A stretch of 41,957 nucleotides of DNA from Chitinophagaceae bacterium (GTDB lineage: Bacteria > Bacteroidota > Bacteroidia > Chitinophagales > Chitinophagaceae): contig CANGIY010000028.1 of assembly GCA_947454235.1 (NCBI GenBank), positions 1 to 41,957 on the forward strand, in the 5' to 3' direction. This document shows positions 1-41,957 of the stretch, in pieces; positions within the stretch are counted from its first letter, which is position 1; the number at the start of each line of letters is the position of its first letter. A program made the translations under genes and the position numbers. The notes below the pieces were generated by a model that was given only the letters and a program-made list of their open reading frames with translations, did not search any database and was not told the DNA's origin.

Positions 1-115
1 CTGCTACCCAAATAACTATAATTACTACGTCAACTACTATAAAAATACCTTCCAGCACGGGGGCATCTCGCTGGAAGAAATGATTATACCAATCATAAAA
101 CTGGAGAGTAAGTAG
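1..115 (+). CDS. porX: PorX-like response regulator/PglZ protein, 3' end only
   Basis: Only the last 37 codons are present, in the frame that starts at base 2 and stops with TAG at 113-115. The translated end includes HGGISLEEMIIPIIKLESK, preceded by a Tyr/Asn-rich stretch. This is the typical C-terminus of PorX, a two-component response regulator with an alkaline-phosphatase-like PglZ domain that controls T9SS genes in Bacteroidota. The receiver domain lies outside the window, so the call rests on recognising this short end. The gene converges on a T9SS cargo gene across a strong bidirectional terminator. The PglZ family call is likely; PorX itself is probable because the neighbours are T9SS cargo and a sigma/anti-sigma pair. 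Confidence 0.72.
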   Translation, partial: CYPNNYNYYVNYYKNTFQHGGISLEEMIIPIIKLESK

Positions 116-134
116 ACATCAAACAAACCAATAA

Positions 135-165
135 AAAAATCGCCGGCGAACAACCGGCGATTTTT
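135..165. terminator. Bidirectional rho-independent terminator
   Basis: A perfect inverted repeat, AAAAATCGCCGG and CCGGCGATTTTT, flanks a 7-base loop. A-tracts and T-tracts lie on both sides, so it can end transcription from porX (plus) and from the T9SS gene (minus). The 27-base core recurs exactly at 2962-2988. Confidence 0.9.
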
Positions 166-186
166 CATTCATATCCTTTCAGCTTT

Positions 187-1431
187 TTACTTGTCGGTTT
201 TGTTGAACTTCAACATAGTTTCCATACCCTTTTCATCAACAATATGCACAATGTACATGCCGGTAACAACATCAGGTAATTGCAATGCAACCCTGCCATT
301 TACAAAACTATTGTTGCTGCTATAAATTATTTTTCCAGCCAGGTCGCTGATTGTTATTGCAGCAGCCAAGTCATCGTTTACTACCTGTCTTACTGTAAAC
401 ATTCCATTGTTGGGGTTGGGGTAAAGTGAGTAGCGTTGTAAGCTGTTGCTCCTGGTCAATTCCTTCACCGAAAGATTGCCTACATGCACTTTAACAGTGT
501 CATACGAAGGCTCTCCGCACTTGTCAAGCATCATAACATAACTTGTTGTGGTATCGGGGTGCACATATACATTGCCCGTACTGTCAAATGGTCGTGTACT
601 GCCCACCTTGTACCAATATACAGGTAACCCTCCTGCGTGTATCGGCGGGCCCAGCCTTACGGTATCTCCGATAGTAATGGTGGTGTCCCTGCCCGCTGTA
701 GCCACCGCATCTAAAGGTATTACACTCACGTCTTCCACAAGATACATTCCGTAGGCACTCAACCCAAGGCGGGTTTGAATGTGCCTGAAATGACCCGTAT
801 CTTCAAAAACGCCTAACGTAACAAAACGTTCTGTGCCATTGGCTACAAAACTCCCCTGTATTTTAGTCCATGCTATAGAATCTGCTATCACATTGGTATC
901 TACTACCTGCGGCGTGTATTGAGGTTGCAGGTTGGCTGGGTCGTGAGTCGTATCTATGGTTCCATCATCAAAATAAGCACCTATATTGCTCAATGCATAG
1001 TCGTTTTGTGAGTTCACATAAAACGTTACACAATACGCCCGCCCTGCTTCCAGTGGGTGTACCAGCTTACCCTGCACATAATTGATAAGACCGGGGAAAA
1101 CAAAACTATTATCGAAATACCACACAGTAGCTACCATTCCGTCTCCGCTTCTGGTCTCATGATCAAACCATCTGTTGTGGGGTATCGCGCAATAAGCAGT
1201 ATCACACCTGTTTTCGTATTGTGCAAAAAAATCTCCAATTCGATATCCTATACTTGAAATACTATCAATAACATAATTGGTATCAATCGCATCCCAATAC
1301 TTTGCAAATCTTATGAGGTCATTCATATAAGGACAACTATCATGCATTTCAAAATCCCCATTCAAAACCAGATTTTCCTGCGCTCTCACTTCAAATGTAA
1401 AAAGACATAATACAACTAACAAGAACCTCAT
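187..1431 (-). CDS. T9SS type A sorting domain protein, tandem copy 1
   Basis: A 414-residue secreted protein. It has a signal peptide of about 17 residues ending VRA, followed by an N-terminal module opening NLVLNGDFEMHDSCP that runs to about residue 240 and resembles the beta-sandwich modules of many secreted Bacteroidota proteins. A short Ig/PKD-like segment (about 245-320) follows. A T9SS type A sorting domain of about 82 residues opens with YSLYPNPNNG. The protein should cross the outer membrane through T9SS and be released or anchored; its ligand is unknown. The gene after it on the plus strand (1435-2676) is a close paralog ending 3 bases before this start, so the two are probably cotranscribed. 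The middle parts of the two proteins are nearly identical while both ends differ more. Confidence 0.9.
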   Translation of the reverse strand: MRFLLVVLCLFTFEVRAQENLVLNGDFEMHDSCPYMNDLIRFAKYWDAIDTNYVIDSISSIGYRIGDFFAQYENRCDTAYCAIPHNRWFDHETRSGDGMVATVWYFDNSFVFPGLINYVQGKLVHPLEAGRAYCVTFYVNSQNDYALSNIGAYFDDGTIDTTHDPANLQPQYTPQVVDTNVIADSIAWTKIQGSFVANGTERFVTLGVFEDTGHFRHIQTRLGLSAYGMYLVEDVSVIPLDAVATAGRDTTITIGDTVRLGPPIHAGGLPVYWYKVGSTRPFDSTGNVYVHPDTTTSYVMMLDKCGEPSYDTVKVHVGNLSVKELTRSNSLQRYSLYPNPNNGMFTVRQVVNDDLAAAITISDLAGKIIYSSNNSFVNGRVALQLPDVVTGMYIVHIVDEKGMETMLKFNKTDK

Positions 1432-1434
1432 ATT

Positions 1435-2676
1435 TTAACGATTAATAGTTGTTTTCAATGTAGTGGTATTACCCTTTTCATCAACAATATGCACAATGTA
1501 CATGCCCGTTGCGACATCGGGTAATTGCAATGATACTTTTCCATTCAAAAAACTATTGTTGCCGCTATAAATCACTTTTCCCGCTAAATCACTGATCGTA
1601 ATAACCGCATTCAAGTCGTCATTTACAACTTGCCTAACAGTAAACACTCCGTTGTTGGGGTTAGGGTAAAGTGAGTAGCGTTGTAAGCTGTTGCTCCTGG
1701 TCAATTCCTTCACCGAAAGATTGCCTACATTCACTGTAACAGTGTCATACGAAGGCTCTCCGCACTTGTCAAGCATCATAACATAACTCGTTGAGGTATC
1801 AGGGTGCACATACACATTGCCTGTACTGTCAAATGGCCGGGTACTGCCCAGCTTGTACCAATAAACGGGTAACCCACCCGCATGGATTGGCGGACCCAGC
1901 CTTACAGTATCACCTATTGTAATGGTGGTGTCCCTGCCCGCTGTAGCTACCGCATCTAATGGTATTACACTCACGTCTTCCACGAGGTACATTCCGTAGG
2001 CACTCAACCCAAGGCGGGTTTGTATGTGCCTGAAATGACCCGTATCTTCAAAAACGCCTAACGTAACAAAACGCTCAGTGCCATTGGCTACAAAACTCCC
2101 CTGTATTTTGGTCCATGCTATTGAATCTGCTATCACATTGGTATCAACTACTTGTGGCGTGTACTGAGGCTGCAAATTGGCTGGGTCGTGGGTGGTATCT
2201 ATGGTTGCATCATCAAAATAAGCACCTATATTGCTCAGTGCATAGTCGTTTTGTGAATTCACATAAAACGTTACACAATATGCCCGCCCTGCTTCCAGTG
2301 GGTGTACCAGCCTACCCTGCACATAATTAATAAGACCCGGGAAAACAAAACTATTATCGAAATACCACACTGCAAACACCATCCCATTACCTGTTCTGGT
2401 ATCATGATTAAACCACCTGTTGTGCGGTATTGCACAATATCCGCTGTCGCATTTATTTACATACTCTGCAAAAAAATCACCGATGCGATAACCTAGCGAC
2501 GCTATGCTATCAATTACATAATTTGTGTCAATTGCATCCCAGTACTTTGCATATCTTATTTGATCCAAATCATGAGGACAACTGTCGTGTAGTTCGAAAT
2601 CCCCATTGAAAACAAGGTTTTCTTGTGCTTTCACTTCAAAAGAAATAAAGCAAAGTATTATGAGTAAGAACCTCAT
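1435..2676 (-). CDS. T9SS type A sorting domain protein, tandem copy 2
   Basis: A 413-residue paralog of the gene at 187-1431 with the same layout: signal peptide (MRFLLIILCFISFEVKA), NLVFNGDFELHDSCP module, short Ig-like segment, and a C-terminal type A sorting domain from about residue 332. The last residues, KTTINR, differ from copy 1 but match a decayed third copy upstream at 2680-2745. Secretion through T9SS is inferred from the sorting domain; no catalytic motif was seen. It is transcribed leftward and is probably the first gene of a two-gene unit. Confidence 0.9.
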   Translation of the reverse strand: MRFLLIILCFISFEVKAQENLVFNGDFELHDSCPHDLDQIRYAKYWDAIDTNYVIDSIASLGYRIGDFFAEYVNKCDSGYCAIPHNRWFNHDTRTGNGMVFAVWYFDNSFVFPGLINYVQGRLVHPLEAGRAYCVTFYVNSQNDYALSNIGAYFDDATIDTTHDPANLQPQYTPQVVDTNVIADSIAWTKIQGSFVANGTERFVTLGVFEDTGHFRHIQTRLGLSAYGMYLVEDVSVIPLDAVATAGRDTTITIGDTVRLGPPIHAGGLPVYWYKLGSTRPFDSTGNVYVHPDTSTSYVMMLDKCGEPSYDTVTVNVGNLSVKELTRSNSLQRYSLYPNPNNGVFTVRQVVNDDLNAVITISDLAGKVIYSGNNSFLNGKVSLQLPDVATGMYIVHIVDEKGNTTTLKTTINR

Positions 2677-2679
2677 GCC

Positions 2680-2745
2680 TTAACGATTAATACTTGTTTT
2701 CAATACTTTGTTATTGCCTTTTTCATCAACAATATGCAAAATTTT
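2680..2745 (-). pseudogene. Remnant of a third tandem T9SS gene (C-terminal tail only)
   Basis: Read on the minus strand, this stretch encodes ILHIVDEKGNNKVLKTSINR followed by a stop. That matches the last 20 or so residues of copy 2 (HIVDEKGN...LKTTINR), including the same spacer after the stop codon. Upstream the reading frame continues into AT-rich, Lys/Ile-rich sequence with no resemblance to the family. The signal peptide and body of the gene are gone, so this is most simply a deletion remnant of a third tandem copy. Confidence 0.75.
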
Positions 2746-2956
2746 TTGCCTCTTTATAATTCTGGATAGCAAAAAGGGTATCTTTATCATACAACCATTT
2801 TTCAGGGTTACAATATTTAGTTTAAAGTATTTTAAAGGTATGAAGCACAAATGAATGAGCCAAACATTTTTTGATTTTATTTGTACAAATTTCAATCAAA
2901 TGAACTTTTACTTTAAATAATGAGATTAACATTAAAACCAAGCGCTTTTTTCACAC

Positions 2957-2990
2957 AAAAAAAATCGCCGGCGAACAACCGGCGATTTAC
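2957..2990 (-). terminator. Terminator of the sigma/anti-sigma operon
   Basis: The same hairpin as at 135-165 (TCGCCGG, loop, CCGGCGA), followed on the minus strand by a T-run. It lies about 30 bases past the stop of the gene at 3019-5406. Confidence 0.85.
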
Positions 2991-3018
2991 TTTTTCAGGG
3001 GGTAGGTCTTTCAAAAAA

Positions 3019-5406
3019 TCAATTATCTTTTTTTCCTCCAAACTTGTAGTATACAGAGAACTGTAATGAAGGACTATTATAGAGTTTAGATGAAACATCT
3101 TTAGCACCAAGTGATTGTGCATTGTCCCAGAAATTCTGAGCGCTTCTTAAGTCAAGTGACATGTTGTTAGACACATTGAAATTAAAGCCCAACAAATAAC
3201 CAACAGCAAACCTCGAACCAAAATCTCCGTCGTTCAATGCCGGCACTGAGTTATTTTCAATGGTGTTCACTACTTTTCTTGCCTGATTTGGCAATGCAAG
3301 CTGGTCAGAAGCACCGGTATTGATACTGAAGATATACTGTAAGTTAGCACCAGCAAACATAGTGAGCTTATTCACTGCAAAACGAATAGAAATTGGAAGT
3401 TCAAAACTGTGCAACGTAGAGAATGCAAATGTTCTGGTTGTTGAGTCTTTGTAATATCCGTTTCCTGAAGTCAAAGCAGTGTACTTGTTGTAAGCAGTCT
3501 GCATTTCAAAATCATTGTTCATTCTGTGGAAATATTTCAACTCAGTGAAAATGCTCCATTTCTCATCGAGCGCAAAGTTGCCTGTTGCTCCGAAGTGGAA
3601 ACCAGTGAATGAAGAAGGCCCAAAGAATGTACTATTTACGCCTGCAGTAAGTCCGGGTGAGAACTGTGCATGTGTAAAGTTGTATTTCATTTCATTGAAG
3701 CTTTGTGCCACATTTTGCCAGAAATAGCTTTTTTGTTTTTTCACTTCTGGTTTTGATGCCGGCGGTGTGCTTGCAGCCGTGTCGCTTGGTGTTGGTTTAG
3801 GAGGGGCTGACGCTGCTGGTGGTGCACTATTGTAAACATTAGTACTAGCAGTAGCCGGATTGGTTGAAGCTGACGCAGGAGCGCTAGCACCCGCAGGTTT
3901 AGTAGAAGCTACACTGCCGGATGGAGTAGTTCCTTTTTGCGCAGCAGGAGTTGTACCGGTACCTTTTGCTTTCGGTGCAGCTTTTTTATCAACTGCATTC
4001 ACACCTGTCGGAGTATTGTTGCCTGAGGCAGCAAATTCATTTTCAGGTTGTATGGCTTCAGGTTTTTTAGCAGCTACTTTAGTCCTGGTAGTTTCAAACT
4101 CCTCTGATGTAGAGATGGTATCAAATTTAACTTGCTTGCGCAGTGCAGTACCTGTTGTGCGCTGCCTGATGTTTGTTTTCTCTACTTTTCTTTGTTTAGT
4201 CACATAACCATCCTCGTCCGCTTTTTGTTCATCAGCTTTAACTGGTGTAGCGGCCATTGGAGTAGCTTCTGTTTTGGCTATCTCTTTTTTAACCGGCTTT
4301 TTAGAAGCAGCAGTTTTGCGTGTATCGGTATTCTGAGCAACACTTTCAGTAACTCGTGCTTCATCAGGTAGTTTAGTATTTTTTACAGCACCTTTTGAAT
4401 TTGGTGTTTCCAAAGCAATCGGTTTTTGAGCCGCTTTATTCAAATCATTTACTTTACGAACTGCTTGTTTGCCCAATGGTGCTTTCGCAACTTGCGAAGA
4501 TTGTTCATCGTTGCCCTCAGTAGCAGTTGCTAACGCAGCAGCAGGTGAGTTTCCTTTCGTTTTACGTACCGCAGGAACCACATTTTTCGCTGATCCTGAT
4601 GTTGAAGCCAATGGTAATGCACTTACATTGCGGTGAGCATTGTTTGATGCATTTTTATTCGCATCGTGTCGTGCTGCTATTGGTTGGTCGTGTAGCGCCT
4701 GAGTTGATTTGCCCGCAACCGGAACATCGTTTGATGCTTGTGCAGCAGGTTTTGTCGCTTCAACTTTTGATGCCACATCTAGTTTTTCATTAGCAGCTAC
4801 AGCAGTTTTACTTTCTTGAACAGTATTGCTCGCAGCACTCATGTGTTTGCGTACAACAGATTTTGTTGCTGCGTTGCCACCGGAAGTATTATTAGACACA
4901 GTTGATGGTTGTGCAGTATGCTGTGCAGTAGTGCCGGAAGCGTTTGCTGATAAATGATGTACACTTGCATGGTCGGCTTTATGCGCCACTACCATACTTG
5001 CTGATGGTGATTTGGAAGCAACATTTGCGGAACTATTGCTTTCATTTTTATTATCAGTATTGTTTGAAGATGCTTCATGCTGAATGTTGTTTTGTGCCAA
5101 CGCCTTAGCACCGCCGGTGTGCTGTTCGTTGTTACCAGCATTGCCTGCAACACCCTCGGTAGTAGAACCACCTTGCCCACGATAAGCATCGTAAGCTTTG
5201 TAGCCTCCCACCGTAATAAGCGAAGCAAGTACAAGCACACCCACCATGCCCAACCCTCGGTTGAACCACCAAAAGAATGGCCTTCTCTTCTTATCCTCTT
5301 CTAATAAAGCCGACATGCGATTCCACGCACCATCGAGAATGGGTTCTTCCGCGCCCCCCATTCGCTGCCTTATCAGGTCATCTATGTCTATCAAATTGTT
5401 ATCCAT
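3019..5406 (-). CDS. Dma-type dual-membrane-spanning anti-sigma factor (predicted)
   Basis: A 795-residue protein of three parts. Residues 1-50 form a cytoplasmic segment (LIRQRMGGAEEP, AWNRMSALLEEDKKRR, then PFFWW) typical of proteins encoded beside ECF sigma factors. A single membrane helix follows at about 51-69. Residues about 75-558 are a low-complexity linker rich in Ala, Lys, Thr, Ser, Asn and Pro with no predicted fold. Residues about 575-795 show the alternating aromatic strands of an outer-membrane beta-barrel, ending VYYKFGG. One chain would thus reach from the cytoplasm to the outer membrane, as described for Dma1 of Bacteroides thetaiotaomicron, whose N-terminus binds the sigma factor Das1. 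The gene starts 15 bases after the stop of the sigma gene, so the two form an operon. The anti-sigma role is inferred from architecture and position. Confidence 0.78.
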   Translation of the reverse strand: MDNNLIDIDDLIRQRMGGAEEPILDGAWNRMSALLEEDKKRRPFFWWFNRGLGMVGVLVLASLITVGGYKAYDAYRGQGGSTTEGVAGNAGNNEQHTGGAKALAQNNIQHEASSNNTDNKNESNSSANVASKSPSASMVVAHKADHASVHHLSANASGTTAQHTAQPSTVSNNTSGGNAATKSVVRKHMSAASNTVQESKTAVAANEKLDVASKVEATKPAAQASNDVPVAGKSTQALHDQPIAARHDANKNASNNAHRNVSALPLASTSGSAKNVVPAVRKTKGNSPAAALATATEGNDEQSSQVAKAPLGKQAVRKVNDLNKAAQKPIALETPNSKGAVKNTKLPDEARVTESVAQNTDTRKTAASKKPVKKEIAKTEATPMAATPVKADEQKADEDGYVTKQRKVEKTNIRQRTTGTALRKQVKFDTISTSEEFETTRTKVAAKKPEAIQPENEFAASGNNTPTGVNAVDKKAAPKAKGTGTTPAAQKGTTPSGSVASTKPAGASAPASASTNPATASTNVYNSAPPAASAPPKPTPSDTAASTPPASKPEVKKQKSYFWQNVAQSFNEMKYNFTHAQFSPGLTAGVNSTFFGPSSFTGFHFGATGNFALDEKWSIFTELKYFHRMNNDFEMQTAYNKYTALTSGNGYYKDSTTRTFAFSTLHSFELPISIRFAVNKLTMFAGANLQYIFSINTGASDQLALPNQARKVVNTIENNSVPALNDGDFGSRFAVGYLLGFNFNVSNNMSLDLRSAQNFWDNAQSLGAKDVSSKLYNSPSLQFSVYYKFGGKKDN

Positions 5407-5421
5407 TTGGGATAATGTTTT

Positions 5422-5991
5422 CTAATATTGCAAATTCAGTTTTTCAATCTTTTCCTTCAACAATTTCCGGCCTTCGGAAAGGTGCCATTTTGAGGTACCT
5501 TCACTAATGCCCAGTAACGATCCTATTTCTTTGTGCGTAAAACCTTCCATCACATACATATTAAAAACCGCTCTGGTAGCATCGGGCAGTGATTGCACCA
5601 ATTTTATCAGCTGGTCATAATACAGTTTGTCTCCCAAATCCTTATTTATCTTTTCATCTTTCTCTATCAATACAATCTTTTCAGAATAACGTGTGTTTTG
5701 CTTCACGTAGTCTGAGACCGCATGAAAAATGATTTTTCTCAACCATCCTTCAAACGACCCCTGAAAATTATATTGCGAGAGTTTTTGAAAAGCACGTAAG
5801 TAACCATTATTCATCACCTCTTCCGCCTGCATTTCGCTATCTATATAACGCCTCACCATTGACATCATACGAGGGTAAAACAGCTTGTAAAGCCGCTCTT
5901 GAGCCTTACGGTCGTTCCGTAAACACCCATGAATCAGTTGTTCAAGCTCACTTACCTGACTTGTTGCAGTATATGCCAATGTTAACGACAA
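5422..5991 (-). CDS. ECF (sigma-70 family) RNA polymerase sigma factor
   Basis: A 189-residue protein. Region 2 spans about 30-95 (ERLYKLFYPRMMSMVRRYI, then the core-binding and -10 recognition part ending GWLRKIIFHAVSDY). Region 4 spans about 130-185 (LPDATRAVFNMYVMEG, FTHKEIGSLLGISEGT, then a recognition helix with SKWHLSEGRKLL). It directs RNA polymerase to a specific regulon. The downstream gene, 15 bases away, is its probable membrane-spanning regulator. No ATG is available near the N-terminus; the likely start is TTG at 5991, with another TTG at 5979. It resembles Das1-type sigma factors; SigP, the sigma factor partnering PorX in Porphyromonas, is another ECF example, but equivalence is not shown here. 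Confidence 0.92.
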   Translation of the reverse strand: MSLTLAYTATSQVSELEQLIHGCLRNDRKAQERLYKLFYPRMMSMVRRYIDSEMQAEEVMNNGYLRAFQKLSQYNFQGSFEGWLRKIIFHAVSDYVKQNTRYSEKIVLIEKDEKINKDLGDKLYYDQLIKLVQSLPDATRAVFNMYVMEGFTHKEIGSLLGISEGTSKWHLSEGRKLLKEKIEKLNLQY

Positions 5992-6135
5992 GAATATTGG
6001 TGATTAATCGTACATATATCAAAGACTACTTCATACTTCAAATGGTTGGGTAGAAAATGGTACATTATTGTAAAATAAACAAAATTTCGGCTCATTGGGC
6101 AGTTTTGTTTCATTTTGAGGGTTAAAACCCGGTAT

Positions 6136-6172
6136 AAAAAGAAACGAGGCTGCCTTTTACAGGCAACCTCGC
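6136..6172 (-). terminator. Rho-independent terminator of the lipoprotein gene at 6196-6927
   Basis: The arms CGAGGCTGCC (6145-6154) and GGCAACCTCG (6162-6171) pair with one mismatch around a 7-base loop. On the minus strand the hairpin is followed by TTTCTTTTT, about 25 bases past the stop codon. Confidence 0.75.
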
Positions 6173-6195
6173 TCAAATATATTCAAAAAACAACC

Positions 6196-6927
6196 TTATG
6201 GCGTTGGAACTGTAAACTGACCAGAAACTGAACTGGAATCTTCAAATTTACATGTAAACGTTCCACTCAAATAACCTGTTGTTGACGTTACAGTAGTAAC
6301 ACCATGCGAACCATAAATGATGCTACCGGCACTGTACGTTACACCGGTACCCGCAACTGAATATGTCCATGGATAACTTGTTGGTGTAACTGAGTAGCCA
6401 TTAATATAAATATGTGCTGTTTGACCGCTGTCATTTCTGGAAGCAACAATTGTTAGGTCTGAACCTAAAAGCGAACCTGAAGCTACATCAGAATAATAGT
6501 TATAACCGTTGCGGGTAAATGTAACAGCACCCACATGCGCATCAGCGAAATTACCATTGCTTACAACAGCCGACCCAGTTGAATTTGAGATGTTGGTTAC
6601 CGTAATGCGCGTGTCGCCATTGTTAGCCAGTGGTGCAGTAACAAACCTACCCGAACCATTAATTAGATTTACTGTTGTAGTAAGCCCTGCTGCTGTATTA
6701 GCGCCTGACAAACTATAAGTAACTGTATAAGTACCCGTGGTTCCGGCAGCCCAACCCATTTGGACGTGTGTAGGCAAACCTGCATAAAAGCCCGATGCAT
6801 AAGGCAACATCAAGGTGAATGTACTTGGAAATGTTGTTGCAGGTTCATTATCAATTTTTACACAACCCGTAAAAACAGTCGATACAAGCACAGAACTGAG
6901 TAACAAGGAATATAGTTTTCGCTTCAT
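6196..6927 (-). CDS. Hypothetical lipoprotein, Ser/Thr/Gly-rich
   Basis: A 243-residue protein with a lipoprotein signal (MKRKLYSLLL...STVFTGC; lipidated Cys at about 22). The rest is rich in Thr, Ser, Gly and Tyr with many short beta-prone stretches and no Cys or catalytic motif, as in small extracellular beta-sandwich proteins. It is a single-gene unit between the sigma operon and the radical SAM gene, closed by its own hairpin terminator. I do not recognise the family and propose no function beyond a surface or periplasmic lipoprotein. Confidence 0.8.
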   Translation of the reverse strand: MKRKLYSLLLSSVLVSTVFTGCVKIDNEPATTFPSTFTLMLPYASGFYAGLPTHVQMGWAAGTTGTYTVTYSLSGANTAAGLTTTVNLINGSGRFVTAPLANNGDTRITVTNISNSTGSAVVSNGNFADAHVGAVTFTRNGYNYYSDVASGSLLGSDLTIVASRNDSGQTAHIYINGYSVTPTSYPWTYSVAGTGVTYSAGSIIYGSHGVTTVTSTTGYLSGTFTCKFEDSSSVSGQFTVPTP

Positions 6928-6998
6928 GGATAATTTTTTTACAAATCTAATACAAATTATCGAATGACATAATAATTAAACCAACGGCGTAAAATTCA

Positions 6999-8288
6999 TT
7001 AATGCGCAAAATCTAGGTCGTAATTCTTCATCCGCTCAATGGGAGGATTGAAATAACCGAACTTCAAATTCGGGAATTCTTCATGAATCATGTCCATCAT
7101 TTCCTTGATACCCAGGCATTCTCCGGTATCGGTAATACCCATTCTGCCTAAGTACCAGTCAGGGTCAATGTTGAAATTGCGCCATTGAATCATTGAAAGA
7201 TCAGTTTCCTTGATAAACGCGCGCAATGCTTCATATTCCTCAATATTATCAGTCATACCAGGAAACACGAAATAGTTAATTGACGCCCAACCACCGTTCT
7301 TGCGCACATTCTTAATGCTTTCCTTCAGATCTTCAAACTGGTAGTTATTCGGTTGATAGTACTTGGTATAGTATTCAGGGCGCACAGAATTCAAACTGAC
7401 TCTAATACTGTCCAAACCTGCTTCCACCAACTGTGCAACCGCATCGGGTTTGCTGCCGTTGGTATTAATGTTGATGCTACCCTTTTTAGTGTGTTTTCTT
7501 ACTTCCTTAATGGCTTCTTTAATGGTTTCCCACATGAGCAGTGGCTCTCCTTCGCAGCCTTGTCCAAAGCTGATGATTGGAAAAGGAGCGGTTTCAAGAT
7601 GCGGAACTGTAAACTCCACAATTTCTTCAGCAGTAGGCCTGAAAGTGAGCCTGTCCTGTGTCGCCACAATGGTCTCATCTTCAGGCTGAAACGAAATGCA
7701 CCCCAGGCAGTTGGCATTACAGGCCGGCGATGTTGGCACCGGGCACTCCCACCTACCCATAAAGTAATTACGGGCAGCCGGACAAGAATAGGTGAGTGTG
7801 CATTTTTCAGCAAGGTGCTTCACCAGTCTGTTGTGCGGATAGGCAGCCGTAAGCGCGCCTACACCTGTTTGAATTTTAATATCGTCATAACCTGCACACT
7901 CCTGACGTATGTCGCGCTCAATGCGCACAGCAGGTACAAAAAACTTTCCTTTTAACCAGCCCGCCGCTGTATATGAAAACAACGGCAACGTAGGCGCCTC
8001 AGGCAGTGTTTCAAATGCAGCCAGATACAATCCTGTGTGTGCAGGTGGTATAAAAGCGGCAACCGCCCAACCCTTCATACACAAACGCATTTCTCCGGTT
8101 TTAACGTCAATGCCCAATCCCCTGCGACCAATGAGCTCGTACATAGTACCACCATCAGGCAATTCAATCCAGTCTTCCGCAGGAATTTCGCCTGCATCCC
8201 AGCCGCTACGGCCTGCAGTGTAAAGCGTAGTATCTTCGAAGATGTTTCCGTTGCCGTCGGAATAAAGAATGTATGGGCTTGAAATCAT
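6999..8288 (-). CDS. Radical SAM protein of unknown substrate
   Basis: A 429-residue protein. The 4Fe-4S motif of the radical SAM superfamily, CNANCLGC (C-x3-C-x2-C), lies at about 190-197. It is followed by a core with GQGCEGEPLL (SAM-contacting region), a strand containing NTNGSKPD, and LDSIRVSLNS, all usual for the TIM-barrel fold. About 185 residues precede the motif, including extra cysteines (about 70, 131, 163, 169, 182) but no recognised domain. The enzyme should cleave S-adenosylmethionine to a 5'-deoxyadenosyl radical; its substrate is not evident. No precursor peptide or partner gene is adjacent. The start ATG at 8288 is clear. Confidence 0.88.
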   Translation of the reverse strand: MISSPYILYSDGNGNIFEDTTLYTAGRSGWDAGEIPAEDWIELPDGGTMYELIGRRGLGIDVKTGEMRLCMKGWAVAAFIPPAHTGLYLAAFETLPEAPTLPLFSYTAAGWLKGKFFVPAVRIERDIRQECAGYDDIKIQTGVGALTAAYPHNRLVKHLAEKCTLTYSCPAARNYFMGRWECPVPTSPACNANCLGCISFQPEDETIVATQDRLTFRPTAEEIVEFTVPHLETAPFPIISFGQGCEGEPLLMWETIKEAIKEVRKHTKKGSININTNGSKPDAVAQLVEAGLDSIRVSLNSVRPEYYTKYYQPNNYQFEDLKESIKNVRKNGGWASINYFVFPGMTDNIEEYEALRAFIKETDLSMIQWRNFNIDPDWYLGRMGITDTGECLGIKEMMDMIHEEFPNLKFGYFNPPIERMKNYDLDFAH

Positions 8289-8358
8289 ATCTGTTGGTTT
8301 CAGGCTGCAAAGGTAGTTCCATTTGCTTTGAAAAAACCCAAAACCAATTTCTCAGCGT

Positions 8359-9048
8359 CTATTGATTGATAGATTTATTCAGTTTAACCACTATTTGTTG
8401 CTTTTCCAGGGTCACAACAAATGAGATGTATTGCTCAGTTCCTGATGTCAATTTCACCTTGGCTATGTACTCTACTGCAACCCCCGATTGATCGGGTATC
8501 GTTAAATCGGAAATTGTAGGTGACTCTCTTTTATAAAATTCAGCAACAGCCCATTCATATAACTTGGGGTGTTTCTCCTGCAAACCCTCGTTGCTTATCA
8601 CTACGTCTTCAAATTGACCTTTATCCTTATATTGATTTCTACCCGAGAGATAAATGTCTTTTTCCTTGTTTGAATTACTAACGTCAGATTGTTGATACCC
8701 AAAGTACTTTAATGAATCCCAAATACTGGAATTCATCAAGTATCCATAACAACTACCCAGATCATCGGTGTAGAGTAATGTCCTGTTTGATTTGATTATT
8801 TTTTCGAGGTGCTCGGTAGCAATGTCAGCAATTGAAAGAAAGTTATACTGCAAAATAGCTGCACGCACCACCGAATCTTTATTGAAAATGATGCCACCTA
8901 CCCGGTTATACCGTTCGTCAGGGTTTGGTTGCTTAATGGCGCGTTCATTCCCCGGAGGCAATTCTGAACCTTCCTCATCTTCACCACACCCCGTAAGCCC
9001 CAAAATGAGCATTGAAAAAATCAGCAATCTCTTGAATAAACTTTCCAT
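8359..9048 (-). CDS. Hypothetical lipoprotein
   Basis: A 229-residue protein with a lipoprotein signal peptide (LILGLTGC; Cys at about 21), then an acidic and Pro-rich stretch (GEDEEGSELPPGNE). The remaining 180 residues look like a mixed alpha/beta soluble domain with no motif I recognise. A Bacteroidota-type -7 box lies 18-25 bases before the start codon. It is divergent from the GT-C-like membrane protein gene. Function unknown. Confidence 0.78.
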   Translation of the reverse strand: MESLFKRLLIFSMLILGLTGCGEDEEGSELPPGNERAIKQPNPDERYNRVGGIIFNKDSVVRAAILQYNFLSIADIATEHLEKIIKSNRTLLYTDDLGSCYGYLMNSSIWDSLKYFGYQQSDVSNSNKEKDIYLSGRNQYKDKGQFEDVVISNEGLQEKHPKLYEWAVAEFYKRESPTISDLTIPDQSGVAVEYIAKVKLTSGTEQYISFVVTLEKQQIVVKLNKSINQ

Positions 9049-9065
9049 AAAAGCCTAATTAGTTA

Positions 9066-9073
9066 CAAATATA
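9066..9073 (-). promoter_or_regulatory. Candidate -7 box for the lipoprotein at 8359-9048
   Basis: Reads TATATTTG on the minus strand, an exact match to the Bacteroidota TAnnTTTG consensus, 18 bases before the ATG. No clear -33 TTG at the expected distance. Confidence 0.5.
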
Positions 9074-9176
9074 GTTGTTTGCAATCGTTGTAACACATTC
9101 AGGTGAGTTAACTCTATCTGGTATATATGCAACACACTTCACAAACAAAACTAAATTCAGGTTAAGCCATAAAAAG

Positions 9177-9184
9177 TATATTTG
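9177..9184 (+). promoter_or_regulatory. Candidate -7 box for the GT-C-like gene
   Basis: TATATTTG fits TAnnTTTG exactly but overlaps the TTG start of the open frame at 9182. Either the real translation start is further downstream, the message is leaderless, or the box is not used. Confidence 0.35.
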
Positions 9185-10987
9185 TGCGTGCACTCTCATC
9201 AAAAAAGTAAATGGTCGTTATATGCCTGCCTGTTTGGGTTTGTAGTAATGGCATTTACTTCTTTTGTCTTTTACCCACGCTGGAAAAAAACAGGCACCGA
9301 AGCTACAATATCATACGATGTTTCGGGGTATTATTGGTACCTACCCTCCATCTTCATTTACCACGACCTTAAAGGACAAGGTTTTAAAGAAGCAGTGCGC
9401 AACAAGTATGAAATGACACCCGATTTCCAACAAATGGTGCAACAACCCAATGGAAATTATGTGATGAAATACACCGCGGGTATGAGCACCCTCTACCTGC
9501 CGTTTTTTGCTACGGGGCATGCTGCCGCTCAAATATCCGGCGCACCTACCGATGGTTTTTCGGCGCCCTACCAGTTTTTTATGCAGTTAGGTGGCTTGCT
9601 GGTGGCCATTTTCGGTCTTTGGCAGTTTAGAAGACTACTATTAATTTTTTATGACGATAAAGTGGTTGCGGTCAGCATTTTATTGATGGTTATTGGTAGT
9701 AATTACCTGCCCTATGCATCCATTAATGCCTCAATGACACATAACTGGTTGTTCGTTTTGTACGTGTTACTCATACTCACAACCATCAGGTTTTACGATA
9801 CATTCCAAGTAAAATATGCGGTTTACATTGGGCTTTTAGTAGGCTATGCAATCTTCATTCGCCCTTCCGAACTCATTGCTTGTCTTATACCCTTGCTTTG
9901 GGGGCTTGAAGACATAAAACCTGCTACAATTCTTGCACGCGTCAGGTTGTTGTTCAGTAAATTCAAATTGTTTGTTGTTGCTGCCTTGTGCGCAGTTGCC
10001 ATTGTTTCGCTGCAACTTGTTTACTGGAAATACGCGTCCGGGCATTGGCTGGTGTACAGCTACGGCGATCAACACCTCTACTTCCGCTCACCCAATTTTT
10101 ACAATTATACACTCAGTGCCCAAACAGGTTGGTTGCGTTATTCACCCATCATGGTACTGGCGTTTGTAGGTTTGTTTCCTTTCCTGCGCAATGGCAAGAA
10201 CAAGGTCGCTGTTACTGTGTTCTTCCTGTTAAACTACTACGTTGTTTGTTCGTGGAGTATATGGTGGTTTGGCGGTAGGGCTATGGTGCAAAGCTATCCT
10301 ATACTCATGATGCCCTTCACCGCACTTATTGATGTTGCATTTTCCAAAAAATGGTTGTGGGCTGTACTCACTCCTGTTTATGCACTTTTCTCATACGTTG
10401 CTATCTGGTTTTTGTACCAAAGTCATGGTGGTGGGTTGTACGAAGCCAACACAATGACCGATGCCTATTTCAATAGAGTGATAGGCAGGTGGTCAGTACC
10501 TCCAAAGTTCAAGTTTCTTAAAGACCAGACTGAAGTTTTTGATGGTACTCAAACCAGCAAACAACTGGTTTTTGAAACCGGTTTCGAAAACGATACAGCC
10601 AACGTCACCACCGATTCAGTTATTTCCGGCACTAAAAGCATTTTAGTGAGTCCCAAAAACAAATACGTCACAGCAGCTACTTTTAAATGGTCGAATAACA
10701 TTCAAAAATGGCTGGAAATAAGCGCCGACTTTAAAACCGACCATTCAGAAAATGACGTTTGGAAAATGCACGAACTTATTGCTGATTTCTACTTTCAAGG
10801 CAAGCTGCGTAAAACGAATATGATTCGCGTCAATCGTGATATTGGCGATTGGGAAACCAAACGGCTTCCCATGTACGCCCACCTCGACACAGTTCAGGTT
10901 GATAGCGTTGTTGTAAAGCTATACTTTGCTGAAAATATCGATATCATGCGTGTAGATAACCTGAAGGTTTATTCCTTCAGCGAATAA
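9182..10987 (+). CDS. Polytopic membrane protein, GT-C glycosyltransferase-like
   Basis: A protein of about 600 residues. Ten or so hydrophobic segments lie between residues 13 and 420. The first periplasmic loop contains ISYDVSGYYWYLPS, where an Asp sits as in GT39/ArnT-type enzymes that transfer sugars from polyprenyl-phosphate donors. The last 165 residues (about 435-601) form a soluble beta-rich domain resembling a carbohydrate-binding jelly roll. A role in decorating cell-surface glycans is inferred. The start is uncertain: no ATG precedes the first helix, TTG 9182 and GTG 9188 are the options, and ATG at codon 23 would cut the helix. The gene converges on methylmalonyl-CoA epimerase with a gap of only a few bases. 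Confidence 0.72.
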   Translation: MCVHSHQKSKWSLYACLFGFVVMAFTSFVFYPRWKKTGTEATISYDVSGYYWYLPSIFIYHDLKGQGFKEAVRNKYEMTPDFQQMVQQPNGNYVMKYTAGMSTLYLPFFATGHAAAQISGAPTDGFSAPYQFFMQLGGLLVAIFGLWQFRRLLLIFYDDKVVAVSILLMVIGSNYLPYASINASMTHNWLFVLYVLLILTTIRFYDTFQVKYAVYIGLLVGYAIFIRPSELIACLIPLLWGLEDIKPATILARVRLLFSKFKLFVVAALCAVAIVSLQLVYWKYASGHWLVYSYGDQHLYFRSPNFYNYTLSAQTGWLRYSPIMVLAFVGLFPFLRNGKNKVAVTVFFLLNYYVVCSWSIWWFGGRAMVQSYPILMMPFTALIDVAFSKKWLWAVLTPVYALFSYVAIWFLYQSHGGGLYEANTMTDAYFNRVIGRWSVPPKFKFLKDQTEVFDGTQTSKQLVFETGFENDTANVTTDSVISGTKSILVSPKNKYVTAATFKWSNNIQKWLEISADFKTDHSENDVWKMHELIADFYFQGKLRKTNMIRVNRDIGDWETKRLPMYAHLDTVQVDSVVVKLYFAENIDIMRVDNLKVYSFSE

Positions 10988-10994
10988 CAAAACC

Positions 10995-11402
10995 TTACTT
11001 GATTTCCTGGCACAGCTCTATCAGCACGCCGTTGGTTGACTTAGGATGCAAAAAACAAACCATCTTATTGTCAGCACCCTTGAACGGTGCCTGATGAATC
11101 AGTTCAAAACCAAGAGCAGCCAGCCTTTTCATTTCAGCCTCAATGTTCTCTACTTCAAAAGCAATGTGATGAATACCCTCGCCTTTTTTCGCGATAAACT
11201 TTGAAATGGCACTTGAGTCGTTAGATGATTCCAACAATTCTATCTTCGATTCTCCGGTCTGAAAGAATGCAGTTTTCACTCCTTCACGCTCAACTGCCTC
11301 TGTTTTGTAGCACGGCGAGCCTAACAATTGTTCGAAAAGCGGAATAGAAACACCCAAATCCTTTACAGCAATTCCAAGGTGTTCGATTTTAAGCATTTGC
11401 AT
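10995..11402 (-). CDS. mce: Methylmalonyl-CoA epimerase
   Basis: A 135-residue protein of the glyoxalase/VOC fold, the usual length for this enzyme. It interconverts (R)- and (S)-methylmalonyl-CoA in the propionate/succinate route. Metal ligands are visible: His8 (KIEHLGIAV), Gln48 (FFQTG), the HHIAF motif at 78-82 and Glu129 (LIELCQ). ATGs occur at 11402 and 11396; family alignments favour MLKIEHLG (11396). The mutase genes are not in the window. It is divergent from iscS. Confidence 0.93.
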   Translation of the reverse strand: MQMLKIEHLGIAVKDLGVSIPLFEQLLGSPCYKTEAVEREGVKTAFFQTGESKIELLESSNDSSAISKFIAKKGEGIHHIAFEVENIEAEMKRLAALGFELIHQAPFKGADNKMVCFLHPKSTNGVLIELCQEIK

Positions 11403-11444
11403 ATTGGTTTTACTAATAGTAATATTTGATGCAGAAATTCACTA

Positions 11445-11479
11445 TTTGACGCTAAAGTAAGACTTCTTCCGTAATTTTG
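11445..11479 (+). promoter_or_regulatory. Candidate iscS promoter
   Basis: A TTTG at 11445-11448 is followed after 23 bases by TAATTTTG (11472-11479), an exact TAnnTTTG. The spacing is slightly longer than usual. It lies 35 bases before the iscS ATG. Confidence 0.5.
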
Positions 11480-11513
11480 ACATATTAATTGAGTTTGTAA
11501 GACGAAGAGAAAA

Positions 11514-12734
11514 ATGGATTTGAAACTGCCGATTTACCTTGACAATAACGCTACCACACCCATGGATCCCAGGGTTTTGGAAGCAATGATGCCTTATTTT
11601 GTAGAAAAATTTGGTAATGCAGCCAGCCGCAACCATGCCTTTGGCTGGGTTGCAGAAGAGGCAGTTGATTATGCACGTGAACAAGTTGCAAAATTGATTA
11701 ACGCTGACCCGAAAGAAATCATTTTCACATCGGGAGCAACCGAAGGCGATAACCTTGGTATCAAGGGTGTATTTGAAATGTATGCTTCTAAAGGCAACCA
11801 TATTATCACTTGCACTACCGAACACAAAGCTGTGCTTGACACTTGTCACCACCTCGAAAAGTTGGGTGCAAATGTTACTTATCTTCCTGTTCAAAGTGAC
11901 GGTTTAGTCGATTTAGGTCAACTTGAAGCAGCTATCACCGATAAAACCATCCTCATTGCTATCATGTACGGTAACAATGAAGTTGGTGTTATTCAACCGG
12001 TTCGTGAAATCAGCGCAATTGCCCGTAAACACGGTGTGCTTTTCTTCACCGACGCTACACAGGCTGTAGGTAAAATACCAGTTGACGTACTAGCTGATGG
12101 AATTGACCTTATGACTTTCAGCGGTCATAAAATATACGGACCTAAGGGTGTAGGTGCACTTTATGTAAGGCGTAAAAACCCTCGCGTGAAAGTGACGGCT
12201 CAAATGGACGGCGGCGGCCACGAAAGAGGTATGAGAAGCGGAACGCTGAACGTACCCGGCATTGTAGGCCTTGGTAAAGCTTGCGAATTGTGCATGCACG
12301 AAATGGAAGCAGAAGGCAAACGCCTGAGCGTTTTAAGAGATAAACTCGAAAATGCACTCCTCCAAATCGAAGAAGCTTATGTAAACGGAAACAGAGAACA
12401 TCGCCTGCCACACACTTGCAACATCTCATTTAAATATGTTGAAGGTGAAGGCTTGATGATGGGCTTCAATAAAAATATCGCACTATCAAGTGGTTCTGCA
12501 TGTACATCAGCATCATTAGAACCATCTTATGTGCTTAAAGCACTGGGCCTTGGCGACGATTTGGCGCACAGCTCACTCCGCTTCGGTCTCGGTCGCTTCA
12601 CTACCGAAGATCAAATTGACTATACGGTTAAAGCAATCACTGACACGGTGAACAAGCTAAGGGAAATGAGCCCGCTATGGGAAATGTACAAAGAAGGCAT
12701 TGACCTTGACTCTATTGCATGGGCACACCACTAG
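11514..12734 (+). CDS. iscS: Cysteine desulfurase IscS
   Basis: A 406-residue PLP enzyme matching the IscS/NifS family along its length, beginning with [13 protein letters not shown]. The PLP Lys is at about 206 ([10 protein letters not shown]), the PLP-stacking His region is [10 protein letters not shown], and the catalytic Cys is about 330 in [10 protein letters not shown]. It releases sulfur from cysteine as a persulfide and hands it to the scaffold. The iscU gene follows after 39 bases and iscA further on, giving the order iscS-iscU-iscA; no iscR, hscA/hscB or fdx is present between them. Confidence 0.96.
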
Positions 12735-12773
12735 TCATCACAATCAACAAATCAAAAAGAAAAACACACTAAA

Positions 12774-13187
12774 ATGGCATATTCAGAAAAAGTTATCGAC
12801 CACTACAACAATCCTAAAAACGTAGGTACACTCGATAAAGCAAAAACAAATGTAGGTACAGGACTAGTTGGTGCACCTGAGTGCGGCGACGTTATGCGCC
12901 TTCAAATTGAAGTAGACGAAGAAAGTGGCATCATCAGCGACGCTAAATTCAAAACATTTGGTTGTGGCTCTGCAATCGCTTCTTCATCTTTGGCTACCGA
13001 GTGGCTTAAGGGTAAAACTGTTGACCAGGCTTTGGCAATCGACAACATGGATATCGTTGAAGAGTTGAACCTTCCTCCGGTTAAAATCCACTGCTCAGTA
13101 TTGGCTGAAGACGCTATCAAAGCGGCCATCAACGATTACAGGGTTAAAAACGGTTTGCCTGAACTGGAAGCAACTAGCCACCACTAA
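12774..13187 (+). CDS. iscU: Iron-sulfur cluster scaffold IscU
   Basis: A 137-residue protein of normal IscU length. The three cluster-binding cysteines are at 37 (APECGD), 64 (TFGCGSAIAS) and 107 (IHCSVLA), with the Asp at 39 that makes the cluster labile. The LPPVK sequence (100-104) is the HscA chaperone recognition motif, although no hscA is nearby. Assembles 2Fe-2S and 4Fe-4S clusters using sulfur from IscS, encoded immediately upstream. Confidence 0.96.
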   Translation: MAYSEKVIDHYNNPKNVGTLDKAKTNVGTGLVGAPECGDVMRLQIEVDEESGIISDAKFKTFGCGSAIASSSLATEWLKGKTVDQALAIDNMDIVEELNLPPVKIHCSVLAEDAIKAAINDYRVKNGLPELEATSHH

Positions 13188-13213
13188 TCATTTTTTTCAC
13201 AGTAGTAAGTACA

Positions 13214-13242
13214 TATATTTGCCGGCTATCCATAGCGGATAG
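13214..13242 (+). promoter_or_regulatory. Candidate internal promoter and small hairpin before iscA
   Basis: TATATTTG (13214-13221) fits TAnnTTTG exactly. A few bases after it, CTATCC and GGATAG form a 6-bp stem with a 5-base loop (13226-13242). The leader to the iscA ATG is about 85 bases. iscA may therefore be expressed apart from iscSU. Confidence 0.4.
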
Positions 13243-13306
13243 GCGTGTAGTAAATAACGTAGTTCTTTAATGGTGCTTCAAAACACCTAAGTACATTTTA
13301 AATACC

Positions 13307-13633
13307 ATGATTTACGTCAGTGATAAGGCGAAAGAAAAAGTTGATCAGCTCAAGCTCGATGCGGGTTTGACTGATGAATACTTTTTGCGCGTTAGTGTAG
13401 TGGGCGGCGGATGTTCAGGTTTGTCGTACAAGCTTGACTTCGACAACGAGACCCAACCAAAAGATCAGGTCTTCGAAGATAAAGGAGTGAAATTGGTCAC
13501 CGACCTCAAGAGCTTCCTGTATCTATGCGATACAACCCTCGAATTTTCTGATGGGCTCAACGGTAAAGGTTTTCACTTCGAAAACCCCAACGCCAGCCGC
13601 AGTTGCGGTTGCGGCGACAGCTTCTCGGTATAA
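13307..13633 (+). CDS. iscA: A-type iron-sulfur carrier protein IscA/ErpA family
   Basis: A 108-residue HesB/IscA family protein. The three conserved cysteines are at 36 (GGGCSGLSY) and 100/102 (RSCGCGDSF), next to the C-terminus as in the whole family. It carries clusters from the IscU scaffold to target proteins. It lies 119 bases after iscU behind a possible own promoter, and a strong terminator follows. IscA and ErpA cannot be separated from sequence alone. Confidence 0.93.
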   Translation: MIYVSDKAKEKVDQLKLDAGLTDEYFLRVSVVGGGCSGLSYKLDFDNETQPKDQVFEDKGVKLVTDLKSFLYLCDTTLEFSDGLNGKGFHFENPNASRSCGCGDSFSV

Positions 13634-13660
13634 CTCAGTACTATCTCAATACAATATTCA

Positions 13661-13686
13661 AAAAACTCCTTCGGGAGTTTTTTTTT
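13661..13686 (+). terminator. Rho-independent terminator after iscA
   Basis: AAAAACTCC and GGAGTTTTT pair around a TTCG tetraloop, followed by a run of T residues. Confidence 0.93.
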
Positions 13687-13778
13687 GTGCCCTTTAAATT
13701 AAGACACCCCAATTTCCCTCACGACCCAAGATTTTTGTATTATCAAACGTCTTTATAGTTTAGCTAAAATTTATTTTG

Positions 13779-16022
13779 ATGAAAAATGCCATTTCAATAC
13801 TACTGTGTGTGTTCCTGCCAACAATCATAAACGCACAGGTGGTTACTCTTATTGCAGGTGGCTATTTCAAAGATGGTGGTCCCGCACAAACAGCCGTAAC
13901 TATTCCGGGAACTGTCACCTGTTACAACGGCATATTGTACTTTACTTCCGACGAAGGTATTATTTACCGAATCGAAAATGATAAGCTATACCTGGAGCTT
14001 GGCTCAAGGCTCTTTGAAAATACACCTGCTAAAGCAGACTTTACTGTTGATACTGATAAGTTTGATCTGCCAAATGCTTCATATGTTTCTGTAATTCCCA
14101 CTAAAAATGGCGAATTCTACTTTAGAGATGAATGGAGAAGTTTTGTCGCTCGTAAAACAAAAACCGGGAAAATAATACCTGTGTTGGGCAACTTTGATAC
14201 CGCTGTAAATTACAATATAGTTGAGGGAATGGCAGCTACCACCATTTCATTTTTACCAGATGACGATTTTGCAGTGGACGAAAATAACAGCATCTTTTTA
14301 AGCCATATTGGACACATCTACTCAATTGATTCCAATGGCAAATTGAAAAATTTCGCAGGCGTTGATACTTTAACTCGCGACAGTGCAACACATTTAAATG
14401 TTCCTGCAAAAACAGTGGCATTGCAAGATATTCTGGGAATGAACTTCGATTCAAGAGGAAACATTGTGGCAATTTCAAAAAATCTCGTTTACCACATCAC
14501 TCCTGGCGGCATGTTGAGTTCTTACAGATATTCAGTAGTGAGTCCTAATTCTGTGTACAAAATAGATGCCACTGTCGATACTTCTGGCAACGCATTTATA
14601 CATGACTCAAATAACATCTATAAAATAGACCAAAACGGTGTTCAGACAACTATTTTAAGTTTCCCTTCTAATAGCAAGCTCTCTGCTTTAACATCATTTT
14701 GCTGGATTACGAAAGATAGTTTCGCCTGTGTAATTACTGATACTTTAGGCACGGTGGTTTACACGTTTGGGGTATCTAAAACACCCACTTATGTTACGGG
14801 CATCAATTTATATAATCTTTTACCAGTTGGTTGGAATTCAAGGAATCTGATGCTTGGGCTACCTGTAACTAATAGTTTTTGCTTTGATCATAACTGCAGT
14901 ATTGTTGCCCCATTTAACATAAGAGATGAATTTTCTGCCGTAAAAGACATTCGAACTATTCAATTTCAGCCTGATGGTACGTTTAGTTCCATATCCTCAT
15001 TTCAGTACAATGAAATTAAGTCAAACGGAAACGGTGTCTACTTCCTGCTTGACAGAACCCACCACAAGTTCTACAGAACAGATTTTAAATCAACACCTCA
15101 ATTCCTTGACAGCGTATCAGGGATGTCCGCCACAAAAATTACTGATTGGTGTCTTACACCTAACGACGAAATACTCTACTTTTCACAATTTACAATCCGT
15201 AAAATTGACAGCAATGGAAACGACACCGTAATAGCCGGTACTGGTTACAGACTAAATACGGGCGATGATGGCGCAGCAAAAACCGCAGGTATCGCAAGCA
15301 GAAACATAGCATGCGATAAACTTGGAAACATCTATGTAGCTGACTTTGGGCTAAGCTCTTTGCATTGCAGAATCAGGAAAATTAATACCTATGGTATTAT
15401 TACCACTATAGGAGGCAAGGGCAGCGATTCGCTTGATGGTGCTTTGGCCATAAACGCTGATTTAGGAGCAGTATCAGATATGAAAATAGATACAGCAGGT
15501 AATATTTATTTCAAGTCAGGCAAAAAACTGAAAGTGATTCTTGCGAATGGCTGTGTGAAAACAATTTGCAATTCTGATTCATCAACAATACCTCCATTCA
15601 TTGATACCATGTCGGCTATCAGGTTCCCATTCAGTTCAATCAATGAGTGGAATATCGACGACAGTGGAAGAATTATTGCTGTTTCGAACTATTCAATAGT
15701 CAGTACCTTATTCCGTTTCCCGTCTCTCTATAGATATTCAGCACCCGATACAACAATCGATACTGCGTATTCTCTACAGCTCTACCCCAATCCTGCAAAC
15801 GCTGAATTGCACATCAAATATTATACTCCTAAACCCGGCGCAATACAAATGGCAATCATCGACGGTGCCGGAAGGAAAATTCAAACATTTGAAACCACCA
15901 CCACAACAGGTTTAATCAATGAAACCATTGAACTACCAAGAGGTATGCAAACCGGTGTGTACTTCCTGAAAATTGTGACACCAACAGGAGGAGATACTAA
16001 GAAATTTGCGGTGCAGCGATAG
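13779..16022 (+). CDS. T9SS protein with NHL-like repeats, tandem paralog 1
   Basis: A 747-residue secreted protein. It has a signal peptide of about 19 residues ending INAQ. The body holds beta-propeller-type repeats recognisable by IAGGYFKDGGPAQ-like openings and IYxID/IRKID closings, for example at about 10-70, 140-200 and 460-560. The type A sorting domain is the last 80 residues (LYPNPANAELHI ... GVYFLKI). It probably folds into one or two NHL-like propellers at the cell surface; the ligand is unknown. The ATG at 13779 is preferred to the TTG one codon earlier. The TTTTG directly before the ATG suggests a very short leader. Two paralogs follow in the same direction. Confidence 0.9.
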   Translation: MKNAISILLCVFLPTIINAQVVTLIAGGYFKDGGPAQTAVTIPGTVTCYNGILYFTSDEGIIYRIENDKLYLELGSRLFENTPAKADFTVDTDKFDLPNASYVSVIPTKNGEFYFRDEWRSFVARKTKTGKIIPVLGNFDTAVNYNIVEGMAATTISFLPDDDFAVDENNSIFLSHIGHIYSIDSNGKLKNFAGVDTLTRDSATHLNVPAKTVALQDILGMNFDSRGNIVAISKNLVYHITPGGMLSSYRYSVVSPNSVYKIDATVDTSGNAFIHDSNNIYKIDQNGVQTTILSFPSNSKLSALTSFCWITKDSFACVITDTLGTVVYTFGVSKTPTYVTGINLYNLLPVGWNSRNLMLGLPVTNSFCFDHNCSIVAPFNIRDEFSAVKDIRTIQFQPDGTFSSISSFQYNEIKSNGNGVYFLLDRTHHKFYRTDFKSTPQFLDSVSGMSATKITDWCLTPNDEILYFSQFTIRKIDSNGNDTVIAGTGYRLNTGDDGAAKTAGIASRNIACDKLGNIYVADFGLSSLHCRIRKINTYGIITTIGGKGSDSLDGALAINADLGAVSDMKIDTAGNIYFKSGKKLKVILANGCVKTICNSDSSTIPPFIDTMSAIRFPFSSINEWNIDDSGRIIAVSNYSIVSTLFRFPSLYRYSAPDTTIDTAYSLQLYPNPANAELHIKYYTPKPGAIQMAIIDGAGRKIQTFETTTTTGLINETIELPRGMQTGVYFLKIVTPTGGDTKKFAVQR

Positions 16023-16081
16023 GAAAAACACAATTAATCACTAACTTTAGTTTGTTTTTAACCCCCTATCTAATTTGTCCT

Positions 16082-18352
16082 ATGAAAAAAATTTCTCTCT
16101 TATCCCTTTTAGCCTTTTTATTAGGGTTATCCTTTTCAACAAAAGCACAAACAGTTACCCGTATTGCAGGTGGCTATTTTAATGATGGCGGACCTGCATC
16201 GAGCATGCCAATGCAGGTCAATCAGATTGCTTATACGAATAAACATCTTTACTTTCTCGACGTACTCAGTCAGGCAGTTTATAGAATAGATAGCGGCAAA
16301 GCGTATATGGAAGTTGGCGTTCGGGGTGTTGACAGGCTATCTCATCTCGACTCCACTTTTATGGATAGTGCAGTTGCTACTCATAAAGGCATTATTGTCG
16401 GCACATTCACCACCGATAGGCTGGGAAACATCTACTGTTTTGATGGATGGCGGAACAGAATTGTAAAAAAAGATACGCAGGGTGCGCTATCGTTAGTTGC
16501 TGGCAACGGAAAAAACAACACCACTATTCGCAACGGAATGGCTGCTACAGCCGTTTCAATAGGTGATATTACCAGCATGGCAGTCGACACTTTGGGGAAT
16601 TTGTATTATTCCGATGTTCAGGATTTGATATACAAGATCAATGTAAATGGAACCATCCAATTGATTGCCGGTGCCGACTCTAACTTGTATCGCGATTCAG
16701 TTTACAACCACGTTCCGGCGCTTAATACACGCCTTATGTATCCTGATAACCTGATTTTTGACAGCAAAGGCAACCTGATTGGGCAATCCGCACAAAAAAT
16801 ATTCAAAATAACACCCGACGGCTATTTCAGTAATCGCGCATTGAGTTTTGACTTACAGCTATCGGGGTCTATGACTGCCGATAAAAAGGGATATGTGTAT
16901 GCTGTTAACTTCGGTAAAATTTATAAAATTGATTCGTCGCTTACTGAATCATATTACACAAGTGCCATTCCAAATACCGATTACATAGGCGTGTGTTACA
17001 TATCACCCGATACTTTTTATATCAATCGAACACGCTCTAATGCCGTATCCCCTCAAATACTCACGCTTACTCAACACACTTCATTTCGTTCTCTTTACGG
17101 AATGAAAGGTATACATTCAAGTTACGATGGCTGGACGAACAGACCATGGTTTCAGAATGACTACGAAAACTACAATGAATCATACACTTGCAGTTACATT
17201 GACGATAGAGGCAACTATATTTCAACGCGCTATAATCCGGCATCAATAAAAACAGTTTCGCTTGATTCAAACAACAGAATTCATGAAGTAAATACGCAAA
17301 AATTTAGTGGCATTGTAGCTAATTCATTTCCTTATGGTCACTATTTCACCATTAGCAACCAGAAAATATATATAACTAATCTAGGTACCTATATTGAAGT
17401 GTATGCCGGCCAAAGTTCCGGGTCCGATTTAGGGGACGGAGGTCCGGCAATCGACGCATCAATCATGTCAACAGGATTTGGCGCTCTTGCCATGAACAAA
17501 AGAGGAGAACTGATCATCAATGACGAGCTTTCTATCAGAAAAATTGACAACGATAAAATTATCACTAGAATCGCAGGTCGCAATTATGCTTGTAACGATG
17601 GCGATGGTGGCCCGGCATCAAGTGCATGTATATGGGGCAAAAAAATAGCTATTGGAGCCGATAACTCGATCTATTTTATCACCAACGGTATTACCTCCAT
17701 TCGCAAAATTGACGCCAACGGCATCATCAATACCATTGCAGGGGCTGGCTCTGATTCGTCTGACAACATACCGGCAACATCGGCAGTACTGGGCGATGTA
17801 AATGATTTCGCTATAGATACATCGGGCAACATATTTTTAGCTGTTCAAGGTCAGGGTATTAAAATGGTTGACCGTGAAGGCAAAATCAGATTATTGTCGA
17901 AGAAAATAGATTCAATTGATTACGCCAGTGCATTGGTTAAAAGCGACATTGCCGATATGCAAATTCCACTTGCCATTGGTTTAGCAATCGACGACTCAGG
18001 CAATCTTTTTTTCGAAAATGCCTATTTGGGTGTAGTGAACCGTTTAAAGACATTCTACAGATTCCCTCAACCTGATACAACCAAACTCGCCTCACCATTC
18101 GATTTGCAACTGTACCCCAACCCTGCCAATAGCGAAATTCATGTAAAATGCTACACTCAGGTACCCGGGGCCGTTGATATTGGTGTTTATGATGTCGTAG
18201 GCAGGCAACTCAGCATGTTTCAAACATCTACTACCGATGGCGCGCTCGAAGCCACTATTGCGCTGCCAAGAGGCCTTCAGGCCGGCATATACTTCCTTAA
18301 ACTGGAAACGCCTTATGGAGAAGAAGTCATGAAATTTGTTGTGCAACACTAG
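16082..18352 (+). CDS. T9SS protein with NHL-like repeats, tandem paralog 2
   Basis: A 756-residue paralog of the gene before it. Signal peptide MKKISLLSLLAFLLGLSF then STKAQ; propeller repeats with TRIAGGYFNDGGPASS at the N-terminus and again ITRIAG...CNDGDGGPASS near residue 500; type A sorting domain in the last 80 residues (LYPNPANSEIHV ... GIYFLKL). The frame could open 10 codons earlier at 16052, but the signal peptide fixes ATG 16082. The seven-A run just after the ATG is in frame here. The sequence before the gene and its signal peptide is almost copied in front of the third paralog. Confidence 0.9.
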   Translation: MKKISLLSLLAFLLGLSFSTKAQTVTRIAGGYFNDGGPASSMPMQVNQIAYTNKHLYFLDVLSQAVYRIDSGKAYMEVGVRGVDRLSHLDSTFMDSAVATHKGIIVGTFTTDRLGNIYCFDGWRNRIVKKDTQGALSLVAGNGKNNTTIRNGMAATAVSIGDITSMAVDTLGNLYYSDVQDLIYKINVNGTIQLIAGADSNLYRDSVYNHVPALNTRLMYPDNLIFDSKGNLIGQSAQKIFKITPDGYFSNRALSFDLQLSGSMTADKKGYVYAVNFGKIYKIDSSLTESYYTSAIPNTDYIGVCYISPDTFYINRTRSNAVSPQILTLTQHTSFRSLYGMKGIHSSYDGWTNRPWFQNDYENYNESYTCSYIDDRGNYISTRYNPASIKTVSLDSNNRIHEVNTQKFSGIVANSFPYGHYFTISNQKIYITNLGTYIEVYAGQSSGSDLGDGGPAIDASIMSTGFGALAMNKRGELIINDELSIRKIDNDKIITRIAGRNYACNDGDGGPASSACIWGKKIAIGADNSIYFITNGITSIRKIDANGIINTIAGAGSDSSDNIPATSAVLGDVNDFAIDTSGNIFLAVQGQGIKMVDREGKIRLLSKKIDSIDYASALVKSDIADMQIPLAIGLAIDDSGNLFFENAYLGVVNRLKTFYRFPQPDTTKLASPFDLQLYPNPANSEIHVKCYTQVPGAVDIGVYDVVGRQLSMFQTSTTDGALEATIALPRGLQAGIYFLKLETPYGEEVMKFVVQH

Positions 18353-18413
18353 GAAAAACACAAATCAATCACTAGCTTTATGTTAGTTTTTAACCCCCTA
18401 TCTAATTTGTCCT

Positions 18414-20676
18414 ATGAAAAAAAATTTCTCTCTTATCCCTTTTAGCCTTTTTATTAGGGTTATCCTTTTCAACAAAAGCCCAAACTGTAACCCGCATCGC
18501 CGGTGGCTATTTCGGTGATGGAGGTCCTGCATCGACTATGCCGATGGATTGTAAATACATCGTTTGTAGAGAGGGGAAAATATATTTCTCAAACACTTAC
18601 CGCAACCAGCTACAACGTATAGAAAATGGGCTGCTGTACGATGAAATTGGACTTAGAAGCTTTTGCGACTCATCATTTCTAATAGAAAATTACGCAAAAC
18701 CCGCCGATCAGTTTCCTTGGTTCAATGACGCAGGATACTGTTTCAATAAAGAAGGTGAAATATATTTTACTACCGACAACGATTTCAAAATTGCAAAAAA
18801 AGACAAGCACGGAAACATAAAATTGATTGCAGGCACCGGCGACTACAGTTTTGCAATACAAGACGGTATTCCTGCTACATCAGCTTCTATTGCGTGCTTC
18901 AACCCCGTAGTAAATTCAAAAAGTGAGGTTTTCTTATACGATTGGTTCGCAAAAGCGATTTATAAGATTGATACTTCAGGCATATTAACACTCTTTGCAG
19001 GAGGTGGTTCAATTACTGTTCGCAACAATACACCTATCAACAAACCCGGCAGGGAAATCGGATTCGTCGGAGGCAACGTCATGGCAATGGACTTAAACGA
19101 CAATATCGTAGGGCAAGACAGCACATTTCTCTATAGAATCTCACCTGATGGGCAAACCCGGTTTTTCCCTTTACCGGGAATTAGTCAAACACTCAAAACT
19201 TTTCAGTTTGACAAGCACAATAACATCTACTTCAGCGACAATGGAATCATTTATAAGATAGACACGAACAACAATCTCTCATATTATTTTTCTGCCGGCA
19301 CATCATCAAGAGAATTTGGCTTAATAAACGAAGATTCTTTCGTTGTCTCAGGTAATTATTCCATTGATGTTTCTTTAGATAATTTGTTCATTGTTGGTCC
19401 CCATATCCCCAAATATTGCATTGGCGGGAAAAATGGTCATAAGGCAAATTATGAAGGCTGGAACCTGAAAAATGTTGTCTTAGAAAATATCGATGCCACT
19501 AGAACGTTAACAGACTTTTTTGTAGATACAAACAACCACGTTGAAATTACAAACCGATACTACTCAGGAACCGCATTGGAAACGACGCTTACATATGAAA
19601 TATCAAGCGACAATCAATATGTCGTACACGAAGGTAAACCGAACCTTTACATAGGAGCCGACATATGGGGAAATACCTATTTTGCACAAAGTAACAACGT
19701 CTACAAGACCAACACTACCGGGTCAACAACACTTGTTTTGGGCGGTGGGGTGTATTATACCGACGTTAGTTTTGATACAGCACATGCTGCAGGTCTAAAT
19801 TTTGGGCCTATCTCCCGAGGCAATATTTGTGTGTCAGAAAGGGGCGAAATATTCATAATGCCCAGAAACAATGTGATTCTTAAAATTGATACAGACAATA
19901 AAATAAGCTCTTTCGCAGGGGGAAACGACATACGTATCAATCAAGATGGAGACTCCGCTACCAAGGTTGGTTTTGACGCAACTAAAATCTCAGTTGATAA
20001 ATACAATCAGGTTTTCTTCTTGTCTAACTCAACCGGGGCAATAAATATGGTTGATACCAACGGCATATACCATGTAGTCGCAGGACTAGGCTACGAAAAA
20101 AGAGACGGCGTTCCCGGTTACAGACTCGATTTAGCCGGCGTTGTTGACTACAAAATTGATACGGCTGGAAATATTTACCTATTGTTCGACGACAATAAAA
20201 TAAAAATGATTGGGCTCGATAGCATCGTGCATACTGTTTGCGGTGGTGGCTCGGTTTGCCTTTTTTCTAACGAACTCAATGCAATGGATTTCAAAATGCA
20301 CATGTTGAACAAATTCGACATGGACGACTCAGGTAGAATTTATTTCTACGAGAAACAATCAAATGGCATTTTCCAATTGAACTCTGCTTATAGATACCTT
20401 ATTGACCCCAATTTAATCAATCATACAAGAGTTTACCCTAATCCTGCGAACGAAAACGTACGCATTAGTGATTATTGTACAATCGCAGGTACAGCCACCG
20501 TGGTATTGTACGATTTGGGTGGCAGGTTGCTCGACACGCAAACCTTCGAAACATTACCCAATGGCACTCTGGATGTTACTATCGATTTACCACGAGGTAT
20601 GCAAACCGGTGTGTACTTCCTGAAAATTGTAACACCGTCATCTAATTCGGTGCAACGGCTTGTTGTGCAACACTAG
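18414..20676 (+). CDS. T9SS protein with NHL-like repeats, tandem paralog 3, frameshifted in signal peptide
   Basis: The long open frame runs from about 18418 to 20676 and ends with a type A sorting domain (VYPNPANENVRI ... GVYFLKI). Its first in-frame ATG is at 18538 (712 residues) and would lack a signal peptide. Upstream lies the same signal-peptide sequence as in paralog 2, starting at ATG 18414, but with eight A residues (18417-18424) instead of seven, which moves it out of frame; translation from 18414 stops after about 35 codons. Removing one A restores a protein of about 753 residues with a normal signal peptide and the IAGGYFGDGGPAS opening. The gene may be phase-variable, rescued by slippage on the A-run, recently inactivated, or affected by a sequencing error. 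Confidence 0.82.
18417..18424 (+). other. Homopolymeric A8 tract at the frameshift
   Basis: Eight consecutive A residues directly after the ATG; the paralog at 16085-16091 has seven in an otherwise almost identical context. A plausible slippage site. Confidence 0.8.
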
Positions 20677-20780
20677 TTACAAAAACTTTGTTAAAGCCCG
20701 ATTTTCAGTTATGGAATTACCAATGCGGTTACGTCTGTATAAATGACGAGTATTCGTCGTAAACAAACCACATTAACCGC

Positions 20781-20788
20781 TATTTTTG
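20781..20788 (+). promoter_or_regulatory. -7 box before the small membrane protein
   Basis: TATTTTTG matches TAnnTTTG exactly and lies 17 bases before ATG 20806, which supports that start over the earlier ATG at 20743. Confidence 0.55.
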
Positions 20789-20805
20789 CACAAAATTTAA
20801 GTCTA

Positions 20806-21039
20806 ATGGCAATTTCCGGAAGCAATGGGAAACCTCGTATTCCCCTGCAGGTTTATACCGACCTAGGTATGGCTATCATTTATATCGGTCTTAGCGTCTT
20901 CGTAATGACCACCAAAAAATTCGGAAATTTTGAGTTCTCAGGCTGGGGAGCATGGGCATTTATTGGGTTGCTCATGATATATGGCGTTTTCAGGGGCTAC
21001 CGCGGCTATATTGCCTACCAAAGAAGCAAGGAAGAGTAA
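20806..21039 (+). CDS. Small two-helix membrane protein
   Basis: A 77-residue protein with two hydrophobic segments (about 20-35, GMAIIYIGLSVFVM; and about 45-60, WAFIGLLMIYGVF) and a basic tail (FRGYRGYIAYQRSKEE). The open frame extends to an ATG at 20743, but the promoter box inside that extension makes 20806 the likely start. It precedes a PstS-like lipoprotein and a TPR protein in the same direction. In other Bacteroidota I recall small membrane proteins of this kind standing between ExbB/ExbD/TonB genes and PstS-like/TPR genes; the TonB part is absent here. Function unknown. Confidence 0.7.
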   Translation: MAISGSNGKPRIPLQVYTDLGMAIIYIGLSVFVMTTKKFGNFEFSGWGAWAFIGLLMIYGVFRGYRGYIAYQRSKEE

Positions 21040-21123
21040 CCCTTAGTAGGTGCTGTTAAATATATGTTACATTACTTTTTGTCAATTTAGCTTTTTTTGA
21101 ATTCTCTGTAAAATTGTCCTCTT

Positions 21124-22032
21124 ATGCGGTCATTGTTGTCCTCACTCATTTTTTTGACGTTTTCCTTATTCCTGAGTTCTTGTGGTGAAGAAGGTCCCGA
21201 AAGAGACACTCTTTCAAAAGGCACCATTGACATTAGCGTCGACGAGTCTTACAGGTCGGTAATAGAACAGGAATCAAAAGTATTCGACAGCAGCTTTCCC
21301 AATGCAAAAGTGAATGTGCACTACAAGCCTGAGGCGGAATGTTTTAAAGACTATTTCGACAACAAAGCCCGCATTATCTTAGTTACACGCGAACTGACCC
21401 CTGAAGAGAAAGAAATGGCAAAACAAAAGCAATTTTTCGCTTCTTCGGTGGCTCTGGCTAAAGACGCTATCGTTGTGGTAACCAATAAATCTAATTCCGA
21501 TACCGTTTTTGGTCCGTTTGCATTACAAGGTATTTTATCTGATTCTTACAAAAAGAAATACACCGTTGTTGTCGACAACCAAAACTCGAGCCTGTTCAGG
21601 GTGTTGTCTGATTCATTGATGAAGGGCAAAACAATGGGCAAAAACATTTATGCTGCTAAAAACGGGCAGGGTGTTATTGATTACGTTTCTAAAAACCCCG
21701 ACGCTATTGGATTTGCCAGTTTGTGCGATGTCGTTGACCCTAACGACTCGGCCAATTTGGGTAATTTCATAAATAATGTCAACATTTGCGCCATCCATAA
21801 CGATGAATTAAAAGAGTCGTTCAAACCATATATGGCTTATCTTGGTCTCAAACAATATCCATTGGCACGTAAATTGTACTATGTGAGTCGTGAAAGTTAC
21901 GCAGGACTTGGTACCGGATACGCTAATTTCTTGGGCGGACCACGCGGACAACTTATTTTTGCGCACGCACATTTATTACCGCTACGTATGGAGATAACAA
22001 TTCGTCAGGCGGAGATTAACAACAAACAATAA
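21124..22032 (+). CDS. PstS-like substrate-binding lipoprotein
   Basis: A 302-residue lipoprotein (signal ending FLSSC, Cys20). The mature part has the layout of PstS/type 2 periplasmic binding proteins: GTIDISVDESYRSVIE near the N-terminus, ILVTRELTPEE, VALAKDAIVVVTN, and GYANFLGGPRGQLIF near the C-terminus. No pstCAB transporter genes are nearby, so it is probably not part of a classical phosphate importer. It lies 19 bases before a TPR protein gene, suggesting a joint envelope role. Family call good, ligand unknown. Confidence 0.82.
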   Translation: MRSLLSSLIFLTFSLFLSSCGEEGPERDTLSKGTIDISVDESYRSVIEQESKVFDSSFPNAKVNVHYKPEAECFKDYFDNKARIILVTRELTPEEKEMAKQKQFFASSVALAKDAIVVVTNKSNSDTVFGPFALQGILSDSYKKKYTVVVDNQNSSLFRVLSDSLMKGKTMGKNIYAAKNGQGVIDYVSKNPDAIGFASLCDVVDPNDSANLGNFINNVNICAIHNDELKESFKPYMAYLGLKQYPLARKLYYVSRESYAGLGTGYANFLGGPRGQLIFAHAHLLPLRMEITIRQAEINNKQ

Positions 22033-22051
22033 AAACCGAATTAAAATATCA

Positions 22052-23692
22052 ATGAAAAAGCTGTTAGTAGTTGCTGCTGCCGTTTCAATGGCTTTCGCCT
22101 CAAGGGCGCAAGTTACCAAGCTGGAAGACGGCATAAAGCTGTATAATTATGAAAACTACGCAAGCGCCCAAAAGGCGTTGGCTCCTTTAGCTGTCAACGA
22201 CGCTATCGCCAACTACTACCTGGGTTTGTGCTACCTGAAACAAGGAGACGTTAAGAAAGCGAGTTATTATTTCCAGAAACATCCTGAAGATCCGGCAAAC
22301 ATCGCTGGTATGATCAGGGTGGCTTACGCTCAAGGTGAAAAAGATAAAGCCATTGCTCTGGCTAAAGATCTGGCATCTAAAGCTAAGAAAAAAGAATACA
22401 TGCCACTTGTGTATGCCGCTGAAGCACTCACCTATTCAGATGGTGCCGACCAACAACAAGCTATCCAATGGTATAACGACGCATTAACCAAGAACAAAGA
22501 AGATTTGGAAGTGCGCCTGGGGCTCGGTGATACCTACGTTAAAACCGGCGGTGGTGGCGGTGAAGCCATGAACAACTACGAAGCAATCGTAGAAAAACAA
22601 CCAACCAACTCACTGGTGCTTTCACGCATCGGCGACCTATGGTACCTGGCGCGTAACTATACCAGCTCATTGGAATATTACGAAAAAGCTATTAATGCTG
22701 ATGCTAAAAACCCATTGCCTTACAAAGCACTCGCTTATGTTTACATGAGAAGCGCGAAGTATGAAAAAGCATTGGAGTACATCAACAAATACCTCCCGCT
22801 TTCTGATAACTCAGTTGCTGACCAAATTACAAAGGCTGAAATCCTCTACTTGTGTAATAAGTTTTGTGACGCCGCAACACAGGCAAAAGAGATCATGAAC
22901 GGTCCTATACCTAACGAGAAAAAAGCAACTATATACGGTATCCTCGGTTACTCTCAAGGTAGCTGCGGCGATTCCGTAGAAGCAATTAAAAACGTAAGAA
23001 TGTATCTTCAATTGAGTGACAAGAAAAAAATCACTCCTTCTGACTACATCAACTACGGTAAGTTGTGGTTGAAAACCGATAATATCGACTCAGCGAGCTA
23101 CTACCTCAATTTAGGTTTGGCTTCTGATACTTCTAAGAACAAAACTGATATCTACAGGCAAATTGGTGATGCTTATAAAGCAAAAAAACAATATTGCGAT
23201 GCAGGTACTTGGTACAACAACCTCATTAAGAGCAACCCTGAAACACAAGCACTTGACTATTTCTGGTGTACTGTAATGTTCTACTATTGCAAAGACTGGA
23301 AACAAGCTTTGGAAGCTGCTGAAAAATTTGAGGCTAAATATGGCGATCAGCCTTCAGCTACTTACTGGCACGCTCGCGTACTTTCTAACATCGACTCTGA
23401 AGCAACAACAGGTGCTGCGGTACCTTTCTTCACTAAGTGGTTAGAAAAATTAGAACCAGATGCTGATAAGAAAGATAAAAAAGCAGATGCTAAGAAAGCT
23501 TATGAGTACCTGATGGTGTACAATTTCAACGCAAAAGATAACGAAAAAATGCAGTTGTACATGGACAAACTTAAAGCAATTGCTCCTGATGATGACTATT
23601 TGAAACAAATAGAATCAATGCAAAAATCAGGTGGCAGTGCTCCTAAGAAAGAACCTGCCAAAGGTGGTACGCCCCCTCCTAAAAAGAAGTAA
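22052..23692 (+). CDS. Secreted tetratricopeptide repeat protein
   Basis: A 546-residue protein with a signal peptide (MKKLLVVAAAVSMAFASRA). TPR-like helical pairs run from about residue 25 to 500; clear units include YYLGLCYLKQGDVKKASYYF, and NPLPYKALAYVYMRSAKYEKA-type sequences. The last 20 residues form a basic, Pro- and Gly-rich tail (PKKEPAKGGTPPPKKK). TPR proteins act as periplasmic scaffolds. It is probably cotranscribed with the PstS-like gene and is followed by a terminator. Confidence 0.88.
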   Translation: MKKLLVVAAAVSMAFASRAQVTKLEDGIKLYNYENYASAQKALAPLAVNDAIANYYLGLCYLKQGDVKKASYYFQKHPEDPANIAGMIRVAYAQGEKDKAIALAKDLASKAKKKEYMPLVYAAEALTYSDGADQQQAIQWYNDALTKNKEDLEVRLGLGDTYVKTGGGGGEAMNNYEAIVEKQPTNSLVLSRIGDLWYLARNYTSSLEYYEKAINADAKNPLPYKALAYVYMRSAKYEKALEYINKYLPLSDNSVADQITKAEILYLCNKFCDAATQAKEIMNGPIPNEKKATIYGILGYSQGSCGDSVEAIKNVRMYLQLSDKKKITPSDYINYGKLWLKTDNIDSASYYLNLGLASDTSKNKTDIYRQIGDAYKAKKQYCDAGTWYNNLIKSNPETQALDYFWCTVMFYYCKDWKQALEAAEKFEAKYGDQPSATYWHARVLSNIDSEATTGAAVPFFTKWLEKLEPDADKKDKKADAKKAYEYLMVYNFNAKDNEKMQLYMDKLKAIAPDDDYLKQIESMQKSGGSAPKKEPAKGGTPPPKKK

Positions 23693-23707
23693 CAAACTAT
23701 TAATACC

Positions 23708-23744
23708 AAAAAAGCCTGCGTTTTTATCAATGCGGGCTTTTTTT
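23708..23744 (+). terminator. Rho-independent terminator after the TPR gene
   Basis: AAAAAAGCCTGC and GCGGGCTTTTTT pair (one G-T pair) around a 12-base loop, followed by further T residues. Confidence 0.88.
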
Positions 23745-23811
23745 GTGGGCGGTAGAACATAAATTTTTACCGACAATATTCTAAATTCGTACTTTTTGAA
23801 ATTTTCAACGT

Positions 23812-24954
23812 ATGCAATTCCCCGTTAAGCACAGCAGCACTGGCACAACTATATTCACTGTCATGAGCGGTCTCGCTGCTCAATATCAGGCTATAAATCT
23901 TTCACAAGGATTCCCCGATTATCCGCTTGACCCTGAATTATCAGATCTATTAGGGGAAGCAGCTACAAAGGGCTTTAATCAGTATGCGCCTATGCCTGGT
24001 CTGCCTATGTTGCGCGAAGCTATTTCTAACGACTGGCGCAAGCGCAATAACGTGAAAATTGATGCCGATACCGAGATCACTGTTACACCGGGCGCTACCT
24101 ATGGTATCTCAACTGCCTTCGCTACTATTCTTGAAGCGGGCGACGAAGCCATTGTACTGGAACCTGCATACGATAGCTACATTCCGGGTATTGAAATGTG
24201 CGGCGCTAAGGCGGTATTGGTGCAACTCAATTACCCAAGCTTCAGTGTCGATTGGAACAAAGTAAAAGATGCTATTACACCAAAAACAAAGTGCATCATC
24301 TTCAATACACCACACAACCCAACAGGGGCGGTACTCAGCCTGCAAGACCTCAATACACTGGCTGATATCATTCGCGACACAAATATTGTATTAATTTCAG
24401 ACGAGGTGTATGAGCAACTCATTTTTGACGGTCTAAAGCACCACAGCGTGTTAGAACACAGCGAACTCAGGCAACGCAGCTTTGCAGTGTTTTCATTTGG
24501 TAAAGTGTTCAACAACACGGGCTGGAAAGTAGGCTACACCGTTGCTCCACCGGCATTTACTGCTGCATACAGGGCTATTCACCAGTATCTTTGCTTTACT
24601 GTTAACTCACCAAGTCAATATGCACTGGCGAAGTTCATGGCTCACACAGGGCTGGAACCTATAGGCAGAGTAATGGAGCGCAAACGCAACTACTTCCTCG
24701 ATTTGCTGCGCCAAACAAAATTCACCATTCACCAGCCTACTTCTGGTAGTTATTTCCAAACTGCGAGCTACGAGAATATCAGCGATCTCGGCGATTATGA
24801 GTTTGCGCAATGGCTCACCAAAGAACATGGCGTAGCAACCATACCTATCAGTTCGTTCTACAAAAGCAAGAAAGACGACAAAGTGATAAGGTTCTGCTTC
24901 GCGAAAAAGGAGGAAACACTCAACGTTGCCATCAAGCGACTGATGGAATTATAA
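23812..24954 (+). CDS. PLP-dependent aminotransferase, methionine/kynurenine aminotransferase type
   Basis: A 380-residue class I/II aminotransferase (fold type I). Visible landmarks: LSQGFPDYPLDPEL near the N-terminus, NTPHNPTG at about 165-172, SDEVYEQL at 196-203 and the PLP Lys at about 231 in SFGKVFNNTGWKVGY. The SQGFPD opening and overall length are those of the YbdL-type methionine aminotransferase and kynurenine aminotransferase subgroup, so it likely returns ketomethylthiobutyrate to methionine in salvage. Exact substrate not proven. Single gene between two terminated or promoter-bearing regions. Confidence 0.88.
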   Translation: MQFPVKHSSTGTTIFTVMSGLAAQYQAINLSQGFPDYPLDPELSDLLGEAATKGFNQYAPMPGLPMLREAISNDWRKRNNVKIDADTEITVTPGATYGISTAFATILEAGDEAIVLEPAYDSYIPGIEMCGAKAVLVQLNYPSFSVDWNKVKDAITPKTKCIIFNTPHNPTGAVLSLQDLNTLADIIRDTNIVLISDEVYEQLIFDGLKHHSVLEHSELRQRSFAVFSFGKVFNNTGWKVGYTVAPPAFTAAYRAIHQYLCFTVNSPSQYALAKFMAHTGLEPIGRVMERKRNYFLDLLRQTKFTIHQPTSGSYFQTASYENISDLGDYEFAQWLTKEHGVATIPISSFYKSKKDDKVIRFCFAKKEETLNVAIKRLMEL

Positions 24955-25004
24955 GGCACAAATCGTTCGCCCAACTAAAATCTGCTTGCATGTACTTTTC
25001 ATAC

Positions 25005-25012
25005 TACCTTTG
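25005..25012 (+). promoter_or_regulatory. -7 box just before the DUF4412 gene
   Basis: TACCTTTG matches TAnnTTTG and ends only 5 bases before ATG 25018, so the message would be leaderless or nearly so. A TTG at 24986-24988 could be the -33 element (16-base spacer). Confidence 0.5.
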
Positions 25013-25017
25013 ACAAT

Positions 25018-25740
25018 ATGAAAAAGTATCTTCTTTTGTCGTTGCTGTTCATCCTTAACTGTGGTTTTGTAAAAGCACAGGAAGGCTACTACCTTGAAAT
25101 AAAATCGCACTACGGTTCTGTGCCCATGGAAATAAAAAGCTGGGTGCAAAAAGGGGAATACCGGGTTGAAACCACTCCTACTAATTCAGGAACAGTTACC
25201 ATGCTTGGAAAACTGAACCTTCGGGATAGCATGTACATGCTTGATGAAAAACACAAGACCTACAGCATAATACCCCGCGACAAAAAGAACGAAAAAATGG
25301 TCGCGAACGCAAAACTGGAGTTGATAGGTAAAGACAAAGTTGACAAATTTAACTGTGTACATGTAAAAATAAGGTCCAAAGCCCTTGGCGTAATTATTGA
25401 TGCCTGGGTAACGAAAGACATTCCTTTCTACAAAGAACTGATTTTACCAAATGCCGAATTCTTCGGCAGCCCTGAACTATACAAGCTGCTTAAATCAAAA
25501 AATGTCGATGGCTTTCTAGCAAAGATTATAGTTACCGATGGCAAATCGGCAGCTATTACCATGGAGCTCACCAAGGCTGTTAAAAGCAAAATAAACCCCG
25601 ATTTGTTCTCGCTTGCGGGTTATAAAAACAGCGGTAAAAGCGACGCTAAGGTCGAAGCCATTTTGAACGCTATTTCAAATCTGAAACCAGAACAACAACA
25701 CGAAATCCTTCAACGCCTCAGGGAAACCTACGGCGAGTAA
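25018..25740 (+). CDS. Secreted DUF4412-like protein
   Basis: A 240-residue protein with a signal peptide of about 20 residues (MKKYLLLSLLFILNCGFVKA). The mature part begins EGYYLEIKSHYGS and shows the pattern of the DUF4412/outer-membrane lipoprotein-sorting-like fold: repeated beta strands such as GEYRVETTP and YMLDEKHKTYSIIP, then GKDKVDKFNCVHVKI. The C-terminus has an amphipathic helix (LKPEQQHEILQRLRETYGE). Periplasmic or outer-membrane-facing; function not established. It converges on hutH with a gap of 3 bases. Confidence 0.78.
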   Translation: MKKYLLLSLLFILNCGFVKAQEGYYLEIKSHYGSVPMEIKSWVQKGEYRVETTPTNSGTVTMLGKLNLRDSMYMLDEKHKTYSIIPRDKKNEKMVANAKLELIGKDKVDKFNCVHVKIRSKALGVIIDAWVTKDIPFYKELILPNAEFFGSPELYKLLKSKNVDGFLAKIIVTDGKSAAITMELTKAVKSKINPDLFSLAGYKNSGKSDAKVEAILNAISNLKPEQQHEILQRLRETYGE

Positions 25741-25743
25741 AAA

Positions 25744-27228
25744 CTAAAGTTGCACACCCAATACGTCTTCCGGCTCCTGATTCAGGAAGCGTTCAGCCGC
25801 TGCCAAACCATTATGCAGTATAAAATCTTGTGGCATGAAGTCGGCAGTTTTACGCAATTCAGTAAACAAACGCTCCATTGGCTCTGATGATTTCAATGGT
25901 CTGCGCAGTTCTAGTGCCTGGGCTGCTGTCAGCAATTCGATACCCAACACGCGTTGCAGATTCTTAATCACCTTGCTCAATTTCACTGCGGCATTAGCCC
26001 CCATACTTACATGGTCTTCCTGCCCATTCGATGAAACTATGCTATCAATAGAAGCAGGAGTACACAATTGTTTCGTAGCACTTACAATGGCTGCTGCAGT
26101 GTACTGCGCAATCATAAAGCCGCTGTTCAATCCGGCATCAGGTGCCAGAAATGGTGGTAATCCGCGTTGACCACTCACCAGCAAATAAGTTCTTCTTTCT
26201 GAAATATTACCCAATTCAGCCAATGCAATGGCTGCAAAATCGGCTTGTAGTGCCAACGGCTGCCCATGGAAATTACCACCACTCATTATGGCTTCCTCAT
26301 CATGGAAAACAATTGGGTTGTCGGTAACAGCGTTAATCTCGGTTTCAAGTACCGCCAGTGTGTTCCTTATGGCATCTTTGGTAGCACCATGCACCTGCGG
26401 CATACACCTGAAAGAATATGGGTCTTGTACTTGTGCTTTCGGCTGTGCCTGTATTTCGCTGCCCTCCAGTAGATTCAAAATACGCTTTGCTGTGTCTATT
26501 TGTCCCTGATGCCCGCGCACCCTGTGAATTGCCGGATGAAACGGTTCTCTTTTTGAAAAGTAGGCATCAGTAGAAAAAGCACCTATCACATCAGCCCACT
26601 TCATCAGGCGCTGACCGGCTGTGATAGACCAAGTGAGGTAAGAACTCATGAACTGCGTACCATTCAACAATGCAAGACCCTCTTTGGCCGCCAAAGCAAT
26701 AGGTGTTAAACCACACAATTGAAGTGCTTTCGCAGCCGCCATTTTCTCACCCTTGTAGTACACATCGCCCTTGCCTAAAATAGGTAGGCACAAATGCGCC
26801 AACGGTGCCAAATCGCCCGAAGCTCCTAACGAGCCTTGCTCAAACACCACCGGGGTAATTCCCAAATTGTAGAAATCAACAAGTCGTTGTACTACTTCAT
26901 TCCTAATACCACTATAACCACGGCTCAACCCGTGCGCCTTCAGCAACAACATAATACGCACAATTTCCTGCGGCACTTCATCTCCCAGTCCGCAAGCATG
27001 CGAACATACCAGATTCTCCTGCAACAACGACAATTCATCATCTTTAATACGCACATTACACAAAGACCCAAAACCAGTATTGATACCGTAATATGTATCG
27101 CCGCCCTTTAAAAGGTTATCCATGTAGGCGCGATTGTGTGCAATGGCGTTTTTAGCTTCCTGAGATAAGCTAAAACTTGTAGTATAACGCTTAAGGTCAG
27201 CGATGTTGAGATGTTGTGGTAGTTCCAT
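25744..27228 (-). CDS. hutH: Histidine ammonia-lyase
   Basis: A 494-residue protein of the aromatic amino acid lyase family. The segment GSLGASGDLAPLAHL carries the Ala-Ser-Gly triplet (136-138) that cyclises into the MIO cofactor, with YYGINTGFG (Tyr at 47-48) and SSNGQEDHVSMG near the C-terminus as expected. It converts histidine to urocanate and ammonia. No other hut genes (hutU, hutI, hutG) are in the window. The frame reaches back to a TTG at 27258 overlapping the upstream gene, but the ATG at 27228 fits the family better. A role as another MIO lyase (e.g. tyrosine) is less likely. Confidence 0.92.
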   Translation of the reverse strand: MELPQHLNIADLKRYTTSFSLSQEAKNAIAHNRAYMDNLLKGGDTYYGINTGFGSLCNVRIKDDELSLLQENLVCSHACGLGDEVPQEIVRIMLLLKAHGLSRGYSGIRNEVVQRLVDFYNLGITPVVFEQGSLGASGDLAPLAHLCLPILGKGDVYYKGEKMAAAKALQLCGLTPIALAAKEGLALLNGTQFMSSYLTWSITAGQRLMKWADVIGAFSTDAYFSKREPFHPAIHRVRGHQGQIDTAKRILNLLEGSEIQAQPKAQVQDPYSFRCMPQVHGATKDAIRNTLAVLETEINAVTDNPIVFHDEEAIMSGGNFHGQPLALQADFAAIALAELGNISERRTYLLVSGQRGLPPFLAPDAGLNSGFMIAQYTAAAIVSATKQLCTPASIDSIVSSNGQEDHVSMGANAAVKLSKVIKNLQRVLGIELLTAAQALELRRPLKSSEPMERLFTELRKTADFMPQDFILHNGLAAAERFLNQEPEDVLGVQL

Positions 27229-27254
27229 TAGTTGTTGTTTTTTAAAGCAAGAAC

Positions 27255-27764
27255 TCAATATTTCAGCACGAAATGTTGCTTCTCTTTGAATTCAGGGCGG
27301 AAAAATAATAATCCTACGCCAAATAGGTCAATACTCAACATCACTTTTGGATGTTTGTGCAATCTTTCCCATTTAGCCGTGTGCCGTTTGGTGCGGTGAA
27401 TGCCGTCAATAACGATTGCGCAATTCGATTTTAAGGTAGGTGCATATTTATTGAACAACCGCACCCAATGACCAGGTACATCGTTCTTCATCACGAGCAT
27501 ATCAAATGCTGCCGGCTCACTTTCATCGTCCTGCTGCACGTAATGCACGGTTGTGTAGCCGTAATGAATAAAAATATCATTCAGCAACTTATTGTACTTG
27601 GGTTCCAGCCAGTTGATTGATTCAGTTGCTGGTACTTTTGCAGTTTTTGCGTGATTTCTGAGTACTTTCTCATTGAAGTCGTAGGCAAATGGGGAGTGAA
27701 CGCCATGCAAGTCTTTTGCACGCCACGTATATTTCAACCACTCTATGAATGCATGAAAATTCAT
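27255..27764 (-). CDS. Methyltransferase-like protein lacking the SAM-binding core
   Basis: A 169-residue protein. The N-terminus (WRAKDLHGVHSPFAYDF) and the C-terminus (IDLFGVGLLFFRPEFKEKQ) match the two ends of a class I SAM methyltransferase family common in Bacteroidota that is, from memory, about 240 residues long. The middle, where the glycine-rich SAM loop and its acidic partner should be, is short and lacks that motif; only VIDGIHRTKRHTAKWERL recalls the usual FDGNHR...W region. I infer an internally shortened relative, probably without methyl transfer activity. ATG 27764 is preferred over TTG 27773. hutH follows directly. Confidence 0.68.
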   Translation of the reverse strand: MNFHAFIEWLKYTWRAKDLHGVHSPFAYDFNEKVLRNHAKTAKVPATESINWLEPKYNKLLNDIFIHYGYTTVHYVQQDDESEPAAFDMLVMKNDVPGHWVRLFNKYAPTLKSNCAIVIDGIHRTKRHTAKWERLHKHPKVMLSIDLFGVGLLFFRPEFKEKQHFVLKY

Positions 27765-27850
27765 GAGCTGCAAGCTGGTTGAAAGCAGTAAATTAATAAC
27801 CGGACGTCACTATCCATAGACTGGTGTTGAAGGCAACATTGTAAAAATAA

Positions 27851-28366
27851 CTATAATTTTATTTTTTCAAACCTCTGAAACTCAAAATCGTAGATATTCT
27901 TTTCATCAGCATTGTGTGGCTCGCTCCATTTAAGCAGCCATTCAGTGTGGTCAAGTGCAGGAAAATGTGCATCAGCACCTTCACACGTGGTGTGTACCTT
28001 GGTCAAATACACCTTGTCGGCAATCGGTAAACTCATTTGAAAAATCTGCCCGCCACCAATTATAAATACCTCGTCAGCATTCAATTCAGCTTCCCTGTGT
28101 TGTAGGTAGCCAAGTGCCTCTTGCATGTGGTGGAACAGCATCACCCCTTCCGGCAATTCTAAATCTTTGTTGTTAGACAGTACAATATTCAATCTGCCCG
28201 GTAATGGTCTTCCCAACGATTCAAACGTCTTACGCCCCATTATCACTGGCTTGCCCAATGTCGTGGCCTTGAAGTATTTGAGATCGGCAGGCATATGCCA
28301 TGGCATTTTGTTATCAATACCAATTGCATTATCGAGAGCGGCCGCTACTATCAGCGAAATTGTCAT
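27851..28366 (-). CDS. folA: Dihydrofolate reductase
   Basis: A 171-residue type I DHFR. Conserved elements are present: SLIVAAALDNAIGIDNKMPW with the Met20-loop region, the catalytic acid in MPADLKYFK (Asp), GRKTFESLGRPLPGR for NADPH binding and FIIGGGQIF. It reduces dihydrofolate to tetrahydrofolate with NADPH. thyA, a common partner, is not seen in the window. Divergent from the lipase/MNIO operon. Confidence 0.95.
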   Translation of the reverse strand: MTISLIVAAALDNAIGIDNKMPWHMPADLKYFKATTLGKPVIMGRKTFESLGRPLPGRLNIVLSNNKDLELPEGVMLFHHMQEALGYLQHREAELNADEVFIIGGGQIFQMSLPIADKVYLTKVHTTCEGADAHFPALDHTEWLLKWSEPHNADEKNIYDFEFQRFEKIKL

Positions 28367-28497
28367 GTTTGAAAAGCTGGATGTAGGGCAAAGTTAGTGG
28401 AAAATTGATGTGCTGCATCTGCACCCCATTTCAAGCACCTATTCAACATAGCAATATTTCATTCAGATATAACTTTATTTAAAATCTCTGATTTTTC

Positions 28498-28528
28498 TTT
28501 TGTTTTTTTGTTTGGTTTACTAGTTTTG
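28498..28528 (+). promoter_or_regulatory. Promoter of the lipase/MNIO operon
   Basis: A TTTTG ending at 28502 and, 18 bases on, TAGTTTTG (28521-28528), an exact TAnnTTTG. It is in the 210-base gap between divergent folA and the lipase gene, about 70 bases before the ATG. The leader includes GGGC/GCCC, a small stem, near the start codon. Confidence 0.6.
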
Positions 28529-28600
28529 ATAGTATTATTCTAGCAGTTCGCTTTCCAAAAAAACAAAGGGCTAAAATTGCCCGTAAATTCAATTTATAAA

Positions 28601-29623
28601 ATGACAACACCACAGTATTCTGCCGACCAAATTACTTTCTGTCATGCTGCTCTTTCAAATCTTTCGAGCATGCAAAACGGAACACCACAACAAATCCAGC
28701 AGATCGTAAAAAATCAACTTAACTCTGTCTACACAAATACAAACATTCAATTGTTGATTGGCAACTGGAAAGTTGTTTGGGGACCGAGCGTATTGACTTA
28801 CAACGGCAAAGACCTCAACGACATGTATATTGCTTATTGCGCTGATACCAATCAATATGTTGTAGCAATTTCTGGCACCAACTCCAAATCAGCAGTTGAC
28901 TGGATTACCGAAGATTTTGAAGTGCTTTCAACAGTAACATGGCCTTATTTGCCTGAGCACTCAATCATCAATCCGTGCATCAGCAAAGCAACGTCTAATG
29001 GGCTGAATGCACTTATTAACTTGAAAGACAGTGAAACAGGTGACACAGCAGCAACATACCTTGGTAAAAATAAAGCAACCAATATTATAGTCTCAGGCCA
29101 TAGCTTGGGGGGTGCGCTTTCACCAACCTACGCATTGTATCTCGCCGATACTCTGAGCCAATGGTCTCAAGAAGAAAATGTACAAATCTCTGTTATGGCA
29201 CTAGCAGGCGCAACCCCGGGCGATGCCGCGTTTTCTAATTATTATACGAGTCGTCTTGGCGCAACAACAAACAGAGTTTGGAACCAATTTGATGTCGTAC
29301 CACACGGCTTTGAAGCAGACATGCTGAAAAAAGTAAAATCAATTTACGACGGAACATTCCATACTCCTGGCTACATTTCTCTGGTTATTGATGGGCTTGT
29401 TCTTGCTACTGCCAATAAACACTACACACAATTAATGCCTGAAACTCCAGGCTTCTCAATTCCAATTTGGCAAAAAACATCAGGCTTCCTCGATGCTGCT
29501 TTGTGCAATCACATTTGTTGCTATGCAATGCATTTCAATGTTGGCGACTTCCAGCAACTCGTTTCAACTACGTTGGGGTTAAGCAAGCCTTTCTTTAGCG
29601 ATGGCGACCCTTTATACATGTAA
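28601..29623 (+). CDS. Class 3 lipase (alpha/beta hydrolase)
   Basis: A 340-residue protein without a signal peptide or membrane helix. The nucleophile elbow SGHSLGGAL (Ser about 168) and the segment VVAISGTNS followed by VDWITEDF (89-106, oxyanion-hole region) are those of fungal-type class 3 lipases. The catalytic Asp is probably in WNQFDVVPHGF (about 231), and the His near 304-311 (LCNHICCYAMHF). It should hydrolyse an acyl ester. Start ATG 28601 is preferred to TTG 28577. It is the first gene of a co-directional set with a ferritin-like protein, a Cys-rich protein and MNIO enzymes; its link to them is by position only. Confidence 0.85.
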   Translation: MTTPQYSADQITFCHAALSNLSSMQNGTPQQIQQIVKNQLNSVYTNTNIQLLIGNWKVVWGPSVLTYNGKDLNDMYIAYCADTNQYVVAISGTNSKSAVDWITEDFEVLSTVTWPYLPEHSIINPCISKATSNGLNALINLKDSETGDTAATYLGKNKATNIIVSGHSLGGALSPTYALYLADTLSQWSQEENVQISVMALAGATPGDAAFSNYYTSRLGATTNRVWNQFDVVPHGFEADMLKKVKSIYDGTFHTPGYISLVIDGLVLATANKHYTQLMPETPGFSIPIWQKTSGFLDAALCNHICCYAMHFNVGDFQQLVSTTLGLSKPFFSDGDPLYM

Positions 29624-29657
29624 TAAAATTTCACTCCTCAATCATAAAATCAAAATC

Positions 29658-31022
29658 ATGGTCAATCACAAATTATTTAGAAAAGATACCGCTAAAGATG
29701 CCTCAATTGGCGAATATCTGCAGCAGGCTATCGACATCGAGATCTCAACCATCCCGACGTACCTCTACACGTATTATTCAATCAACAGGACGCCTACTCA
29801 GGAGCTGTTGTGTGCGCAAATCATCAACCAGTTGATGAGCAACAACGAAAAACAATTGATCAATGGAACACCTGTTTTAACACTTCAGGAAGCCACTAAA
29901 AAAGCGCAGGATCTTTCAGCACAAATTATGGTGCTTGCAAATAAAGCCGGTGCCATGATTATGAGCGTAGCAATTGAAGAAATGTTGCACGTGTCCCTTT
30001 CCAGCAATATCATGCAGGCATTAGTGGGCAACCCAATTCTAAATGGCCGCACACCTATGGTTTGGCCTGCTGAATTACCGGGGCATGAACCAAAACTAAT
30101 GCTCAACAAAACAAAATTATCTCCCGACCAGTTAGAAGCTTTCATTGCTGTAGAAAGTCCGAAACCACTTGGTAAAAAGAACATCAAAACTGCAATTCCT
30201 TACTATACCATTGGTGAATTCTACCATGAGATTTTGAGGATTCTTGAAAAAGACTTTAAAAAAGACAGCGACTATAACACAACCCGCCCTCAATTGGTAC
30301 CCGGTAAAGGTTACTATTCAGCAAATACAATTGATACCGTTTACTATAATCGTGAACACAATCCATCAGTAGTTTCAAGAGAAGACAGCGGTGATATTAT
30401 TCATGTTACAAACTTTGATTCTGCAAAAAAAGCCATCCAGGAGATTTGCGAACAAGGTGAAGGAAATGAAGCTGACCAACACAAAACCGACGATAAAAGC
30501 AGGCAAGAACTTTCGCACTGGGAAAAATTCAAGTTATTGCATAAGTCACTCACCGAACACATTACTATATTTGAAAATGAAGGACTTGACTTATTGAGCT
30601 ACTTCGTATTGAATGTACCTACCAACCCTAAAACATCAGAATATCCTGCTCATATTCAGGCGGTATCAAACCTGGTAAATGGCGTTTATACGTACATCTT
30701 CGTCATGATCGAAGCGTGTTACGCACCGGCAGTACAAAACACTCAGTACGAAATCTTCATGATGGGTATCCACAAATCAATGATTTTCATCCTCAATTCA
30801 CTTTGTGGAGATATCAATGGTATGACCTACACCGATGCAAACGGAGACCAAAAGATTGCTGCTGCCACATTTGAAACATATCCGTTCGGCGGACCAAGCA
30901 GTCCTAAATCACAATTGATTGCATTATACAATACTGCAGTAGCAGTGTATCCTAAAATCAGCTACCTGGGTGGCCGTATCAATGATTTGCCTAGCGTTCC
31001 ATTAAATAACTACAACAAATAA
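29658..31022 (+). CDS. VioB-like ferritin-fold protein
   Basis: A 454-residue protein. The N-terminal 170 residues match the ferritin-like domain of iminophenyl-pyruvate dimer synthase (VioB, RebD C-terminal relatives): YLQQAIDIEISTIPTYLY with Glu28, and SVAIEEMLHVSLSSN with Glu107/108 and His111 as iron ligands. The rest (to GGRINDLPSVP) is helical and typical of the family. Members are inferred to use a diiron or heme-free iron site for oxidative coupling, but the substrate here is unknown. ATG 29658 is chosen over an upstream codon in the same frame at 29601, which would overlap the lipase. It lies 13 bases before the Cys-rich gene. Confidence 0.82.
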   Translation: MVNHKLFRKDTAKDASIGEYLQQAIDIEISTIPTYLYTYYSINRTPTQELLCAQIINQLMSNNEKQLINGTPVLTLQEATKKAQDLSAQIMVLANKAGAMIMSVAIEEMLHVSLSSNIMQALVGNPILNGRTPMVWPAELPGHEPKLMLNKTKLSPDQLEAFIAVESPKPLGKKNIKTAIPYYTIGEFYHEILRILEKDFKKDSDYNTTRPQLVPGKGYYSANTIDTVYYNREHNPSVVSREDSGDIIHVTNFDSAKKAIQEICEQGEGNEADQHKTDDKSRQELSHWEKFKLLHKSLTEHITIFENEGLDLLSYFVLNVPTNPKTSEYPAHIQAVSNLVNGVYTYIFVMIEACYAPAVQNTQYEIFMMGIHKSMIFILNSLCGDINGMTYTDANGDQKIAAATFETYPFGGPSSPKSQLIALYNTAVAVYPKISYLGGRINDLPSVPLNNYNK

Positions 31023-31035
31023 AAAAAACTATATC

Positions 31036-31716
31036 ATGGCTTACATACAGTTATCTCCAAACTCAAACGGATGTAGCGGACCATCGGCTCCAATTCCTTC
31101 AAAAACAAACAACAGCACCAGCGGATGCTGTAACAACATAATCATCCCGATTGAACTTCATGCCTGCATGGGTTTAAATGCTTGTAAAGGGCACGATAAA
31201 AACGGTACCAATATTTGTGCAGGTATGGGTGTTTGTGCAACAGCACAAACGCACGTGTGCCATACGCTCAACAATTGTCGCAACCAAGGCGGTTGCGGAT
31301 TATATGGCGATGCCGAAGAGCAAATGAACCCGGGCAACAACCGTTGCGCCAGCCTCGGTAGTTGTGCAGTGCCTATTCAGGCTGAACGCTTCAGCACCAT
31401 GGGTCCTAACGCAGGAAAAAGCGTATGGCTGAGAGCGCGCGCCATTTTCGAAGAAAGGATGAAACAAGCCGACCGTAGCTTTGGCGCGTCTCCAATGGCA
31501 GGCGGCCCATCTCAGGCATGGCTAACAAGCCAGCTAGGCCAATACGACTCATGCGGTAATGCCGGTAACAAGTACTGCTCGTTCGGCTTCAACGACCCGA
31601 ATGAAAATGGCAAAAAGCTGCGCGAAGGCAAGGACATTCTTGTTGATGAGAAGTACAGCGTTACTCCTGCTAAAGTGCAGCACACATCTAACAAGAAAAG
31701 AACAACTAAAAAGTAA
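31036..31716 (+). CDS. Cysteine-rich protein, probable MNIO substrate (RiPP precursor-like)
   Basis: A 226-residue protein with 14 cysteines and no signal peptide. Nine are spaced exactly C-x5-C: 44/50, 61/67, 75/81/87 and 104/110, with inserts such as CMGLNAC, CAGMGVC, CRNQGGC and CASLGSC; a Gly or Asn usually precedes the last residue before the second Cys. Cys13, 31/32, 173 and 181 stand apart. A segment at about 128-150 (WLRARAIFEERMKQADRSFG) looks helical; the C-terminus is Lys/Arg-rich (NKKRTTKK). The next genes encode an MNIO enzyme and its DUF2063 partner, which in other systems modify cysteines of precursor proteins such as bufferins, so this is the likely substrate. That role is inferred from position and cysteine content. 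Confidence 0.78.
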   Translation: MAYIQLSPNSNGCSGPSAPIPSKTNNSTSGCCNNIIIPIELHACMGLNACKGHDKNGTNICAGMGVCATAQTHVCHTLNNCRNQGGCGLYGDAEEQMNPGNNRCASLGSCAVPIQAERFSTMGPNAGKSVWLRARAIFEERMKQADRSFGASPMAGGPSQAWLTSQLGQYDSCGNAGNKYCSFGFNDPNENGKKLREGKDILVDEKYSVTPAKVQHTSNKKRTTKK

Positions 31717-31761
31717 TAACTTTGAGAAGGAAGCGGGAGCAATTCCGCTTCCATTTTTTAT

Positions 31762-32697
31762 ATGCCGGTAACTCATTATTCAAACTCAGTTCAGAATCAC
31801 CCTAACCCCGGGCTGGGGCTAGGACTCAGAAGCCAACACTTTAACCACATACTGGAAACGAATCCTGCAGTGGATTGGTTTGAAATCATCTCTGAGAATT
31901 TTATGGATTCGGGTGGGCGCCCGAGGCATGTGTTGCGTCAACTGTTGGATAAGTACCCAATAGTCATGCACGGCGTATCAATGTCAATTGGCAGTACCGA
32001 CCCATTGAATATGGATTACCTCGCGAAACTCAAAGCACTCGCTGAGGAAGCAAAACCTTTGTGGGTGAGTGATCACCTTTGCTGGACAGGTGTCAACCGC
32101 CTCAATACGCACGACCTGCTACCAGTAATTCTCAATGAAGAATCATTGACGCACATAGTTGCTCGTATTCATGCTGTACAAGAGTTTTTACAACGACCAC
32201 TTATTATAGAAAACCCTAGTTCTTACCTCACTTTCAAGCAGTCAACCATTCCCGAAAACGAGTTTTTAACTGAATTAGTGAAAAGAACGGGCTGTGGTTT
32301 GTTGCTCGATGTCAACAATGTTTATGTCTCGTCGTTCAATAACGAATTTGACCCTGAGCAGTACATCAAAAATCTGCCCCACGAAAACATCGTACAAATG
32401 CATCTCGCAGGACACCAGAATATGGGTACTTATATCATTGACACCCACGACCGCGAAGTAGTGCCGGAAGTGTGGAAGCTGTTCCACCTCGCATGGCAAC
32501 TCACCGGGGGCTGCGCTTTATTGCTGGAATGGGACGGTAATATCCCCGATTTCGATGTTTGCCACCAGGAAGTACTCAAAGCACGCGATTATATGCACGA
32601 TTTTAAAGCCCGCGTCATCAACAACGATACTGGTATAGATACTGAAGCGGCCGTATCTAATCCGGTTCATTTTATGGTTCCAGAAGTAAGTTTATAG
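31762..32697 (+). CDS. MNIO (DUF692) multinuclear iron oxidative enzyme
   Basis: A 311-residue DUF692 protein, the MbnB/TglH/ChrH/BufB family. After GLGLGLRSQHFNHIL come the conserved ligand regions: WFEIISENFM (43-48), IVMHGVSMSIG (His70), WVSDHLCWTG (Asp104, His105), IIENPSSY (Glu150, Asn151), LLDVNNVYVS (Asp183, Asn186), QMHLAGH (His214, His218), IDTHDREV (Asp227, His229) and LLEWDGNIP (Glu256). Known members use two or three irons to oxidise cysteine of ribosomal peptides into oxazolone/thioamide, thiooxazole or related groups. Length and motif set are complete. The partner gene starts 1 base after its stop. Confidence 0.95.
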   Translation: MPVTHYSNSVQNHPNPGLGLGLRSQHFNHILETNPAVDWFEIISENFMDSGGRPRHVLRQLLDKYPIVMHGVSMSIGSTDPLNMDYLAKLKALAEEAKPLWVSDHLCWTGVNRLNTHDLLPVILNEESLTHIVARIHAVQEFLQRPLIIENPSSYLTFKQSTIPENEFLTELVKRTGCGLLLDVNNVYVSSFNNEFDPEQYIKNLPHENIVQMHLAGHQNMGTYIIDTHDREVVPEVWKLFHLAWQLTGGCALLLEWDGNIPDFDVCHQEVLKARDYMHDFKARVINNDTGIDTEAAVSNPVHFMVPEVSL

Positions 32698-32698
32698 C

Positions 32699-33508
32699 AT
32701 GGGGTTCAGTAATCAGGATATATTCAATTGGATGCAGAATGCAATTGTGCCCTCTGCCGCCACAACCGGCGCTACGAGTATAGATGCACTGTACGAAATT
32801 GTTAACGCCACTTCCAAACTCTCTCCCGAAAAACATCTTTCCATATATGCGGGTAGTTATATTGCCCGACTGAGGGAGTGTATGAAAAACCAATTCAGCG
32901 CACTGAACTACGCCCTTGGTGAAGATTTGTTCAGGGCATTTGCCGATGAATATCTGTATGTCTACCCCTCAGAAAGCTATACGCTGAACGATTTAGGACA
33001 ACACTTTCAGCGCTATCTCAAAGAAACACGCCCCGATACAAGTGACGATGAACTGAACGACTGGCCCGATTTCATCATCGAGTTGGCAGGTTTTGAGTAT
33101 CACCTTTCACAACTATTCGACCAGCATACTGATATTGAAGCCAATATTGCCCCAACTGATACACCTGATGCCGTACTTTCAGTACCGCCAGTATTTTCAA
33201 TAGTAGAAAGTACCTACCCCGTCAGCCGCTATTACCTCGATGTTGTAAGTAAAAATGAACCGGGAATACCACAAGCCCAAACATCGTACTGCGCCATCGT
33301 ACGCATTAGCTACCGCATAGGTATCTTCGACCTCAATGCCGCGCAATTTCACTTCCTGATGCTGTTCACACAATTGGGTGATATCGAACAAACTATACAG
33401 CAATTTGCCACACAATTCAATTTCCCAATAGAAGCCGTACTCGAGATTTGGGCTACATGGCGCACCTACTTCCTAAAATCCGGTATTTTGATTGAACGAA
33501 GGGGATAA
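32699..33508 (+). CDS. DUF2063 partner protein of the MNIO enzyme (HvfC/BufC-like)
   Basis: A 269-residue protein. The N-terminal DUF2063 (HvfC-type) part has FNWMQNAIV, YAGSYIARLRECMKNQF, YALGEDLFRAFADEYL and DLGQHFQRYL, in the order known from MNIO partner proteins that bind the leader of the precursor and deliver it to the MNIO enzyme. The C-terminal part (about 130-269) is a separate, mixed domain, ending with a helix pair rich in aromatic residues. It begins 1 base after the MNIO stop codon, so translation is probably coupled. It converges on batC, with no obvious terminator between. Confidence 0.93.
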   Translation: MGFSNQDIFNWMQNAIVPSAATTGATSIDALYEIVNATSKLSPEKHLSIYAGSYIARLRECMKNQFSALNYALGEDLFRAFADEYLYVYPSESYTLNDLGQHFQRYLKETRPDTSDDELNDWPDFIIELAGFEYHLSQLFDQHTDIEANIAPTDTPDAVLSVPPVFSIVESTYPVSRYYLDVVSKNEPGIPQAQTSYCAIVRISYRIGIFDLNAAQFHFLMLFTQLGDIEQTIQQFATQFNFPIEAVLEIWATWRTYFLKSGILIERRG

Positions 33509-33521
33509 AACTGTAGAACTT

Positions 33522-34304
33522 CTACCAGTCTTTATCAAGCTTAGAAACCGTACCCTTCAGCTTCTTCATTTTATCTTCTGCTTTTTTCTCTTCCTCTCTG
33601 TGCAATGCATTGAGAATGTTATCGGCTTGCTGCTGAGTTAGTTTACTAGGCTGCGGCTGTTGTTTTTGGTCCTGGTCACCCTCTTTAGGGTCGCCCTGTT
33701 GAGGTTGTTGCTGCTGCTGTTGCTGGTCTTTTTTATCCTGACCATCCTTTTGCTGTTGCTGCTGTTGTTGTTGCTGCTGGTCTTTTTTGTCCTGCTTCTG
33801 CTGCTTATCCTTACCTCCACCATCTTTCTTTTTCATGGCTTCGGCATAGGCAAGGTTGTATTTGGCGTCGCCATCGGCAGGGTTGTTACGCAGTGCATTT
33901 TTGTAGGCATCTATGGCTTCATCCCACTTCCGTTCTGTCATGTAGGTATTACCAATATTGTAGTGCGCCGCCGACTTTTTACCCTTGTCAGCCGCCGACT
34001 TTGCCACTGTACCCATCAACTGACGCGAGTTGTCGAAGTTCTTCTTCTGGTACATCACATTGCCCATGTTGAAGATTCCAGCCGTGTTATTAGGATCTTT
34101 TTTCAGGGCATCGCCATAAAACTTGGCGGCTTCGTCGTATTTCTGTTGCTCGTAAAACTTATTACCTTTCTCCAGCAAGGAGTTGGTTTGCGCTGCCGCT
34201 GCTACTGAACACGCTACAAAAAAACAAATAAAACCCGCATGTTGCAGCACGCGATGCAGGCCATTGGCTTTCTCTCTTGTGTATACGTTATGCAATAGTC
34301 CCAT
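33522..34304 (-). CDS. BatC-like TPR protein with poly-Gln tract
   Basis: A 260-residue protein with an N-terminal hydrophobic segment (about 15-38) acting as signal or anchor. Three to four TPR units follow (NKFYEQQKYDEAAKFYGDAL; NIGNTYMTERKWDEAIDAYK). The next 75 residues are dominated by Gln, Lys and Asp with pure Q runs of up to 9, followed by a short helical end. It matches BatC/BatE-type aerotolerance operon proteins, with TPRs that probably assemble the VWA partner. ATG 34304 is favoured over GTG 34328; it overlaps the end of batB by 17 bases. Confidence 0.82.
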   Translation of the reverse strand: MGLLHNVYTREKANGLHRVLQHAGFICFFVACSVAAAAQTNSLLEKGNKFYEQQKYDEAAKFYGDALKKDPNNTAGIFNMGNVMYQKKNFDNSRQLMGTVAKSAADKGKKSAAHYNIGNTYMTERKWDEAIDAYKNALRNNPADGDAKYNLAYAEAMKKKDGGGKDKQQKQDKKDQQQQQQQQQQKDGQDKKDQQQQQQQPQQGDPKEGDQDQKQQPQPSKLTQQQADNILNALHREEEKKAEDKMKKLKGTVSKLDKDW

Positions 34305-35304
34305 TTTTTCTGTATTTAATGTTAGCACCGGGAATCAACCATTCAATCAATAACAACACCAAACCAATAATTAGGAATGGCTGAAAATAACTCGAGTAAT
34401 CTTTAAACACCACCGCACCAAGGTTCTTCTGCTCCATTTTATCAAGGTTGCTCACAAGCTTATCAGAAACTTCTTCAGCATTGTTCAGTTGGCTGTACGT
34501 ACCACCACCTGCTATTGCCAGGTTCCTCAGCTCTTCTTCGTTCAACTTACTAATAACCGGGTTGCCCTGGTCGTCAAGTTTAACAGCTTTTGTATCGGGG
34601 TCGTTAATGGTTGTACCCTGTGGCGAACCAATACCCACGGTATGCACTACAATACCTTCCTCGGCAGCTTGCTTAATAAGCTCTGTTGCTTTAGGGTCAT
34701 GGTCTTCACCATCAGAAATAATAATCATTGATTTGTACTTCTTCTCCCCCTTCGGGAAAGCATCAATAGCCATCTCAATTGCATCGCCAATTACAGTACC
34801 CTGTGTAGGCACAATGGCAGGAGAAGCGGTTTGAACCATCATTTTCAGCGAACTGTAATCAACCGTCAATGGTATCTGCATGTACGACTTGCCTGCAAAA
34901 ACAATGAAGGCCACCCTGTCGTTGTGCATTTTATCAGCCAACTGCATAATCAGTTGCTTGGCACGTGTGAGGCGGTCGGGTTTAATGTCTGTAGCCAGCA
35001 TACTCTTACTTACGTCAAGCGCAATCACTACATCAACACCTTTTGTTTGAACGGTATCTTGCTTATCGCCAAACTGAAGATTAGCCCAGCCAATAATAAC
35101 CATAGAAAGCCCGCCTATGGCAAGTATGAATTTTAAAGTTGAGCGTCCCGGAATAAAACCCATCAACTGGAAGTTAACGGGTTGCTCATCACCAAGGGTT
35201 TTTAACCGCTTCCGACGCCAGTATATAGCCAGCAAAAACAGGACTATCAGTACCGGTATTAACGCCAGTGCATACAGATGTGAAAATTCCTGAAACTTAA
35301 ACAT
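34288..35304 (-). CDS. batB: BatB-like VWA domain membrane protein
   Basis: A 338-residue protein with two N-terminal helices (about 8-27 and 58-75), a VWA domain at about 85-290 and a C-terminal helix (about 308-328). The MIDAS metal site is intact: DVSKS (DxSxS), the Thr in PTQGTVIGDA and SDGEDHD. This is the BatA/BatB layout of the Bacteroides aerotolerance operon, which acts in the cell envelope with BatC and BatD. Here only batB and batC are seen, ordered batB-batC, with a 17-base overlap. BatA cannot be excluded, since the two share architecture. Confidence 0.88.
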   Translation of the reverse strand: MFKFQEFSHLYALALIPVLIVLFLLAIYWRRKRLKTLGDEQPVNFQLMGFIPGRSTLKFILAIGGLSMVIIGWANLQFGDKQDTVQTKGVDVVIALDVSKSMLATDIKPDRLTRAKQLIMQLADKMHNDRVAFIVFAGKSYMQIPLTVDYSSLKMMVQTASPAIVPTQGTVIGDAIEMAIDAFPKGEKKYKSMIIISDGEDHDPKATELIKQAAEEGIVVHTVGIGSPQGTTINDPDTKAVKLDDQGNPVISKLNEEELRNLAIAGGGTYSQLNNAEEVSDKLVSNLDKMEQKNLGAVVFKDYSSYFQPFLIIGLVLLLIEWLIPGANIKYRKNGTIA

Positions 35305-35412
35305 AGTTTATAATCTGCCTGAATAACTATAGGTATCGCAAATTTAATCGCGACAGGGGTTATTGAACCACCCAGAACAGTGATTTTGATTTTTTTTAAC
35401 GTTAAGATTTTT

Positions 35413-35577
35413 CTAAGGAACGTTGAATCAATAAAGTGTATCAGATTACGCAGTTATTTGTCTTTTTTGCAAGGCGAAAAATCTGCGAATAGTGGGCTAT
35501 TTAAAGACTTTTTCAACGAAGCAAAAATGGGAAAGAACAAGTAAGATGGTATACCTTATTTATTCATCGTTCCTAAG
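35413..35577. repeat. 165-bp fold-back (MITE-like) element
   Basis: The ends are CTAAGGAACG (35413-35422) and its near-perfect inverse CGTTCCTAAG (35568-35577). The two arms of about 57 bases remain alignable inward at roughly two-thirds identity, meeting TTTTTTGC (left) and GCAAAAAT (right), and even the centre has GAAAAA opposite TTTTTC. No ORF is inside. It lies between the kdsD stop and the batB start. The structure is that of a miniature inverted-repeat transposable element, but no clear target-site duplication was seen. Confidence 0.7.
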
Positions 35578-35595
35578 GATATCTTTTCACCTGTG

Positions 35596-36561
35596 TTAGA
35601 TGATGCCTTCACGCATCAAATCATGGATATGAAGTATGCCCGCATACGCGCCATTGTCGGTTACAACAAGCTGCGAAATGTTGTGTGTTCGCATAACAGT
35701 GAGTGCTTCTGTAGCCAAAGCACCAGCTTCTATCGACTTCGCATTGCGGGTACAAATGTCTTTTGCATTCAACGATGCAGGGTTTTCGTGCTTCTCCAAC
35801 ATGCGGCGCAAGTCACCATCGGTTACTATACCATAAATATTATTATCGTCATCAAGCACAGCAGTAGCGCCTAATCTCTTACCTGAAATTTCAAGTATAA
35901 TTTCCCTCAAGCTGCTGTTCAATTGAACTTTAGGTTTTTCGTTCAGCTTGCTCATGTCTTCTACTTTTAAGTACAGTTGCTTGCCCAAAGCACCACCGGG
36001 GTGGTATCTAGCAAAGTCGCGTGCTGAAAAATTATTGAGCTTCAATAAACACACAGCCAAACAATCTCCCATCACCAATTGCGCTGTAGTACTGGTTGTT
36101 GGGGCAAGGTTATTAGGGCATGCTTCTTTTTCGACCGTAGTATTCAAGAAAAGATCTGATTGCTTTGCCAGAAAAGAGCTTTCGTTGCCACAAATCCCAA
36201 TCACGGTATTCCCGAAGTTTTTAATAAACGGTACAAGCACCTTGATTTCGGGGCTGTTACCACTTTTAGAAATCACTATTGCAACATCATCTTTCTGCAC
36301 CATCCCCAGATCTCCATGAATTGCGTCAGCAGCATGCATATACAGTGCCGGGGTGCCTGTAGAATTGAATGTCGCTACTATCTTCTGCGCGATAATGGCA
36401 CTTTTGCCAATACCACTCACTACCACCCTGCCCGTGCTTTTATGAAGCACCTCCACAGCTTTTACAAATGAAACATCAATGTACTTCATCAGCATAGTTA
36501 CCGATTCAGCTTCGAGCCTTATGGTTTCAAGGGCATCTTCCAGAATTGATTCGTAAGACAT
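35596..36561 (-). CDS. kdsD: Arabinose-5-phosphate isomerase (SIS + CBS domains)
   Basis: A 321-residue KpsF/GutQ/KdsD protein. The SIS domain (about 30-180) shows SGIGKSAIIAQKIVATFNS, MHAADAIHGDLGM and VISKSGNSPEI. Two CBS domains follow from about 205 (KLNEKPKVQLNSSLREII; KRLGATAVLDDDNNIYGIV). It isomerises ribulose-5-phosphate to arabinose-5-phosphate, the first step to Kdo of the outer membrane core. ATG 36561 (MSYESILEDAL) is chosen over the longer frame starting at 36615. Divergent from lutB; kdsC is not present next door. Confidence 0.92.
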   Translation of the reverse strand: MSYESILEDALETIRLEAESVTMLMKYIDVSFVKAVEVLHKSTGRVVVSGIGKSAIIAQKIVATFNSTGTPALYMHAADAIHGDLGMVQKDDVAIVISKSGNSPEIKVLVPFIKNFGNTVIGICGNESSFLAKQSDLFLNTTVEKEACPNNLAPTTSTTAQLVMGDCLAVCLLKLNNFSARDFARYHPGGALGKQLYLKVEDMSKLNEKPKVQLNSSLREIILEISGKRLGATAVLDDDNNIYGIVTDGDLRRMLEKHENPASLNAKDICTRNAKSIEAGALATEALTVMRTHNISQLVVTDNGAYAGILHIHDLMREGII

Positions 36562-36692
36562 ACGCCACAAAGATAAACCAAAACAAAATCTGAGGGCAGT
36601 TGCATTGCAATTCAACGTAATTCACACCATGATGAAAAATAGTTCTCGCATGGTACTTTAAGTAATTCCTAACTTTACCCATATTTCCCGAC

Positions 36693-38066
36693 ATGACAGA
36701 GCAGCAATCCGTATTTCTCGCTAAAAGCGCAGTGAAAGCAAGCGACCTTGAACACAAGCGTAAACTGGCGTTCAACATCAACAAATACAACGAAACGGTA
36801 GTGAAGGGCAAAAAGCAATTCACTGACCTGGATAACGCCCGTAAAAGAGCCAAAAACGTAAAGTGGAAAGCGATTGAAAACCTTGATCGCTATCTGGAAC
36901 AGTTTGAGAAAAACTTTACTGCCAACGGTGGTAAGGTAATTTGGGCTGAAACTGCGGAAGAAGCACTTCAGGCTGTGCTTGACATCTGTAAATTGAAGGG
37001 AGCTCGTCAGGTCGTTAAGTCAAAATCTATGGTGACCGAAGAAATTCACCTCAACGATTTTCTGGCAAAACATGGCATTGACTCGGTTGAAACCGACTTG
37101 GGAGAGTACATTCAGCAGCTCGACGGTGAAGCACCCTACCATATTGTTACCCCTGCCATGCACAAAAGCAAGGAAGATGTAGCGAGGGTATTTCATACCA
37201 AACTAGGCACCGAACCCAACCTTACGCCGCAGCAAATCACTAAACTTGCCCGTAAAAACCTAAGGGAAAAATACATTACATCAGAAGTAGGTGTTACCGG
37301 TGGTAATTTCCTGCTCGCTGATATAGGTGCTGTTTGTGTGAGTGAAAACGAAGGCAACGCACGTCTTACAACTTCTTTCCCTGATACACATATTGCTATA
37401 GTAGGCATTGAAAAAATGCTGCCTTCCATCAACGACCTGCACTTGTTTTGGCCGCTTTTGGCTACTTACGGTACCGGACAAAATGTAACGGTTTATAATA
37501 CCATTTTCACAGGCCCAAGGAAAGCCAACGAAACAGATGGCCCCGACGATATGTATGTAATCCTGCTCGATAACGGGCGTACCAACCTTTTGCGCAAAGA
37601 AGTGCGCGAAAGCATGTATTGCATCAGGTGCGGTAGTTGCCTCAATGCCTGCCCGGTGTACAAAAACATTGGCGGACATGCCTATGGCGCTACCTACAGC
37701 GGCCCTATTGGTTCGGTAATCACCCCACACATGAAGGGCATGGAAGAGTTCAAACATATGAGCTACGCTTCTAGTCTTTGTGGCAACTGCACCGAAGTAT
37801 GCCCGTTGAAAATCAATATCCACGACATGCTGCTGAAAAACAGAATTATGTCGGTGGAAGAAAACCTCAACGGCTTCAAAGAAAACACTGCCTGGAAACT
37901 CTGGAAACAAACCATGATGAGCCGCACATTGCTCAACCTCAGCAAATCGGGGATTAAGAACAAGGTGGTTAATATCGTATTCAAAGACTCATGGGGTAAA
38001 AACAGAAAAGACCTGCAATTCGCCGATAAATCCTTCAATAAATTGTGGAAGGATAGGTATAAGTAG
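36693..38066 (+). CDS. lutB: LutB-like iron-sulfur protein
   Basis: A 457-residue LutB/YkgF family protein. The N-terminal LUD-type domain (about 60-300) contains TDLGEYIQQL, the SEVGVTGGNFLLADIGAVCV stretch and IVGIEKMLP. Two ferredoxin-like 4Fe-4S motifs follow: CIRCGSCLNACPVY (about 310-323) and CGNCTEVCPLKI (about 363-374). With LutA and LutC it oxidises L-lactate to pyruvate in known operons; here both partners are absent from the neighbourhood. Its C-terminus ends KLWKDRYK, as in the family. Convincing family call. Confidence 0.92.
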   Translation: MTEQQSVFLAKSAVKASDLEHKRKLAFNINKYNETVVKGKKQFTDLDNARKRAKNVKWKAIENLDRYLEQFEKNFTANGGKVIWAETAEEALQAVLDICKLKGARQVVKSKSMVTEEIHLNDFLAKHGIDSVETDLGEYIQQLDGEAPYHIVTPAMHKSKEDVARVFHTKLGTEPNLTPQQITKLARKNLREKYITSEVGVTGGNFLLADIGAVCVSENEGNARLTTSFPDTHIAIVGIEKMLPSINDLHLFWPLLATYGTGQNVTVYNTIFTGPRKANETDGPDDMYVILLDNGRTNLLRKEVRESMYCIRCGSCLNACPVYKNIGGHAYGATYSGPIGSVITPHMKGMEEFKHMSYASSLCGNCTEVCPLKINIHDMLLKNRIMSVEENLNGFKENTAWKLWKQTMMSRTLLNLSKSGIKNKVVNIVFKDSWGKNRKDLQFADKSFNKLWKDRYK

Positions 38067-38205
38067 AGGTAGAAAAGCGCTTCTATTTAATTAGTAGCGT
38101 CCTGTTGTTATCAATACCGGTGCAATTGAACAGATTGCGGCAGAAAACTTGTCATTTTACTACCCTTCTTTTACATGGCGTTTAAACAGTAACAATAAAT
38201 TTCTC

Positions 38206-38213
38206 TATCTTTG
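38206..38213 (+). promoter_or_regulatory. -7 box of the trigger factor promoter
   Basis: TATCTTTG is an exact TAnnTTTG, followed by GCACCCC. The leader to the ATG is about 70 bases. No clear -33 TTG at 19-21 bases. Confidence 0.6.
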
Positions 38214-38285
38214 CACCCCGAATTAAAAAACCGTTAAGCGTTCAGTGTCTCTGAGCCTTCAACCTAAAACAATAATTATTGCAAC

Positions 38286-39683
38286 ATGGCTAACATTACC
38301 CGTGAGAATATTGGACAACTTCACGACAGAATCAATGTTACAGTTTCTAAAGCTGACTATAGCGCAACTTTCGATAAAAAACTGAAAGAATTTTCAAAAA
38401 CAGCAAATATTCCTGGATTCAGGAAAGGTATGGTGCCTGCCGGTTTAGTTAAGAAAATGGCTGGTCAAAGTTTGTTCAGTGAAGTGGTGATGAACTGCAT
38501 CAGCGAAAACCTGGACAAATACATTAAAGACGAAAAATTGGTGTTCTTCGGTCGCCCTTTGTTAGCTACTGAAAACAACAATGCCCGCATCGATATGAAT
38601 AGCTCTAACGATGTAACTGTTGGCTTCGAAATTGGTATTAAACCAGATATCACTATCCCGGCTGTTGAATCTAAAGCTACTATTACACGTTACCGCATTC
38701 CGGTAACTGACGATATGTTTGCTGATGAGGTTAAAAACTTGTTGAGAAAAGCAGGCAGAGAAGAAGTAAAAGAAGCAGTTTCTTTCAAAGAAGATGTTCT
38801 TTACTTCACTGTAAATGAGTGCGATGCTGATGGCAACATTACTGGCGAAGAGCAAAAAGAAACTAAAAACCTCCCTGTTGAGAAATTTCCTGCGTCTGTA
38901 CAAGACTCGGTGATGGGTAAAATCAAAGATTCGGTGATGGTTATTAACCCTAAAACAGCTTGCACTGCCGATGAGTTGATTATGTTCATCAACGCATTGG
39001 GTGTTCACAAATCAAATGCTGACAAAAACTACTTACTCAAAATAGACAACGTATACGAAGTATTCCCTGCTGAATTCGGCGTAGAATTGTACGAGCGCGT
39101 ATTCCCGTCATTAGCATTCACTGATGCCGACCATTTCAAAGTAGAATACAGAAAAGAAATTCAACGCCAGCTTGATAACTTCACTGAACAGAGGTTGCAC
39201 GCTGAAATGCACGAAATGTTGGTACACACTACCGAAATTCCTTTGCCTGAAGCATTCATGAAACGCCTTTTGGTTGAAAACAGGGAAGACAACAGTCAGC
39301 CTATGCCAACAGCCGAAGAAGTAGAACAAAGCTATGTAGGTATGCAACATACCCTTAAATGGCAATTGATTGCTGGTGAATTGGCTGGCAAATTCGGTAT
39401 CAACGTGAGCCGCGAAGAAATCAAAAACGACATCGGCGCGCGCATGAAATCTTACTACGGAATGTCATTCGACGAAGAAATTCCTTGGTTAGACCAATAC
39501 GTAGAGAAAACAATGAAAGACGAAAACACTGTAACTCAAACTTTCGAAAGAATTTTGGATTACAAAATTTTCAAAGCATTGGAACAAGTACTTACAATCA
39601 GCGAAAACGAAGTAACTGACAAAGAATTCATCGCTTTACCTGATGCACATTCAAAATACCACCACCACGAACATGCTCACTAA
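38286..39683 (+). CDS. tig: Trigger factor
   Basis: A 465-residue ribosome-associated chaperone. The ribosome-binding loop is GFRKGMVP (about 44-51), with Met where Lys or Arg is more usual. The N-terminal domain runs to about 115, a divergent peptidyl-prolyl isomerase-like domain to about 240, and a helical C-terminal chaperone domain follows (EYRKEIQRQLDNFTEQRLHAE and on). It ends in a His-rich tail (HSKYHHHEHAH). It binds nascent chains at the ribosome exit. clpP/clpX, often downstream, are not present. A terminator follows after about 30 bases. Confidence 0.93.
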   Translation: MANITRENIGQLHDRINVTVSKADYSATFDKKLKEFSKTANIPGFRKGMVPAGLVKKMAGQSLFSEVVMNCISENLDKYIKDEKLVFFGRPLLATENNNARIDMNSSNDVTVGFEIGIKPDITIPAVESKATITRYRIPVTDDMFADEVKNLLRKAGREEVKEAVSFKEDVLYFTVNECDADGNITGEEQKETKNLPVEKFPASVQDSVMGKIKDSVMVINPKTACTADELIMFINALGVHKSNADKNYLLKIDNVYEVFPAEFGVELYERVFPSLAFTDADHFKVEYRKEIQRQLDNFTEQRLHAEMHEMLVHTTEIPLPEAFMKRLLVENREDNSQPMPTAEEVEQSYVGMQHTLKWQLIAGELAGKFGINVSREEIKNDIGARMKSYYGMSFDEEIPWLDQYVEKTMKDENTVTQTFERILDYKIFKALEQVLTISENEVTDKEFIALPDAHSKYHHHEHAH

Positions 39684-39714
39684 TCGTTGAGTATTTTCCA
39701 AAATATAATTCTTT

Positions 39715-39745
39715 GAGGGCTACCGACTGGTGGCCCTCTTTGTTT
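39715..39745 (+). terminator. Rho-independent terminator after tig
   Basis: GAGGGCTACC and GGTGGCCCTC form a 10-bp stem (one T-G pair) with a GACT loop, followed by TTTGTTTG. Confidence 0.82.
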
Positions 39746-39783
39746 GTGTGGCTTGTGGAGAAATTCAGGTCGCAAGGGTTTCC

Positions 39784-39816
39784 TTCGACCTTTTATTTTG
39801 GAAGCATCTGCTTACC
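39784..39816. repeat. Degenerate copy of the paired-palindrome repeat
   Basis: Contains TTCGACC and then GGAAGCATCTGCTTACC, which matches the second palindrome of the 54-bp repeat next to it with changes on both arms that keep pairing. Confidence 0.45.
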
Positions 39817-39820
39817 CCCC

Positions 39821-39874
39821 CTGGTCGAGGTGTCTCGCCTCGTCCTAAATATCGGGAGCATCCGCTCCCAACAC
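39821..39874. repeat. 54-bp paired-palindrome (REP-like) repeat, copy 1
   Basis: Contains two hairpins in series: CGAGGTG-TCT-CGCCTCG and GGGAGC-ATCC-GCTCCC. It matches 41579-41632 at 48 of 54 positions. It lies in the gap between the tig terminator and the T9SS type B gene. Confidence 0.8.
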
Positions 39875-39972
39875 CCACATTTAACTATTTGTGGCATCAT
39901 CTGCACTGATATACATTGAAATCACTCACAACAAAATTTCCCATCCTGAAAGAATAGTCCAATCAAATTCCT

Positions 39973-39980
39973 TATATTTG
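39973..39980 (+). promoter_or_regulatory. -7 box before the T9SS type B gene
   Basis: TATATTTG, an exact TAnnTTTG, 19 bases before GTG 40000. No clear -33 TTG. Confidence 0.55.
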
Positions 39981-39999
39981 ATTAGTAAATTACCCTCAC

Positions 40000-41007
40000 G
40001 TGAAACGCCTTTCCATTTTTATTGCCTTAATTTTATTTGGTTTGCAGTCTATTGGGCAAGACATCGTCACTCATGGATTTGTAAACTATACGACTTGCCC
40101 ATCATATTTTAGCCAAGTAAACGTTTGTACAGGTTGGAGACAACCTACAGGTGGCACGTCTGACTATTTCAATGCATGTGCAACCGGAACTGATGTTGGT
40201 GTTCCACATAATTACTTCGGACATCAAAGCCATATTGATAGCGCCTACACCGGGCTGTACACATACGTAGAAAATATTCAAGACTATCGCGAGTATATAG
40301 GTACACAAATCGTGCCACTTATAGTAGGTAACCGGTACACATTAAGTATTACAGTATCCCTTTCCGACAGTAGCTACTATGCAACCGATGGACTTGGTGT
40401 ACTTTTCACAACGTACGAATACTCTTCTTTAAGCTACACTACAATAAATCTCACTCCTCAAATTGAATATTCATCTTACGGAACAATTCGGGATAAAACG
40501 AATTGGGTGACCCTCACAAGTTCCTTTGTGGCCGATTCAGCCTACAAATATATTGTAGTTGGTTGCTTTAAAGACGACACGACCCAAACTCGTGACCCAT
40601 ATCAAACCGAAACGGCAAATAGTTCTGAAAAATTCTCTTACTATTATATTTCCAGAATCGGAGTTCCCGACTCAACCCGCGATACTACTATTCACGTTGA
40701 TACAACAAATCAACCAGTAATCGAGCCAGTTCCTTACACATTCCCCAATGCATTCTCCCCCAACGGAGATTCGCACAACAATACTTTCAGAATTATCACA
40801 AGCAATTACGATAAAATTCAAGATTACACACTCAATATCTACAACAGGTGGGGGCAGCTTGTTTATACCTCCAATGACCCTTCAAATGGCTGGGATGGAA
40901 CATTTAACGGGCAGCCCGCAGAAATAGCTACATACTTCTATTACGCGCGCTTCAAAACCAACAACAAAGAACAAACCGTTAAGGGTGACTTAACATTGGT
41001 GCGGTAA
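40000..41007 (+). CDS. T9SS type B sorting domain protein
   Basis: A 335-residue secreted protein. It starts with GTG (no ATG fits) and has a signal peptide (RLSIFIALILFGLQSIGQ). The N-terminal module (about 20-225) resembles the one in the two tandem T9SS proteins at the left end: WVTLTSSFVADSAYKYIVVG here and WTKIQGSFVANGTERFVTLG there. The last 90 residues (FPNAFSPNGDSHNN to GDLTLVR) are a type B sorting domain of the gliding-motility-associated CHU_C family. The same module is thus combined with a type A signal at one end and a type B signal at the other. Function unknown. Confidence 0.9.
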   Translation: MKRLSIFIALILFGLQSIGQDIVTHGFVNYTTCPSYFSQVNVCTGWRQPTGGTSDYFNACATGTDVGVPHNYFGHQSHIDSAYTGLYTYVENIQDYREYIGTQIVPLIVGNRYTLSITVSLSDSSYYATDGLGVLFTTYEYSSLSYTTINLTPQIEYSSYGTIRDKTNWVTLTSSFVADSAYKYIVVGCFKDDTTQTRDPYQTETANSSEKFSYYYISRIGVPDSTRDTTIHVDTTNQPVIEPVPYTFPNAFSPNGDSHNNTFRIITSNYDKIQDYTLNIYNRWGQLVYTSNDPSNGWDGTFNGQPAEIATYFYYARFKTNNKEQTVKGDLTLVR

Positions 41008-41094
41008 GGTGAACTTGGACCTAATGAAAATCAATCAGGGAGGTGTACTGCTCCAGGACTATTTTACCCAACTAAATATTTGACTCACTTTAAA

Positions 41095-41553
41095 ATGATT
41101 AGGTCACTTCGAAAAATAAAGTCAACTACCACACTTTACAAAATCATAATTGTGTTGGTTGCGGCCTTCAATTCATGCAAATCGAATGAAAAAAAACCTG
41201 CCGTGACAGCATCAAAATCGATTGAAAACTCCCTTAATGGAAAAACCGAAATTTTAGATTTGATGTATATAGCATGGGGGTGCGACTGTGCAAACTGGAT
41301 AAAAGTCGAAGATGCAAAAAGGTTAGAAGATCAAGATTCTTCGTTGGAATCGTCCTGTATATATTTAGAGAGTGCCATTGATTCAAACGTTATACCCGCT
41401 GGATTCGATCCTTTCAAGCATATTTTGATAGTATCCGGACAATTTTACAAATACAAAGGACTGCCCCCGGAAATGCGAAACAGCGAAGAACATCCAGAAA
41501 GAGCGCCAATTTTCAGGTATACTTCGTTCAAAATAATTCGGAAACCAGACTAA
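41095..41553 (+). CDS. Small hypothetical lipoprotein
   Basis: A 152-residue protein whose hydrophobic N-terminal segment (YKIIIVLVAAFNSC) ends in a lipobox-type Cys at about 28. The mature part has four more Cys (WGCDCANW, ESSCIYL) and no motif I recognise. The ATG 41095 is preferred to the TTG at 41080. The gap from the upstream T9SS gene holds nothing obvious apart from an ATATTTG box just before. Confidence is moderate. Confidence 0.68.
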   Translation: MIRSLRKIKSTTTLYKIIIVLVAAFNSCKSNEKKPAVTASKSIENSLNGKTEILDLMYIAWGCDCANWIKVEDAKRLEDQDSSLESSCIYLESAIDSNVIPAGFDPFKHILIVSGQFYKYKGLPPEMRNSEEHPERAPIFRYTSFKIIRKPD

Positions 41554-41578
41554 ATTGAAAAAATAGGGGGATTTCACC

Positions 41579-41632
41579 CTGGTCGAGGCGTCTCGCCTCG
41601 TCCTACATACTGGGAGCGTCCGCTCCCTACAC
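41579..41632. repeat. 54-bp paired-palindrome (REP-like) repeat, copy 2
   Basis: CGAGGCG-TCT-CGCCTCG and GGGAGC-GTCC-GCTCCC in series; 48 of 54 bases agree with 39821-39874. The first 15 bases (CTGGTCGAGGC...) recur alone at 41719-41733. The stretch from here to the 5S gene contains no convincing gene. Confidence 0.8.
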
Positions 41633-41837
41633 AAGCCACTTCCAACCTCTGAACATTGGCGCAAGTCTTTTTGCCTTGTGCCCTATATGATAACAGCTTT
41701 TTTGACTGCCGCCCTTTGCTGGTCGAGGCAGCCTATACCCGATCAACACCAGCATCAACATTGCAGCAGGCAATGTTGCACCCTTCACCGCCGGCGGATA
41801 AGGGCTGGGGATGAGGTGGACCAACATTCCCCAAAGC

Positions 41838-41870
41838 AAAAAAGTCCCGACAATTAAGTCAGGACTTTTT
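41838..41870 (-). terminator. rRNA operon terminator
   Basis: AAAAAGTCC-C-GAC and GTC-A-GGACTTTTT pair with one mismatch around AATTAA. It lies about 10 bases past the 5S 3' end in the direction of transcription. Confidence 0.8.
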
Positions 41871-41879
41871 AAATAAATA

Positions 41880-41957
41880 TGGCAACTACCTACTCTCCCA
41901 CATTTTGGTGTAGTACCATCGGCCATGGGGGGCTTAACTTCTCTGTTCGGAAAGGGA
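41880..41957 (-). rRNA. rrf: 5S ribosomal RNA, 3' part only
   Basis: On the minus strand the window end reads TCCGAACAGAGAAGTTAAGC, then the CCGATGGTACTAC and GGGAGAGTAGGT segments of 5S rRNA, which end in GTTGCCAT. About 78 of roughly 110 bases are present; the 5' end is beyond the window. The 23S and 16S genes are therefore expected further right. Confidence 0.95.

What the first reader, a model, noticed from the sequence alone, without database searches (positions are those of the whole stretch)
28601..33508. Five-gene MNIO (DUF692) operon with a cysteine-rich substrate candidate
The order is lipase, ferritin-fold protein, 226-residue Cys-rich protein, MNIO enzyme, DUF2063 partner, all on one strand, with gaps of 34, 13, 45 and 1 bases and one promoter candidate before the first gene. 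MNIO plus DUF2063 plus a Cys-rich protein is the core of known copper-binding or modified-peptide systems (methanobactin, bufferins, ChrA). Here the substrate is long, has no signal peptide and uses another cysteine pattern, and two unusual enzymes join it. I infer a post-translationally modified cytoplasmic metal-binding or redox-active protein.
Basis: partly seen in the sequence, partly recalled or inferred. Interest (0 to 1): 0.86.

Follow-up and report, generated by a model that had tools for sequence, protein, structure and literature searches.

The report
Bufferin-like protein paired with ferritin-like enzyme
A bacterial gene set appears to chemically modify a cysteine-rich protein that seems to stay inside the cell and to work together with (and in some relatives is physically joined to) a ferritin-like partner, instead of being exported as a copper-binding peptide like its known relatives.

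Summary
The genes are real and at the stated place. The conserved unit is four genes, not five: ferritin-like protein (PF12902), Cys-rich protein, MNIO enzyme, DUF2063 partner. I found this order in 12 other unfused loci (one cut by a contig end inside the MNIO). In 7 more loci the ferritin-like and Cys-rich parts are one polypeptide, followed by MNIO and DUF2063. No homologue of the lipase was found in those 19 loci, one of them from the same genus. The Cys-rich core (residues about 42-113) is a remote relative of the bufferin-2 precursor BufA2; the protein lacks a recognisable signal peptide and has a conserved C-terminal domain. The 19 linked MNIOs placed in a tree form one clade, sister to MNIOs of bufferin-2-type loci. 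A terminator-like hairpin lies between the Cys-rich and MNIO genes. Best reading: the MNIO/DUF2063 pair installs thiooxazole-type groups on a cytoplasmic bufferin-2-like domain that works with a ferritin-like dimetal protein. Modification, location, metal and reaction are inferred. The published 'adjamnio-I' precursor group may overlap this family; the papers that my searches listed do not link MNIOs to this ferritin-like partner. New variant of a known kind.

The parts
28499..28528 (+). candidate Bacteroidota-type promoter (TTTG-N18-TAnnTTTG), 72 bases before the lipase ATG
   Evidence: Pattern match: 3 in the window, 1.71 expected by chance; weak. Consensus recalled, not from a call.
28601..29623 (+). 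Lipase_3-family hydrolase (340 aa); local addition, not part of the conserved cassette
   Evidence: PF01764 2.7e-14; no tblastn match at E 0.01 in 19 other cassette loci; L002 holds only 288 bases upstream of its ferritin-like gene.
29658..31022 (+). ferritin-like protein (PF12902; 454 aa from ATG 29658, or 473 aa from ATG 29601); E47, E127xxH130, E287 and H306 (numbered from 29601) kept in 24 of 24 aligned homologues
   Evidence: (3.6e-37); solved relative 3HL1.
31036..31716 (+). Cys-rich protein, 226 aa, 14 Cys, no recognisable signal peptide; presumed MNIO substrate
31159..31374 (+). bufferin-2-like Cys core (residues 42-113) of the Cys-rich protein
31387..31597 (+). C-terminal domain (about residues 118-187: W131, R135, FEE, CGxxG, CS), absent from the six BufA2-type precursors aligned
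   Evidence: alignments A1 and A4
31729..31752 (+). intrinsic-terminator-like hairpin (10-pair stem, T-run) between Cys-rich and MNIO genes; possible attenuator
   Evidence: site; -18.6 kcal/mol; 0 of 500 dinucleotide shuffles as low
31762..32697 (+). MNIO enzyme (311 aa), bufferin-maturase subfamily
   Evidence: PF05114 3.3e-107; NF050167 BufB 358.1 bits, cut-off 310; tree
32699..33508 (+). DUF2063-type MNIO partner (269 aa), with a weak HvfC match over residues 43-265
   Evidence: PF09836 53.4 bits, cut-off 27.2; NF050145 56.5 bits, below its cut-off 142

Best explanation
The conserved unit is a cytoplasmic, protein-sized branch of the bufferin-2 kind of MNIO system. The MNIO (31762-32697), guided by its DUF2063 partner, oxidises some cysteines of the bufferin-2-like core of the Cys-rich protein, most likely to 5-thiooxazoles (inferred from the subfamily). 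The product is not exported. It assembles with the ferritin-like protein, in some lineages as one polypeptide, into a two-part intracellular metalloprotein: a ferritin-type dimetal site next to a thiooxazole/thiolate metal or redox site. I think the complex most likely uses the modified domain to hold copper or pass electrons for oxidative chemistry at the ferritin-like site. Shown: gene order, homology, shared descent of the MNIOs, fusions, kept dimetal-type ligands, kept cysteines. Inferred: modification, cytoplasmic location, complex in the unfused case, metal, reaction.
For: Order ferritin-like/Cys-rich/MNIO in 13 unfused loci including the window, DUF2063 next in the 12 complete ones. Ferritin-like and Cys-rich in one ORF followed by MNIO and DUF2063 in 7 more. 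Of 17 ferritin-like places found in 395 genomes (at most 4 first-look candidates scored per genome), 11 have Cys-rich plus MNIO plus DUF2063. The 19 linked MNIOs form one clade (95/94), sister to 8 MNIOs of bufferin-2-type loci (85/83); fused L054 sits beside unfused L022 (99/93), so fusion or fission happened more than once. NCBI's BufA2 model matches 15 of 17 members of A5 at E 0.01 or better, that is 12 of 14 ferritin-linked ones; profile-profile E 4.2e-17; 7 bufferin-2-like precursors score 26.8-51.3 bits against the Cys-rich profile, the best of 300 Cys-preserving shuffles each 2.8-13.9. MNIO passes the BufB cut-off. Distances correlate: Cys/ferritin 0.76, ferritin/MNIO 0.82, Cys/MNIO 0.51 over 11 loci. 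Thiooxazole chemistry of MNIO-DUF2063 pairs: PMC12668002, section 5 parts 1-2.
Against: The window protein itself fails the BufA2 model (E 0.13; not among matches at 0.01). No modification, metal or activity was measured. The Cys core is predicted with low confidence (10-residue means 32-46 from residue 41 to 110; mostly below 50 in the fusion), so no docking onto the ferritin-like domain could be seen. The second ExxH glutamate (E303) is missing in 4 of 7 fusions. Fusion of a tailoring enzyme with its own substrate is known in borosins (recalled), so fusion does not prove a working complex. Absence of a signal peptide rests on hydrophobicity only: 0.36-1.78 in 11 Cys-rich proteins (window 1.78, the highest) against 1.98-2.50 in 7 bufferin-2 types, and the N-termini of the 7 fusions reach 2.03. 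Metal-transport or metal-resistance genes lie near some cassettes (L011, L023, L014, L089), which fits the metal-store rival as well.
Confidence: 0.52

Rival explanations
1. The ferritin-like protein is a second tailoring enzyme: MNIO and ferritin-like protein both modify the Cys-rich precursor of an unusual RiPP, with the fused form acting like a self-modifying borosin (borosins recalled).
For: Same operon and fusion; ferritin-type ligands kept; other diiron oxygenases tailor peptides (recalled).
Against: In the window, L088 and L089 a terminator-like hairpin groups the ferritin-like gene with the Cys-rich gene rather than with the MNIO/DUF2063 pair; the Cys-rich protein has a conserved C-terminal domain. 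I recognised no protease gene next to the cassettes, but neighbours were only looked at by eye and in part scanned.
Confidence: 0.2
2. A cytosolic metal store or detoxifier: a bufferin that is not exported buffers copper or another metal, and the ferritin-like protein oxidises or stores metal.
For: Relation to bufferin-2 and BufB; known copper binding of thiooxazole peptides (PMC12668002); ferritin-like fold; an Nramp metal transporter beside or near the cassette in L011 and L023 (one genus), an RND-type efflux pump in L014, an ArsR-family regulator and an arsenate-reductase-like gene beside L089.
Against: No one metal gene recurs across the genera; L012, L013 and L015 have amine-oxidase-like and thiamine-diphosphate enzymes instead. 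Neighbours were not scanned systematically.
Confidence: 0.24
3. The Cys-rich protein is not modified; it is a plain Zn, Fe-S or disulfide protein, and the MNIO has another substrate.
For: Nothing was measured; the core has no EGKCG repeats and few Lys-Cys steps (sequence).
Against: Core homology to MNIO substrates and constant place directly before the MNIO gene in 20 of 20 loci; the only MNIO found in the genome.
Confidence: 0.04

Closest known systems
Bufferin-2 (BufA2/BufB/BufC) systems
   Same: MNIO of the BufB model (358.1 bits, cut-off 310), DUF2063 partner, order precursor-MNIO-partner, homologous Cys core
   Different: Window precursor fails the BufA2 model; no recognisable signal peptide; extra C-terminal domain; ferritin-like neighbour or fusion in every locus of the long family found here
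Bufferin fusion proteins reported in PMC12452194 (Buf1 with cytochrome c / FGE-sulfatase, MerC with Buf1 or Buf2; passages)
   Same: Bufferin domain joined to another functional domain
   Different: Those named there do not include a ferritin-like domain; the MerC ones are membrane proteins with the bufferin part in the periplasm
Captophorins (thiooxazole metallophores: fontiphorin, oxazolin, gonophorin)
   Same: MNIO plus DUF2063-type partner acting on a Cys-rich substrate (PMC12668002)
   Different: No EGKCG repeats; HvfB model missed (247.8 of 360 bits); no signal-peptide precursor
adjamnio-I putative precursors (PMC12452194, Table 2)
   Same: No signal peptide; 122-293 aa and 8-21 Cys cover this protein (226 aa, 14 Cys); gene directly before the MNIO
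   Different: Major adjamnio-I partner is PME-type 2 (no DUF2063 signature); here 14 of 14 partners scanned pass the DUF2063 cut-off; 'ferritin' does not occur in that main text. Its alignment is in a supplement that I could not read, so overlap is open
PF12902 ferritin-like proteins (CC_0557, 3HL1; VioB)
   Same: Fold and kept ligands
   Different: VioB model far below cut-off (27.3 of 1250 bits); 6 other PF12902 places, one in the window's own genome, lack Cys-rich and MNIO neighbours

Membership tests
Bufferin-2 | Precursor passes BufA2 model NF050166 (60 bits) | tested here: not met
   12.5 bits, E 0.13; relatives L010 and L011 about 20 bits, E 7e-4; 15 of 17 members of A5 at E 0.01 or better, three of them bufferin-2 types
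Bufferin-2 | Sec signal peptide | tested here: not met
   Hydrophobicity only: highest 10-residue mean 0.36-1.78 in 11 Cys-rich proteins (window 1.78), 1.98-2.50 in 7 bufferin-2 types; no signal-peptide predictor available
Bufferin-2 | MNIO of the BufB subfamily | tested here: met
   NF050167 358.1 bits, cut-off 310; clade sister to MNIOs of bufferin-2-type loci
Bufferin-2 | DUF2063 partner encoded after the MNIO | tested here: met
   PF09836 53.4 bits, cut-off 27.2
Captophorins | Cys converted to 5-thiooxazole (loss of 4 Da each), copper bound | not testable with these tools
   Needs mass spectrometry, UV and NMR
adjamnio-I | Signal-peptide-less, 122-293 aa, 8-21 Cys, before the MNIO | tested here: met
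   226 aa, 14 Cys; hydrophobicity; Table 2 read
adjamnio-I | PME-type 2 partner without DUF2063 signature (the major organisation) | tested here: not met
   14 of 14 partners scanned pass PF09836; 5 further complete partners (L014, L054, L093, L096, L097) not scanned
adjamnio-I | Sequence similarity to the published alignment (Fig. S3) | not testable with these tools
PF12902 ferritin-like | Pfam profile over cut-off | tested here: met
   128.8 bits, cut-off 22.3
PF12902 ferritin-like | Dimetal-type ligands E, ExxH, E, H | tested here: met
   E47, E127, H130, E287, H306 in 24 of 24 aligned sequences; E303 missing in 4 of 7 fusions and 1 of 5 unlinked proteins. Their role as ligands is inferred from the ferritin pattern (recalled); metal not tested
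VioB | TIGR04492 over cut-off 1250 | tested here: not met
   27.3 bits
Methanobactin | MbnB model over cut-off 325 | tested here: not met
   54.7 bits
Chryseobasin/chryseobactin (ChrH) | ChrH model over cut-off 600 | tested here: not met
   45.9 bits

The most novel reading that the evidence does not exclude
MNIO chemistry here builds a protein-bound thiooxazole cofactor for an enzyme: the modified bufferin-like domain is the working metal or electron-transfer subunit of a ferritin-like oxidase (in some hosts in a pathway with an amine-oxidase-like flavoprotein and a thiamine-diphosphate enzyme). It would be the first MNIO product known to me that is an enzyme part and not a metallophore or natural product.
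Probability: 0.32. Interest if true: 0.87.

Novelty: new variant of a known kind. Interest (0 to 1): 0.63.

Why it matters
MNIO/DUF2063 systems are known as makers of exported copper-binding peptides and of natural products. A branch whose substrate is a protein that seems to stay inside the cell, and is sometimes part of the same chain as a ferritin-like domain, suggests that this chemistry may also serve to equip enzymes or intracellular metal proteins. It would be an exception to the reported link between DUF2063-type partners and signal-peptide precursors (PMC12452194, passages of sections 19 and 21). The fused proteins give a simple test object: one protein, two maturases.

Tried and rejected
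Lipase as a core member: rejected; no tblastn match at E 0.01 in 19 other cassette loci. L002 has only 288 bases upstream, and L024 and L054 about 1.3 and 2 kb, so a lipase further away would be missed there.

Wholly new Cys pattern: rejected by profile comparison and shuffles.

Pfam shows Nramp in L011 and L023, an AcrB-type pump in L014, ArsR and a low-molecular-weight-phosphatase-type protein in L089, and a DsbD-type membrane protein in L010. I therefore raised the metal-store rival from 0.20 to 0.24 and lowered the main reading from 0.55 to 0.52, the tailoring rival from 0.22 to 0.20, the unmodified rival from 0.05 to 0.04, the novel case from 0.33 to 0.32 and the interest from 0.64 to 0.63.

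Anti-phage defence: no PADLOC match at E 0.01 for the five proteins. Plasmid carriage of the Cys-rich protein: no tblastn match at E 1e-3 in 72,556 plasmid records.

Structure of the Cys-rich protein: predicted, but core confidence too low to interpret, so no fold search was made with it. Fusion model: only the ferritin-like part is confident and matches 3HL1. No PDB sequence match for the Cys-rich profile or the DUF2063 protein.

Promoter and terminator scans: 11 sigma-70-like sites against 10.5 expected, 5 terminator-like against 5.3 expected; only the 31729 hairpin was followed up, for its place and length. A hairpin followed by a T-run in the Cys-rich/MNIO gap is seen in 3 of the 6 gaps folded (window, L088, L089); L010 has a hairpin without T-run; L011 and L023 have none with a T-run; the 12-base gap of L002 was too short to fold. 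A stricter scan flagged only the window and L088 gaps, because the L089 loop is longer than its limit; five other unfused cassettes have a gap of 2 bases or an overlap there.

One search was wasted: the term also matched 'buffering'.
Full report
Observation. The ferritin-like gene most likely starts at ATG 29658: relatives align from there. The Cys-rich protein has 226 residues and 14 Cys, no Pfam family and only a weak BufA2 match (E 0.13). The MNIO passes NCBI's bufferin-maturase model and is the only MNIO found in the genome.

Conservation. A protein search of 395 Bacteroidota genomes gave 7 with the Cys-rich protein, the window's own included; it missed the fused forms of G363 and G379 in the same sample, found later. 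A profile search of the window's family gave 2 of 98 and of its genus 2 of 11, the own genome counted in both; of another family 3 of 151, one of them a fused form at E 8e-4. It is thus patchy. One contig of a Pyrinomonadaceae MAG also carries it; misbinning is possible. In the phylum of that MAG 28 of 297 genomes match the profile, but only 2 (G622, G868) belong to the long family (at most 10 candidates scored per genome). The unfused loci are the window, L002, L010-L015, L022, L023, L088, L089 and L131: 13 in all, each with ferritin-like, Cys-rich, MNIO in this order, and DUF2063 next in the 12 that are complete; L131 ends inside the MNIO. L013, L014 and L015 are of one genus. No lipase homologue was found in the other 19 cassette loci (limits under Tried and rejected). 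In the same-genus locus L131 the gene before the ferritin-like gene lies on the other strand and is an S4-domain protein.

Fusions. In 7 further loci (L024, L054, L091, L093, L094, L096, L097) ferritin-like and Cys-rich parts are in one reading frame, followed by MNIO and DUF2063 (for L054 the MNIO was placed by tblastn). L096 and L097 belong to one genus. In L024, L093, L096 and L097 the Cys-rich part is more diverged.

How strict is the link? A ferritin-like profile over 395 genomes of the class gave 14 genomes and 17 places; at most 4 first-look candidates per genome were scored, so this is a lower bound. Of these 17, 6 are unfused cassettes, 5 are fused cassettes, and 6 have neither Cys-rich nor MNIO neighbours; those 6 are weaker-scoring PF12902 proteins, one of them in the window's own genome. 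An MNIO search of 395 Bacteroidota genomes gave 25 genomes and 26 genes over the cut-off; 19 genes score above 300 bits. Of these 19, 9 are ferritin/Cys-rich cassettes (7 unfused, 2 fused), 3 (L101, L102, L109) fall in the bufferin-2 branch, of which only L109 has a precursor that matches the Cys-rich profile (7.3e-9), and 7 form a distant branch that I call HvfB-like, four of them after precursors with KCG repeats.

Descent. In a 35-row MNIO tree the 19 cassette MNIOs (12 unfused, 7 fused; L131 not included) form one group (95/94) next to the 8 MNIOs of bufferin-2-type loci (85/83), far from the 7 HvfB-like ones. Fused L054 pairs with unfused L022 (99/93), so joining or splitting happened at least twice. 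The root is a midpoint, and the program warned of long branches (L063, L117 and the HvfB-like group). Pairwise distances of Cys-rich, ferritin-like and MNIO proteins correlate over 11 loci (Cys/ferritin 0.76, Cys/MNIO 0.51, ferritin/MNIO 0.82; Mantel p 0.0001 to 0.0007); this fits genes that travel together, but plain common descent would give it too.

The Cys-rich protein. Eight core cysteines (44, 50, 67, 75, 81, 87, 104, 110) are invariant in 17 aligned proteins, 14 ferritin-linked and 3 bufferin-2 types; in a set with diverged L024 and more bufferin-2 types only six are (44, 67, 75, 81, 104, 110). Eleven are invariant in the first 8 unfused members. Profile-profile comparison with six bufferin-2-type precursors gives E 4.2e-17. 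Those precursors were found with the Cys-rich profile itself, so I added controls: these six and that of L109 score 26.8 to 51.3 bits, the best of 300 shuffles with cysteines in place 2.8 to 13.9 bits, and NCBI's own BufA2 model, built elsewhere, matches 15 of 17 members of the set at E 0.01 or better, though not the window protein. Two of the five precursors scanned pass the BufA2 cut-off. Besides L054, ten weaker-hit regions were fetched; six of them (L055, L056, L057, L058, L062, L064) have the MNIO directly after the precursor, L059 ends shortly after it, and L060, L061 and L063 do not show this order. The ferritin-linked proteins add a C-terminal domain and lack the more hydrophobic N-terminus of the bufferin-2 types, by a narrow margin for the window protein.

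The ferritin-like protein. E47, E127, H130, E287 and H306 are present in all 24 aligned PF12902 proteins (12 unfused, 7 fused, 5 unlinked); E303 is absent in 4 of 7 fusions and in one unlinked protein. The only solved relative by sequence at E 0.1 is 3HL1, E 1.5e-12, which is also the only match of the fusion model with E below 0.001 (1.4e-5 and 3.2e-4 for its two chains).

Expression. Between the Cys-rich and MNIO genes lies a 10-pair hairpin with a T-run; it folds at -18.6 kcal/mol, lower than 500 of 500 shuffles. The region as a whole has no excess of terminator-like sites. If it works, ferritin-like and Cys-rich proteins would be made in excess over the modifying pair, as expected for product and catalyst. 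Similar sites occur in L088 and L089, not in the other gaps.

Neighbours (looked at by eye, partly scanned). L012, L013 and L015 carry a thiamine-diphosphate enzyme and an amine-oxidase-like flavoprotein directly before the ferritin-like gene (Pfam for L012 and for the L013 thiamine enzyme; the L013 flavoprotein has no Pfam hit but is related to that of L012); the thiamine-diphosphate enzymes of L012 and L013 are 48% identical. L014, of the same genus as L013, lacks them and has an RND-type efflux pump nearby; L011 and L023 (one genus) have an Nramp metal transporter on the DUF2063 side; L089 has an ArsR-family regulator. The first set resembles the pairing of VioA and VioB in violacein synthesis (recalled) and is why I lean to an enzyme; the second fits a metal role.

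Literature. PMC12452194 (abstract, sections 13, 17, 18 and passages) describes bufferins, DUF2063 partners, bufferin fusions with cytochrome c, FGE-sulfatase and MerC domains, and signal-peptide-less 'adjamnio-I' proteins, some of which may belong here; its main text does not contain the word ferritin. PMC12668002 (abstract, section 5 parts 1 and 2 of 3, passages) reports 5-thiooxazoles and copper binding for MNIO/DUF2063 products. PMC4417212 (passages) notes PF12902 genes beside lodA-like genes in fungi. PMC8692599, PMC8224329 and PMC7907618: passages only. Searches that combined MNIO, DUF692, DUF2063 or bufferin terms with ferritin terms listed no paper that links the two systems; PMC8224329 and PMC7907618 hold both kinds of word in unrelated places. 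This covers the open library only, and the lists showed 12 of 14, 7 of 9 and 16 of 20 papers, copies being merged.

Verdict. A real, conserved, patchily spread cassette; a new variant of bufferin-2-type MNIO systems, with a ferritin-like partner that is sometimes fused. The chemistry and function are inferred.

Noticed in passing
L012:2803-6594, L013:10383-15658, L015:1188-6321: Amine-oxidase-like flavoprotein and thiamine-diphosphate enzyme (plus, in L013 and L015, a protein with a sub-threshold likeness to THAP4 heme-binding domains, tested in L013 only) directly upstream of the cassette; a similar protein lies beside the L010 cassette.
   Followed up: partly
L100:3439-6917 (own genome, contig C1), also L098 and L090: Other PF12902 ferritin-like genes without MNIO or Cys-rich neighbours; in L100 directly after a GMC oxidoreductase (Pfam), in L098 and L090 after similar-looking genes. 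A different ferritin-like system.
   Followed up: partly
L063:3049-7429: MNIO/DUF2063 pair directly after an electron-transfer flavoprotein alpha subunit and an ETF-quinone oxidoreductase (Pfam), with no evident Cys-rich precursor right before it.
   Followed up: partly
L114, L115, L116, L118: Precursors with repeated KCG motifs (several KCGEGKCG) before HvfB-like MNIOs in Bacteroidota genomes.
   Followed up: no
L011:11193-12488, L023:5398-6750, L014:415-4755, L089:8543-9914: Metal-related neighbours of some cassettes: Nramp transporter (L011, L023), RND-type pump with outer-membrane part (L014), ArsR-family regulator and arsenate-reductase-like protein (L089).
   Followed up: partly
L002 (JALHNX010000173.1): Cassette on a 12-kb contig of a Pyrinomonadaceae MAG whose MNIO groups with Bacteroidota ones: gene transfer or misbinning.
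   Followed up: no
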